43,345 nucleotides of DNA, taken from assembly GCF_000429585.1 (NCBI RefSeq), contig NZ_AUCD01000010.1, positions 1-43,345 on the forward strand. The letters are read 5' to 3'. The stretch is from Atopococcus tabaci DSM 17538 (GTDB taxonomy: Bacteria > Bacillota > Bacilli > Lactobacillales > Carnobacteriaceae_A). Numbering within the stretch: the stretch's first letter is position 1; every line of letters begins with the position of its first letter. Of the stretch, positions 1 through 43,345 are shown one piece after another. A model generated the notes under the pieces. That model was not told the DNA's origin, did not search any database, and saw nothing but the letters and a program-made list of their open reading frames with translations. The translations under genes and the position numbers were made by a program.

Positions 1-95
1 CGACATGTATGGTGCACTCTCCTTAGCTTTGGTAGGTTAATTTGAGTGTATCATAACATGTCTTTTTTCTGTCTCGCTTAATTATACAATCCACG
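1..95 (-). mobile_element. IS30-family element, left copy (5' end only)
   Basis: These bases are the reverse complement of 43034-43128 at the other end of the window, and the match stops abruptly after position 95. The segment holds the terminal inverted-repeat end, the ribosome binding site and the first two codons (Met-Ser, bases 6-1 on the minus strand) of the IS30-type transposase. The element therefore runs off the left edge and is transcribed away from the window. The family call rests on the longer right copy. Confidence 0.85.
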
Positions 96-230
96 TAAGA
101 TAAAATTGTGCAAAACCGATTCTGCACGGAGAAAAGAAAGCGAAATCATTAACAAAATAATGAGAAAACAAAACAATTTTATAATGTAATCGCTTGCTCT
201 GAACTCTATAGATGTATCAAAAACAACTTT

Positions 231-239
231 TGTGATAAT
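231..239 (+). promoter_or_regulatory. extended -10 promoter for the DUF1146 gene
   Basis: TGTGATAAT is an extended -10 element (TG-n-GATAAT) 31 bases before the DUF1146 start. The -35 region is weak. The rest of 96-269 shows no gene. In relatives atpC normally lies upstream of this gene, but I see no trace of it here, so the IS copy may separate the two. Confidence 0.45.
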
Positions 240-269
240 ATTATTCAAGGGAGAGGAGAAAAAGAGCAA

Positions 270-503
270 ATGACTTATATTGGTGTGCAATCAGTTATTG
301 AACTAATGTCCCATTTCTTTTTTATTTTCATGACGTTTTGGGCAATGAAAGGTTTGCGGACGGATGTTTGGTTGAAGAAGAACCATATTCCGCAAGGCCG
401 TATTCTGTATTTGTTCATTTCAATTGCCATGGGATACACAGTAAGCAATTTTTTCATAGATTTGATTTTATCCTCTCAAAATCTTCTCTACCTTTTTGGA
501 TAA
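270..503 (+). CDS. DUF1146 family membrane protein (YwzB-like)
   Basis: A 77-residue protein with two hydrophobic segments (about residues 5-25 and 45-70) and a short basic stretch between them (RTDVWLKK). Size, topology and position just before murA match the DUF1146/YwzB family, whose function is unknown. The ATG follows GGAGAGGAG at a fair distance. The stop codon lies inside the left arm of a 16-bp perfect inverted repeat (491-534). The family call rests on synteny plus sequence character and is fairly secure; no role can be given. Confidence 0.8.
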   Translation: MTYIGVQSVIELMSHFFFIFMTFWAMKGLRTDVWLKKNHIPQGRILYLFISIAMGYTVSNFFIDLILSSQNLLYLFG

Positions 504-534
504 GAAACAACTCAGTGGTTCTTATCCAAAAAGG
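491..534. repeat. 16-bp perfect inverted repeat over the DUF1146 stop codon
   Basis: Arms 491-506 and 519-534 are perfectly complementary and separated by a 12-base loop. The left arm includes the last codons and the TAA stop (501-503) of the DUF1146 gene. Neither strand has a T-run after the stem, so it is not a classical intrinsic terminator. It could be an mRNA 3'-end stabiliser or a partial terminator. Confidence 0.7.
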
Positions 535-575
535 CTTAAAAAAAACATCAAAAAGTATTTAGAAAAATGACGCAA

Positions 576-584
576 TGTTATGAT
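576..584 (+). promoter_or_regulatory. extended -10 promoter, murA
   Basis: TGTTATGAT matches an extended -10 element, with only a poor -35. It lies about 130 bases before the murA start, giving murA a promoter of its own after the hairpin at 491-534. Confidence 0.45.
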
Positions 585-714
585 AGACAAATGATCGAAA
601 CAATAAACGACTAAAAAATTCATAGACCCCATGCAAGGACTTACTTATACCGAGCCGCAAATGGCCATTGCTGTGTTGCCCCTTGCCTGGACAGGAAAAT
701 TTGGAGGAAATGTA

Positions 715-2028
715 ATGGAAAAAATAATCGTTCGTGGCGGAAAGAGATTGTCCGGCACAGTCGTTGCTGAAGGCGCGAAGAATGCTGCGCTGCCTATCTT
801 AGCAGCCAGCATTTTAGCGAGCAAAGGAAAGACGCATTTAAAGAATGTTCCCAGCTTAGCCGACGTATTTACAATGGAAAAAGTTTTGGGACACCTCAAC
901 ATGGATGTGGCATACAGACCGGAACAAAAAGAAATGGTGTTGGATGCAGAATCTGAATTGGAGTCTGACACTCCGTTTGAATTCATGAGTAAAATGAGAG
1001 CCTCAATTGTTGTCATGGGTCCTTTGTTGGCTAGAACGGGACGTGCGAAAGTGGCGATGCCGGGTGGATGTGCAATTGGTTCTCGACCAATTGACTTGCA
1101 CTTGAAAGGTTTTGAAGCCATGGGCGTAGAAATCCGCATGGAAAAAGGGCACATTGAAGCTGTTGCAGACAAACTGCACGGTGCACGGATTTACTTGGAC
1201 TTCCCAAGTGTCGGGGCAACTGAAAACATTATGATGGCAGCGACATTGGCAGAAGGCGTTACAGTGATGGAAAACGTCGCACGTGAGCCTGAAATCGTAG
1301 ACTTGGCAAATTACTTGAACCGAATGGGTGCGAAAATCGTTGGTGCAGGAACTGAAACGATTCGTATCGAAGGTGTGAAAGAATTGGTCGGAGTCACTCA
1401 TTCCATCATTCCAGACCGAATCGAAACCGGCACATTCATGGTGGCAGCTGCCATCACTCAAGGAGATGTCTTCCTTAAAGACTGTGTGATGGATCACAAC
1501 AAACCATTGATTTCTAAATTGACCGAAATGGGCGTCACGTTTACTGAAATGAACGACGGAGTGAGAGTTCAAGGACCTGAAGTCTTGAAAGCGACAGATG
1601 TAAAAACCATGCCTCATCCAGGCTTCCCAACCGATATGCAAGCGCAAATGACCATTGCCCAATTGGCGGCACACGGTACGAGTGTGATGAAAGAAACGGT
1701 CTTCGAAAACCGATTCATGCACTTGGAAGAGCTGAGAAGAATGAACGCAGATGTGGACATCGATGGACAAACAGCCATCATTCACGGAAACAAAACTCTT
1801 CAAGGCGCAGAAGTAGCTTCCAGCGATTTGCGTGCATCCGCAGCATTGATCTTGGCAGGTCTGATTGCAGACGGCTATACACGAGTAACGAACTTATCTC
1901 ATTTAGATCGCGGCTATTATAAATTCCATGAGAAATTGCAGGCGTTAGGAGCAGATATTGAACGCATCAACGAAGACGGCACAACAACTTCGGCTTCCCA
2001 AGATTACGCAGCACTTTTCTCCAATTAA
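715..2028 (+). CDS. murA: UDP-N-acetylglucosamine 1-carboxyvinyltransferase (MurA)
   Basis: MurA catalyses the first committed step of peptidoglycan synthesis in the cytoplasm: transfer of enolpyruvate from PEP to UDP-GlcNAc. The 437-residue protein has the family's usual length and EPT fold repeats. It keeps Lys22 (AKNAALP) and the catalytic Cys119 in GGCAIGSRP, the residue alkylated by fosfomycin, so the enzyme should be fosfomycin-sensitive in principle. The ATG at 715 is chosen because GGAGG sits 7 bases upstream and the product then begins as MurA proteins do (MEKIIVRGG). An upstream in-frame ATG at 631 would add 28 unrelated residues. The DUF1146-murA-mbl order marks it as the murAA-type copy rather than murZ. 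Confidence 0.97.
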
Positions 2029-2050
2029 TATCTAGCCATCATTTATTTCA

Positions 2051-2093
2051 GAAAAGAGCGTATACTGGACGATTCGGTATTGCTCTTTTTTTC
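2051..2093 (+). terminator. intrinsic terminator after murA
   Basis: AAAAGAGC (2052-2059) pairs with GCTCTTTT (2082-2089), with further pairing inside the loop, and is followed by a T-run. Confidence 0.8.
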
Positions 2094-2244
2094 TTTATTA
2101 AGTAAGATAGTACAAGTGAGTTTTATAAATTAACCATTATTTACCATAAAAAAATGATTTACTTAAAGCATGACCCAGTGCCATCAAACACATATTCCAT
2201 AGTGAAAACATAGAGGTAGAATGATAGTAGGAGGATACAAACAC

Positions 2245-3237
2245 ATGGCAAAAGATATTGGGATTGACTTAGGAACTGCTAACGTATTGATCTATGTAAA
2301 AGGAAAAGGAATCGTTTTGAACGAACCTTCCGTTGTCGCGATTGATACAAAGAACAATGACGTGCTCGCTGTTGGAGAAGAAGCATACTTAATGGTCGGC
2401 CGTACACCGGGACACATCCGTTCTGTTCGTCCGCTTGAGGGTGGGGTCATCGCTGACTTTGACATCACCGAAGCTATGTTGACCCATTTTATCGACAAAT
2501 TGAATGTTAAAGGTTTCTTATCTAAACCGAACATTTTGATTTGCTGCCCGACCAACATCACTGCAATCGAACAAAAAGCGATCATCGAAGCAGCTGAAAA
2601 GAGCGGCGGGAAAAACGTGTTTTTGGAAGAAGAACCAAAAGTTGCGGCAATCGGAGCCGGCATGGATATCTTCCAACCAAGCGGAAACATGGTCATCGAT
2701 ATGGGCGGCGGAACAACCGATATCGCAGTACTTTCCATGGGTGGCGTTGTTACCAGCCGGTCATTGAAAGTTGCGGGTGTGGTATTGGATAACGATATCA
2801 TCCAGTACGTGAAGAAAAAACACAACTTGATGATCGGGGAACGCACAGCTGAAGAAATCAAGAAAGAAATCGGCACGACATATAATAGAGACGACAACAA
2901 GACAATGGACGTCCGTGGACGCGACATGGTCAGTGGTCTTCCACGCACCATCACTATTTCTTCAGCTGAAATCTACGAAGCAACAAAAGAAACAATGAGT
3001 CAAATCGTTCAACAGGCAAAAGACGTGTTGGAGCAAACCCCACCTGAATTGTCCGCAGACATCATCGACCACGGCATCATTCTTACCGGCGGCGGTGCAT
3101 TGTTGGACGGCATCGACCAATTGTTTGCTGATGAATTGAAGGTTCCAGTCTTTATCGCAGAAAACCCGCTTGATTCTGTCGCTTTAGGAACCGGCATCCT
3201 TTTGGAAACCATCGCGAAGAAAAAAAGACGTTATTAA
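2245..3237 (+). CDS. mbl: MreB-like actin homologue Mbl, rod-shape determinant
   Basis: A 330-residue bacterial actin that polymerises under the membrane and guides lateral cell-wall synthesis. The N-terminus DIGIDLGTANVL is the phosphate-1 motif of MreB-family proteins, and later GGGTTD and TGGGALL form the other nucleotide-binding loops. The N-terminal wording (KGKGIVLNEPSVVA) and the place after murA point to the Mbl paralogue rather than MreB. The ATG at 2245 has TAGGAGG 8 bases upstream. The EpuA-like gene starts 15 bases after the stop, probably in the same transcript. The presence of Mbl suggests a rod-shaped or ovoid cell with side-wall growth; that is inference. Confidence 0.93.
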   Translation: MAKDIGIDLGTANVLIYVKGKGIVLNEPSVVAIDTKNNDVLAVGEEAYLMVGRTPGHIRSVRPLEGGVIADFDITEAMLTHFIDKLNVKGFLSKPNILICCPTNITAIEQKAIIEAAEKSGGKNVFLEEEPKVAAIGAGMDIFQPSGNMVIDMGGGTTDIAVLSMGGVVTSRSLKVAGVVLDNDIIQYVKKKHNLMIGERTAEEIKKEIGTTYNRDDNKTMDVRGRDMVSGLPRTITISSAEIYEATKETMSQIVQQAKDVLEQTPPELSADIIDHGIILTGGGALLDGIDQLFADELKVPVFIAENPLDSVALGTGILLETIAKKKRRY

Positions 3238-3252
3238 TTTGGAGGCGACCTG

Positions 3253-3444
3253 ATGACAGCAAGAGAAATCATCCGCAGCATGTTTAGTTTTTTGTTCAAA
3301 GTGGTTCTTGTTCTCTTACTCATTGTTGTGATGTTTGTCATTGGGACGATGGTAGGATACGGCGTCATCGGTGGAGGAGACCCAATGGCCGTTTTTGAAC
3401 CGGATATTTGGGAACACCTGCTGGGGTACTTTGTCCGACCATAA
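3253..3444 (+). CDS. EpuA-like small membrane protein (DNA-directed RNA polymerase subunit beta, DUF family)
   Basis: A 63-residue protein with one strong transmembrane segment (about residues 14-36) and a short outward C-terminal tail ending in an aromatic GYFVRP. In Lactobacillales this position after mbl is typically held by the small EpuA family. Databases often label that family 'DNA-directed RNA polymerase subunit beta', although nothing in the sequence is polymerase-like. GGAGG (3241-3245) precedes the ATG. It is probably co-transcribed with mbl and ends before a terminator. Its function is unknown; coupling to Mbl is inferred only from synteny. Confidence 0.75.
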   Translation: MTAREIIRSMFSFLFKVVLVLLLIVVMFVIGTMVGYGVIGGGDPMAVFEPDIWEHLLGYFVRP

Positions 3445-3462
3445 TAAAAAAGTTTTATTTTG

Positions 3463-3496
3463 AAGCATCCGTTTCATTTGAGCGGGTGCTTTATTT
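3463..3496 (+). terminator. terminator after mbl/EpuA unit
   Basis: AAGCATCCG (3463-3471) pairs with CGGGTGCTT (3483-3491) and is followed by TATTTGT. Confidence 0.7.
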
Positions 3497-3531
3497 GTAT
3501 TTAAAAAACGAAAACTCTCCTATTTTGCGTA

Positions 3532-3540
3532 TGTTATAAG
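3532..3540 (+). promoter_or_regulatory. extended -10 promoter of ssbB-type gene
   Basis: TGTTATAAG is an extended -10 element 25 bases before the ATG. The -35 region is poor. The preceding TGCGTATG loosely resembles competence-sigma boxes, but the match is weak. Confidence 0.45.
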
Positions 3541-3565
3541 TAAGCACATGTTAAGGAGGGATGTT

Positions 3566-3907
3566 ATGAATCAATTGGCATTGATTGGACGAATTGTCCG
3601 GGATGTGGAAGTTCGGAGGACAGCTGAAGGCAGACACGTGCTGAACAATACGCTCGCCGTCCAGCGGCGCTTCAAAACAGATTCCGGCCCGCAAACAGAC
3701 TTTATCCCCTTCACCGTTTGGGGAAAGACAGCAGAATTGATGTCCAAATACTGTCAAAAAGGGCATCTGGTTGGGTTGTCCGGCCGCATTCAATCGCGTT
3801 CGTATCTTGATAAGCACAACGAAACGGTCTATGTGGTCGAAATGATTGCCGATGAAGTGCAATTTCTGCAGCCCAAGTCAGAAGAGAGCTATGCAAGAAT
3901 GCGATAA
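3566..3907 (+). CDS. ssbB: short single-stranded DNA-binding protein (SsbB type)
   Basis: A 113-residue SSB made of a single OB fold (NQLALIGRIVRDVEVRR at the start, then the DFIPFTVWGKTAE core). It lacks the long Gly/Pro/Gln-rich linker and acidic DDDIPF tip of housekeeping SSB. Length and neighbourhood match B. subtilis SsbB (YwpH), which lies near mbl and protects single-stranded DNA during competence. The ATG at 3566 has AAGGAGGG 6 bases upstream; a start at 3548 would place the RBS inside the gene. It is a single-gene unit with its own promoter and a strong terminator. Its role in transformation here is inference. Confidence 0.85.
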   Translation: MNQLALIGRIVRDVEVRRTAEGRHVLNNTLAVQRRFKTDSGPQTDFIPFTVWGKTAELMSKYCQKGHLVGLSGRIQSRSYLDKHNETVYVVEMIADEVQFLQPKSEESYARMR

Positions 3908-3912
3908 CGACG

Positions 3913-3948
3913 AAAAGCGAACCATGTACAAAGCGTGGTTCGCTTTTT
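3913..3948 (+). terminator. strong terminator after ssbB
   Basis: A 12-bp stem, AAAAGCGAACCA (3913-3924) with its complement at 3936-3947, ends in a T-run. Confidence 0.85.
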
Positions 3949-4014
3949 GTCTTCACTAAACGTTCATGAACTAGGCATTTTTTTAGTTTAAATCGTGAAG
4001 ATTCTGCTTCCATC

Positions 4015-4043
4015 TTTAGGAAATACACAGAAAGACGTATAAT
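4015..4043 (+). promoter_or_regulatory. promoter of the two-component operon
   Basis: A perfect TATAAT (4038-4043) lies 17 bases after a weak -35 (TTTAGG, 4015-4020) and 34 bases before the response-regulator start. Confidence 0.55.
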
Positions 4044-4077
4044 AAGAATGAGTGAAGAAAGATGGAAGGAGAAAACA

Positions 4078-4791
4078 ATGAATTTATTGATGATAGAAGA
4101 CAACCAATCTGTCTGCGAAATGATTGAAATGTTTTTCATGAAAGAAGAATGGGATGCCACTTTCAAGTATGACGGGGAAGAGGGACTGCAAGCTTTCATG
4201 GATGCACCGGACAAATGGGATATGATCATCTTAGATTTGATGCTTCCAAAAATGGACGGAATGGAAGTGTGTCGGGCAATTCGTAAAAAATCAAAAACTG
4301 TCCCAATCATCATGCTCACGGCACGGGACACCGAAAGCGACCAAGTCATCGGATTGGAAATGGGGGCGGACGACTATGTAACCAAACCTTTCAGCCCTTT
4401 GACGTTGATTGCCCGCATCAAAGCGTTGCACCGCCGCGTGGAACTATTAGGCGGAAGAAGCGAAGAAGAACAATCACATTACGAAATTGAAACCAAACAT
4501 TTGAAAATAGACCGCAAGACCCGGGAGACCATTTTGTACGAAAAACCGCTGGAAGGGTTGACTCCGAAAGAGTTTGATTTGTTGTATACAATGGCCAGCA
4601 ATCCAAAACAAGTCTTCTCACGGGAGCAGCTGCTCCAAATTGTCTGGGATTACGAGTACTTTGGAGATGAGCGAACCGTTGACGCCCACATCAAAAAACT
4701 CCGTCAAAAAATCGACGTCAACGGACCGCAAGTCATCCATACCGTCTGGGGAGTCGGATACAAATTTGACGATTCCGAGATTGAACAATGA
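4078..4791 (+). CDS. OmpR/PhoB-family response regulator
   Basis: A 237-residue cytoplasmic transcription factor. The receiver domain (residues 1-118) carries the acidic pair E7/D8, phospho-acceptor D53 (ILDLMLP), Thr in LTARD and Lys in YVTKPF. The DNA-binding winged helix occupies about 140-232 (LTPKEFDLLYTMASNP, then RTVDAHIKKLRQK and HTVWGVGYKF). The ATG at 4078 follows AAGGAG at good spacing, and the product then starts like other receivers (MNLLMIEDN). The stop overlaps the kinase start by 4 bases (ATGA), showing translational coupling. The regulated genes cannot be told from sequence. Confidence 0.93.
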   Translation: MNLLMIEDNQSVCEMIEMFFMKEEWDATFKYDGEEGLQAFMDAPDKWDMIILDLMLPKMDGMEVCRAIRKKSKTVPIIMLTARDTESDQVIGLEMGADDYVTKPFSPLTLIARIKALHRRVELLGGRSEEEQSHYEIETKHLKIDRKTRETILYEKPLEGLTPKEFDLLYTMASNPKQVFSREQLLQIVWDYEYFGDERTVDAHIKKLRQKIDVNGPQVIHTVWGVGYKFDDSEIEQ

Positions 4792-6212
4792 GACTGCCTT
4801 ATTTTTATCAGCAAGTGCTGGGTTTCTTATCGGTCATCCTGGTGCTGTTATTGATCACGGGATTGTCCCTGCTTCGGTTTTCCCGTACCTCTGCGTTGAA
4901 TGACACGGAAGAGACGTTGTTCGCTTATGGGGAAGCATTGGTGGAAGGGAACTTGAAACTGGAACAGTTGAATTACGCACAAGATCTCCTGGACAACCAA
5001 GGCATCGACCTGGCAATCTTCGATAACGAAGGGGAACGGGTGTACCCATTGGAATCCACGCAGCCGGCTCCTTATTTGTCCGAAGAAAGCAAAGAGCAAT
5101 TGCGCAGAGGCCAACGATTGAGCTTGACCATCCAAGAACAGGATTTACACGGAAACGAGCGAGAGACGGCGTTGGTGTACCTGCCGTTTTTCAGCCAGGA
5201 AACAAGTGCCTACGCAGGATATGTCGCTGTCAGTGCCCCGGTCAGTTGGATCGATGAAGAAATGCAGGACCTGCAGAGCAACTTGCTGTATGCATTTCTC
5301 TTCTCCAGTCTGGGGGCTTTGGTCATCAGCTTGGTGTTTGCTTCTTATCAAGTCAACCGTGTCAACCAATTGCGAAAAGCCGCCCACCAAGTCACTTCCG
5401 GAAATTTTGACATCCGACTGGATCATAAAGAACGAGATGAAGTGGATGATTTGATAGAAGACTTCAACACAATGGTGGCTGCGTTGAAAGATTACAACCA
5501 GGAAGTCGCTCGACAGGAAGAACGACGCAAAGACTTCATGGCAGATGCTGCACATGAAATGCGGACCCCTTTGACCACCATCAACGGCTTATTGGAAGGA
5601 TTGGAGTACGATGTGATTCCTGAAGAACAAAAACACCGCAGCATCAAACTGATGCAAAAAGAAACGAGAAGGCTCATCCGACTGGTCAATGAAAACTTGG
5701 ATTATGAAAACATCCGGTCCAACCGCATAGTGTTGAACAAACAAGAGTTTCAGGTAAAAGAAGTGGTGGAATCAGTAACCGAACAGCTCCGGGAAAGCGC
5801 GGAGGAATCCCACAACCGCCTGCAAGTGGACGTGGAAGAGGACGTAATGGTTTACGCTGACTACGATCGGTTCACACAAATCTTGGTGAACTTGGTCAGA
5901 AATGCCGTTCAATTCACTGAAAACGGCCTGATTCAAGTTCACGCCCACGTCGAAGAAGGAAACACGGTTGTGACGGTATCTGACAACGGAATTGGGATGA
6001 CAGAAGAACAGAAGACAAACATGTGGGAACGGTATTACAAAGCGGATTTATCCCGTACAAACAAGAAATACGGGGAATCAGGTCTGGGTATGGCGATTGT
6101 CCAACAGCTGGTTCGTCTCCACGGAGCGTCCATCCATGTGGACAGCAAACCGAATGAAGGCACGTCTTTCACCTTGACATTCCCCCACCAGCCGCTGGAT
6201 ACAGAAGAATAA
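4788..6212 (+). CDS. sensor histidine kinase
   Basis: A 474-residue membrane kinase that phosphorylates the regulator encoded just upstream. TM1 is about residues 9-30, an extracytoplasmic sensor of about 130 residues follows, and TM2 is about 164-187. Then come HAMP (about 188-240), HisKA with phospho-acceptor His256 (AAHEMRTPLT), and an HATPase domain with N box (NLVRNAVQFTENG), G1 (DNGIGM), and G2 (GESGLGMAIV). All catalytic motifs are present. The sensor resembles no family I can name, so the signal is unknown. A terminator follows, making a two-gene operon. Confidence 0.93.
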   Translation: MRLPYFYQQVLGFLSVILVLLLITGLSLLRFSRTSALNDTEETLFAYGEALVEGNLKLEQLNYAQDLLDNQGIDLAIFDNEGERVYPLESTQPAPYLSEESKEQLRRGQRLSLTIQEQDLHGNERETALVYLPFFSQETSAYAGYVAVSAPVSWIDEEMQDLQSNLLYAFLFSSLGALVISLVFASYQVNRVNQLRKAAHQVTSGNFDIRLDHKERDEVDDLIEDFNTMVAALKDYNQEVARQEERRKDFMADAAHEMRTPLTTINGLLEGLEYDVIPEEQKHRSIKLMQKETRRLIRLVNENLDYENIRSNRIVLNKQEFQVKEVVESVTEQLRESAEESHNRLQVDVEEDVMVYADYDRFTQILVNLVRNAVQFTENGLIQVHAHVEEGNTVVTVSDNGIGMTEEQKTNMWERYYKADLSRTNKKYGESGLGMAIVQQLVRLHGASIHVDSKPNEGTSFTLTFPHQPLDTEE

Positions 6213-6216
6213 AATG

Positions 6217-6263
6217 AAAAGCTGTTCTGAACGCAACTTGCTATGCGTCAGGACAGCTTTTTT
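6217..6263 (+). terminator. terminator of the two-component operon
   Basis: A long stem with arms 6217-6234 and 6245-6261 (AAAAGCTGTTCTGA pairing with TCAGGACAGCTTTT) is followed by Ts. Confidence 0.8.
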
Positions 6264-6326
6264 AATGGATTTTTTTTATACTGGGGATGAAGATTTGAGG
6301 CATTTAAGAAGGGTGAGGTGGATGAA

Positions 6327-6923
6327 ATGACTCCTAAAATCATCGTTTATCATTCGGTGTTGGGCATTCGACAAGGAGAAAAGAACTTGGCGGAACGAAT
6401 GAGAAAATTGGGATTCGAAGTCATCGTGCAAGATTTGTATGAAGGGAAAGTGTTTGACGACTACGAGAGCGGGTTGGCATTGTTCGAAGAAATGGGCGTC
6501 ATGGGTCTTGTGGCTCAAGCTCAAAAAGGGCTGGAAGGAATGGAAGGTCCTGTCATTTTTTCCGGATTTTCAAACGGCGGAGCATTGGCGGAGGTCATGA
6601 CTCTACAGTATCCGCAAACGGTCGGCTGCCTTCTCTTCCATGCCGCGCTTCCGGTCGAAGAAATAGGGGCTGCTGAATGGCCGAAAGAGGTGCCGGTCCA
6701 AGTCCATTACGCGGACAAAGACCCTTGGCGGGAAGAAGAGTACATTGAGACGTTTTTGGAGCAAGTGGCGGCATCTGGGGCACCGGTTGCGTTCCACGAG
6801 TACCACACGAAAGGACACTTATTTACCGATCCGACACTGCCGGATGAGTACAATGAAAAAGCAGCGGAAGAACTGTACAGGCATGTCACTCAATTTCTTA
6901 ACCTCTTTGCCGGAAACGAGTGA
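6327..6923 (+). CDS. dienelactone hydrolase family alpha/beta hydrolase
   Basis: A 198-residue cytoplasmic alpha/beta hydrolase. The nucleophile elbow GFSNGG places Ser82 where classical dienelactone hydrolases have Cys. Asp130 (YADKDPW) and His164 (KGHLF) complete a plausible triad. Length fits the small DLH family (about 200-240). The ATG at 6327 is preferred because GAGGTG lies 6 bases upstream; an in-frame GTG at 6318 would sit on that ribosome binding site. Substrate unknown: members act on varied esters or lactones. It stands alone and converges on the ABC-like pair, sharing a bidirectional terminator. Confidence 0.85.
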   Translation: MTPKIIVYHSVLGIRQGEKNLAERMRKLGFEVIVQDLYEGKVFDDYESGLALFEEMGVMGLVAQAQKGLEGMEGPVIFSGFSNGGALAEVMTLQYPQTVGCLLFHAALPVEEIGAAEWPKEVPVQVHYADKDPWREEEYIETFLEQVAASGAPVAFHEYHTKGHLFTDPTLPDEYNEKAAEELYRHVTQFLNLFAGNE

Positions 6924-6929
6924 AACTAA

Positions 6930-6969
6930 AAAAGAATTGAGCGGCTCCTATAGAGCGCTCAATTCTTTT
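6930..6969. terminator. bidirectional terminator between convergent genes
   Basis: A perfect 14-bp stem (6930-6943 with 6956-6969) has an A-rich 5' flank and T-rich 3' side, so it can end transcripts from both directions. It overlaps the last codons of the minus-strand gene. Confidence 0.85.
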
Positions 6970-7531
6970 GGTTAAAAACCGTGGACAATTCTTCCAACGC
7001 ATCCAGTTCTTTGTCCGCGAAAGGAGCGGCTGCCGACTCATCTCCCAAGACAATCAGGATAAGCGGTGTTTCTTTGGCGGAGGTGCGGAATAACTGTACC
7101 CAATCCTGTCGCTCTTCTTTTGGCAGTTCCCAAAGCCAGCGGTCAATCACAAGAAAGTCTCTGTCACACAATTGGTTTAATACCCATTGAAGCCGCAAAG
7201 AAAGAGCAGGCGGAAGGGAATCGAAAGATTGATCCAATGTGTCTTCTGAAAGATCCAAGGGCGTCACTGCGTCTTCGACCATCAAATCGATTTTTCGGTG
7301 TTTGGGGTGTGCTTTTGATGCGAACAGGTAAAAGTTTTCTCTGACAGTCAAATAAGGCACCACCACAGCATTTTTCTGAAGAGTGCCGGGAAAATGGTGC
7401 GTGAGGCTGGCTACATAGTTAACCGTTTGTTCAATGGACAGCGCTGCATCTTTAAGCAAATAGATGCCTCCGGTATGCGGAGGGCGAATCCGGGATGAAT
7501 GATGGGTTGAATAATTGCGTAACATAGTCAA
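6959..7531 (-). CDS. degenerate ABC-type ATPase-like protein lacking Walker A
   Basis: A 190-residue protein that reads like an ABC ATPase with its first third missing. Residues 50-66 (LQKNAVVVPYLTVREN) align with the Q-loop region of LolD/MacB-type ATPases, where a Gln is followed by ...P.LTV.EN. The signature position holds LPPAL (106-110) instead of LSGGQ. The Walker B strand FLVID (126-130) is followed by Arg instead of the catalytic Glu, and the H-loop position has Gly163. No P-loop exists anywhere, so ATP hydrolysis is very unlikely. The reading frame is intact and a TTG start at 7531 has AAGGAG 8 bases upstream. It follows the permease-like gene by 18 bases. It may be a decayed remnant or a maintained non-catalytic partner. 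Confidence 0.6.
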   Translation of the reverse strand: MTMLRNYSTHHSSRIRPPHTGGIYLLKDAALSIEQTVNYVASLTHHFPGTLQKNAVVVPYLTVRENFYLFASKAHPKHRKIDLMVEDAVTPLDLSEDTLDQSFDSLPPALSLRLQWVLNQLCDRDFLVIDRWLWELPKEERQDWVQLFRTSAKETPLILIVLGDESAAAPFADKELDALEELSTVFNQKN

Positions 7532-7549
7532 TACGTCGTCTCCTTGTTT

Positions 7550-8266
7550 CTATGCCTGGTGCATCCGTACAGATTTCCACTTCAAAAGCAAACTATGGAA
7601 AAGGAAAGAACTGGAACCAAATACGAAAAGTCCTTCCAATATCTGTCCCCATAAACGCTTTTGGATGACAGTAATGAGTTTAGGGCTCACTGTTTCATAC
7701 ATATACATGGAATGAATGGTTCGCGGTGTAAACGGGCCGCCCGCCTCCAGCACTTCCTTGGGCGAATCCATTTCCTGCATCACCTCTAACTCTGAAAAAA
7801 AGGTGGTCGGTTGAATCAATGTTTTCTCCCATTCCGTCAACAAGTCCATCAAAGGACGTGAAAAGAGAACAACCAAGACAAAACAGATGGAGGCGCTGAT
7901 GGTCAACAACATCAATTGCTCGATCACCAACTGGATGGACAAAGAAAAGATGTTTTCACCCATCAACAAATAATTGCGGAATTCGCGTCTTCTAAAATAA
8001 TGAATGAACAGATGGATGAAGAAAAACAAGCCGATTCCAATCATGGAAAAGAGGCAGAAAATCTGTGTAAAGGTTGCTTCGTAGTGTTCCAGTGTACGGA
8101 GAAATGCCGGCGCTTCAAGATAAATAGTCAAGTGCTTGTTGCTGGACGGATCGGTAAACCATCCATGCACTTGAAGAAAAGAAAGGGAAAACTTCAACGC
8201 GGCAACTGAAAGCAGCAGACCGATGGCAGTTAAGACGAAATAAAATGAAAAAAGGGAACCATTCAA
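7550..8266 (-). CDS. FtsX-like integral membrane protein, partner of the degenerate ATPase
   Basis: At least 238 residues: TM1 (about 7-28), a short outside domain, two adjacent TMs (about 65-90 and 105-135), another soluble stretch and a C-terminal TM (about 208-228). The segment RRREFRNYLLMGEN resembles the coupling-helix region of FtsX/MacB permeases, where a coupled ATPase would dock. The TTG at 8266 is the first standard start, but it has no ribosome binding site. Sixteen upstream codons (to 8314) are open and encode a typical basic permease N-terminus (LLKRAFKGLKAYPF), preceded by AAGGAAGTGA. So translation probably begins near 8314 at an ATT, or a T7 run has shifted the frame. It probably forms a complex with the protein from the next gene; export function is not demonstrable. 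Confidence 0.6.
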   Translation of the reverse strand: MNGSLFSFYFVLTAIGLLLSVAALKFSLSFLQVHGWFTDPSSNKHLTIYLEAPAFLRTLEHYEATFTQIFCLFSMIGIGLFFFIHLFIHYFRRREFRNYLLMGENIFSLSIQLVIEQLMLLTISASICFVLVVLFSRPLMDLLTEWEKTLIQPTTFFSELEVMQEMDSPKEVLEAGGPFTPRTIHSMYMYETVSPKLITVIQKRLWGQILEGLFVFGSSSFLFHSLLLKWKSVRMHQA

Positions 8267-8427
8267 AAAAGGATATGCCTTTAACCCTTTAAATGCTCGT
8301 TTGAGTAAAAAAATTGCCTGTCACTTCCTTTAGATGAAATCCCATTTCCTGTGTATAAAGTATTGTATAAGAAGAATTTGAATAATTGGTGAAGAAAACG
8401 GAAAAAGAGGACGAATCCTGAAGGCAT

Positions 8428-8471
8428 CAAAAAAGCCCGCTCTCCTTCGCGGTTACGAAAGGAAAGCGGGC
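8428..8471 (-). terminator. terminator of ltaS
   Basis: The minus strand reads a 13-bp GC-rich stem (8471-8459 with 8447-8435) followed by six Ts. Confidence 0.85.
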
Positions 8472-8481
8472 GTTGAGGTTC

Positions 8482-10662
8482 TTAGGATTGTTCGTCATCC
8501 GTATCGGTTTCGGTTGTTTGGCTTGTATCCGTATTTTCTTCGGATTCTTCGGAATGTTTAGATTCCATTAATTCGGCCAATTCTTCTTCCGTCATCAGTT
8601 CCGGTGCATTTGTCTCGTACAAATCAGCAGTGGATTGACCGCCGTTTTGTTCGATGAGACTGGTTTCTTTGTTTTCTTCGTTTTGAAGGACCGGCAGCTG
8701 TTCGGAGTAGAGATAATCCATCTCTTTTTCGTCTTCTAATCCTTCAGGAGTATAGAAGCGTAAGAGGTCTTTCATCAAGACACTGTCGGAAGCGCTCAAC
8801 TGTTTGTTGGCTTCTTCTCTGATGGCTTCGATTTCCGCTTCTTCTTCCGGGCTGATGTCTTCCAGAAGTTCACCGGAATCTGTGTCGTACACCGATGAAC
8901 CAAGGATGGTGTATTTCGGTGTAATCACATTCCCGTTACGAAGTGGGACCATTTCTGCATGGTTGGAAGAGAACAGGTCCGACCCCATCAAAATGTAGTC
9001 TTTTGTTTCCACGCCCAACAAGTGAAGAATCGTCGGCATGACGTCTGTTTGTCCGCCGTACGTTTCATGCACTTGTCCGTCAGTCACGCCTGGAATGTGG
9101 ATGATCAGCGGTACGCGCTGCAACATGGTATTGTCGTATCCATTCCACGTTTCAGGATCTTTGTCCAAGAGCGGCGCCAATGTTTTGTTGCGGGCGTTGG
9201 AGATTCCGTAGTGGTCGCCATACAAGACGATCATGGAGTTCTCATACAGACCGGATTCTTTCAAGTAAGTGAAAAATTCTTCGATTGCTTCGTCCATATA
9301 GTGAGCAGTGACGAAGAAGTTGTTGATCGTTTCGTCAGATGTGTTTGCAGCCGGGATGTCCGCATTCGCTTCGTCCAAAGGATATGGGAAGTGGTGGGTA
9401 ACCGGCATGAATTTTGTGTAGAACGGCTGTGGCAATTGTTCCAAATATTTCGCGGACTCTTGATAGAACAACTTGTCTTTCAAGCCATATTCCATCGTCC
9501 GTCCATCAGACATGTCGTAGTACTGGGCATCAAAGAAGTAATCAATGCCAAATGATTCATACGTGTTGGTTCGGTTCCAGAAAGAGCCGACGTTTCCGTG
9601 GAATACCGCAGATGTATATCCACCTTCGTTTTCCAAGATTTTAGAAGTGGAGTGGAAGGTGTTCTCTCCACCCAGCTGGGTGAATGCTCCTCCTTGCGGC
9701 AATCCGTAAAGCGAGTTTTCCACCAACATTTCCGCATCGGACGTTTTACCTTGTCCGGTTTGGTGGAAGAAGTTCTCGAAGCTGTGGGACGCTTCATCGT
9801 GGAAAAGGGAGTTCAAGAACGGGGTCACTTCATGAAGTTCGCCATTTTCGTCTTCCAATTTGTAATCAATCAAAAATTGCTGGACACTTTCCAATTCGAT
9901 ATAAATGACGTTGCGTCCTTCCGCAATGCCGAACATGTCTGGATTTGGTTCCGCATAGTGGGAATTCACATAATCCAACACTTGCACCATATCAGATTCT
10001 TCCGCGTTGGCTTTCATCTGATTGTTTTGGAAAGTTTGATAAGCATCATACGCTGTATAGAAGTTTAATCCCAAGTATTTGACGATGTAGTTTCGGTCGA
10101 ATGTCCTTGTCAACAACTGAGGGCGGTCGCTTTCAGCCAACGTCAAGTTAGCGGAGAAGACAGCAGCACCGAGTGTGGTTGCCGCGATAGCCACACGCTT
10201 TTTCATCGGACGCGGATCGATTGGGATCCGTTTGGTCGTTACTGCCCAGACGAGCAAGGCAAAATCAAGCCAGTAGAGGACGTCCTGCAGTCTCAGCAGT
10301 GCAATGGTTGAGGCGAAAAGCCCGCCCGACACGTTGCCGGCTCCAAAGACGGTTCCCATGGTCAAAAAGTCACTGAATTCTCTATAGTAGAGAATGTTTG
10401 CGTAAAGGAGCAAAGTCAATAAGAAATAAACAACAAATAAAACGCTGTAAGCAGTTTTGGGTTTTTTAAAGTATAGCGCGACGGAAAATAAAATGACCGT
10501 CGTTGCGATTGGGTTGATGAACAAGATGAGTTCTTGCATGCCACCTGTTACGCCCAATGCAAATTCCATTTGATAGGCAATATAGGATTTCAGCCAAAAC
10601 AACAGCGTGGCTGCAGAAAAGAACCCTACACGCGTACCAAGGAAGTATTTCAATCTATTCAT
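8482..10662 (-). CDS. ltaS: lipoteichoic acid synthase
   Basis: LtaS polymerises glycerol phosphate from phosphatidylglycerol onto the glycolipid anchor at the outer membrane face, releasing diacylglycerol. The 726-residue protein has five N-terminal transmembrane helices (to about residue 180) and an extracellular sulfatase-fold domain. Active-site residues are visible: Glu256 (IELES), nucleophile Thr307 (GKTSDAE), and Asp483-His484 (YGDHYG). These match the S. aureus positions closely. The C-terminus is an acidic low-complexity tail rich in E, S, T and D, longer than in S. aureus. The ATG at 10662 has AGGAGG 9 bases upstream; a start at 10701 lacks one. DgkB in this window would recycle the diacylglycerol by-product. 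Confidence 0.95.
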   Translation of the reverse strand: MNRLKYFLGTRVGFFSAATLLFWLKSYIAYQMEFALGVTGGMQELILFINPIATTVILFSVALYFKKPKTAYSVLFVVYFLLTLLLYANILYYREFSDFLTMGTVFGAGNVSGGLFASTIALLRLQDVLYWLDFALLVWAVTTKRIPIDPRPMKKRVAIAATTLGAAVFSANLTLAESDRPQLLTRTFDRNYIVKYLGLNFYTAYDAYQTFQNNQMKANAEESDMVQVLDYVNSHYAEPNPDMFGIAEGRNVIYIELESVQQFLIDYKLEDENGELHEVTPFLNSLFHDEASHSFENFFHQTGQGKTSDAEMLVENSLYGLPQGGAFTQLGGENTFHSTSKILENEGGYTSAVFHGNVGSFWNRTNTYESFGIDYFFDAQYYDMSDGRTMEYGLKDKLFYQESAKYLEQLPQPFYTKFMPVTHHFPYPLDEANADIPAANTSDETINNFFVTAHYMDEAIEEFFTYLKESGLYENSMIVLYGDHYGISNARNKTLAPLLDKDPETWNGYDNTMLQRVPLIIHIPGVTDGQVHETYGGQTDVMPTILHLLGVETKDYILMGSDLFSSNHAEMVPLRNGNVITPKYTILGSSVYDTDSGELLEDISPEEEAEIEAIREEANKQLSASDSVLMKDLLRFYTPEGLEDEKEMDYLYSEQLPVLQNEENKETSLIEQNGGQSTADLYETNAPELMTEEELAELMESKHSEESEENTDTSQTTETDTDDEQS

Positions 10663-10708
10663 GTCGAATAGCCTCCTGTTTTCAAAAAGTGCGTACCACA
10701 TTTTACAA

Positions 10709-10719
10709 TGTATTTACAA
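10709..10719. promoter_or_regulatory. possible operator copy 1 (TGTATTTACAA)
   Basis: A short palindrome of the form TGTA-TT-TACA lies 47 bases upstream of the ltaS start and is repeated identically at 10783-10793. The regulator is unknown. Confidence 0.35.
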
Positions 10720-10778
10720 AAAGGTCAATTTAATCTCAATAGTCGCATGCGATTTATAAAGGAAAAACGCATTCATTG

Positions 10779-10796
10779 TTATTGTATTTACAATAA
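10779..10796. promoter_or_regulatory. possible operator copy 2 within an 18-base palindrome
   Basis: TTATTGT (10779-10785) and ACAATAA (10790-10796) form an inverted repeat containing the same TGTATTTACAA core as 10709-10719. Both lie in the divergent region between ltaS and the methyltransferase gene. Confidence 0.4.
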
Positions 10797-10828
10797 ACTA
10801 ATAAATCAATAAAAGTATCATAATTAAG

Positions 10829-10858
10829 TTGCATTTTTCAAACTCTTTCCTTGATAAT
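10829..10858 (+). promoter_or_regulatory. promoter of the RlmI-like gene
   Basis: TTGCAT (10829-10834) and GATAAT (10853-10858) are separated by 18 bases. The rest of the 270-base intergenic stretch is AT-rich and holds the two palindromic sites described separately. Confidence 0.55.
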
Positions 10859-10934
10859 GGAATGATGAGTCTTTATTCTTATTAATGACATGAAACGCCT
10901 TATATGAACGATGAGGCGAAAAGGAGCAAAACAA

Positions 10935-12113
10935 TTGGAACAATTAAGAGTAAAAAAACTAGCTTCCAAACGCATCCGTCAAGGTTACCCGATGCTTGAA
11001 CCATTGGATTTCATCAAGCCTCTTTCAGCAAAAGAAGGCGCCTTGGTGGAAATTGTGGACGAGAAAAGTCAATTTTTGGCTAAGGCGTACATTGGATCAG
11101 AAAACAAAGCAGTCGGTTGGGTGTTGACCAGAAAAGAAGACGAAGCAATCGACAAAGCCTTTTTCTCCCGCCTTTTTGAAAAGGCACGAGAAAAACGGGT
11201 GTCTTTTGAAGCAGATGCAACCACAACGGCTTACCGTTTCTTCAATGGAGAAGGCGACGGTCTGGGTGGTTTGACCATTGAACGCTATGAAAACTATTAT
11301 GTGTTTTCTTGGTACAGCGCAGGCATCTATGCTCACCGTCAAATGATATACGAAGCGTTTGAAGAAACAATGACGAATCCGGCAGGGATTTATGAAAAAC
11401 TCCGCTTCAAGACGTCTCAAGAAAGAAGCCGGTTCGTTTCGGGCAAACAAGCTCCGGAACCATTGATTGTCATGGAAAACGGCATCCGCTTTGCGGTCTA
11501 CTTGGACGATGGCTTGATGACAGGGATTTTCCTGGACCAACGGAACGTCCGCGGACGGTTGATGGAAGAATACGCGGCAGGAAAAACCGTTTTGAACACC
11601 TTCAGTTACACCGGGGCGTTTTCTGTGGCTGCTGCAATGGGCGGCGCAACCCACACAACGAGTGTGGATTTGGCCAACCGCAGCCTGGAGCGTACGCGTG
11701 AACAGTTTGAAGTCAACGAGTTGAGTCCGGATGACCACACCATCCGCGTCATGGATGTCTTCAATTATTTCAACTATGCCAAACGCCATGAATTGACGTT
11801 TGATGTGGTCGTGGTGGATCCGCCGACGTTTGCCCGTTCGAAAAAGCGGACATTCAGCGTGGAGAAAGATTATGTCAGCTTGTTGGAAGACATCATCGAT
11901 GTGACTGCACCCGGCGGTTTGATGGTCGTCTCCACCAACTCACGGAAGGTGACGCGGGAAGAGTTTGCCGGCTTTGTGGAAGAAGCGTTTGACAACAAAG
12001 GCCAATCGTACTCCATCGTGGAAGAACACCGGGCTCCAGAAGATTTCACGATTCATCCCGCAGTTCCGTCAAGTGATTATTTGAAAGTGTTCTTTGTCCA
12101 AAAAGAAGACTAA
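10935..12113 (+). CDS. class I SAM-dependent rRNA methyltransferase (RlmI-like)
   Basis: A 392-residue enzyme of the RlmI family, which makes 5-methylcytosine in 23S rRNA. An N-terminal PUA-like RNA-binding domain (about 1-75) is followed by the Rossmann methyltransferase fold, with motif I in NTFSYTGAFSVAAAMGG and motif IV DPPTFARSKK. The start is placed at TTG 10935, because AAAAGGAG ends 8 bases before it and the product then begins EQLRVKK like relatives. The ATG at 10911 has no ribosome binding site. The exact nucleotide target in this organism is inferred from family membership. Confidence 0.85.
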   Translation: MEQLRVKKLASKRIRQGYPMLEPLDFIKPLSAKEGALVEIVDEKSQFLAKAYIGSENKAVGWVLTRKEDEAIDKAFFSRLFEKAREKRVSFEADATTTAYRFFNGEGDGLGGLTIERYENYYVFSWYSAGIYAHRQMIYEAFEETMTNPAGIYEKLRFKTSQERSRFVSGKQAPEPLIVMENGIRFAVYLDDGLMTGIFLDQRNVRGRLMEEYAAGKTVLNTFSYTGAFSVAAAMGGATHTTSVDLANRSLERTREQFEVNELSPDDHTIRVMDVFNYFNYAKRHELTFDVVVVDPPTFARSKKRTFSVEKDYVSLLEDIIDVTAPGGLMVVSTNSRKVTREEFAGFVEEAFDNKGQSYSIVEEHRAPEDFTIHPAVPSSDYLKVFFVQKED

Positions 12114-12126
12114 ACAAATGAAGCGA

Positions 12127-12157
12127 GGGGCAGCTGCAAAAGTGCCCCGGTTTTTTG
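12127..12157 (+). terminator. terminator after the methyltransferase gene
   Basis: GGGGCA (12127-12132) pairs with TGCCCC (12143-12148), and a six-T run follows. Confidence 0.75.
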
Positions 12158-12193
12158 TTGACTGCATACAGCTTGCTTGAAAGAGCAGTCAAC
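12157..12193. repeat. 9-bp inverted repeat upstream of the amino-acid permease
   Basis: GTTGACTGC (12157-12165) is the exact complement of GCAGTCAAC (12185-12193). The left arm contains a TTGACT -35-like hexamer, so this could be an operator over a promoter, but I see no good -10 at the right distance. Confidence 0.45.
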
Positions 12194-12231
12194 GAAAACC
12201 ACCAAGTATGAAACGAGTAAGGAGACGGATG

Positions 12232-13605
12232 ATGTCTAATCAATCCAAAGCAACACAACACAACGAACAACAAAACAACCAATTGAAACGTGTCCTGGGC
12301 GCACCGGACTTGGTGATGCTCGGACTGGGAGCCATTGTCGGGACAGGGATTTTTGTCATTCCCGGGACCGCTGCGGCCACCACCGCCGGACCGGCACTGA
12401 TTTTTTCCTTTATACTGGCTGCCATTGCCTGTGTGCTGTCGGCATTGTGTTACGCCGAGTTTGCTTCGCGCATTCCTAAAGCAGGCGGGGCATACTCCTA
12501 TGCGGAAACGATGTTTGGCGGAACGGTCGGCTGGTTTGTCGCTTGGCTGTTGATGGCGCAATACTTGCTGGCGAATGCGTCTGTAGCTTCCGGATGGTCG
12601 GGATACGTCAACGGCTTTCTGGATGGACTCGGTCTGGGGCTTCCTGTAGCGCTCCGGGCTTCTTATAATGCAGAAAACGGCACGTATGTCGACTTGATCG
12701 CCATCCTCATCACGTTTGCTGTCACGAGACTGGTCGTGCAGGGAGCCAAACGCGCTCTTGCCTGGAACAGTCGGATGGTCTTTGTCAAATTTTTGATTAT
12801 CGGCTTGTTTGTTGCGGTGGGTGTGTTTTTCGTTGAACCCGCCAACTGGCAGCCGATTGCTCCCTATGGGATGGACGGCGTGTTGGCCGGCAGTGCCATT
12901 GTGTTCTTTGCCTTTTTAGGTTTTGACTCTGTGGCGACTGCCGCCGAAGAAGCGCGCCATCCTCAAAAGGATCTGCCAAAAGGAATCCTTGGCTCTTTAG
13001 GTATCGCCACTGTTCTCTACATTTTAGTGACGTTGGTCTTGACGGGGATGGTGCCGTACTTGGAGTTGGATGTACGCGACCCGGTATCATTTGCGATGCG
13101 GTATGCGGGCTTGGATTGGGTCGGTGCGGTGATTTCAACCGGTGCGATTCTGACGCTGTTGACAGTGTTGATTTCCATGCTGTACAGCTTCGCGCGGTTG
13201 ATTTTTGTCATCAGCCGGAACGGACTGCTGCCGGATAAGCTGAGTGAAGTCCATCCGGTGAAAGAAACGCCGGCCAATGCGACACTTGTGGCAGGAACAG
13301 GAGCAGCTTTGCTCGCTGGAACGGTTCCGTTGGCTCAGCTGGCGGAGTTGGCCAATATCGTGACGCTGTTGATTTTCTTCATTATGGCAGCAGGATTGAT
13401 CAAGTTGCGCAAGGAAAAAGGCGAACCGGCGGAAGGTGAATTCCGGGTGCCGCTTGTGCCGATGATTCCAATCCTTTCCATGTTGGTGTGTGCGTACTTG
13501 ATGTCCCAGCTATCAGCACCTGTCTGGGTGTTGTTCTTAGGCTGGCTGTCTCTTGGAACGATTGTGTACTTTGTCTATGTCCGCCGCCAGCTCAAAGAAA
13601 ATTAA
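12232..13605 (+). CDS. APC-family amino acid permease (cationic amino acid transporter type)
   Basis: A 457-residue secondary transporter with about twelve hydrophobic helices. The first helix carries the APC signature GLGAIVGTGIFVIPG, the helix-1 break that binds the amino-acid backbone. FAFLGFDSVATAAEEARHPQKDLPKGI is split here as FAFLGFDSVATAAEEA then RHPQKDLPKGI, the conserved helix-6 and loop region of the CAT/YfnA group. Substrate is an amino acid, often basic or branched in relatives. The start at 12232 (or 12229) is set by AAGGAG 7 bases upstream; an ATG at 12208 precedes that site. It is a single-gene unit ended by a clear terminator. Confidence 0.88.
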   Translation: MSNQSKATQHNEQQNNQLKRVLGAPDLVMLGLGAIVGTGIFVIPGTAAATTAGPALIFSFILAAIACVLSALCYAEFASRIPKAGGAYSYAETMFGGTVGWFVAWLLMAQYLLANASVASGWSGYVNGFLDGLGLGLPVALRASYNAENGTYVDLIAILITFAVTRLVVQGAKRALAWNSRMVFVKFLIIGLFVAVGVFFVEPANWQPIAPYGMDGVLAGSAIVFFAFLGFDSVATAAEEARHPQKDLPKGILGSLGIATVLYILVTLVLTGMVPYLELDVRDPVSFAMRYAGLDWVGAVISTGAILTLLTVLISMLYSFARLIFVISRNGLLPDKLSEVHPVKETPANATLVAGTGAALLAGTVPLAQLAELANIVTLLIFFIMAAGLIKLRKEKGEPAEGEFRVPLVPMIPILSMLVCAYLMSQLSAPVWVLFLGWLSLGTIVYFVYVRRQLKEN

Positions 13606-13613
13606 ACGATGGA

Positions 13614-13642
13614 GGCCCGATGTTCGTGCATCGGGCCTTTTT
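13614..13642 (+). terminator. terminator after the permease
   Basis: GGCCCGATG (13614-13622) pairs with CATCGGGCC (13629-13637), followed by five Ts. Confidence 0.85.
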
Positions 13643-13723
13643 GATGCAAAGGTGCAAAAAAGTATGAAGAAAGTTGGAAATTTTTGATTTTAGTGAGAAG
13701 CAATCGTGAGTGCGGCTTCTTTG

Positions 13724-13732
13724 TGCTAAGAT
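13724..13732 (+). promoter_or_regulatory. extended -10 promoter of the ABC operon
   Basis: TGCTAAGAT is an extended -10 element 42 bases before the ATPase start; the -35 is weak. Confidence 0.45.
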
Positions 13733-13774
13733 AACAAGGTGAATATTTATGAAGAGAAGGAATGAAACAAGCAG

Positions 13775-14476
13775 ATGGCGTATATCAGCGTAATCGATGA
13801 ATACAAATATTATGGAAGCGGCGATGCCCGTGTGGTCGCCAATGACGGCATGAATTTTGAAATTGAAAAAGGCGAATTCACCGTCATTGTTGGACCCAGC
13901 GGAGCGGGGAAGACAACGGTCCTGAACATTTTAGGCGGGATGGATTCCGCCGATGAAGGACAGGTCATTATAGACGGGACGGATATCGCAGATTTCAGTG
14001 AAAAACAACTGACCACGTACCGCCGCAAAGATGTGGGTTTTGTGTTCCAAAGTTACAATTTGATTCCCAACTTGACGGCAAAAGAAAACGTGGAAATGTC
14101 CGCAGAAATTTCCCCGCAGGCATTGGATGCGGAAGAAGTGTTACGGGATGTGGGATTGGGCGACCGGATGGACAATTTCCCAGCGCAGCTTTCCGGCGGC
14201 GAACAGCAGCGGGTGGCGATTGCCCGGGCGTTGGCCAAACAGCCGAAACTGTTGCTGTGTGACGAACCAACGGGAGCTCTCGATTATGAAACCGGGAAAC
14301 AAGTGTTGAAGCTGCTCAATCAATCCAAAGAAACTTACGGCGCTACTGTCGTCGTCATCACCCATAACCGGGCCATCGCCCCGATGGCGGACCGTGTCAT
14401 CGACATCAGCGATGCCAAAGTGCGGGAAATGACTGTAAACGAGAATCCTGTACCAGTTTCGAACATCGAATGGTAA
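13775..14476 (+). CDS. ABC transporter ATP-binding protein (LolD/MacB type)
   Basis: A 233-residue cytoplasmic ATPase with every catalytic motif: Walker A GPSGAGKT (residues 40-47), Q-loop (VFQSYN), signature LSGGEQQR, Walker [13 protein letters not shown], and H-loop VITHN. It belongs to the type VII mechanotransmission ABC group and should power the large permease encoded 20 bases downstream. Such pairs do not usually transport across the membrane themselves; they drive extracytoplasmic movement. Here the permease carries a long outside coiled coil, which fits that idea. It is a useful intact contrast to the degenerate pair at 6959-8314. Confidence 0.92.
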
Positions 14477-14495
14477 AAGGAGGGAAGACGACAAC

Positions 14496-17400
14496 GTGAG
14501 AAAAACAGCCTTTTGGAAAGATACATTTAGAGAAATCAAAAACACGAAGTCCCGTTTTTTGTCGATCTTCGCCATTATTTTGATGGGAGTCGCATTTTTC
14601 GCCGGTATCAGTGCCACGGGACCAAATATGTTGGAGACGGCGGATACGTATTTTACGGAACATCGGTTGATGGACAGCCAGGTTCTCTCCACGATGGGAC
14701 TGGAAGAGGAAGACATTAATCTGTTGGAAAACATACCCGGCGCATCGGTTCAGTCGCACTACACGCAAGATGTGATGTTGGATGAAACCGGTCTGGTGGT
14801 GAAACTGGTCAGCTATGGCGGAAGCGAAAGCCAACAAATCAACCAATATGAAGTGATCAAAGGAAGGCTCCCGGAAAAACCAGGAGAAATCGCCCTCGAT
14901 GCGGTCCAGCCACTTCAATCCCACTACCAAATCGGGGATACCATTGCACTGGAAACAGAAGACGTGTCCAACGATCCAAGCGAGAACTTGAAGACTCAGG
15001 AATTTGAAGTCGTCGGTTTTGTCAGTACGCCGCTGTATATCCAAACCGGGACCCGCGGCAATACGACCATCGGCAGCGGGTCATTGGATGGATTTGGCGT
15101 GATTGTGGAAGAAGATTTCGACATGGAAGTCAAAACCGAAGCGTACATCGTCTACGATGAGGCCCAGTCAGATTCCGCTTACACCGACCAGTACGCCGGT
15201 ACAATGGAAGAAAAAACAGAAACATTGGAAGAAGCAGTCGCTCATCGCCCGGAAGAACGCAGAGAGGCCATTCGGGCGGAAGCACAGGAACAAATTGACG
15301 AAGGCGAGAAAGAGTTGGAAGACGCCCGCCAACAACTAGCCGAGGGAGAACAAGAGCTGCAAGATGCGCGCCAGCAGCTTGACGAAGGCTGGCAAGCGTA
15401 CGAAAAAGGACGGGCGGAATTTGAAGGCCAGACACAACAGGCGCGCGAAGAAATCGAACAAGGAAGGCAACAGCTGGCGGAAGCGCAGGAAGAACTGGAT
15501 CAAAACCGCATCCAGCTGGAAGAAGGACAACAGGAAATTGCCGACCAGCGCGCGAAGCTGGAAGTGCAAAAGCAACAGCTCCAAGTCGCCCAAGAAGGAA
15601 TCGAGCAGCTCACAGCAGCCCAATCCCAGTTGAATGCCGCCCAGCAGGAAATTGACCAGCGGCGTGCCGTATTGGAAGAGCAGCGCCGACAGCTTTTGGC
15701 CGCTCAAGAAGGATTGGAACAAATCCAAGCGGCTGAGTCGCAGTTGGATGCTGCTCAGGAAAGATTGGACCAAGGACGAGCCGAGCTGGAAGAACAGAGA
15801 ATCCAAGTAGGCGGAATGACCCGGGAAGATATCGAAGCCGGCCTTGCCCAAATTGAGCAGGGGCTTTCTGAATTGGACGAAAGACAACCGCAATTGGAAC
15901 AACGCCGTACAGAGTTGGCAGAAAGCGCGGATGAAGAAGCGCAGCAAGAACTGGCGCAAGTCGATGCCGCGCTGGAACTGTTGGAAGAAAACCGCGCCGA
16001 ATTGAAAAGCACCTTCCAACAGCTCGCCGCTGCTCAAGACGGATGGGAATTATTCGAAACCGCAGAGTCTGAGCTGGCCACTGCCCAAGAAGAACTGGAC
16101 CAACAGCGCCGTCTGTTGGAAGGACAACGTCACCAGCTTGAGGGCGTCAGTCAAGAAGATATCGAATCAGGCTTGGCGCAGATTGAATTTGGAGCGGTTC
16201 AACTAGATGCTGCTCAACAAGAATTGAATCAGCAGCAGGCGCTTCTGGATGACCAACGGGAACAGTTGGGAGGTTTGGACGAAGCCGGCCTCCAAAACGC
16301 GTGGGCTCAAATGGAAGCAGGCGAATCGCAATTGGCTTCCGCTGAAGAAGAAGTCGCTATAGGTCTGCAACAGCTGGATACGGCTCAGGAGGAAATCGAT
16401 GCCGGCCTGCAGCAATTGAATGAAGCTGAACAGAGGTTGGAAGAAGAAAGTGCCGCCGCAGAGGAAGAATTGGCTTCTGCCCGCGCCGAACTGGAGCAGG
16501 GAGAAGCCGATTATGAAACAGGGTTGGCGGAATTCGAAGGTCAACGTGCGGAAGCGGAAGAAGAAATGGCCCGGGCGGAAGAAGAACTGGATGACGCACG
16601 GTCTGCTTTGGATGACATCCCGCTGCCGGAATACTTTGTCTTTGACCGGACAACCAACGCCGGCTATTCCGAATACGAAGACAATGCGAACCGCATTTCG
16701 GCTATTGCCCGGATTTTTCCGGTGTTCTTCCTGTTGTTGGCCGTGCTGGTCTCGTTGACGACGATGACACGGATGGTCGATGAAGGACGGACCAATATCG
16801 GAACGATGAAAGCACTGGGGTATACCAGCAGTGAAATCATGGTCAAATACATGACGTATGCCTTGTTGGCGTCGGTGCTGGGATCCGGCATCGGGCTGTT
16901 GATCGGGTATTACATGTTCCCGATTGTCATTTTCAATGCGTTCGGCACACTGTACAACATGCCGTCGATTGAAATCAATCATTATTGGATTTACACCATC
17001 ATTTCCTTGATTGGAGCCGTGTTGGCGACAGGCGGAGCAACTTGGTGGTCGGTGCGCTCCACGCTGAAAAGCAACGCCGCCGCCCTTCTCCGTCCGAAAG
17101 CCCCGAAAAAAGGGAAACGGATCCTTCTCGAACGCATGCCATTCATTTGGAAGAGATTCAGTTTCAACCAGAAAGTGTCGGCACGGAACTTGTTCCGCTA
17201 CAAAGGACGCATGTTGATGACGGTCATTGGAGTGGCAGGCTGCACCGCATTGATTTTGACCGGATTCGGATTGTCGGATTCCATCAGTGATGTGGCAGGG
17301 CTGCAATTCGGGAAAATCAACCAATACGATGCCGTCGTGGCACTCAATGGCGATGCGGACGAAGAAGAAAAGGAAGCGTATGGAGAAGCAATCGCCGATC

Positions 17401-18302
17401 AGGCTGAGATTGAAGAAACACTGTTGGCGCGTCAAGAGAGCACGACCGGAAACCAAAGCGGCGCCAACACCCAAGACGTCACTTTATTTGTGCCGGAGAA
17501 CCCGGAACAGTTGTCCCGCTTTGTCGACTTAAGGGATTTTGAAACCGGAGAGCCATATGAGCTGCCGGAACAAGGCGTATTGGCCACCCAAAAATTGATG
17601 GAGCTGTTTGATTTGTCTGTCGGCGATGAAGTCACCGTCAAAGATGCGGACAATGAGGAACGGAGCTTCAAGGTTGAAGGAATTGTAGAAAACTATTTGG
17701 GGCATACCCTTTATATGACCCCGGAAGTCTACGAACAAGCAGCCGGAACCGCACCGGAATTCAACACACAGTTGCTGACGTTTGGAGCGGAGTCGGTAGA
17801 CGAAGACGAGCTGGGAAATGTGTTGACCAGCGAACCGGCCGTTTCCGGAATCTCATTTGTCTCCAATGTGGAGCGGGGATTTCAAGACACGTTGGAGAGT
17901 CTGGATGTGGTGATGATTGTGCTGATTGTATCAGCCGCCGCACTGGCCTTTATCGTGTTGTACAATTTGACTAACATCAATGTTTCCGAACGGATTCGGG
18001 AATTGTCCACCATCAAAGTTCTTGGATTCTATGACAAAGAAGTCACCATGTACATCTACCGCGAAAACTTGGTGCTGACATTGATGGGTATCGGAGCCGG
18101 ATTGTTGCTGGGGCTGTTGCTGCACCAATTCGTCATCCAGACCGCTGAACAGGATATGATGATGTTCAGCCGTATCGTCAATCCAAGCAGCCACTTGTAT
18201 TCAGGATTGTTGACTTTTGCATTTTCTAGCATCGTCATGATTGTCATGCACTTCAAACTGAAGAAAGTCGACATGGTCGAAGCCTTGAAAACAACGGATT
18301 AA
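14496..18302 (+). CDS. FtsX-like ABC permease with very long extracytoplasmic coiled coil
   Basis: A 1268-residue membrane protein with a duplicated FtsX/MacB plan. TM1 is about residues 22-43, then there is an outside region and three TMs (about 745-765, 790-815, 830-850). A second half follows with one TM (about 910-930) and three TMs near the C-terminus (about 1130-1250). Residues about 245-705 form an almost unbroken Q/E/L/A-rich coiled coil. Much of it is built from roughly 38-43-residue modules, for example the two consecutive 38-residue copies near 15586-15813. The GTG start at 14496 has AAAGGAGGG upstream. It forms an operon with the ATPase. The coil could reach deep into the cell wall; a role in wall or surface processes is inference. 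Confidence 0.88.
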   Translation: MRKTAFWKDTFREIKNTKSRFLSIFAIILMGVAFFAGISATGPNMLETADTYFTEHRLMDSQVLSTMGLEEEDINLLENIPGASVQSHYTQDVMLDETGLVVKLVSYGGSESQQINQYEVIKGRLPEKPGEIALDAVQPLQSHYQIGDTIALETEDVSNDPSENLKTQEFEVVGFVSTPLYIQTGTRGNTTIGSGSLDGFGVIVEEDFDMEVKTEAYIVYDEAQSDSAYTDQYAGTMEEKTETLEEAVAHRPEERREAIRAEAQEQIDEGEKELEDARQQLAEGEQELQDARQQLDEGWQAYEKGRAEFEGQTQQAREEIEQGRQQLAEAQEELDQNRIQLEEGQQEIADQRAKLEVQKQQLQVAQEGIEQLTAAQSQLNAAQQEIDQRRAVLEEQRRQLLAAQEGLEQIQAAESQLDAAQERLDQGRAELEEQRIQVGGMTREDIEAGLAQIEQGLSELDERQPQLEQRRTELAESADEEAQQELAQVDAALELLEENRAELKSTFQQLAAAQDGWELFETAESELATAQEELDQQRRLLEGQRHQLEGVSQEDIESGLAQIEFGAVQLDAAQQELNQQQALLDDQREQLGGLDEAGLQNAWAQMEAGESQLASAEEEVAIGLQQLDTAQEEIDAGLQQLNEAEQRLEEESAAAEEELASARAELEQGEADYETGLAEFEGQRAEAEEEMARAEEELDDARSALDDIPLPEYFVFDRTTNAGYSEYEDNANRISAIARIFPVFFLLLAVLVSLTTMTRMVDEGRTNIGTMKALGYTSSEIMVKYMTYALLASVLGSGIGLLIGYYMFPIVIFNAFGTLYNMPSIEINHYWIYTIISLIGAVLATGGATWWSVRSTLKSNAAALLRPKAPKKGKRILLERMPFIWKRFSFNQKVSARNLFRYKGRMLMTVIGVAGCTALILTGFGLSDSISDVAGLQFGKINQYDAVVALNGDADEEEKEAYGEAIADQAEIEETLLARQESTTGNQSGANTQDVTLFVPENPEQLSRFVDLRDFETGEPYELPEQGVLATQKLMELFDLSVGDEVTVKDADNEERSFKVEGIVENYLGHTLYMTPEVYEQAAGTAPEFNTQLLTFGAESVDEDELGNVLTSEPAVSGISFVSNVERGFQDTLESLDVVMIVLIVSAAALAFIVLYNLTNINVSERIRELSTIKVLGFYDKEVTMYIYRENLVLTLMGIGAGLLLGLLLHQFVIQTAEQDMMMFSRIVNPSSHLYSGLLTFAFSSIVMIVMHFKLKKVDMVEALKTTD

Positions 18303-18316
18303 TTTAATGAAGAAAT

Positions 18317-18348
18317 AGAGGCCTGGAGAAATCCCGGTCTCTTTTTTT
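18317..18348 (+). terminator. terminator of the ABC operon
   Basis: A stem of 18317-18326 with 18333-18342 is followed by a seven-T run. Confidence 0.75.
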
Positions 18349-18371
18349 GTGCAAGGAAGTTTTTGAATGTG

Positions 18372-18400
18372 TTGAACAAACGCGGTGTTTTCAGTAAAAT
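18372..18400 (+). promoter_or_regulatory. sigma-A promoter of the DUF7916-like gene
   Basis: TTGAAC (18372-18377) and TAAAAT (18395-18400) are exactly 17 bases apart. This is one of the best promoters in the window. Confidence 0.75.
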
Positions 18401-18405
18401 GAAAT

Positions 18406-18419
18406 TGTTAGCGGTTTCT
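18406..18419. promoter_or_regulatory. probable cre site (CcpA binding)
   Basis: TGTTAGCGGTTTCT matches 12 of 14 positions of the catabolite-responsive element consensus. It lies directly after the -10, where the transcript should start, a position typical for carbon-catabolite repression. A partly overlapping palindrome, GTTAG...CTAAC, spans 18407-18422. Confidence 0.55.
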
Positions 18420-18442
18420 AACATGGAAAGGGAGAGATGGCA

Positions 18443-19336
18443 ATGGTCAAACGATTGTTGAATTGTTTTGCAAGTGATTTTGAACAAATGACTGCGGAAG
18501 AATTGAAAGCCTCCATCGCAGCCAGTGAAGGAAGAACCGTTCTGTCTGAAAATGTCTGCGGCGGCACCGTGGCCGGAGACGTCACCAACAGTGAAGTCGC
18601 CCGCGCATTCGGAGCGGATTTGATTTTGTTGAACGGGTTGGATGTGTACCAGCCGTTCATCGCGGGACTGCCCGAAACAGAAGAACCCATCAAAACATTG
18701 AAAAAAATGGTTGGAAGACCCGTGGGGGTAAACTTGGAGCCGGTCGATACCGATGCGGAGATGGCAGAAGACGTATTGGAAATCGCGGAAGGACGCAAAT
18801 GCACAGAAGATACCTTGAAAAAGGCGAATGAACTGGGATTTGATTTCATCTGCTTGACCGGGAATCCGGGAACAGGCGTCACCAACAAAGAAATCCAAAC
18901 CGCGGTGGGATTGGCCAAGCAGCACTTCAACGGGTTGATCATCGCCGGGAAGATGCACGGCGCAGGGGTAAAAGAACCGGTGGTGGATTTGGAAGCCATC
19001 GAAGTGTTCCTCAATCAAGGGGCGGACATCATCCTGCTGCCGGCAGCAGGAACGGTTCCGGGACTTTCGCAAAGAGAAGTCGCTGAGGCCGTCAAGCTGA
19101 TCAAACAACACGGCGCTCTTTCACTTTCCGCCATTGGGACGAGTCAAGAGAGTGCAGACCCTGCGACCATCCGGGACATCGCTTTGATGAACAAGATGGC
19201 CGGAGTGGACATTCAACATATCGGAGACGCCGGCTACGGCGGTGTGGCTCCTTATACAAACATTTTGGAATTATCTCGTGCCATCCGGGGCGACCGGCAC
19301 ACCATCCATATGATTGCCGGCTCCAATTGGAGATGA
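18443..19336 (+). CDS. DUF7916-like TIM-barrel protein of unknown function
   Basis: A 297-residue soluble protein whose regularly spaced strands and Gly-rich loops (FICLTGNPGTG, IIAGKMHGAG, DIILLPAAGTVPG, IQHIGDAGYGG) are typical of a TIM barrel, probably with phosphate-binding loops near the C-terminal strands. It resembles proteins often annotated as haloacid dehalogenase-like or DUF7916; I cannot assign a reaction. ATG 18443 fits the AAGGGAGA ribosome binding site best; ATG 18437 is too close to it. A strong promoter with a cre-like site upstream suggests that good carbon sources repress it, so a catabolic role in sugar or phosphosugar metabolism is possible (inference). Confidence 0.7.
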   Translation: MVKRLLNCFASDFEQMTAEELKASIAASEGRTVLSENVCGGTVAGDVTNSEVARAFGADLILLNGLDVYQPFIAGLPETEEPIKTLKKMVGRPVGVNLEPVDTDAEMAEDVLEIAEGRKCTEDTLKKANELGFDFICLTGNPGTGVTNKEIQTAVGLAKQHFNGLIIAGKMHGAGVKEPVVDLEAIEVFLNQGADIILLPAAGTVPGLSQREVAEAVKLIKQHGALSLSAIGTSQESADPATIRDIALMNKMAGVDIQHIGDAGYGGVAPYTNILELSRAIRGDRHTIHMIAGSNWR

Positions 19337-19442
19337 AAAACATAGGCCTTTTTCTGCCTATTTGCACGGTACATGATATACTTAAGATGAATAAAGAGTC
19401 TGGTGGACTCACTGATGCGGAGTTATATTAGGAGGGGTTTTT

Positions 19443-20093
19443 GTGGACGTAGAACAATATATGACAGCAGATGTGATTACGGTGACGGAAGACACGTTGG
19501 TTGTGGATGCACTCAATCTTATGGAGCAGCATGATTTCCATCGCCTGCCGGTTGTGCGTGACGGGAAACTTGTAGGCCTGCTCACAGAGCGGGTTGTATT
19601 GGATCATTCATCCAATCTGGCTACAGGAAGAGACATTCACGAAATCAACTACTTGTTGACCAAGACCCGGGTATCCCAAATCATGAAGAAGAACGTTCCC
19701 ACCATTAAGAAGAACGTGTTGCTGGAAGAAGCCGCACGCATCATGCGTGACGACAACTTGCACGTGCTCCCGGTCGTGGACGATGAAAACCATGTGGTGG
19801 GGATCATCACTTACAAGGATATTTTCAAAGCGTTCATTGATATGACAGGATACAATGATCCGGGAAGCCGTCTCGTGCTGGAAATCCCGGAAGACCATCC
19901 AGGCATCTTGGAAGACATCACAAACATTTTGGCGGAAGCCAACATCAGCATCACCCACATCTTTGTCAACCGCAAAGGACAATTCTCAGAGATCACGCTG
20001 CAAGTAGACAAAGAGTCCGTGGAAGAAGTAGCCGAGCTGCTACGCTACCAAGGGTACACGGTGTTGAGAGCACAGACCAATCCAAATCAATAA
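19443..20093 (+). CDS. CBS-pair and ACT domain protein (AcuB-like)
   Basis: A 216-residue cytoplasmic protein: two CBS motifs (about 1-60 and 75-135, each starting with a VEQYMTADV or VSQIMKKNV pattern) that bind adenine nucleotides, then an ACT domain (about 140-212, PEDHPGILEDITNILAE) that usually senses a small metabolite. The architecture is that of AcuB, linked to acetoin use in Bacillus, but no acu partner genes lie nearby, so the name is not transferred. The GTG start at 19443 follows AGGAGGGG. A strong terminator follows. It may report energy state to an unknown partner. Confidence 0.85.
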   Translation: MDVEQYMTADVITVTEDTLVVDALNLMEQHDFHRLPVVRDGKLVGLLTERVVLDHSSNLATGRDIHEINYLLTKTRVSQIMKKNVPTIKKNVLLEEAARIMRDDNLHVLPVVDDENHVVGIITYKDIFKAFIDMTGYNDPGSRLVLEIPEDHPGILEDITNILAEANISITHIFVNRKGQFSEITLQVDKESVEEVAELLRYQGYTVLRAQTNPNQ

Positions 20094-20094
20094 G

Positions 20095-20147
20095 AAGAGA
20101 ACCGCAGAAGAATCCGGTCAGCTGGATTCCTTTGCGGTTCTTCTTGT
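20095..20147 (+). terminator. terminator of the CBS-ACT gene
   Basis: A long hairpin with arms of about 17 bases (20099-20115 with 20124-20140) is followed by TTCTTGTTCT. Confidence 0.85.
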
Positions 20148-20154
20148 TCTAAGG

Positions 20155-20280
20155 ACGCATCAAGCGAATAAATCCGTGAACCGGCGGAGTAAGTGCCTCG
20201 AGACGGCCTCTCGAGTGAAATAAAACCGAACGGTCGGAAATAAGTGCCTTGAAACAGCTCCTCAAGAGAAATAATTGCAT
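20155..20280. repeat. intergenic tandem repeat, 51-bp period (about 2.4 units)
   Basis: Homologous points recur exactly 51 bases apart: TCAAG/TCGAG/TCAAG at 20160, 20211 and 20262, and AAGTGCC at 20191 and 20242. Each unit contains a hairpin with arms CTCGA/TCGAG in one copy and CTTGA/TCAAG in the next, so both arms changed together. A second small CCG...CGG hairpin follows, with AAATAA between. The array sits between two terminators of convergent genes. Confidence 0.8.
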
Positions 20281-20288
20281 CGAAAAGG

Positions 20289-20336
20289 AAAAAACAGCTG
20301 CCCGGAGAAGTCCCTCTCCGGTGCAGCTGTTTTTTA
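20289..20336 (-). terminator. terminator of the oxidoreductase gene
   Basis: A stem of ACAGCTG and CCGGAGA with their complements (arms within 20294-20308 and 20315-20330) has a run of As on the plus strand that gives Ts on the minus transcript. It overlaps the gene's stop codon region. Confidence 0.85.
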
Positions 20337-21305
20337 CTCGTCCAAACTCAAATCCATTCCCCATTCTTTTGAAAGAGTATCCATGATTTGCGTCACATCT
20401 TTCGTCAAATGGAAGAAGGTCTCGTCTTTGCCGGTTAAAATGGTGCGGGTAAAGGCTTGGATTTCATAATTCAGCCCCTCGCTGGTGCTGCCTTCTGAAA
20501 TGGTTTCGGTGGAACCGTCCGGACGGGTGAGAATGGCCTGAGACGCCCGCGGGTAATCATTCACCGTGATGTATCCTTCTTCCCCTACAATCAAGCCCAT
20601 CTTCGGCATCTTACTGCGGAACGCCATCGAAACCGTTCCAATCTCATCGTCTTTGTTTTTCAAAAGTACGCTGGACTGTTCATCGACGCCGGTAGGGTAC
20701 AGGTTCGCAACCGTCTTGATGTTGTGCGGTTGGCTGCTCAAAAAGTATCGGACAAAAGACAAAGCATAGACACCGACATCCAACAGTGCACCACCGCCCA
20801 GCTCTTTGCTGAAGAAACGGTTGGATGGATCGGGATCTTTGAGGCTGCCAAACAAGGCATGCACCATCTTCACTTTCCCCAGAGTGCCGTCTTCAATCAA
20901 CTGCTTCAACTTTTTGTACAGCGGCATATGGTAAATCGTCATCGCTTCCGCCAACAACACGTTGTTCTCCTCCGCCAGAGCGACGGCCTCGTCCAACTCT
21001 TTCTGGTTGACGAACATGGCTTTTTCACAGAAGACGTGTTTGCCGGCTTCCAAGGCACGTTTAATTACGGATATGTGGTGAGTGTTGGGAGTGGCGATGT
21101 ACACCGCGTCCACATCCGGATCGTGGATCAGCGCGCCATAATTTCCGTATGCTTTCGGGATATTGTATTTCTTGGTAAACTCTTGCGCTTTTTGCAGAGA
21201 GCGGGAAGCGGCAGCAATCAGTTCTGCGTTTTCCGCTTCAAAAACGGACGCGAACGAGTTTGCGATACTGCCCAATCCGATGATACCCCATCTGACTTTT
21301 TCCAT
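20334..21305 (-). CDS. Gfo/Idh/MocA family NAD(P)-dependent oxidoreductase
   Basis: A 323-residue cytoplasmic dehydrogenase with an N-terminal Rossmann domain (WGIIGLGSIANSFA, residues 6-19) and the C-terminal alpha/beta fold of the family. The usual EKP motif reads CEKAMF here, a variant common in the dihydrodiol-dehydrogenase-like branch. The sugar-binding side contains GGGALLDVGVYAL, with the conserved D.G.Y. Substrate is probably a sugar, inositol or similar polyol; not predictable further. It is a single-gene minus-strand unit, divergent from the HTH-like gene. Confidence 0.85.
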   Translation of the reverse strand: MEKVRWGIIGLGSIANSFASVFEAENAELIAAASRSLQKAQEFTKKYNIPKAYGNYGALIHDPDVDAVYIATPNTHHISVIKRALEAGKHVFCEKAMFVNQKELDEAVALAEENNVLLAEAMTIYHMPLYKKLKQLIEDGTLGKVKMVHALFGSLKDPDPSNRFFSKELGGGALLDVGVYALSFVRYFLSSQPHNIKTVANLYPTGVDEQSSVLLKNKDDEIGTVSMAFRSKMPKMGLIVGEEGYITVNDYPRASQAILTRPDGSTETISEGSTSEGLNYEIQAFTRTILTGKDETFFHLTKDVTQIMDTLSKEWGMDLSLDE

Positions 21306-21439
21306 ATTGTTTTCGCCTCTTTTCTTGAATTCGTTGCACTTTCATTGTAGCAAAAAACATAAAAAAAAGCATTTTGCTTTCTCTGATACACGTAGTGGGT
21401 GTAAGATAAAGGTGAAAAAACAAAGGGAGGGAAGACACC

Positions 21440-21970
21440 ATGAATGATGCGCTGGTCCAACTTGTTGTTCATGCCGTTAAAGAACAGTACATTTCAGAAA
21501 AATCTTTTTACGCCACTCAACTTGGAATCACCCCGCAAAGTTGGGATCGTTGGAAAAAAGGGGAACAAGGGCTTAAACCCCATAATTGGCTGAAATTGAT
21601 GACGTTGTTTTCAGATTATGAAGCAATGATGGTGATGAAAGTCAGCCGAAACGCGGAAATCATTCAAGATGTCCAATTGAATCCTGTGGCGGAATTCATG
21701 AACATGAAATTGCATGTTGCGCGGAAATGGATCAACAGCGGCTTGGCTCAAGTGGAAATGTTCCAGGAGAAAGAGCAGGAGGACGGGGAGCCGAGAAGAA
21801 TCCCGGCCACCATCCTGCGTGTGGAATTAAGTTACGATTTTTGGAGCTACAAAGACCGCATCGACTTTCGTTTTCCAGGCGTCAAAAGAAAAGAGTTGGA
21901 TATGGAAAAACAAGAGCTGCTGGAATGGCTGGAAGAAGAAGTTCAGTCCAACATGGCGACACATAATTAA
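21440..21970 (+). CDS. uncharacterised HTH-like protein
   Basis: A 176-residue soluble protein not assigned to a family. Residues 12-45 (EKSFYATQLGITPQSWDRW) look like a helix-turn-helix of the Cro/C1 type. A second helix-rich block (AEFMNMKLHVARKWINSG) around residues 80-105 could be another DNA-binding motif, followed by an acidic, charged C-terminus (LLEWLEEEVQ). It starts after GGGAGGG and ends before a terminator. The divergent oxidoreductase gene starts 134 bases away, so it may regulate that gene, but this is inference only. Confidence 0.7.
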   Translation: MNDALVQLVVHAVKEQYISEKSFYATQLGITPQSWDRWKKGEQGLKPHNWLKLMTLFSDYEAMMVMKVSRNAEIIQDVQLNPVAEFMNMKLHVARKWINSGLAQVEMFQEKEQEDGEPRRIPATILRVELSYDFWSYKDRIDFRFPGVKRKELDMEKQELLEWLEEEVQSNMATHN

Positions 21971-21980
21971 ATCATTCACC

Positions 21981-22007
21981 AAAGAAGCCGCGAGCAGCGG
22001 TTTCTTT
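21981..22007 (+). terminator. terminator of the HTH-like gene
   Basis: AAAGAAGCCGC (21981-21991) pairs with GCGGTTTCTTT (21997-22007). Confidence 0.65.
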
Positions 22008-22035
22008 CTATGTAAGTACAAAACTGGAGGAATGC

Positions 22036-22699
22036 ATGATGTATATGAGTATTGCGTTGAAAATGATTGTAGGAGCTGTCGGCTTGTTGTTCATTGTGCG
22101 GCTGATTGGGAAAAAGGCCATCTCGGAGCTCACACCGTTTGATTTATGTGTTGGTTCTCAGCGGCCTGTTGGAAGGGTCTATCTTCCATGAACCGGTGAC
22201 CGTTTTTCACTTGTTGTTTGCGTTGGTCTTATGGGCAGTGATTGTATACGGCATTGAAGTGGTGTTGAAAAAGACCCAGAAAGTCACTAAAGTGGTTCAA
22301 GGCGAACCGGCTGTGTTGATCAGTGAGGGCAAGGTGAATATGGAAGAATTGGACAAAAACCACATTGATTTGGAGCAGCTGCGGGCGCTTTTGCGAAAGC
22401 ACGGCTGTTACTCACTGAAGGATGCTTATTACGCCATCTTGGAGATTGATGGCGGGTTGAGCGTCATCACCAAATCAGAAAAACAAGTGCCGTCCGTGTT
22501 GTTGGTGGATGAAGGACGCATCGACTTTGACACATTGAGTTCGTTGGATAAAAACGAAGCGTGGTTGCGGAGTGAATTGGAAAAACTTGGCTACTGGGAC
22601 GTCGAAAACATTGTGTACTGCGAATGGAAACCCGGAGAAGAATTGCATGTCTTCACCTATGACGACACCACAACGAGTGAGCAGAAATTGGATGGCTGA
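22036..22699 (+). pseudogene. DUF421 (YetF-like) membrane protein, frameshifted
   Basis: Frame 1 from ATG 22036 (GGAGG upstream) encodes the DUF421 start (MMYMSIALKMIVGAVGLLF, then RLIGKKAISELTPFD) and then stops at 22189-22191. Another frame from about 22145 continues the family with IYVLVLSGLLEGS, a further TM and the soluble DUF421 domain to 22699. The join needs a net change of one base removed or two added near 22141-22147. Intact proteins are about 215-230 residues with three TMs and a cytoplasmic domain; their function is poorly known. It may be a true pseudogene or a sequencing error. Confidence 0.8.
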
Positions 22700-22757
22700 G
22701 TCGGCTGTTGCCGCAACGGGTTTTATTGCTGGTCTTCTCGTTTTTGAAGGAAGTGTA

Positions 22758-22766
22758 TGGTAAAAT
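22758..22766 (+). promoter_or_regulatory. extended -10 promoter for the glucosaminidase/PBP pair
   Basis: TGGTAAAAT is an extended -10 element about 115 bases before the GTG start of the glucosaminidase gene; the -35 is weak. Confidence 0.4.
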
Positions 22767-22880
22767 TGGATGAAACAAATGGTCGGCGTTTTGTTGTGCG
22801 GAGTGCTGTGCTGGTGTGCAGGAAATCCAGAGAAGCACTTGGTGTACATTCTTTATTTTTTGGGAGAAAGGAGTCGTCTC

Positions 22881-23504
22881 GTGCCTCTAACATACAAAAA
22901 GAAGCTGTTCGCGTCCCGGCGTTGGAATGGATGGTTGAGCCGGTTGGTGGGCGGCGTGTTTCTATCATTGATGGTGTTTTTTTCAGCCCTGATTTTTTTG
23001 GGCGAGCGTACCGAGAGGATGGTGCCTATGATGCGGAACGAACAAGCTTTTATTGAACAAATTTCAGGATATGCGCAGACCCTTCACAAAGAGTATGGCG
23101 TCCTGCCAAGCATCAGCATCTCTCAAGCCATTGTGGAATCCAATTGGGGAAAAAGTGGCTTGGCCCAAACCAATCACAACCTCTACGGCATCAAAGGCGA
23201 GTCAGGACAATCGCTGTTTGCCACAAAAGAATTTTATGACAATGAGTGGGTGGAAATCGATGCTTCCTTCCGAAGCTACAACAGTTGGGAAGAATCCATG
23301 GAAGACCACGCGAAACTTTTGGCGCATGGGCCGGCTTGGAATGCCCAACATTATGCAGAAGTGATCGCAGCGGATAATTATGCCGAAGCCGCGCGTGCAT
23401 TGCAGCGTGCAGGCTATGCGACCGACCCGGATTATGCGGAAAAACTGATCCGAGTGATTGAACAATACCGCTTGTACGAATATGACTTATCAGTTGAAAG
23501 ATAA
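22881..23504 (+). CDS. glycoside hydrolase family 73 glucosaminidase, membrane-anchored
   Basis: A 207-residue enzyme that should cut the glycan strands of peptidoglycan. An N-terminal signal anchor (about residues 18-42, after basic KKKLFASRR) holds it at the membrane. The GH73 domain (about 50-205) shows the catalytic Glu86 in QAIVESNWGKSGLA and the conserved NLYGIKG and FRSYNSWEESMEDH blocks, as in FlgJ, LytG and AcmA catalytic domains. No LysM or SH3 wall-binding repeats follow. The GTG at 22881 has AAAGGAG at proper spacing; the earlier ATG at 22770 lacks one. The PBP gene follows by 53 bases, so synthesis and cutting enzymes seem coupled. Confidence 0.88.
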   Translation: MPLTYKKKLFASRRWNGWLSRLVGGVFLSLMVFFSALIFLGERTERMVPMMRNEQAFIEQISGYAQTLHKEYGVLPSISISQAIVESNWGKSGLAQTNHNLYGIKGESGQSLFATKEFYDNEWVEIDASFRSYNSWEESMEDHAKLLAHGPAWNAQHYAEVIAADNYAEAARALQRAGYATDPDYAEKLIRVIEQYRLYEYDLSVER

Positions 23505-23557
23505 AAACAATATTGTGCTGTCTTATTGGAGCAGCCAATCAGATGGAGGATACGCGT

Positions 23558-25603
23558 GTGCAAAACAACGGACCACGTTCTACAAACTGGAAAGACAATA
23601 AAAAATGGTTGAAAATCGGTCTCCCGGTGGCGGCCGTCGCTCTGATCGGTGCCGGCGCCATCGGCTACACATACTGGAATGAGCAACAACGGAATGAACA
23701 GGCCAACGACACAGGACACAGTTTTGTGGACGCGTTGGAAAATCAAGAATACAGCCAGCTTTCCGCTCTTGTTTCTCCGGAGTCATTGGAAACAATCGAC
23801 TACACCGCAGAAGAAGTAGTTGAACGATATGAAACGATTTACGGAGGAATCGGCGCAGCGGACATCACGGTAGAAAATGTGAAAGTGATGGAGGACGAAG
23901 AGAGCGAACAATTTTCATTGACTTATGAGTTACATATGACCACTTCGTTGGGAGAACTTGAGCCACAGGCGTATGAAGCAGTTCTCCAAGAAACCGAAGA
24001 AGGCTTCCGTGTGGACTGGTCCCCCGAATTGATCTTCCCGGAAATGGAACCCGGTGACACTGTGCGGATCCGCATGGAATCCGGGGAAAGAGGGGACATC
24101 CTTGACCGCAACGGAGAGATACTGGCTGGAGAAGGATTGGCATGGCAGGCCGGGTTGTACCCGGCAGCTCTCGGAGAAGGAGAAGAACGCGAAGACAATC
24201 TTCAAACCGTTGCGGAGGCATTCGAAACCACGACGGAAAGGCTGGAAAGTTTGTTGTCGGCTGGATGGGTCACCGAAGAGAGCTTTGTGCCGTTCGCGAT
24301 TGTGGAAGAAGGGGAGACCGAAGAAGTTCCGGGCGTTCTCTATCAGCAAACCACGGCCCGCACGTATCCGCTCGGGGAAGCGGCTGCCCAGTTGATTGGG
24401 TATGTCGGAGAAGTTTCTGCGGAAAACATTGAAGCCGACCCGACGCTTCAACCTGGAGACATTATCGGGAAATCTGGATTGGAAGCCACCTTTGACGAGC
24501 GGCTGCGCGGCGGAAAAGGCGGTCAAATCAGCATTGAAACAAGCGAAGGAGACGTGAAAAAGGTGCTCCAAGAAGCACCGGTGGAAAATGGGGAAGACAT
24601 CACCCTCACCATCGATGCCTCCTTGCAGCAAACGTATTTCAACGGCTTCGACGGTCAAAGCGGGGCGGCGGTAGTGACGGAACCGGCGACCGGAGAATTA
24701 TTGGTTCTGGCTAGTTCGCCGTCGTATAATCCCACTCAAATGACACGCGGCATCAGCCAGGAAGACTACCAGGCGTATGCGGAAGACGAAAACACCCCGT
24801 TTCTACCGCGCTATACGGCTCGGTTCGCACCGGCTTCGACGTTCAAAGTGCTCACGGCGGCCATCGGATTGGAGAGCGGCGCAACCACATTGGATGAGAG
24901 CCATCCAATTACCGGTTTGACATGGCAGAAAGATGCTTCATGGGGAAACTATAAAGTCACGAGAGTCAGCCCGGTTCCGACAGAGGTGACATTGGAAGAC
25001 GCCTTGGTGTATTCCGACAACATCTTTTTTGCCCAGGAAGCCTTGGAAATGGGGCCGGAAACCTTTATGGAAGGACTGCAAAAATTCCCGTTCGGGGAAA
25101 CGTTTGACCTACCGATCAGCATGAATCCGGCCCAAATCACGAACAGCGGCGAATTTGATTCTGAAATGCTGCTGGCGGATACGGCTTTTGGACAAGGCGA
25201 ACTCTTGATGAGCCCGCTCCACCAGGCAATCTTTTACAGTCCGTTCGCCAATGGAGGAGACTTGGTCCTGCCGAAACTGGAACTGCAGGCAGAACCTGCT
25301 GGAACGTCCCAGCCGATTGAACCGGAAACAGCCGAAACAGTGAAAGAGATGTTGATACAAGTGGTGGAAAGCCCGAACGGCACCGCCCACGCACTGAATG
25401 ACTTGCCGCAGATGTTAGCGGCCAAAACCGGGACCGCTGAGGCGCAGGAAACGGAAGACGGCACGAAAAACAACGGATCGTTTCTCGTCTTTGACCCGCA
25501 AGGAAACAGCTTCCTCTCATTGGTGATGATGGAAGACCGCGGCGGAAGCGAAGTGGTGGAGGCATTCCGTCCGGTCTTGGAACAGACATTGGGACAAGAA
25601 TAA
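23558..25603 (+). CDS. class B penicillin-binding protein with MecA-type N-terminal domain
   Basis: A 681-residue membrane-anchored transpeptidase that cross-links peptidoglycan outside the cell. TM anchor about residues 18-38; NTF2-like MecA_N domain about 45-160; dimerisation/linker region about 165-360; transpeptidase about 380-675. Active-site motifs are all present: S427-T-F-K430, S486-D-N488, and K623-T-G625. The architecture matches PBP3 (PbpC) of Bacillus, PBP2a and enterococcal Pbp5, a group with low beta-lactam affinity in some members; resistance cannot be concluded from sequence. The GTG at 23558 follows TGGAGG. It is likely co-transcribed with the glucosaminidase. Confidence 0.92.
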   Translation: MQNNGPRSTNWKDNKKWLKIGLPVAAVALIGAGAIGYTYWNEQQRNEQANDTGHSFVDALENQEYSQLSALVSPESLETIDYTAEEVVERYETIYGGIGAADITVENVKVMEDEESEQFSLTYELHMTTSLGELEPQAYEAVLQETEEGFRVDWSPELIFPEMEPGDTVRIRMESGERGDILDRNGEILAGEGLAWQAGLYPAALGEGEEREDNLQTVAEAFETTTERLESLLSAGWVTEESFVPFAIVEEGETEEVPGVLYQQTTARTYPLGEAAAQLIGYVGEVSAENIEADPTLQPGDIIGKSGLEATFDERLRGGKGGQISIETSEGDVKKVLQEAPVENGEDITLTIDASLQQTYFNGFDGQSGAAVVTEPATGELLVLASSPSYNPTQMTRGISQEDYQAYAEDENTPFLPRYTARFAPASTFKVLTAAIGLESGATTLDESHPITGLTWQKDASWGNYKVTRVSPVPTEVTLEDALVYSDNIFFAQEALEMGPETFMEGLQKFPFGETFDLPISMNPAQITNSGEFDSEMLLADTAFGQGELLMSPLHQAIFYSPFANGGDLVLPKLELQAEPAGTSQPIEPETAETVKEMLIQVVESPNGTAHALNDLPQMLAAKTGTAEAQETEDGTKNNGSFLVFDPQGNSFLSLVMMEDRGGSEVVEAFRPVLEQTLGQE

Positions 25604-25657
25604 AAAAACAGGCGTTAGACAAATGGAAGCGTATATGGTAACATGATTTCCCTAATA

Positions 25658-25686
25658 TTGTGAAACCAAACTAAATATGATATAGT
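25658..25686 (+). promoter_or_regulatory. promoter of the CNNM/CorC gene
   Basis: TTGTGA (25658-25663) and TATAGT (25681-25686) are 17 bases apart. TGAAAC at 25661 and GTTTCA at 25685 form an inverted repeat around the promoter. Confidence 0.6.
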
Positions 25687-25741
25687 TTCAATAAAAATTA
25701 AGAAAAAACTCACATGAATAATCAAAGGAGAAGATAAATAG

Positions 25742-27094
25742 ATGAACGCAGACCCCGGGAGTACGTCGCCCTTAACAGGGCAAATTATTCTCATTGTACT
25801 ACTAACATTTGTGAATGCTTTTTTTGCAGCAGCCGAGATGGCATTTGTTTCATTGAACCAGACGAAAATGAAGGAAGAATCCTTGCAGGGAAACCATAGA
25901 GCCACCAAGGTATTGGACTTACTTGGAGACGCGGACAATTTCCTGTCCACCATCCAAGTGGCCATCACATTGGCTGGATTCTTGAACAGTGCTTCCGCAG
26001 CCACAACGATTGCGGACCGGCTGACGCCTGTGCTAGGGAATTTTCCAGGTGCCAGTTCGCTGGCAGTCGTTATCGTCACCATCATTATCTCGTATATCAC
26101 ACTCGTGTTTGGCGAACTCTTTCCAAAAGCTGTTGCGTTACAGATGCCAGAAAAAGTTGCCAAAGGAACTGCTGGCACCATCAAAGTAGTTCAAACAATT
26201 GCCAAACCCTTTGTCTGGCTTTTGTCCGGATCAACCAACATTCTCAAACGCATCGTTCCGATCGACTTCTCACAAAGAGAAGAGACGATGACACGTGATG
26301 AGTTCCGTTCGTACTTAGAGCGCAGCCGTCAGCAGGAAGTCATCGATATTGAGGAATTTTCTATGCTGAAAGGTGTCTTGTCCTTGGACAATAAAATCGC
26401 CCGTGAAGTCATGGTTCCAAGAACCGATACGTTCATGTTGGACTATGACGACGGCAACGATGTCAACATCATAAAATTGCTGGATATCCAGTATTCAAGG
26501 GTGCCGATTTACCAAGAAGATAAAGACAACATCATTGGGATTGTACACGTGAAGAACGTGTTGAAAGCGGCAAAAGAAAAACCATTGGATGAGATTGACA
26601 TCAAAGAAGTCATGAATGATCCGGTGTTTGTGCCAGAAACGATGTATATTGACGATTTGTTGTATGAAATGAGACGCACGCGCACACAAATGGCTGTTGT
26701 AAACGATGAATACGGCGGCGTAGTCGGGATTGTCACATTGGAAGACTTGCTGGAAGAAATCGTCGGGGAAATTGACGACGAATATGATGAAATCAGCCGC
26801 TTGATTGAACAGTTGGGTGAGAACCGCTACCGTGTGGAAGGCTCTACTCCAATCCATGATTTCAATGATTTCTTCGGAACAGAGATTCATTCAGAAGATG
26901 TGGACACCATCGCGGGATATTTCATCACCGAATATGGAACGATTCCAACGGAAGACGAAGATGCATTTATTCAAGTGGAAAACCACTTGATGCAGGTCGA
27001 ATCTGTTGAAGGGACACGTATTTTGAGCCTGATTGTGGAAGTGAAACCTGAAGAGGAAGAAACGGATCTATCTGACTCAGAAACCGGCAGATAA
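25742..27094 (+). CDS. CNNM/CorC (HlyC) family membrane protein
   Basis: A 450-residue protein: CNNM (DUF21) membrane domain with three to four TMs (about 10-190), a CBS pair (about 210-335, EVMVPRTDTFMLD and VVNDEYGGVVGIVT), and a C-terminal CorC_HlyC domain (about 350-435). Such proteins are implicated in magnesium or other divalent cation efflux; the CBS pair binds Mg-ATP in characterised members. The older hemolysin label is misleading. The ATG follows AAAGGAG. It has its own promoter and a terminator-like hairpin downstream. Confidence 0.92.
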   Translation: MNADPGSTSPLTGQIILIVLLTFVNAFFAAAEMAFVSLNQTKMKEESLQGNHRATKVLDLLGDADNFLSTIQVAITLAGFLNSASAATTIADRLTPVLGNFPGASSLAVVIVTIIISYITLVFGELFPKAVALQMPEKVAKGTAGTIKVVQTIAKPFVWLLSGSTNILKRIVPIDFSQREETMTRDEFRSYLERSRQQEVIDIEEFSMLKGVLSLDNKIAREVMVPRTDTFMLDYDDGNDVNIIKLLDIQYSRVPIYQEDKDNIIGIVHVKNVLKAAKEKPLDEIDIKEVMNDPVFVPETMYIDDLLYEMRRTRTQMAVVNDEYGGVVGIVTLEDLLEEIVGEIDDEYDEISRLIEQLGENRYRVEGSTPIHDFNDFFGTEIHSEDVDTIAGYFITEYGTIPTEDEDAFIQVENHLMQVESVEGTRILSLIVEVKPEEEETDLSDSETGR

Positions 27095-27132
27095 CACCAA
27101 CGTTTATAAAAAGCAACAACGACAAACGGGAT

Positions 27133-27172
27133 GGCTGAGACAGTAGTTTAGTGTCTCGGCCTTCCCCTTTAA
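27133..27172 (+). terminator. hairpin after the CNNM/CorC gene
   Basis: GGCTGAGACA (27133-27142) pairs with TGTCTCGGCC (27152-27161), followed by a modest T-rich stretch (TTCCCCTTT). Confidence 0.65.
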
Positions 27173-27285
27173 ACTAAGGAAGAGGAGTCACTGCAGGCAA
27201 GTGCATCGTAACTGAATAGTCATAGGCTTCCATTAACAACCGATACTATAAGAATCATTCGCACACCAAAAAGGAGTTGCTGTCT

Positions 27286-27861
27286 GTGCAAGTAGACTGG
27301 CTGATGTTATTTACTATTTTTTCAATCAACGTTGTATACGTCACGCTCAACACCATTCGTATGATGCTCACCATGAAAGGCTATCAACTTGTCGCACCGT
27401 TTCTGGCCATGATTGAAATCACCATTTATGTTGTAGGATTGGGACTGGTGTTGGACCGTTTGGATAACATTTGGAATATTGTGGCTTACGCACTTGGATT
27501 TGGAGTGGGAATTTTTGCCGGGATGAAGATGGAAGACAAACTGGCGTTGGGCTATATCCTTGTGACAGCCATCGTTCCTGCAACCAGTATGGAAAAGAAT
27601 GTTCCGAAAGAGCTGCGGGCACGTGGGTACGGCGTCACAGCCAGCCCGGCGAACGGCCGGGAAGGCGGCCGCGAAGTATTGGAAATCTTGACACCGCGCA
27701 AGAATGAACGGCAGCTGTATGAGGAAATCCGTCAAATTGAACCAAAAGCGTTTGTGATTTCCTATGAACCGAAATATATCAGCGGCGGTTTCTGGACCAA
27801 GCAGGTCAGAAAAAGGCGCAAACGAATCAAGCAAATGGAACAAATGAATGAAAATGTCTAA
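27286..27861 (+). CDS. UPF0316/DUF2179 membrane protein (YebE-like)
   Basis: A 191-residue protein with three hydrophobic segments in the first 100 residues (the DUF5698 part) and a soluble C-terminal DUF2179 domain (about 100-165, ARGYGVTASPANGREGGREV then LTPRKNERQ). DUF2179 domains have a ferredoxin-like fold that may bind a small ligand; the function is not known. The GTG at 27286 fits AAAGGAG 9 bases upstream. The C-terminus is very basic (KQVRKRRKRIKQ). The PurK-like gene begins 16 bases after its stop, so the two are probably co-transcribed. Confidence 0.88.
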   Translation: MQVDWLMLFTIFSINVVYVTLNTIRMMLTMKGYQLVAPFLAMIEITIYVVGLGLVLDRLDNIWNIVAYALGFGVGIFAGMKMEDKLALGYILVTAIVPATSMEKNVPKELRARGYGVTASPANGREGGREVLEILTPRKNERQLYEEIRQIEPKAFVISYEPKYISGGFWTKQVRKRRKRIKQMEQMNENV

Positions 27862-27877
27862 AAAGTGAGGGGACGTC

Positions 27878-28999
27878 ATGTCTGAATGGATTACACCTGG
27901 AAAAACAATCGGCATCATTGGCGGTGGGAAGATTGCCCGTCAGATGGCGGTTGCAGCCAGAAAATTGGGATACCACATAGCGATTCTCGATCCACGGCAA
28001 GACTGTCCGGCTGCAGAGCTGGCAGAATGGATGATTCAAGCAGAATATTTGGATGAAAAAGCGGTTATGGAGCTTGCCTTTAAATGTGATGCAGTTGTAT
28101 ACGAATCTGAGGAGGCTTATGCCGATGTCATTGAACGGGTTCAACGGACAGTGGTGGTTCCTCAAGGAGAACAACTGCTGTCTGTGGCTCAAGACCGGAC
28201 GCTCCAAAAAGCGTACTTGGAATCTTTGAGCATCAACATTGCGCCCTTTGCGACGATTGTGACAAAAGAGGATATCAAAGAAGCCATCTCCGGCATCGGT
28301 TTTCCATGTGTATTGAAACCGAACCAAGCCGACGACAAAACTATCCGGCCCCTCGTCTTACAAGACGAGAGTGACATTGAGAAAAGTGATGCGCTTTTGA
28401 AAAGAGGAACGTGTGTCTTGGAAGCCTGGATTCCTTTTGAGCGGGAACTGTGTGCCGTAGGGGCAAAAGACATCAACGGCAAAGTCATTCAGTTGGCCCT
28501 TTCAGAAACGGTATACAAAAGAAGCAGATTGTATCAGTCTTTCACACCGGCCCGCATTCAACCAGAAGTTGCAGAGGAAGTTGAACGGATTGTGACCACA
28601 TTTGCAGAACAAACACTTTTCCAAGGCGTATTTTCGGTGGAGCTGTTCGTCACATCAACGGGTACATTGTACGTCAATGGAATCCTCCCTTCACCTCATC
28701 CTTCAGCGGATTATACTGAAAGTACGCTGAACCTTTCCCAATACGAAGCCCATATCCGTGCTGTCTGCGGATGGCCGTTGCCTGACACCAAAGCCAACAC
28801 CCAAACAGTGATGATGCCGTTCTATTCAGAACATTTCTCTAAAATCAATAAACAAATTCAACTGAAACCCGAGTGGAAGTTTGCCTTCCATGGGCACAAC
28901 CAACCGGATGAACCTGCAGGGTACGTGACAATCCCCACGGAAAATTTGCCCTCCACATTGGATGTCTTATCTGATATTAATTTATGGGATGAACGATAA
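27878..28999 (+). CDS. PurK-like ATP-grasp protein with altered active site
   Basis: A 373-residue protein with the full three-domain plan and length of PurK, N5-carboxyaminoimidazole ribonucleotide synthase. The N-terminal GIIGGGKIARQMAVAA and AILDPRQDCPAAELAE match PurK. Key positions differ: the ATP-grasp glycine loop (GYDGKGQ in PurK) reads QADDKTI (about residues 150-156). The metal-binding segment NE.APRPHNSGH reads NGILPSPHPSAD, with Gly268 for the catalytic Glu. No purE lies nearby. It is therefore probably a diverged paralogue without the classical activity, or with another substrate. It has a good ribosome binding site and is coupled to the DUF2179 gene. Confidence 0.75.
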   Translation: MSEWITPGKTIGIIGGGKIARQMAVAARKLGYHIAILDPRQDCPAAELAEWMIQAEYLDEKAVMELAFKCDAVVYESEEAYADVIERVQRTVVVPQGEQLLSVAQDRTLQKAYLESLSINIAPFATIVTKEDIKEAISGIGFPCVLKPNQADDKTIRPLVLQDESDIEKSDALLKRGTCVLEAWIPFERELCAVGAKDINGKVIQLALSETVYKRSRLYQSFTPARIQPEVAEEVERIVTTFAEQTLFQGVFSVELFVTSTGTLYVNGILPSPHPSADYTESTLNLSQYEAHIRAVCGWPLPDTKANTQTVMMPFYSEHFSKINKQIQLKPEWKFAFHGHNQPDEPAGYVTIPTENLPSTLDVLSDINLWDER

Positions 29000-29045
29000 C
29001 CCGCCCAAGATAGATTACATCGTTGGATGAAAGAAGGGAATGTGT

Positions 29046-29546
29046 ATGCGGAAAGCAGAAACAAAAGCAATTGTCGCGATGGTGATTTTCGGATCAATCG
29101 GATTGTTCGTCCGTTGGATTCCCTTGTCTTCCAGCGAAATTGCTTTTTATCGGGCGGTTTTGGGCAGCTTGTTTTTGCTTATCACCGGCTTGCTTCAACA
29201 AACGACTGTTTCAGCCTCAGATCTCAAACGCAATTTCCGCCCGTTGCTTTTTACGGGAGTAGCCTTGGGGCTGAATTGGGTGTTTTTGTTCGAAGCCTAC
29301 AAACACACCACTATGGCAAACGCCACAATCAGTTATTATATGGCTCCGGTGCTGGTGATGTTTGTGGCCCCGATAATCTTGCAAGAGAAACGGACAGTGC
29401 GGAAAACAGTGTGTGCGGGAGTGGCATTGCTTGGTCTGATGATCATGATGCAGAGTGCCGCGCAACCCTCTGTCGGAACCGGTACCTTAACGGGCTTGCT
29501 TTCATGTAGAGTAACGAAACTGGTACGTATGTATTCAAATCAATAA
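29046..29546 (+). pseudogene. EamA-family (DMT) transporter, truncated to its first half
   Basis: The 166 residues encode the first EamA repeat (about five TMs: AIVAMVIFGSIGLFVRWIPL, LYKHTTMANATI-type helix pair and so on). After GTGTLTGLLS at about 29503 the family sequence stops and a short unrelated tail (CRVTKLVRMYSNQ) runs to a stop. Intact members have about 290-310 residues and two repeats. No second half is found downstream, so a deletion or insertion removed it. A half-size protein could still be made, but a working transporter of this family is unlikely. The start at 29046 fits AAGAAGGG; ATG 29040 is too close. Confidence 0.75.
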
Positions 29547-29646
29547 TTTAATTGAGTTGTTGTCAATTTCTTGGAGGTTAATATCACTGCATAATGGTAT
29601 TACGGAGGAGGCAGTGAAATTTATGTCAGAAAAGGGGGAGCGATAC

Positions 29647-30288
29647 ATGAAACCGAAAAAGTCGGAAGAAACGGCGTATCAGTATATTAAAGGAAAGATT
29701 GTCACTCAAGAATGGCTTCCGGATGCTCATATCCGTGAACAAGATGTCGCCAATGCATTGGAAATCAGTCGAACACCGGTACGCAAAGCTTTCCTGCGAC
29801 TGGAAGAAGAAGGCTTCGTGGTGAAAGAACCGCATCGGGGAATCCGCGTGAGACGTCCCGACTTGTCTCAAAAAGCTTTCCAAGATTTGACGGAGTTTTT
29901 GGAGCTGATGATCAATCATTATCTTCACAAGCTGCAAGTGGAAGAAAAAGCGTTGGAAATGGACGAGTTAAAAGAGTCATTGGAGCGCATGGAACAGGAA
30001 GCGCAAGGCAAACATGAACATTTTTTAGAAGGAGAGTTCAACTATTGGGATGCCTTGCTTCAAGAAGAAAAAAATACATACAGCAAAAGCATGATTGTGG
30101 GAACGATTCGATTTGTCAATACTCAAAAAGGCTATATCGAAAAGATTTTGTCTGAAAGCCGAGAAGACAAAGTTGCCCACCTCAAGAAATTGACTGACTA
30201 CATAGAAGAACAAAATTACCCTTACGCACGCCGGGAAATTCGGATTTTATTAAACCAATTGGTATTGAACGTCATTCAAGGAGCGTAA
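29647..30288 (+). CDS. GntR-family transcriptional regulator (FadR/FCD-like)
   Basis: A 213-residue regulator. The N-terminal winged helix (about 5-70) has the GntR signature (IREQDVANALEISRTPVRKAFLRLEEEGFV). The C-terminal all-helical effector domain (about 80-210) is FCD-like, charged and leucine-rich, but the usual metal-binding histidines are not obvious. The ATG at 29647 follows AAGGGGGAG. ATG 29623 in frame, with GGAGGAGG upstream, is a fair alternative adding eight residues. It follows the broken EamA gene, which it may once have regulated. A strong terminator follows. Confidence 0.85.
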   Translation: MKPKKSEETAYQYIKGKIVTQEWLPDAHIREQDVANALEISRTPVRKAFLRLEEEGFVVKEPHRGIRVRRPDLSQKAFQDLTEFLELMINHYLHKLQVEEKALEMDELKESLERMEQEAQGKHEHFLEGEFNYWDALLQEEKNTYSKSMIVGTIRFVNTQKGYIEKILSESREDKVAHLKKLTDYIEEQNYPYARREIRILLNQLVLNVIQGA

Positions 30289-30325
30289 GACGCCTGTTTG
30301 CATGGACACAACAAAACTCGCTGAA

Positions 30326-30363
30326 AAATGGAGCACCGGTGCTGAGGCGCCGGTGCTCCATTT
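30326..30363. terminator. strong terminator hairpin after the GntR gene
   Basis: A perfect 14-bp stem (30326-30339 with 30350-30363), GC-rich with A/T ends, suitable for both strands. Confidence 0.8.
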
Positions 30364-30478
30364 GCGATTTCGGAGACCGGAGGATGCAGGGAAAACCAGT
30401 TGTTTCTTGAAGTTGATACGTCCAACCGCATGGAAAGTGACAGAGTTTTGTTCGTTTGGAAGAAGTCTGATTCTGATG

Positions 30479-30507
30479 TGGAAAGAGACACCGTTTTTCG
30501 GTATAAT
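30479..30507 (+). promoter_or_regulatory. promoter of pcrA
   Basis: TGGAAA (30479-30484), a 17-base spacer, then a perfect TATAAT (30502-30507). It should start the pcrA-ligA-camS transcript about 20 bases before pcrA. Confidence 0.65.
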
Positions 30508-30533
30508 GAAGCAATGTGAGATAGGCGGAAAGG

Positions 30534-32765
30534 ATGAAAAAAGTGGTACTGCGAAACGATATTGTAAATGGAATGAACCCGAAACAAAAAGAAGCCGTCA
30601 CCCACACAGAAGGTCCGCTGCTTATCATGGCAGGTGCCGGAAGTGGGAAGACGCGCGTCTTGACGCATCGGATTGCATATCTGATAGAAGAAAAAGGGGT
30701 CAACCCATGGAACATTTTGGCCATCACATTCACCAACAAAGCGGCGAATGAGATGAAAAGCCGGGTGACGAACTTGGTGGAAAATGGCGGCCAAGATGTA
30801 TGGGTATCGACCTTCCACTCGATGTGTGTACGCATCCTCCGCCGGGACATTGACCAGATCGGATACAACCGTTCGTTCACAATCAGTGATCCTGGTGAAC
30901 AGCAAACATTGATGAAACGCATTTTGAAAAAATTGAATATTGATCCAAAAAAATACAACCCTCGGGCTATTTTAGGAGAAATCAGCAACGCCAAAAACGA
31001 ATTGATGGACGAAAAAGAGTACGAAAGCCAAGCGGGTTCGTACTTCCAAAAGATTGTGTCTCAGTGCTACAATGAATACCAACGAGAACTGCGCCGCAGC
31101 GAAAGTGTCGACTTTGATGACTTGATTATGCTGACGGTGCGCTTGTTTGAGGAACACCCGGAAACATTGAACTACTACCAAACAAAATTTCAGTATATCC
31201 ACGTGGACGAGTACCAAGATACCAACCATGCTCAGTACAAACTGGTGACCCTTTTGGCACAGCGCTTGCGCAACTTGTGTGTGGTGGGAGACGCCGACCA
31301 AAGCATTTACGGTTGGCGCGGAGCAGACATGGAGAATATCTTGAATTTCGAAAAAGATTACCCGGATGCTGAAACCATATTCTTGGAACAAAACTACCGG
31401 TCCACCAAGACCATCTTAAAAGCGGCGAACAACGTGGTGAGAAACAACTCGAAACGCAAAGAAAAGAGATTGTGGACCGACAACGACGAAGGAGAACCCA
31501 TTTCCTATTACCGCGCACAATCCGAGCATGACGAAGCACGGTATGTCGTGGCGAAACTCAAAGAGATGATGCAACGGGAACCAAGCTTGACGTACGGCGA
31601 TTTTGCGGTATTGTACCGTACCAACGCCCAATCGCGGGTGATGGAGGAAACGCTCGTCAAATCGAACATTCCTTACCGGATGGTCGGCGGACACAAGTTC
31701 TACGACCGCAAAGAAATCAAAGACGTCTTGGCGTACTTGACGTTGATTGTCAATCCGGCAGACAACTTGAGTTTCAACCGGATCGTCAACACGCCAAAAA
31801 GAGGCATCGGCCCGGGGACACTTGAGAAGTTGAGCCGGGCGGCAGATGAGATGGACTGGTCGTTGTATGAAGCGGCATTGAACGTCAACATCATCAATAT
31901 CTCCGGGAAAGCCGCGCGGTCCTTGGAAGAATTTGCGATGATGATTCGCGATTTACGCCACATGGCCGACTACTTGCCGGTGAACGAATTGACAGAAGAA
32001 ATGCTCGAACGGTCGGGGTACTTGGACGCCTTGAAAAAAGAACGCACACTCGAAGCGGAAACGCGCTTGGAAAACATTGAAGAGTTCCTGTCCGTCACCG
32101 TTCAATTCGAAAAAGAAGAACAAGAAGACCAAAGTTTGTTGGCCTTCTTGACAGATTTGGCCCTCATTTCTGATTTGGATTCGGTGGAAGAAGAGCCGAC
32201 CAGTGAAATGACGCTGATGACGCTGCATGCTGCCAAAGGACTGGAATTCCCTGTGGTATTCCTTATCGGGATGGAAGAAGGCATGTTTCCGTTGTCGCGT
32301 GCATTGATGGAAGAAGAGGAACTGGAAGAAGAGCGGCGCCTGGCATATGTGGGGATCACCCGTTCAGAACGCAAACTGTTCATCACCAATGCGTATTCCC
32401 GGACGTTGTATGGCCGTCTGCAAGCCAATCAGCCGTCACGGTTCATCGAGGAAATGACAGATGATGTGTTGGAGTATGAAGACAGTCAGTCTGCGCGCAA
32501 CTTGCCGTTCCGTCATTATGCAAACAAGAAAGAAAAATCCCAAACGCAACGAGCGATCAGCACGCCGTATACACCAACCGGCGCAAGCGGGGCGGAGAAT
32601 GAAGAGTGGAAAGCCGGCGACAAAGTGTCCCACAAAAAATGGGGAATCGGCACAGTCGTCAAAGTTGCAGGCAAAGCGCAGGATATGCAGCTGGACATTG
32701 CCTTTCCTGGCGTCGGCATCAAACGCCTATTGGCTGCATTCGCACCCATTGAAAAAGCGGAATAA
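30534..32765 (+). CDS. pcrA: ATP-dependent DNA helicase PcrA
   Basis: A 743-residue UvrD-family superfamily 1 helicase that moves 3' to 5' and acts in excision repair, rolling-circle replication and removal of stalled complexes. The Q-motif lies at NPKQKEAV, and Walker A AGAGSGKT spans residues 33-40. Further motifs include [12 protein letters not shown], the DEXX box VDEYQDTN, motif [16 protein letters not shown], and motifs V/VI ([25 protein letters not shown]). The C-terminal tudor-like RNA polymerase-binding segment is present ([17 protein letters not shown]). In Firmicutes pcrA precedes ligA as here; no pcrB gene is upstream. Length is normal. Confidence 0.96.
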
Positions 32766-34876
<2,111 letters not shown>

Positions 34877-34877
<1 letters not shown>

Positions 34878-36022
34878 TGAAAAAAAGATGGTTGCTTCTA
34901 TTGCTGATGGGGTCTACGTTTCTGGCCGCTGCTTGCGGGATAAGCCCGGGAGAAGAGGCGGCTCAGGGAAACGCCGCGCAAAATGAAGAAACAAACAGTG
35001 CAGACGGAGAACAACAAGATATTGTCGAAAGCCAAGTCAACGACGAGTACTATCGTCCGGTCATCACAGAAGGCGCGTATCAGCCAAGCCAATCGCGCGG
35101 GATCACGTTGCGATTGAATTCCAATGTGAATTTGGAATCTTTTGAAACAGGATTGATGCGCTTGTCGCAAAAGTACTTCCCTACAGAAGATCATTTCTTC
35201 CAAGAAGGGCAGTTCCTGCCTTCCGGTACAGTCACGCACTGGCTTCAACGGGAGAGCGAGAATTACCCGGAAGGATTGAACCCTGAAGACAACGGCAAAG
35301 TGGAAGAAGATGAACGGAATCCGATTTACCTGCAGACATTGTTGGAACAGGACTACTACGTTCAGACAGATGAAGGATTGGAATTGGCCGGCATCAGCAT
35401 CGGACTCGGAATGAATAAAATTGATTATTACCGGAAAGAGCAATTCGGATCAATTTCTGAATCGGAAATTTCCAGAAAAGAGTTGTTGGAACAAGGCCAG
35501 CGGATGGCAGATGAAATTGTTTCCAGGATGCGCAGCATGGAAGAAATTCCAGATGTGCCGATTGTGGTTGGAATTTTTGAGCAGTCCCCCAGCGACGACT
35601 TAGCCGGCGGGGTGTACATCGCTGAAAGCAGCGCACCATCCGGGGCTGATTCAGTGAACGGGTGGACCCAGCTGAATCATCGAAAAGCTGTCTTCCCGCT
35701 TGCCGGAACAGAATCCAATGAAGGGAACAGTTTCGCCAACTTCAAATCAGAAGTGGAAAGCTTCTTCCCGAACTTAAGCGGCGTGGTGGGCATCGCATCG
35801 TATGTCGATGACCAGTTGATCGATATGAGCATCAACATCACCACCCAGTTTTATGGCGAAGGGGAAATGATTGCCTTTACCCAGTTCGTCAATGATGCGG
35901 CAGAAACTTATCTGCCTATGAACATTCCGATTGAAATCACCATTGATTCCATCGATGGGGTGGAAGCCTTCTTGTTCCGGGAGACCGGATCCAATGAATT
36001 CAGAGGACACATATTTAACTAA
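34877..36022 (+). CDS. camS: CamS family sex-pheromone precursor lipoprotein
   Basis: A 381-residue lipoprotein with a clear signal: basic MKKRW, hydrophobic core and lipobox LAAAC with lipidated Cys20. The mature part has two related alpha/beta halves as in CamS/YerH. In S. aureus the camS signal peptide releases the pheromone-like peptide cAM373; here the corresponding residues before the Cys read STFLAAA, a similar pattern but not identical. The role of the lipoprotein itself is unknown. The family conservatively follows ligA in Firmicutes. Translation is coupled to ligA. Confidence 0.9.
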
Positions 36023-36094
36023 AAACGGAACGAGAAGCTAGATACAACTAAAAGCGGAACGAGCCCGCATGACCCCGAATCGATTGAAGCGGGG
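36017..36094. repeat. 29-bp-spaced direct repeat plus hairpin before gatC
   Basis: AACTAAAA-n-CGGAACGAG occurs at 36017-36034 and 36046-36063, 29 bases apart. Next comes GCCCGC...GACCCCG, with CCCCG (36073-36077) able to pair with CGGGG (36090-36094). A similar GCCCGC-n-TGACCCC motif lies after gatB at 39351-39365. Confidence 0.6.
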
Positions 36095-36121
36095 CATTAA
36101 CAGAAAAGGAGTCGGTAGTCG

Positions 36122-36433
36122 ATGAGTACGGGAATTACGGAAGAACAAGTAAGAGAAATCGCCAGACTGGCGAAGTTGGAATTTGAAGACAAAGAGCTGC
36201 CTGTATTTGCAGATGAACTCGAAAACATTGTGGAGATGGTGGAGAAACTGGAACAGGTCAACACCAAAAACGTTCCAGGTACGTACCACGGCATTGTATT
36301 GGACAGTGTCATGCGGGAAGATAAAGCAGAAGAAGGCACAGACCGTGACGAATTGTTCTCAAACGTGAAAGAAACGGAAGAAGGCTTTATTAAAGTACCA
36401 GCAATGATAGACAACGGGGAGGCAGGAGCATAA
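36122..36433 (+). CDS. gatC: Asp-tRNA(Asn)/Glu-tRNA(Gln) amidotransferase subunit C
   Basis: The 103-residue small subunit that wraps around GatA and GatB and stabilises the transamidase. The conserved start ([17 protein letters not shown]) and the mid section ([10 protein letters not shown]-like, [15 protein letters not shown] here) identify it; the usual P.SH... loop is varied. AAAAGGAG precedes the ATG. Its stop overlaps the gatA start by one base, so the three gat genes form a tightly coupled operon. Confidence 0.93.
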
Positions 36434-37905
36434 TGAGTCTATTGGATCATACATTAGAAGAACTGCATCAGATGTTGGTGAACAAAGAAACCACTTCTGA
36501 GCAAATCATGGAAGAAGTGTTCCGCCGTATTGAAGAAACCGACGAACAAGTCGGCGCCTTTTTGACGGTCACAAAAGAAGAAGCAATGGAAAAAGCCCGT
36601 CAAATGGATAAAGAAGGCATTGACGAAAACAATGTCTTGTCCGGTCTTCCAATCGGGATTAAAGACAACATTGTCACCAAAGGCGTCCTGACAACGGCTG
36701 CCAGCAAAATGTTGGAAGATTTCGTGCCAATTTACAATGCGACCGTTATGGACAAATTGGAAGCAGCCGGGATGATTTCGGTTGGAAAATTGAACATGGA
36801 TGAATTTGCCATGGGAGGAAGTACCGAGAACTCCGCTTTCAAAATCACACGCAACCCGTGGGACTTGAACAAAGTTCCAGGAGGTTCTTCAGGCGGTTCC
36901 GCTGCAGCCGTTGCTGCCGGACAAGTGCCTGTTTCTTTGGGAACCGACACAGGAGGCTCCATCCGCCAGCCAGCAGCATATACCGGTTTGGTAGGAATGA
37001 AGCCTACATACGGTCGTGTATCCCGCTATGGCTTGATTGCGTTTGGATCCAGTTTGGACCAAATCGGGCCCATCACCCGCACCGTTAAAGACAACGCATT
37101 GGTATTGAATGCCATCAGCGGAGAAGACGAAAAAGATTCCACTACTCATCCAGGGGAAGCACCCGACTTTACAGAAGGCATCGGTGAGAGTGTCAAAGGC
37201 CTGCGCATCGGATTCCCGAAAGAATACGTGAATGAAGACGTGATTGACCCAGGTATCGTCAAGGCCGTACGCGCAGCCATTGCTAAATACCGTGAAATGG
37301 GTGCAATTGTCGAACAAGTGAGCCTGCCGCATTCCGACTACGCGATTGCGTCTTACTATATCTTGGCGTCCGCGGAAGCTGCCAGCAACTTGCAGCGTTT
37401 TGACGGCATCCGTTACGGTTACCGTGCAGAAGATGCCAAAACACTGGAAGAATTGTATGTCAAAACCCGTTCGGAAGGATTCGGGGATGAGGTCAAGCGT
37501 CGAATCATGCTTGGAACGTACTCTTTGAGTTCAGGATTCATCGACGAACACTTTGTCAAAGCGGCCCAAGTTCGTACCTTGATCCGTCAAGACTTCGAAA
37601 AAGTATTCGAAAACTACGACATGATTTTAGCGCCGGTTACCACCACTACAGCGTTCAACATCGGTGGAAGAATCGAAGACCCTCTAGCGATGTACTTGGC
37701 TGACTTGATGACGGTATCGGTCAACTTGGCGGGTGTACCAGCATTATCGGTTCCTTGTGGCTTCTCGAACGGCTTGCCTGTAGGAATGCAGTTAATCGGC
37801 AAACATTTCGATGAAAAGACACTTTACCGTGCAGCGTACGCTTTTGAACAAGCAACCGATCACCACAAACAAAAAGCAGACTTGAATGGAGGGGAAGCAA
37901 AATGA
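36433..37905 (+). CDS. gatA: Asp-tRNA(Asn)/Glu-tRNA(Gln) amidotransferase subunit A
   Basis: A 490-residue amidase-signature enzyme that frees ammonia from glutamine for the transamidation. The Ser-cisSer-Lys triad is intact: Lys77 (GIKDNI), Ser152 (PGGSSGGS) and Ser176 ([10 protein letters not shown]). Length is that of the family. It overlaps gatC by one base and gatB by four (ATGA). With GatB/C it converts misacylated Glu-tRNA(Gln) to Gln-tRNA(Gln), so the organism probably lacks glutaminyl-tRNA synthetase. Confidence 0.97.
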
Positions 37906-39332
37906 ACTTTGAGACAGTCATCGGATTAGAAGTCCACGTCGAATTAAAAACCGACTCCAAAATGTTTTCCCCGGCACCTGCCCATTACGGAGCAGAACCG
38001 AACACGAACACAAACGTCATTGACTGGGGATACCCGGGCGTTTTGCCTGTAGTGAACAAACGCGCAGTGGAGTTCGGCATGCGCGCGGCATTGGCTTTGA
38101 ACTGTGAAATCACACAAGAGACAAAATTTGACCGTAAAAACTATTTCTACCCGGATAACCCGAAAGCATACCAAATCTCCCAATTTGACCGCCCGCTTGG
38201 AACCAACGGATGGATTGATATCGAAGTGGACGGCAAAACGAAGAGAATCCGTATCGAACGGGTTCACTTGGAAGAAGACGCCGGGAAAAACATCCATGGA
38301 ACAGACGGGTACTCTTACGTCGACTTGAACCGTCAAGGCACGCCGTTGATTGAGATCGTTTCGGAAGCCGACATGAGCTCGCCGGAAGAAGCCTACGCTT
38401 ATTTGGACGCGTTGCGCCAAGTCATCCTCTTCACCGGTGTATCCGATGTGAAGATGGAAGAAGGGTCCATGCGCTGTGATGCGAACATCTCTCTTCGTCC
38501 ATTTGGGCAAGAGGAGTTTGGAACAAAAACTGAGTTGAAAAACTTGAACTCGTTGAACTATGTCCGTAAAGGCCTGCAGCATGAACAAATTCGTCAAGAA
38601 AAAGTGTTGATGGCAGGAGGCCGCATCGAACAAGAAACCCGCCGGTACGATGAATCCACCGGTGAAACCATCTTGATGCGTACAAAAGAAGGATCCAGTG
38701 ATTACCGTTACTTCCCAGAACCGGACATCCCACCCCTCGTCATCAGTGATGAATGGCTGGAAAACGTCCGTCAATCCATTCCAGAAATGCCGAAAGAACG
38801 ACGTGCCCGTTACGTCAAAGAGCTCGGTATTCCTGAGTACGATGCGGAAGTCCTGACACTGACCAAGACCATGTCTGATTTCTTTGAAGCGACCGTCCAA
38901 AACGGAGCAGACGCCAAACAAGCTTCCAACTGGTTGATGGGTGAGGTTTCGGCCTACTTGAACAGTGAAAAAGTCGAGTTGGAAGACACTCAGTTGACGC
39001 CGGAAAACTTGGCAGCGATGATCAACTTGATCGAAGACGGCACCATCAGTTCGAAAATCGCGAAGAAACTATTCCGTGAACTGATTCAAAACGGCGGCGA
39101 CGCTAAAAAAGTCGTGGAAGAAAAAGGATGGGTACAGTTGAGCGATCCAGCCAAACTCTTGCCGCTGATCACGGAAGTGTTGGACAACAACCAACAGTCC
39201 ATCGAAGACTTCAGAAACGGAAAAGATCGCGCCATCGGCTTCCTCGTGGGTCAAATCATGAAACAAACCCGCGGCCAAGCCAACCCAGGCGTGGTCAACA
39301 AACTGTTGATGGAAGAAATCAAAAAACGTTAA
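37902..39332 (+). CDS. gatB: Asp-tRNA(Asn)/Glu-tRNA(Gln) amidotransferase subunit B
   Basis: The 476-residue kinase-like subunit that binds and phosphorylates the misacylated tRNA end and receives ammonia through a channel from GatA. The cradle domain begins [14 protein letters not shown]; conserved blocks include [24 protein letters not shown], and [15 protein letters not shown]. The helical and YqeY-like tail domain (about 300-476) ends with [12 protein letters not shown]. Nothing is missing. It ends the gat operon. Confidence 0.97.
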
Positions 39333-39359
39333 AAAAGAAAAGCAAAGCAAGCCCGCTTT

Positions 39360-39440
39360 GACCCCAACGAAAAATAGGAAATCATGCCCTGAATGAGCAT
39401 CCTGCGCAATGGGCTGATTTATCTTTTTTCGGGTGGGGTC
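39360..39440 (+). terminator. branched hairpin/terminator after gatB
   Basis: An inner hairpin (TCA-GCCC at 39382-39389 with GGGCTGA at 39411-39417) is followed by TTTATCTTTTTT, a plausible terminator for gatCAB. An outer stem also exists: GACCCCA...CGAAAAA (39360-39374) with TTTTTCG...TGGGGTC (39425-39440), giving an 81-base folded element. Confidence 0.6.
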
Positions 39441-39504
39441 AGGGATTGTGTGCTAGACATCTTTTAAGGTGCAAGTACATTGTGATACTGAGTAAGGGAA
39501 GGTT

Positions 39505-39545
39505 GCCGGGATGCCAATTCGTTTGCGCCCGGCTTTCTCTTTTGA
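39505..39545 (+). terminator. second hairpin upstream of dgkB
   Basis: GCCGGG (39505-39510) pairs with CCCGGC (39528-39533), followed by TTTCTCTTTT. It lies 40 bases before the dgkB start, so it might attenuate dgkB. Confidence 0.55.
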
Positions 39546-39584
39546 TTATTTATTGTGAAACTGTGGTTTTAGGAGGCATTGATT

Positions 39585-40616
39585 ATGAACAAGCGTGCTC
39601 GTATCATTTACAATCCAGTTTCTGGAAGAGAAATGATCAAACGCCAGATTCCAGATATTTTACAAGTTTATGAAGAAGCTGGCTACGAAACCAGTACTTT
39701 CAGCACCACCCCCACGCCATTTTCTGCCCAAAAAGAAGCGGAGAGGGCGGCCAAAGCCGGCTTCGATTTGATTGTGGCTGCCGGAGGAGACGGCACCATC
39801 AACGAAGTGGTCAACGGCATCGCCGGATTGGAAAAACGCCCCCAAATGGCCATCCTGCCAGCGGGAACGACCAACGATTATGCGCGCGCACTCCATATTC
39901 CGCGCAACGATTTGGTGGAAGCGGCCAAGGTCATCCACCGCAATCAATTTGCCAAAATGGACATCGGGAAACTGCGTACGGGAGAAGAGGAACGGTTCTT
40001 CGTCAACATCGGGGCAGCCGGTTATTTGACCGAATTGACCTACGAAGTCCCGGCCCAGCAGAAAGCCATTTTTGGAAACCTGGCTTATTTCGTCAAAGGA
40101 GCGGAGATGCTTCCGAGAATCCGTCCAGTTTCTGTCCGGATTGAATACGACACCGGGATTTACGAAGGCAAAGCGTCCATGTTCTTTGTGGCACTCACCA
40201 ATTCAGTGGGAGGATTCGAAAAAATTGCGCCGGACAAGATGCCGGGCGATGGCAAGTTTACCTTGATTATCGTAAAACCAACCAACTTTGCCGAACTGCT
40301 GCGGCTGATTACCTTGTTGATGAACAATGGAAAGCACGTCAACAGTCCAAATATCATTTACACCAAAACCAGCGCCATCAAAGCGCAGACGATGGACGGT
40401 TCGAAAATGATGATCAACATCGACGGCGAATACGGAGGCGATGCGCCTGCGGAATTCATCAATCTCCAACAGCACATCGACATGATAGCCAACACAGATA
40501 ATATGGCAGCCAATATCGATCCGCGCGATGACGATGCGGAAGAACGCGAAGAAGCGTTTATCCGTCAGGTGGAAGAGCTGGAAAAAAATCAGCAAAATAC
40601 AAACAACGAAGAATAA
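39585..40616 (+). CDS. dgkB: diacylglycerol kinase DgkB
   Basis: A 343-residue soluble lipid kinase that phosphorylates diacylglycerol to phosphatidic acid. It recycles the diacylglycerol left when LtaS (also in this window) uses phosphatidylglycerol. Residues 67-71 form the nucleotide loop GGDGT of the DAGK/NAD-kinase fold (AAGGDGTINEVVNG), and ILPAGTTNDYARAL is the second family motif. The C-terminal tail (from about 315) is acidic and low in complexity. The ATG at 39585 has AGGAGG 8 bases upstream. The position after gatB matches other Firmicutes. Confidence 0.93.
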   Translation: MNKRARIIYNPVSGREMIKRQIPDILQVYEEAGYETSTFSTTPTPFSAQKEAERAAKAGFDLIVAAGGDGTINEVVNGIAGLEKRPQMAILPAGTTNDYARALHIPRNDLVEAAKVIHRNQFAKMDIGKLRTGEEERFFVNIGAAGYLTELTYEVPAQQKAIFGNLAYFVKGAEMLPRIRPVSVRIEYDTGIYEGKASMFFVALTNSVGGFEKIAPDKMPGDGKFTLIIVKPTNFAELLRLITLLMNNGKHVNSPNIIYTKTSAIKAQTMDGSKMMINIDGEYGGDAPAEFINLQQHIDMIANTDNMAANIDPRDDDAEEREEAFIRQVEELEKNQQNTNNEE

Positions 40617-40623
40617 GACGAAA

Positions 40624-40662
40624 AAGAAGACACGAACCTTTAGAGGACGGTCTTCTTTTTTT
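40624..40662 (+). terminator. terminator of dgkB
   Basis: AAGAAGAC (40624-40631) pairs with GTCTTCTT (40650-40657) and ends in a T-run. Confidence 0.75.
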
Positions 40663-40881
40663 GAGGGAAGAAACGTGGGAATGGCGGCAACTCGAGGTGG
40701 GAAAATAATTGAGTTAAGGCCAAAATGTTTATTGAGGTCAACTCGGGATAGGAATGTCCTTGAGTTGGCGTCAAAAAGCTGAATGGAGGCAACTCAAAAG
40801 AAAAAAGCCATTCAGTTGCCAACAAAACGCAAATTGATTCCAACTGAGACTGAAAAAAGCAACGAGTTGCCATCAAAACCG
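40658..40881. repeat. intergenic tandem repeat, 51-bp period (about 4.3 units)
   Basis: Units begin near 40658, 40709, 40760, 40811 and 40862, exactly 51 bases apart; the first is poorly conserved and the last is cut short. The consensus is a TTGAGTTG-type arm, then an A-rich loop, a CAACTC-type arm and GAAAAAAG. The arms covary: TTGAGTTG with CAACTCAA in the unit at 40760, and TTCAGTTG with CAACTGA in the next. A second alternative stem spans units (CTGAATGG 40779-40786 with CCATTCAG 40808-40815). This array fills the 337-base gap between dgkB and rlmCD; no gene is seen in it. Confidence 0.85.
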
Positions 40882-40953
40882 CTGAGAATTTGGTCTCACC
40901 GCACAGGATGGGGTACAATAAACAGAGAAACCAAATAGAATTGAGGAATGCAG

Positions 40954-42336
40954 ATGTCTGCGAAACAAAAACGCACTTATCCAGTAAATAAAAATGAAGT
41001 CTATACCGCGGAAGTGGAGGACTTGACGCACGAAGGACTGGGTGTAGCCAAAGTCAACAACTACCCATTGTTCATCGAAGGAGCGCTTCCCGGAGAAACC
41101 ATTGAATTCAAAGTCATCAAAACCGGAAAGTCTTTCGGATTTGGTCGCTTGTTGGAAGTCAAAGAAACGAGCCCGCACCGAGTGAAAATTACTGACAAAG
41201 CCTACACCCATACTGGAACGATGCCGCTTCAGCATATGACGTATGAAGCGCAGCTGGCCTTCAAACAAAACCAGGTGAAAAATGTCCTTCAGCGCATTGC
41301 CAAACTTCCGGATGTGCCGGTGTTTGACACGATCGGGATGGATCACCCATACGGTTACCGAAACAAAGCTCAGGTGCCGGTCCAAGAAGTAGATGGCAAA
41401 CTCACGACCGGTTTTTTCCGTAAACGAAGCCATGACCTTGTCCCGCTTGAAGACTTTTTGATTCAAGACCCGAAAATCGACGAAGCGATTGTCGTTGTGC
41501 GCGACATTTTGCGCCGCCACCATATCCCAGCATACAACGAAATCGAACACACCGGACTGATCCGCCATATTGTGGTCCGGCGCGGGTATTACACCGGAGA
41601 ATTGATGATTGTCCTAGTCACACGGAAAGAAGGGATTCCAGGAAAAGACGCCATTGTGGAGGAAATCAAAGAGGCTTTGCCGGAAACGGTAAGTATCGTT
41701 CAAAACATCAATTCGAAACGCACCAACGTCATCCTCGGTAGACAATCCGTCGTGCTGTATGGGGAAGACAAATACCGTGACCAGCTGTTGGGATTCACGT
41801 TTGAAATTTCCCATCAATCGTTCTACCAGATCAATCCCACACAAACGGAGAAACTCTACCAAACGGCCTTGGACTATGCGGAGTTGACCGGCGAAGAGAC
41901 CGTCATCGACGCGTACTGTGGTATTGGAACGATTACGCTTGCCTTGGCACAAAAAGCCAAACACGTCCACGGAATTGAAATCGTGGCGCCGGCTATTGAC
42001 AATGCCAAACGGAATGCCGAACTCAATCAAGTGAACAACGTATCGTTTGAGGTCGGTGCAGCAGAAGACATCATGGTTCAATGGGCGAAAGACGGCAAAA
42101 CAGCCGATGTCCTGGTTGTGGACCCGCCGCGCAAAGGGTTGGATAGCCAGTTCATCGATGCCGTATTGATGATGCAGCCGAAACGGATGGTCTATGTCAG
42201 CTGCAATCCATCCACCTTGGCCCGCGACCTGGCCTTGCTGTCAGAAGGGGGCTACACCGTCCACAAAGCCCAACCCGTCGACATGTTTCCTCAAACCACG
42301 CATGTGGAGAGTGTAGTATTGATGTCACGAGCGTAA
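40954..42336 (+). CDS. 23S rRNA (uracil-C5)-methyltransferase RlmCD/RumA family
   Basis: A 460-residue SAM-dependent enzyme that makes 5-methyluridine in 23S rRNA. Domains: N-terminal TRAM (about 8-65), central domain, and C-terminal Rossmann fold with DAYCGIGTITLALA, motif IV VDPPRKGLD and the catalytic Cys in VSCNPSTLARDL. The four Cys ligands of the RumA iron-sulfur cluster are absent: the CGGC-QLQH position reads TGTMPLQH. It thus belongs to the cluster-free branch. The ATG at 40954 is chosen over 40948 because TTGAGGA lies directly before the latter. The exact uridine target (747 and/or 1939) cannot be told. Confidence 0.9.
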   Translation: MSAKQKRTYPVNKNEVYTAEVEDLTHEGLGVAKVNNYPLFIEGALPGETIEFKVIKTGKSFGFGRLLEVKETSPHRVKITDKAYTHTGTMPLQHMTYEAQLAFKQNQVKNVLQRIAKLPDVPVFDTIGMDHPYGYRNKAQVPVQEVDGKLTTGFFRKRSHDLVPLEDFLIQDPKIDEAIVVVRDILRRHHIPAYNEIEHTGLIRHIVVRRGYYTGELMIVLVTRKEGIPGKDAIVEEIKEALPETVSIVQNINSKRTNVILGRQSVVLYGEDKYRDQLLGFTFEISHQSFYQINPTQTEKLYQTALDYAELTGEETVIDAYCGIGTITLALAQKAKHVHGIEIVAPAIDNAKRNAELNQVNNVSFEVGAAEDIMVQWAKDGKTADVLVVDPPRKGLDSQFIDAVLMMQPKRMVYVSCNPSTLARDLALLSEGGYTVHKAQPVDMFPQTTHVESVVLMSRA

Positions 42337-42383
42337 ACGAAGTGTATTAATAATTATATTGTAATTAGATAGTAGGTGAAATT

Positions 42384-43106
42384 ATGATTACTAAAAAAAT
42401 TAAATCTAAGCGAGATGGACTGGAGCTCGAACTTGCTATTATAGAGCCAAGCTCTAATCCTATTGGAATTGTTCAGTTAGTTCATGGAATGTCAGAACAT
42501 AAAGAAAGATACTACGATTTTATGAATTACTTAGCTCAAAACGGTTATGTCTGTGCGATTCATGACCATAGAGGTCACGGAGCTAGCGTTAAAGACTCAT
42601 CTCACTTAGGATATTTTTATACAGAGGACAGCTCTGTTATTGTTGACGATGCTTATCAAGTGACAGAATACTTAAAAGAAAGATATCCTTCGTTAAGTAT
42701 TTCAATATTTAGTCATAGCATGGGCACTCTTGTTTCTAGAAATTATTTAAAGAAATACGATTACGAGCTTGATAAAATAGTTTTATGTGGGCCACCAACT
42801 GAGAATAAATTAGCGGGATTTGCAGTATTTTTAGCAAAAATAAGCAGTGTTTTTTATGGCAAATATAAGCCCAATAAATTTTTAAATTCTTTATCAGTCG
42901 GTCAATATAGCAAGGGATATGAAAGCCAGCTAGATTGGATTTGCGCTAATCCAGACACAGTCAAGGAATATGATGCAGATCCGCTTTGTGGTTTTATATT
43001 TACTACAAATGCATTTATCAATCTTTTTAAATTCGTGGATTGTATAATTAAGCGAGACAGAAAAAAGACATGTTATGATACACTCAAATTAACCTACCAA
43101 AGCTAA
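42384..43106 (+). pseudogene. alpha/beta hydrolase (monoacylglycerol-lipase-like), truncated by IS30
   Basis: Residues 1-217 belong to a lysophospholipase/monoacylglycerol-lipase-type hydrolase: oxyanion motif VQLVHGMSEHKERY, HDHRGHGAS, and nucleophile Ser in FSHSMGT. The last 23 residues (from VDCIIKRD) are read from the IS30 end that begins at about 43034. The catalytic Asp and His expected further on are lost, so the product should be inactive. The gene is visibly AT-richer than its neighbours and uses more A/T-ending codons, which suggests recent acquisition. Intact relatives are around 300 residues. Confidence 0.85.
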
Positions 43107-43345
43107 GGAGAGTGCACCATACATGTCGTACACCCATCTTACCAAAACAGAACTCATATTCATAGAAGAATACTTTGCCATTAATCTCAGTGGTCGCGAG
43201 ATTGCTAAAAAGCTTAAGCGAGGTCATGAAGCAGTCTACAGAGTAATCAGGAAGTTGAAAACGGGTAAAACAGCGATCGATATTTATCTAGAATACAAAG
43301 AAAACAAACAAAAATGTGGACGTAAACCTATTCAACTTCCTCAAG
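43034..43345 (+). mobile_element. IS30-family element, right copy (5' part)
   Basis: This begins at about 43034, within the hydrolase gene, with an end sequence (TGGATTGTATAATTAAGCGA) shared with the left copy. It continues with the transposase ribosome binding site and coding region and runs off the window. Its first 95 bases equal the reverse complement of 1-95. Confidence 0.85.
43123..43345 (+). CDS. IS30-family transposase, N-terminal part
   Basis: The visible 74 residues form the N-terminal DNA-binding region of an IS30-type DDE transposase: a first helix pair (LTKTELIFIEEYFAINLSG), a helix-turn-helix (REIAKKLKRGHEAVYRVIRK), then TGKTAIDIYLEYKENK and KCGRKPIQLPQ, a pattern typical of lactobacillal and enterococcal IS30 members. 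AAGGAG lies upstream. The catalytic DDE domain lies outside the window. It binds the element's terminal repeats; cut and join chemistry is known for the family. Confidence 0.85.
   Translation, partial: MSYTHLTKTELIFIEEYFAINLSGREIAKKLKRGHEAVYRVIRKLKTGKTAIDIYLEYKENKQKCGRKPIQLPQ

Follow-up and report, generated by a model that had tools for sequence, protein, structure and literature searches.

A 51-bp tandem-repeat array between dgkB and rlmCD of Atopococcus tabaci and its possible role as a row of phased DNA sites

The gap between dgkB and rlmCD in Atopococcus tabaci DSM 17538 holds four tandem units of 51 bp, which very probably belong to a published class of 52-nt tandem repeats of constant length and variable sequence. 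We read the array, with roughly even probability of being right, as a satellite array of a dispersed family that works as phased DNA sites for a putative DNA-binding protein. It lies in the window, by which we mean the whole stretch of 43,345 nucleotides that was analysed; the genome is a near relative of Alkalibacterium and Marinilactibacillus.

The array and its copies

In the gap, dgkB is followed by a strong terminator, the array (40677-40880) and the start region of rlmCD:

39579..40616, + strand: dgkB (diacylglycerol/lipid kinase), upstream gene; NCBIfam NF009603 diacylglycerol kinase, E 3e-153; Pfam DAGK_cat
40620..40661, + strand: intrinsic terminator of dgkB, predicted by folding; 14-bp outer stem with a bulge, T-run inside the 3' arm
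40677..40727, no strand: repeat unit 1, cores ACTC 40690 and GAGT 40711
40728..40778, no strand: repeat unit 2, cores ACTC 40741 and GAGT 40762
40779..40829, no strand: repeat unit 3, cores ACTC 40792 and CAGT 40813
40830..40880, no strand: repeat unit 4, cores ACTG 40843 and GAGT 40864
40948..42336, + strand: rlmCD-type 23S rRNA uracil-C5 methyltransferase, downstream gene; NCBIfam TIGR00479, E 1.8e-149; Pfam tRNA_U5-meth_tr, TRAM

The units follow each other in three exact 51-bp steps. Each consists of an ACTC or ACTG core, 17 bases and a GAGT or CAGT core that begins 21 bp past the first, with 26 bases to the core of the next unit. An initial annotation of this DNA had described 51-base tandem units between the two genes and held them not to be random sequence. 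Its coordinates and letters are correct and the repeat is real: identity at lag 51 reaches up to 0.64 across 110 bp, whereas a block-shuffled control (one copy, 418 kb, own genome) had no stretch at or above 0.58 at lags 30-75. Tandem Repeats Finder did not list the array, probably owing to excessive divergence between units. The array sits between two genes with family matches and is non-coding; an 84-aa frame enters it and a 92-aa frame spans it, both of which are permitted by a period of 17 codons. The dgkB terminator folds at -16.7 kcal/mol (z -2.7), with 3 of 200 shuffles equally good, and a simple consensus scan reported no terminator at 40620-40661. All four units end in CAAAA in one phase, so the A-tracts phased by 51 of the initial annotation exist in the window but are a local feature. 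Phased A-tract curvature was rejected as a general property, the tract at this position being absent from most of 23 arrays compared.

The window carries the same inverted-repeat sequence at both of its ends (1-47 and 43082-43344). A serine-hydrolase-type gene (42384-43106) ends at the right copy, after which a helix-turn-helix (HTH_38) frame, presumably IS30-like, begins. Copies of a single insertion sequence seem to mark both ends of the contig.

Related arrays were found in the own genome by DNA search. The covariance-model search for copies that had been suggested at the outset used a model built from 23 two-unit stretches (two GAGC dimers of locus L010, misplaced by MAFFT, were excluded). 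It yielded many copies in the own genome, with 69 matches (E<=1, counting both strands) spread over nine contigs (3, 7, 9, 16, 23, 29, 54, 61, 74), and copies in relatives: of the 21 genomes searched, the own among them, 10 had a match at E<=0.1, four of them weak (best E 0.006-0.03). On contig 54 of the own genome (L009 1500-2010), two near-identical four-unit arrays stand in succession with a terminator-like hairpin behind each, probably because an entire array was duplicated together with its hairpin.

A pattern scan of named genomes gave at least 108 stretches, and 98 of 108 among the matches listed were from Alkalibacterium, Pisciglobus, Carnobacterium and Marinilactibacillus. The other 10 listed comprise one from Lederbergia and nine from beyond, eight of which were inspected and resemble chance matches or other repeats. 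One of these eight, from a Colwellia MAG (L137 3100-3400), is a tandem repeat with a clean 51-bp period and an 8-bp inverted repeat (ACTCCCGA/TCGGGAGT), and is either a chance match to the pattern or a similar thing outside Firmicutes. In Lederbergia citri (Bacillaceae; L144 7401-7700), a 51-bp array with an ACTC-N17-GAGT core lies right behind a terminator-like hairpin and looks genuine. Ten loci were dropped: L112 (Paraburkholderia), L124 (Syntrophomonas), L133 (Paceibacterota), L134 (Mesonia), L137 (Colwellia), L144 (Lederbergia), L155 (Nanopelagicales), L163 (a planctomycete), L168 (Lachnospiraceae) and L173 (Aphanothece). They are excluded from the period and arm permutation, palindromy, location, synteny, core-drift and core-change counts, and included in the core-spacing (135 arrays), arm-by-distance, column-identity and neighbouring-frame-pair counts.

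Of 398 Bacilli genomes, among which the window's own family is otherwise unrepresented, three had the exact GAGT pattern: the own genome (20 forward matches), genome G013 (163 forward) and a third with a single match. Read backward as a control, the pattern matched one other genome of the 398, once per strand. Searches for carriage by mobile DNA gave, for phages, 14 IMG/VR contigs that fit the pattern, all with chains stopping at the pattern's own four cores. A longer array was present in none of the three inspected, one of which (L237) has a two-copy GC-rich 52-bp repeat. One Carnobacterium array had 0 matches among 72,556 plasmid records.

Core, arms and pairing

The constant parts of the unit are the core, ACTC-N17/18-GAGT-N26/27, and, most of all, its period. 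In 135 distinct arrays, ACTC and GAGT are separated by 17 or 18 bases in 712 of 724 steps, and GAGT and the following ACTC by 26 or 27 in 658 of 671; the same scan of reversed sequence, as a control, returned 0 arrays. Cores of the same type are 51 or 52 bp apart in 1193 of 1212 cases (125 arrays). A spacer of 27 follows a loop of 17 in 24 of 182 units and a loop of 18 in 2 of 419, and the 17/27 combination is the usual form in four arrays only. Thus, spacing changes in some units compensate and 52 is kept, which makes the period tighter than its parts.

Between arrays, alikeness is 0.95-0.99 at the cores, 0.51 and 0.55 at the adjoining loop bases and 0.25-0.45 in the arms and remaining loop, the high core value being partly built in because most loci were retrieved via the GAGT core. 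Inside one array, it is 0.75-0.88 at the inner nine arm positions and 0.60-0.75 in the loop. In 32 diverged arrays picked by ACTC spacing only, the GAGT columns had an identity of 0.82 versus 0.53 for the rest, a level attained by 140 of 1152 other four-column blocks. These signs of constraint partly bear out the initial view of a selected element.

Palindromy at p<0.05 was found in 61 of 118 arrays with the core counted, which is palindromic by selection; among the 41-bp arrays described below it was found in 2 of 10. With the core excluded, the corresponding measure is the arm match, which was at least 0.6 in 40 of 107 arrays and below 0.45, that is, with arms not complementary, in 34 of 107. 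Three arrays (L138, L131, L142) have two distinct arm types all through, and arm distances vary from family to family. Palindromy is therefore frequent in the arrays and not defining. The GAGT family and some others have 13-bp arms around an 8-bp spacer, a layout that resembles loxP and dif and could point to an array of targets for a recombinase or other site-specific enzyme. We consider this very improbable, as the layout is missing in the published Bacillus consensus repeats, in which arms are often at a half-distance of 3-13, and in the 41-bp arrays, and the arms differ between arrays of one genome.

The initial annotation had named arms that could pair, all of which are present in the window: TTGAGTTG (40760-40767) with CAACTCAA (40790-40797), TTCAGTTG (40811-40818) with CAACTGA (40841-40847) and, as a second stem, CTGAATGG (40779-40786) with CCATTCAG (40808-40815). 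It took the first two pairs to lie inside one unit and to covary. Both actually bridge neighbouring units, joining GAGT of one to ACTC of the next, and the window has one double change only (CAGT with ACTG), which is not a trend. Across units, both cores of a pair were changed in 2 of 642 cases (one of the two complementary) versus 2.99 expected, and within units in 0 of 695 versus 2.76 expected (125 arrays). The window's own CAGT/ACTG pair is outside the 642, since the chain finder drops degenerate array ends.

The arms gave the same answer. Their complementarity is equal for own, neighbouring and distant units of one array (0.71, 0.71 and 0.71 at position 7). When partners were permuted inside each array, within-unit pairing was 0.6748 against a permuted mean of 0.6814, with 1994 of 2000 permutations as high (the 40 of 107 arrays with matching arms), and across-unit pairing was 0.6899 against 0.6863, with 178 of 2000 as high (37 of 105 arrays). 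Because arms match distant units as well as they match their partners, arm similarity is a property of the array and not of the single hairpin. A first count of pairs in 30 units had been above shuffles that carried no control for array-wide similarity; with distant units of the same array as the control, covariation of an RNA hairpin failed. No pair-specific compensatory changes were detected by arm comparison, permutation or core-change counts.

If transcribed, the array would be a row of hairpins and might serve as a small RNA, a sponge or a transcript-end structure. The fold of 40665-40885 (z = -5.9 versus dinucleotide shuffles, as expected from inverted repeats), the 30-unit count and the inverted arms of many arrays are in line with this, as are the 52-nt repeats of B. 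coagulans that match published RNA-seq (PMC8161180; PMC8625621). Such an RNA element is nonetheless improbable in our estimation, given the absence of pair-specific covariation in arms and cores alike and a covariance model that matches both strands. The array also begins past the dgkB terminator (which ends at 40661, with the first unit at 40677), so a place for the element within the dgkB transcript is not supported. Nor is the proposed RNA switch, as there is no unit-specific pairing and the cores do not change jointly. The remark that no named family fits is right for Rfam, with 0 window matches at gathering scores and four matches, all under the gathering score, for five array loci, but not for the literature, where the class of arrays was already published (PMC8161180).

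Period classes, genomic place and turnover

A lag scan that uses no motif found further arrays of unrelated sequence in the own genome, all at lags 51-53, with families beginning GAGTTGG.., GAGTTTGAAATA.., CACTTTTACGTGA.. and ACTTCATTAATTG... With a coding filter, which set aside five more lag-51 stretches, the scan gave 41 stretches in 12 genomes, 38 of them at lags 40-41 or 51-53 (two at lag 24, two at 40, six at 41, one at 43, 11 at 51, 18 at 52 and one at 53). Without the filter, 1.87 Mb from 14 genomes gave 62 stretches, of which 46 were at 40-41 or 51-53 and 15 of the remaining 16 at multiples of three, like coding repeats; a shuffled copy of the 1.87 Mb gave 0. In this second scan N was masked, because several stretches at lags 15 and 30 were runs of N (seven of eight checked were mostly N; L324 was not). 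Densities are not comparable between genomes, as the stretches of G000, G013 and G009 were chosen partly for holding arrays.

Among the 14 genomes, all 11 stretches at lags 40-41 came from two related genera: from G007 and from G003 and G010, the latter two of one genus. In the stretches scanned, these three had none at lags 51-53, and G000, G013, G008, G002 and G009 had none at lags 40-41. The 40-41-bp arrays are located as follows:

G007: L286 9795-10420 and 16230-16385; L287 16150-16285; L327 9640-9810; L329 19320-19700
G003: L320 8030-8205; L321 6260-6465 and 16240-16440
G010: L333 5430-5615

Expressed in helical turns, 52 bp is close to five (10.4 bp per turn) and 41 bp close to four (10.25 bp per turn). 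Twenty other Bacilli genomes (0.39 Mb) had no 41- or 52-bp array, and gave one lag-53 stretch together with CRISPR-like and coding repeats.

The arrays favour gene 3' ends and convergent gene pairs. For the 95 arrays with both neighbours seen (30 of 125 were too close to the locus end for a call), the neighbours are codirectional in 47 cases, convergent in 41 and divergent in 7. Background pairs of open frames with gaps of at least 40 bp in the same loci, array pairs included, are codirectional in 271 cases, convergent in 99 and divergent in 92. Measured from the arrays, gene 3' ends lie at a median of 124 bp and 5' ends at 193 bp. Terminators were seen beside 59 of the 129 gene 3' flanks and 7 of the 61 5' flanks, more than half of the 3' flanks having none by this simple test. 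Twenty arrays lie inside an open reading frame by frame count, and we take these frames for chance.

In the dgkB-rlmCD gap of relatives, the GAGT-type array is absent from 11 of 11 syntenic loci (13 loci, two not syntenic), and the window array thus looks like a gain. Genome G007 has a 41-bp array in its own dgkB-rlmCD gap (L224 1050-1170). Arrays are also missing in a relative in other gaps (L139, L254, L258, L262); L146 and L132, an artefact of the removal of duplicate arrays, and L180 were left out of these absences. Conversely, at loci chosen for having arrays, there are eight species pairs in which both members have an array in the same gap (flanking proteins 52-99% identical), and the units differ in each of the six pairs inspected.

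Turnover of this kind is what a neutral or selfish satellite would show, its units amplified and homogenised by slippage and unequal exchange, its palindromes made by template switching, and the whole tolerated beyond terminators. Units that are similar within arrays and dissimilar between them, arm similarity that is array-wide and not pair-wise, as homogenisation yields, and the intergenic place are also consistent with it. We regard this explanation as possible rather than probable, but as the main and a serious rival, since homogenisation explains the arm data too. It leaves unexplained why unrelated sequences should share a period of 51-53 bp, or of 40-41 bp in other genera, why spacing changes compensate and why the core is kept as its neighbours drift; the same-gap arrays of the eight species pairs also count against it.

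Possible phased DNA sites and known repeat systems

The phased-site reading holds that the array most likely acts as double-stranded DNA. Each unit would be two inverted half-sites, each made of a GAGT core and an array-specific arm, and the 51-52-bp pitch, about five helical turns, would bring the half-sites to one side of the helix. A putative DNA-binding protein would bind them and polymerise or bridge along the array, and the resulting complex, beyond terminators or between convergent genes, might anchor the nucleoid or separate transcription units as an insulator or a barrier to supercoils. We infer phased protein binding on DNA from the near-whole-turn periods, the drift-resistant core, the place at gene ends and the lack of RNA covariation taken together; pairing that is not specific to a unit fits half-sites recognised singly. 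A nucleoid or DNA site had been among the options of the initial annotation, and it is the one we favour, in view of period, core and place. The weakest point of the protein model is that a single sequence-specific protein would hardly fit the several families of one genome, whose arms are unrelated. Inverted arms that are not universal (match below 0.45 in 34 of 107 arrays; 2 of 10 41-bp arrays palindromic) count against half-sites, and the transcription reported for the 52-nt repeats of B. coagulans (PMC8161180; PMC8625621) counts against a reading as DNA only.

More tentatively, the arrays of some Bacilli may form a genus-specific scaffold at gene ends, in which a protein would polymerise on one face of the helix, at a pitch of 52 bp (five turns) in some genera and of 41 bp (four turns) in their close relatives, reading mainly the spacing together with a short core and marking the boundaries of transcription units. 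Should the helix set the period and the arrays indeed mark gene ends, function would become a testable question, and the 41/52 difference among related genera is a natural contrast by which to find the protein via gene content.

REP elements and BIMEs are made up of palindromes that alternate in orientation and lie past the ends of genes. The arrays resemble them in having often palindromic, dispersed units beyond gene ends, with a constant tetranucleotide and variable arms, and Y1_Tnp, the domain of the RAYT transposase that would mobilise such an element, is present in the array-rich genomes G000 (5 matches) and G009 (7). In contrast to REP/BIME, the arrays have a fixed 51-52-bp pitch, and the Y1 transposase is missing in four array-bearing genomes (G013, the richest, and G002, G011 and G012). 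Y1_Tnp occurs in 4 of 17 genomes; G014 has two model matches at E about 0.02 and G016 none. A REP-like origin is thus mostly refuted, and we give it very little credence. CRISPR arrays are likewise regular repeats, but the loops here are repeated and not unique, the period is 51-52 and there are many arrays per genome; a CRISPR-like array in L347 has lags of 71-74.

The 52-nt repeats were reportedly first described by Subirana and Messeguer (J Bacteriol 2020). In the literature covered, such arrays are described only in PMC8161180 and PMC8625621, and no function is known from these papers. The class, counted at 1886 repeats of 51-53 nt among 176 Bacillus genomes, has constant length and variable sequence and is reported from Firmicutes only, mainly Bacillus and Paenibacillus; a polymerising protein or small RNAs were suggested (PMC8161180). 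Transcription was reported in B. coagulans (PMC8161180; PMC8625621). The same authors describe 20-21-nt repeats, and a few of 40-41 nt, of constant length near whole helical turns. The 40-41-bp arrays of G007, G003 and G010 may belong to these, from which the window array differs in its 51 bp.

Arrays found here share with the 52-nt class the 51-53-bp period, the non-coding place, a usual size of 4-10 units, the presence of several families in a genome, short conserved signals with their reverse in one unit, occurrence in Firmicutes and partial conservation among relatives; they differ in being from Lactobacillales. Length falls within the 51-53 nt of the class in the window (51 bp three times) and beyond it (51 or 52 in 1193 of 1212), and the own genome holds several unrelated families of equal length. 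The SATFIND settings used for the class, at least four repeats with 60% of equal length (PMC8161180), agree with four 51-bp units, while SATFIND itself might reject such divergence. A dyad test of the 27 consensus repeats printed in PMC8161180 gave 18 at p<0.05, which are not all independent, the two thermoamylovorans families being mirror images and horikoshii and m3-13 near copies. To the description of the class our analysis adds the core spacing, the place at gene ends, the lack of pair covariation, a second class, of 40-41 bp, in related genera and the palindromy test.
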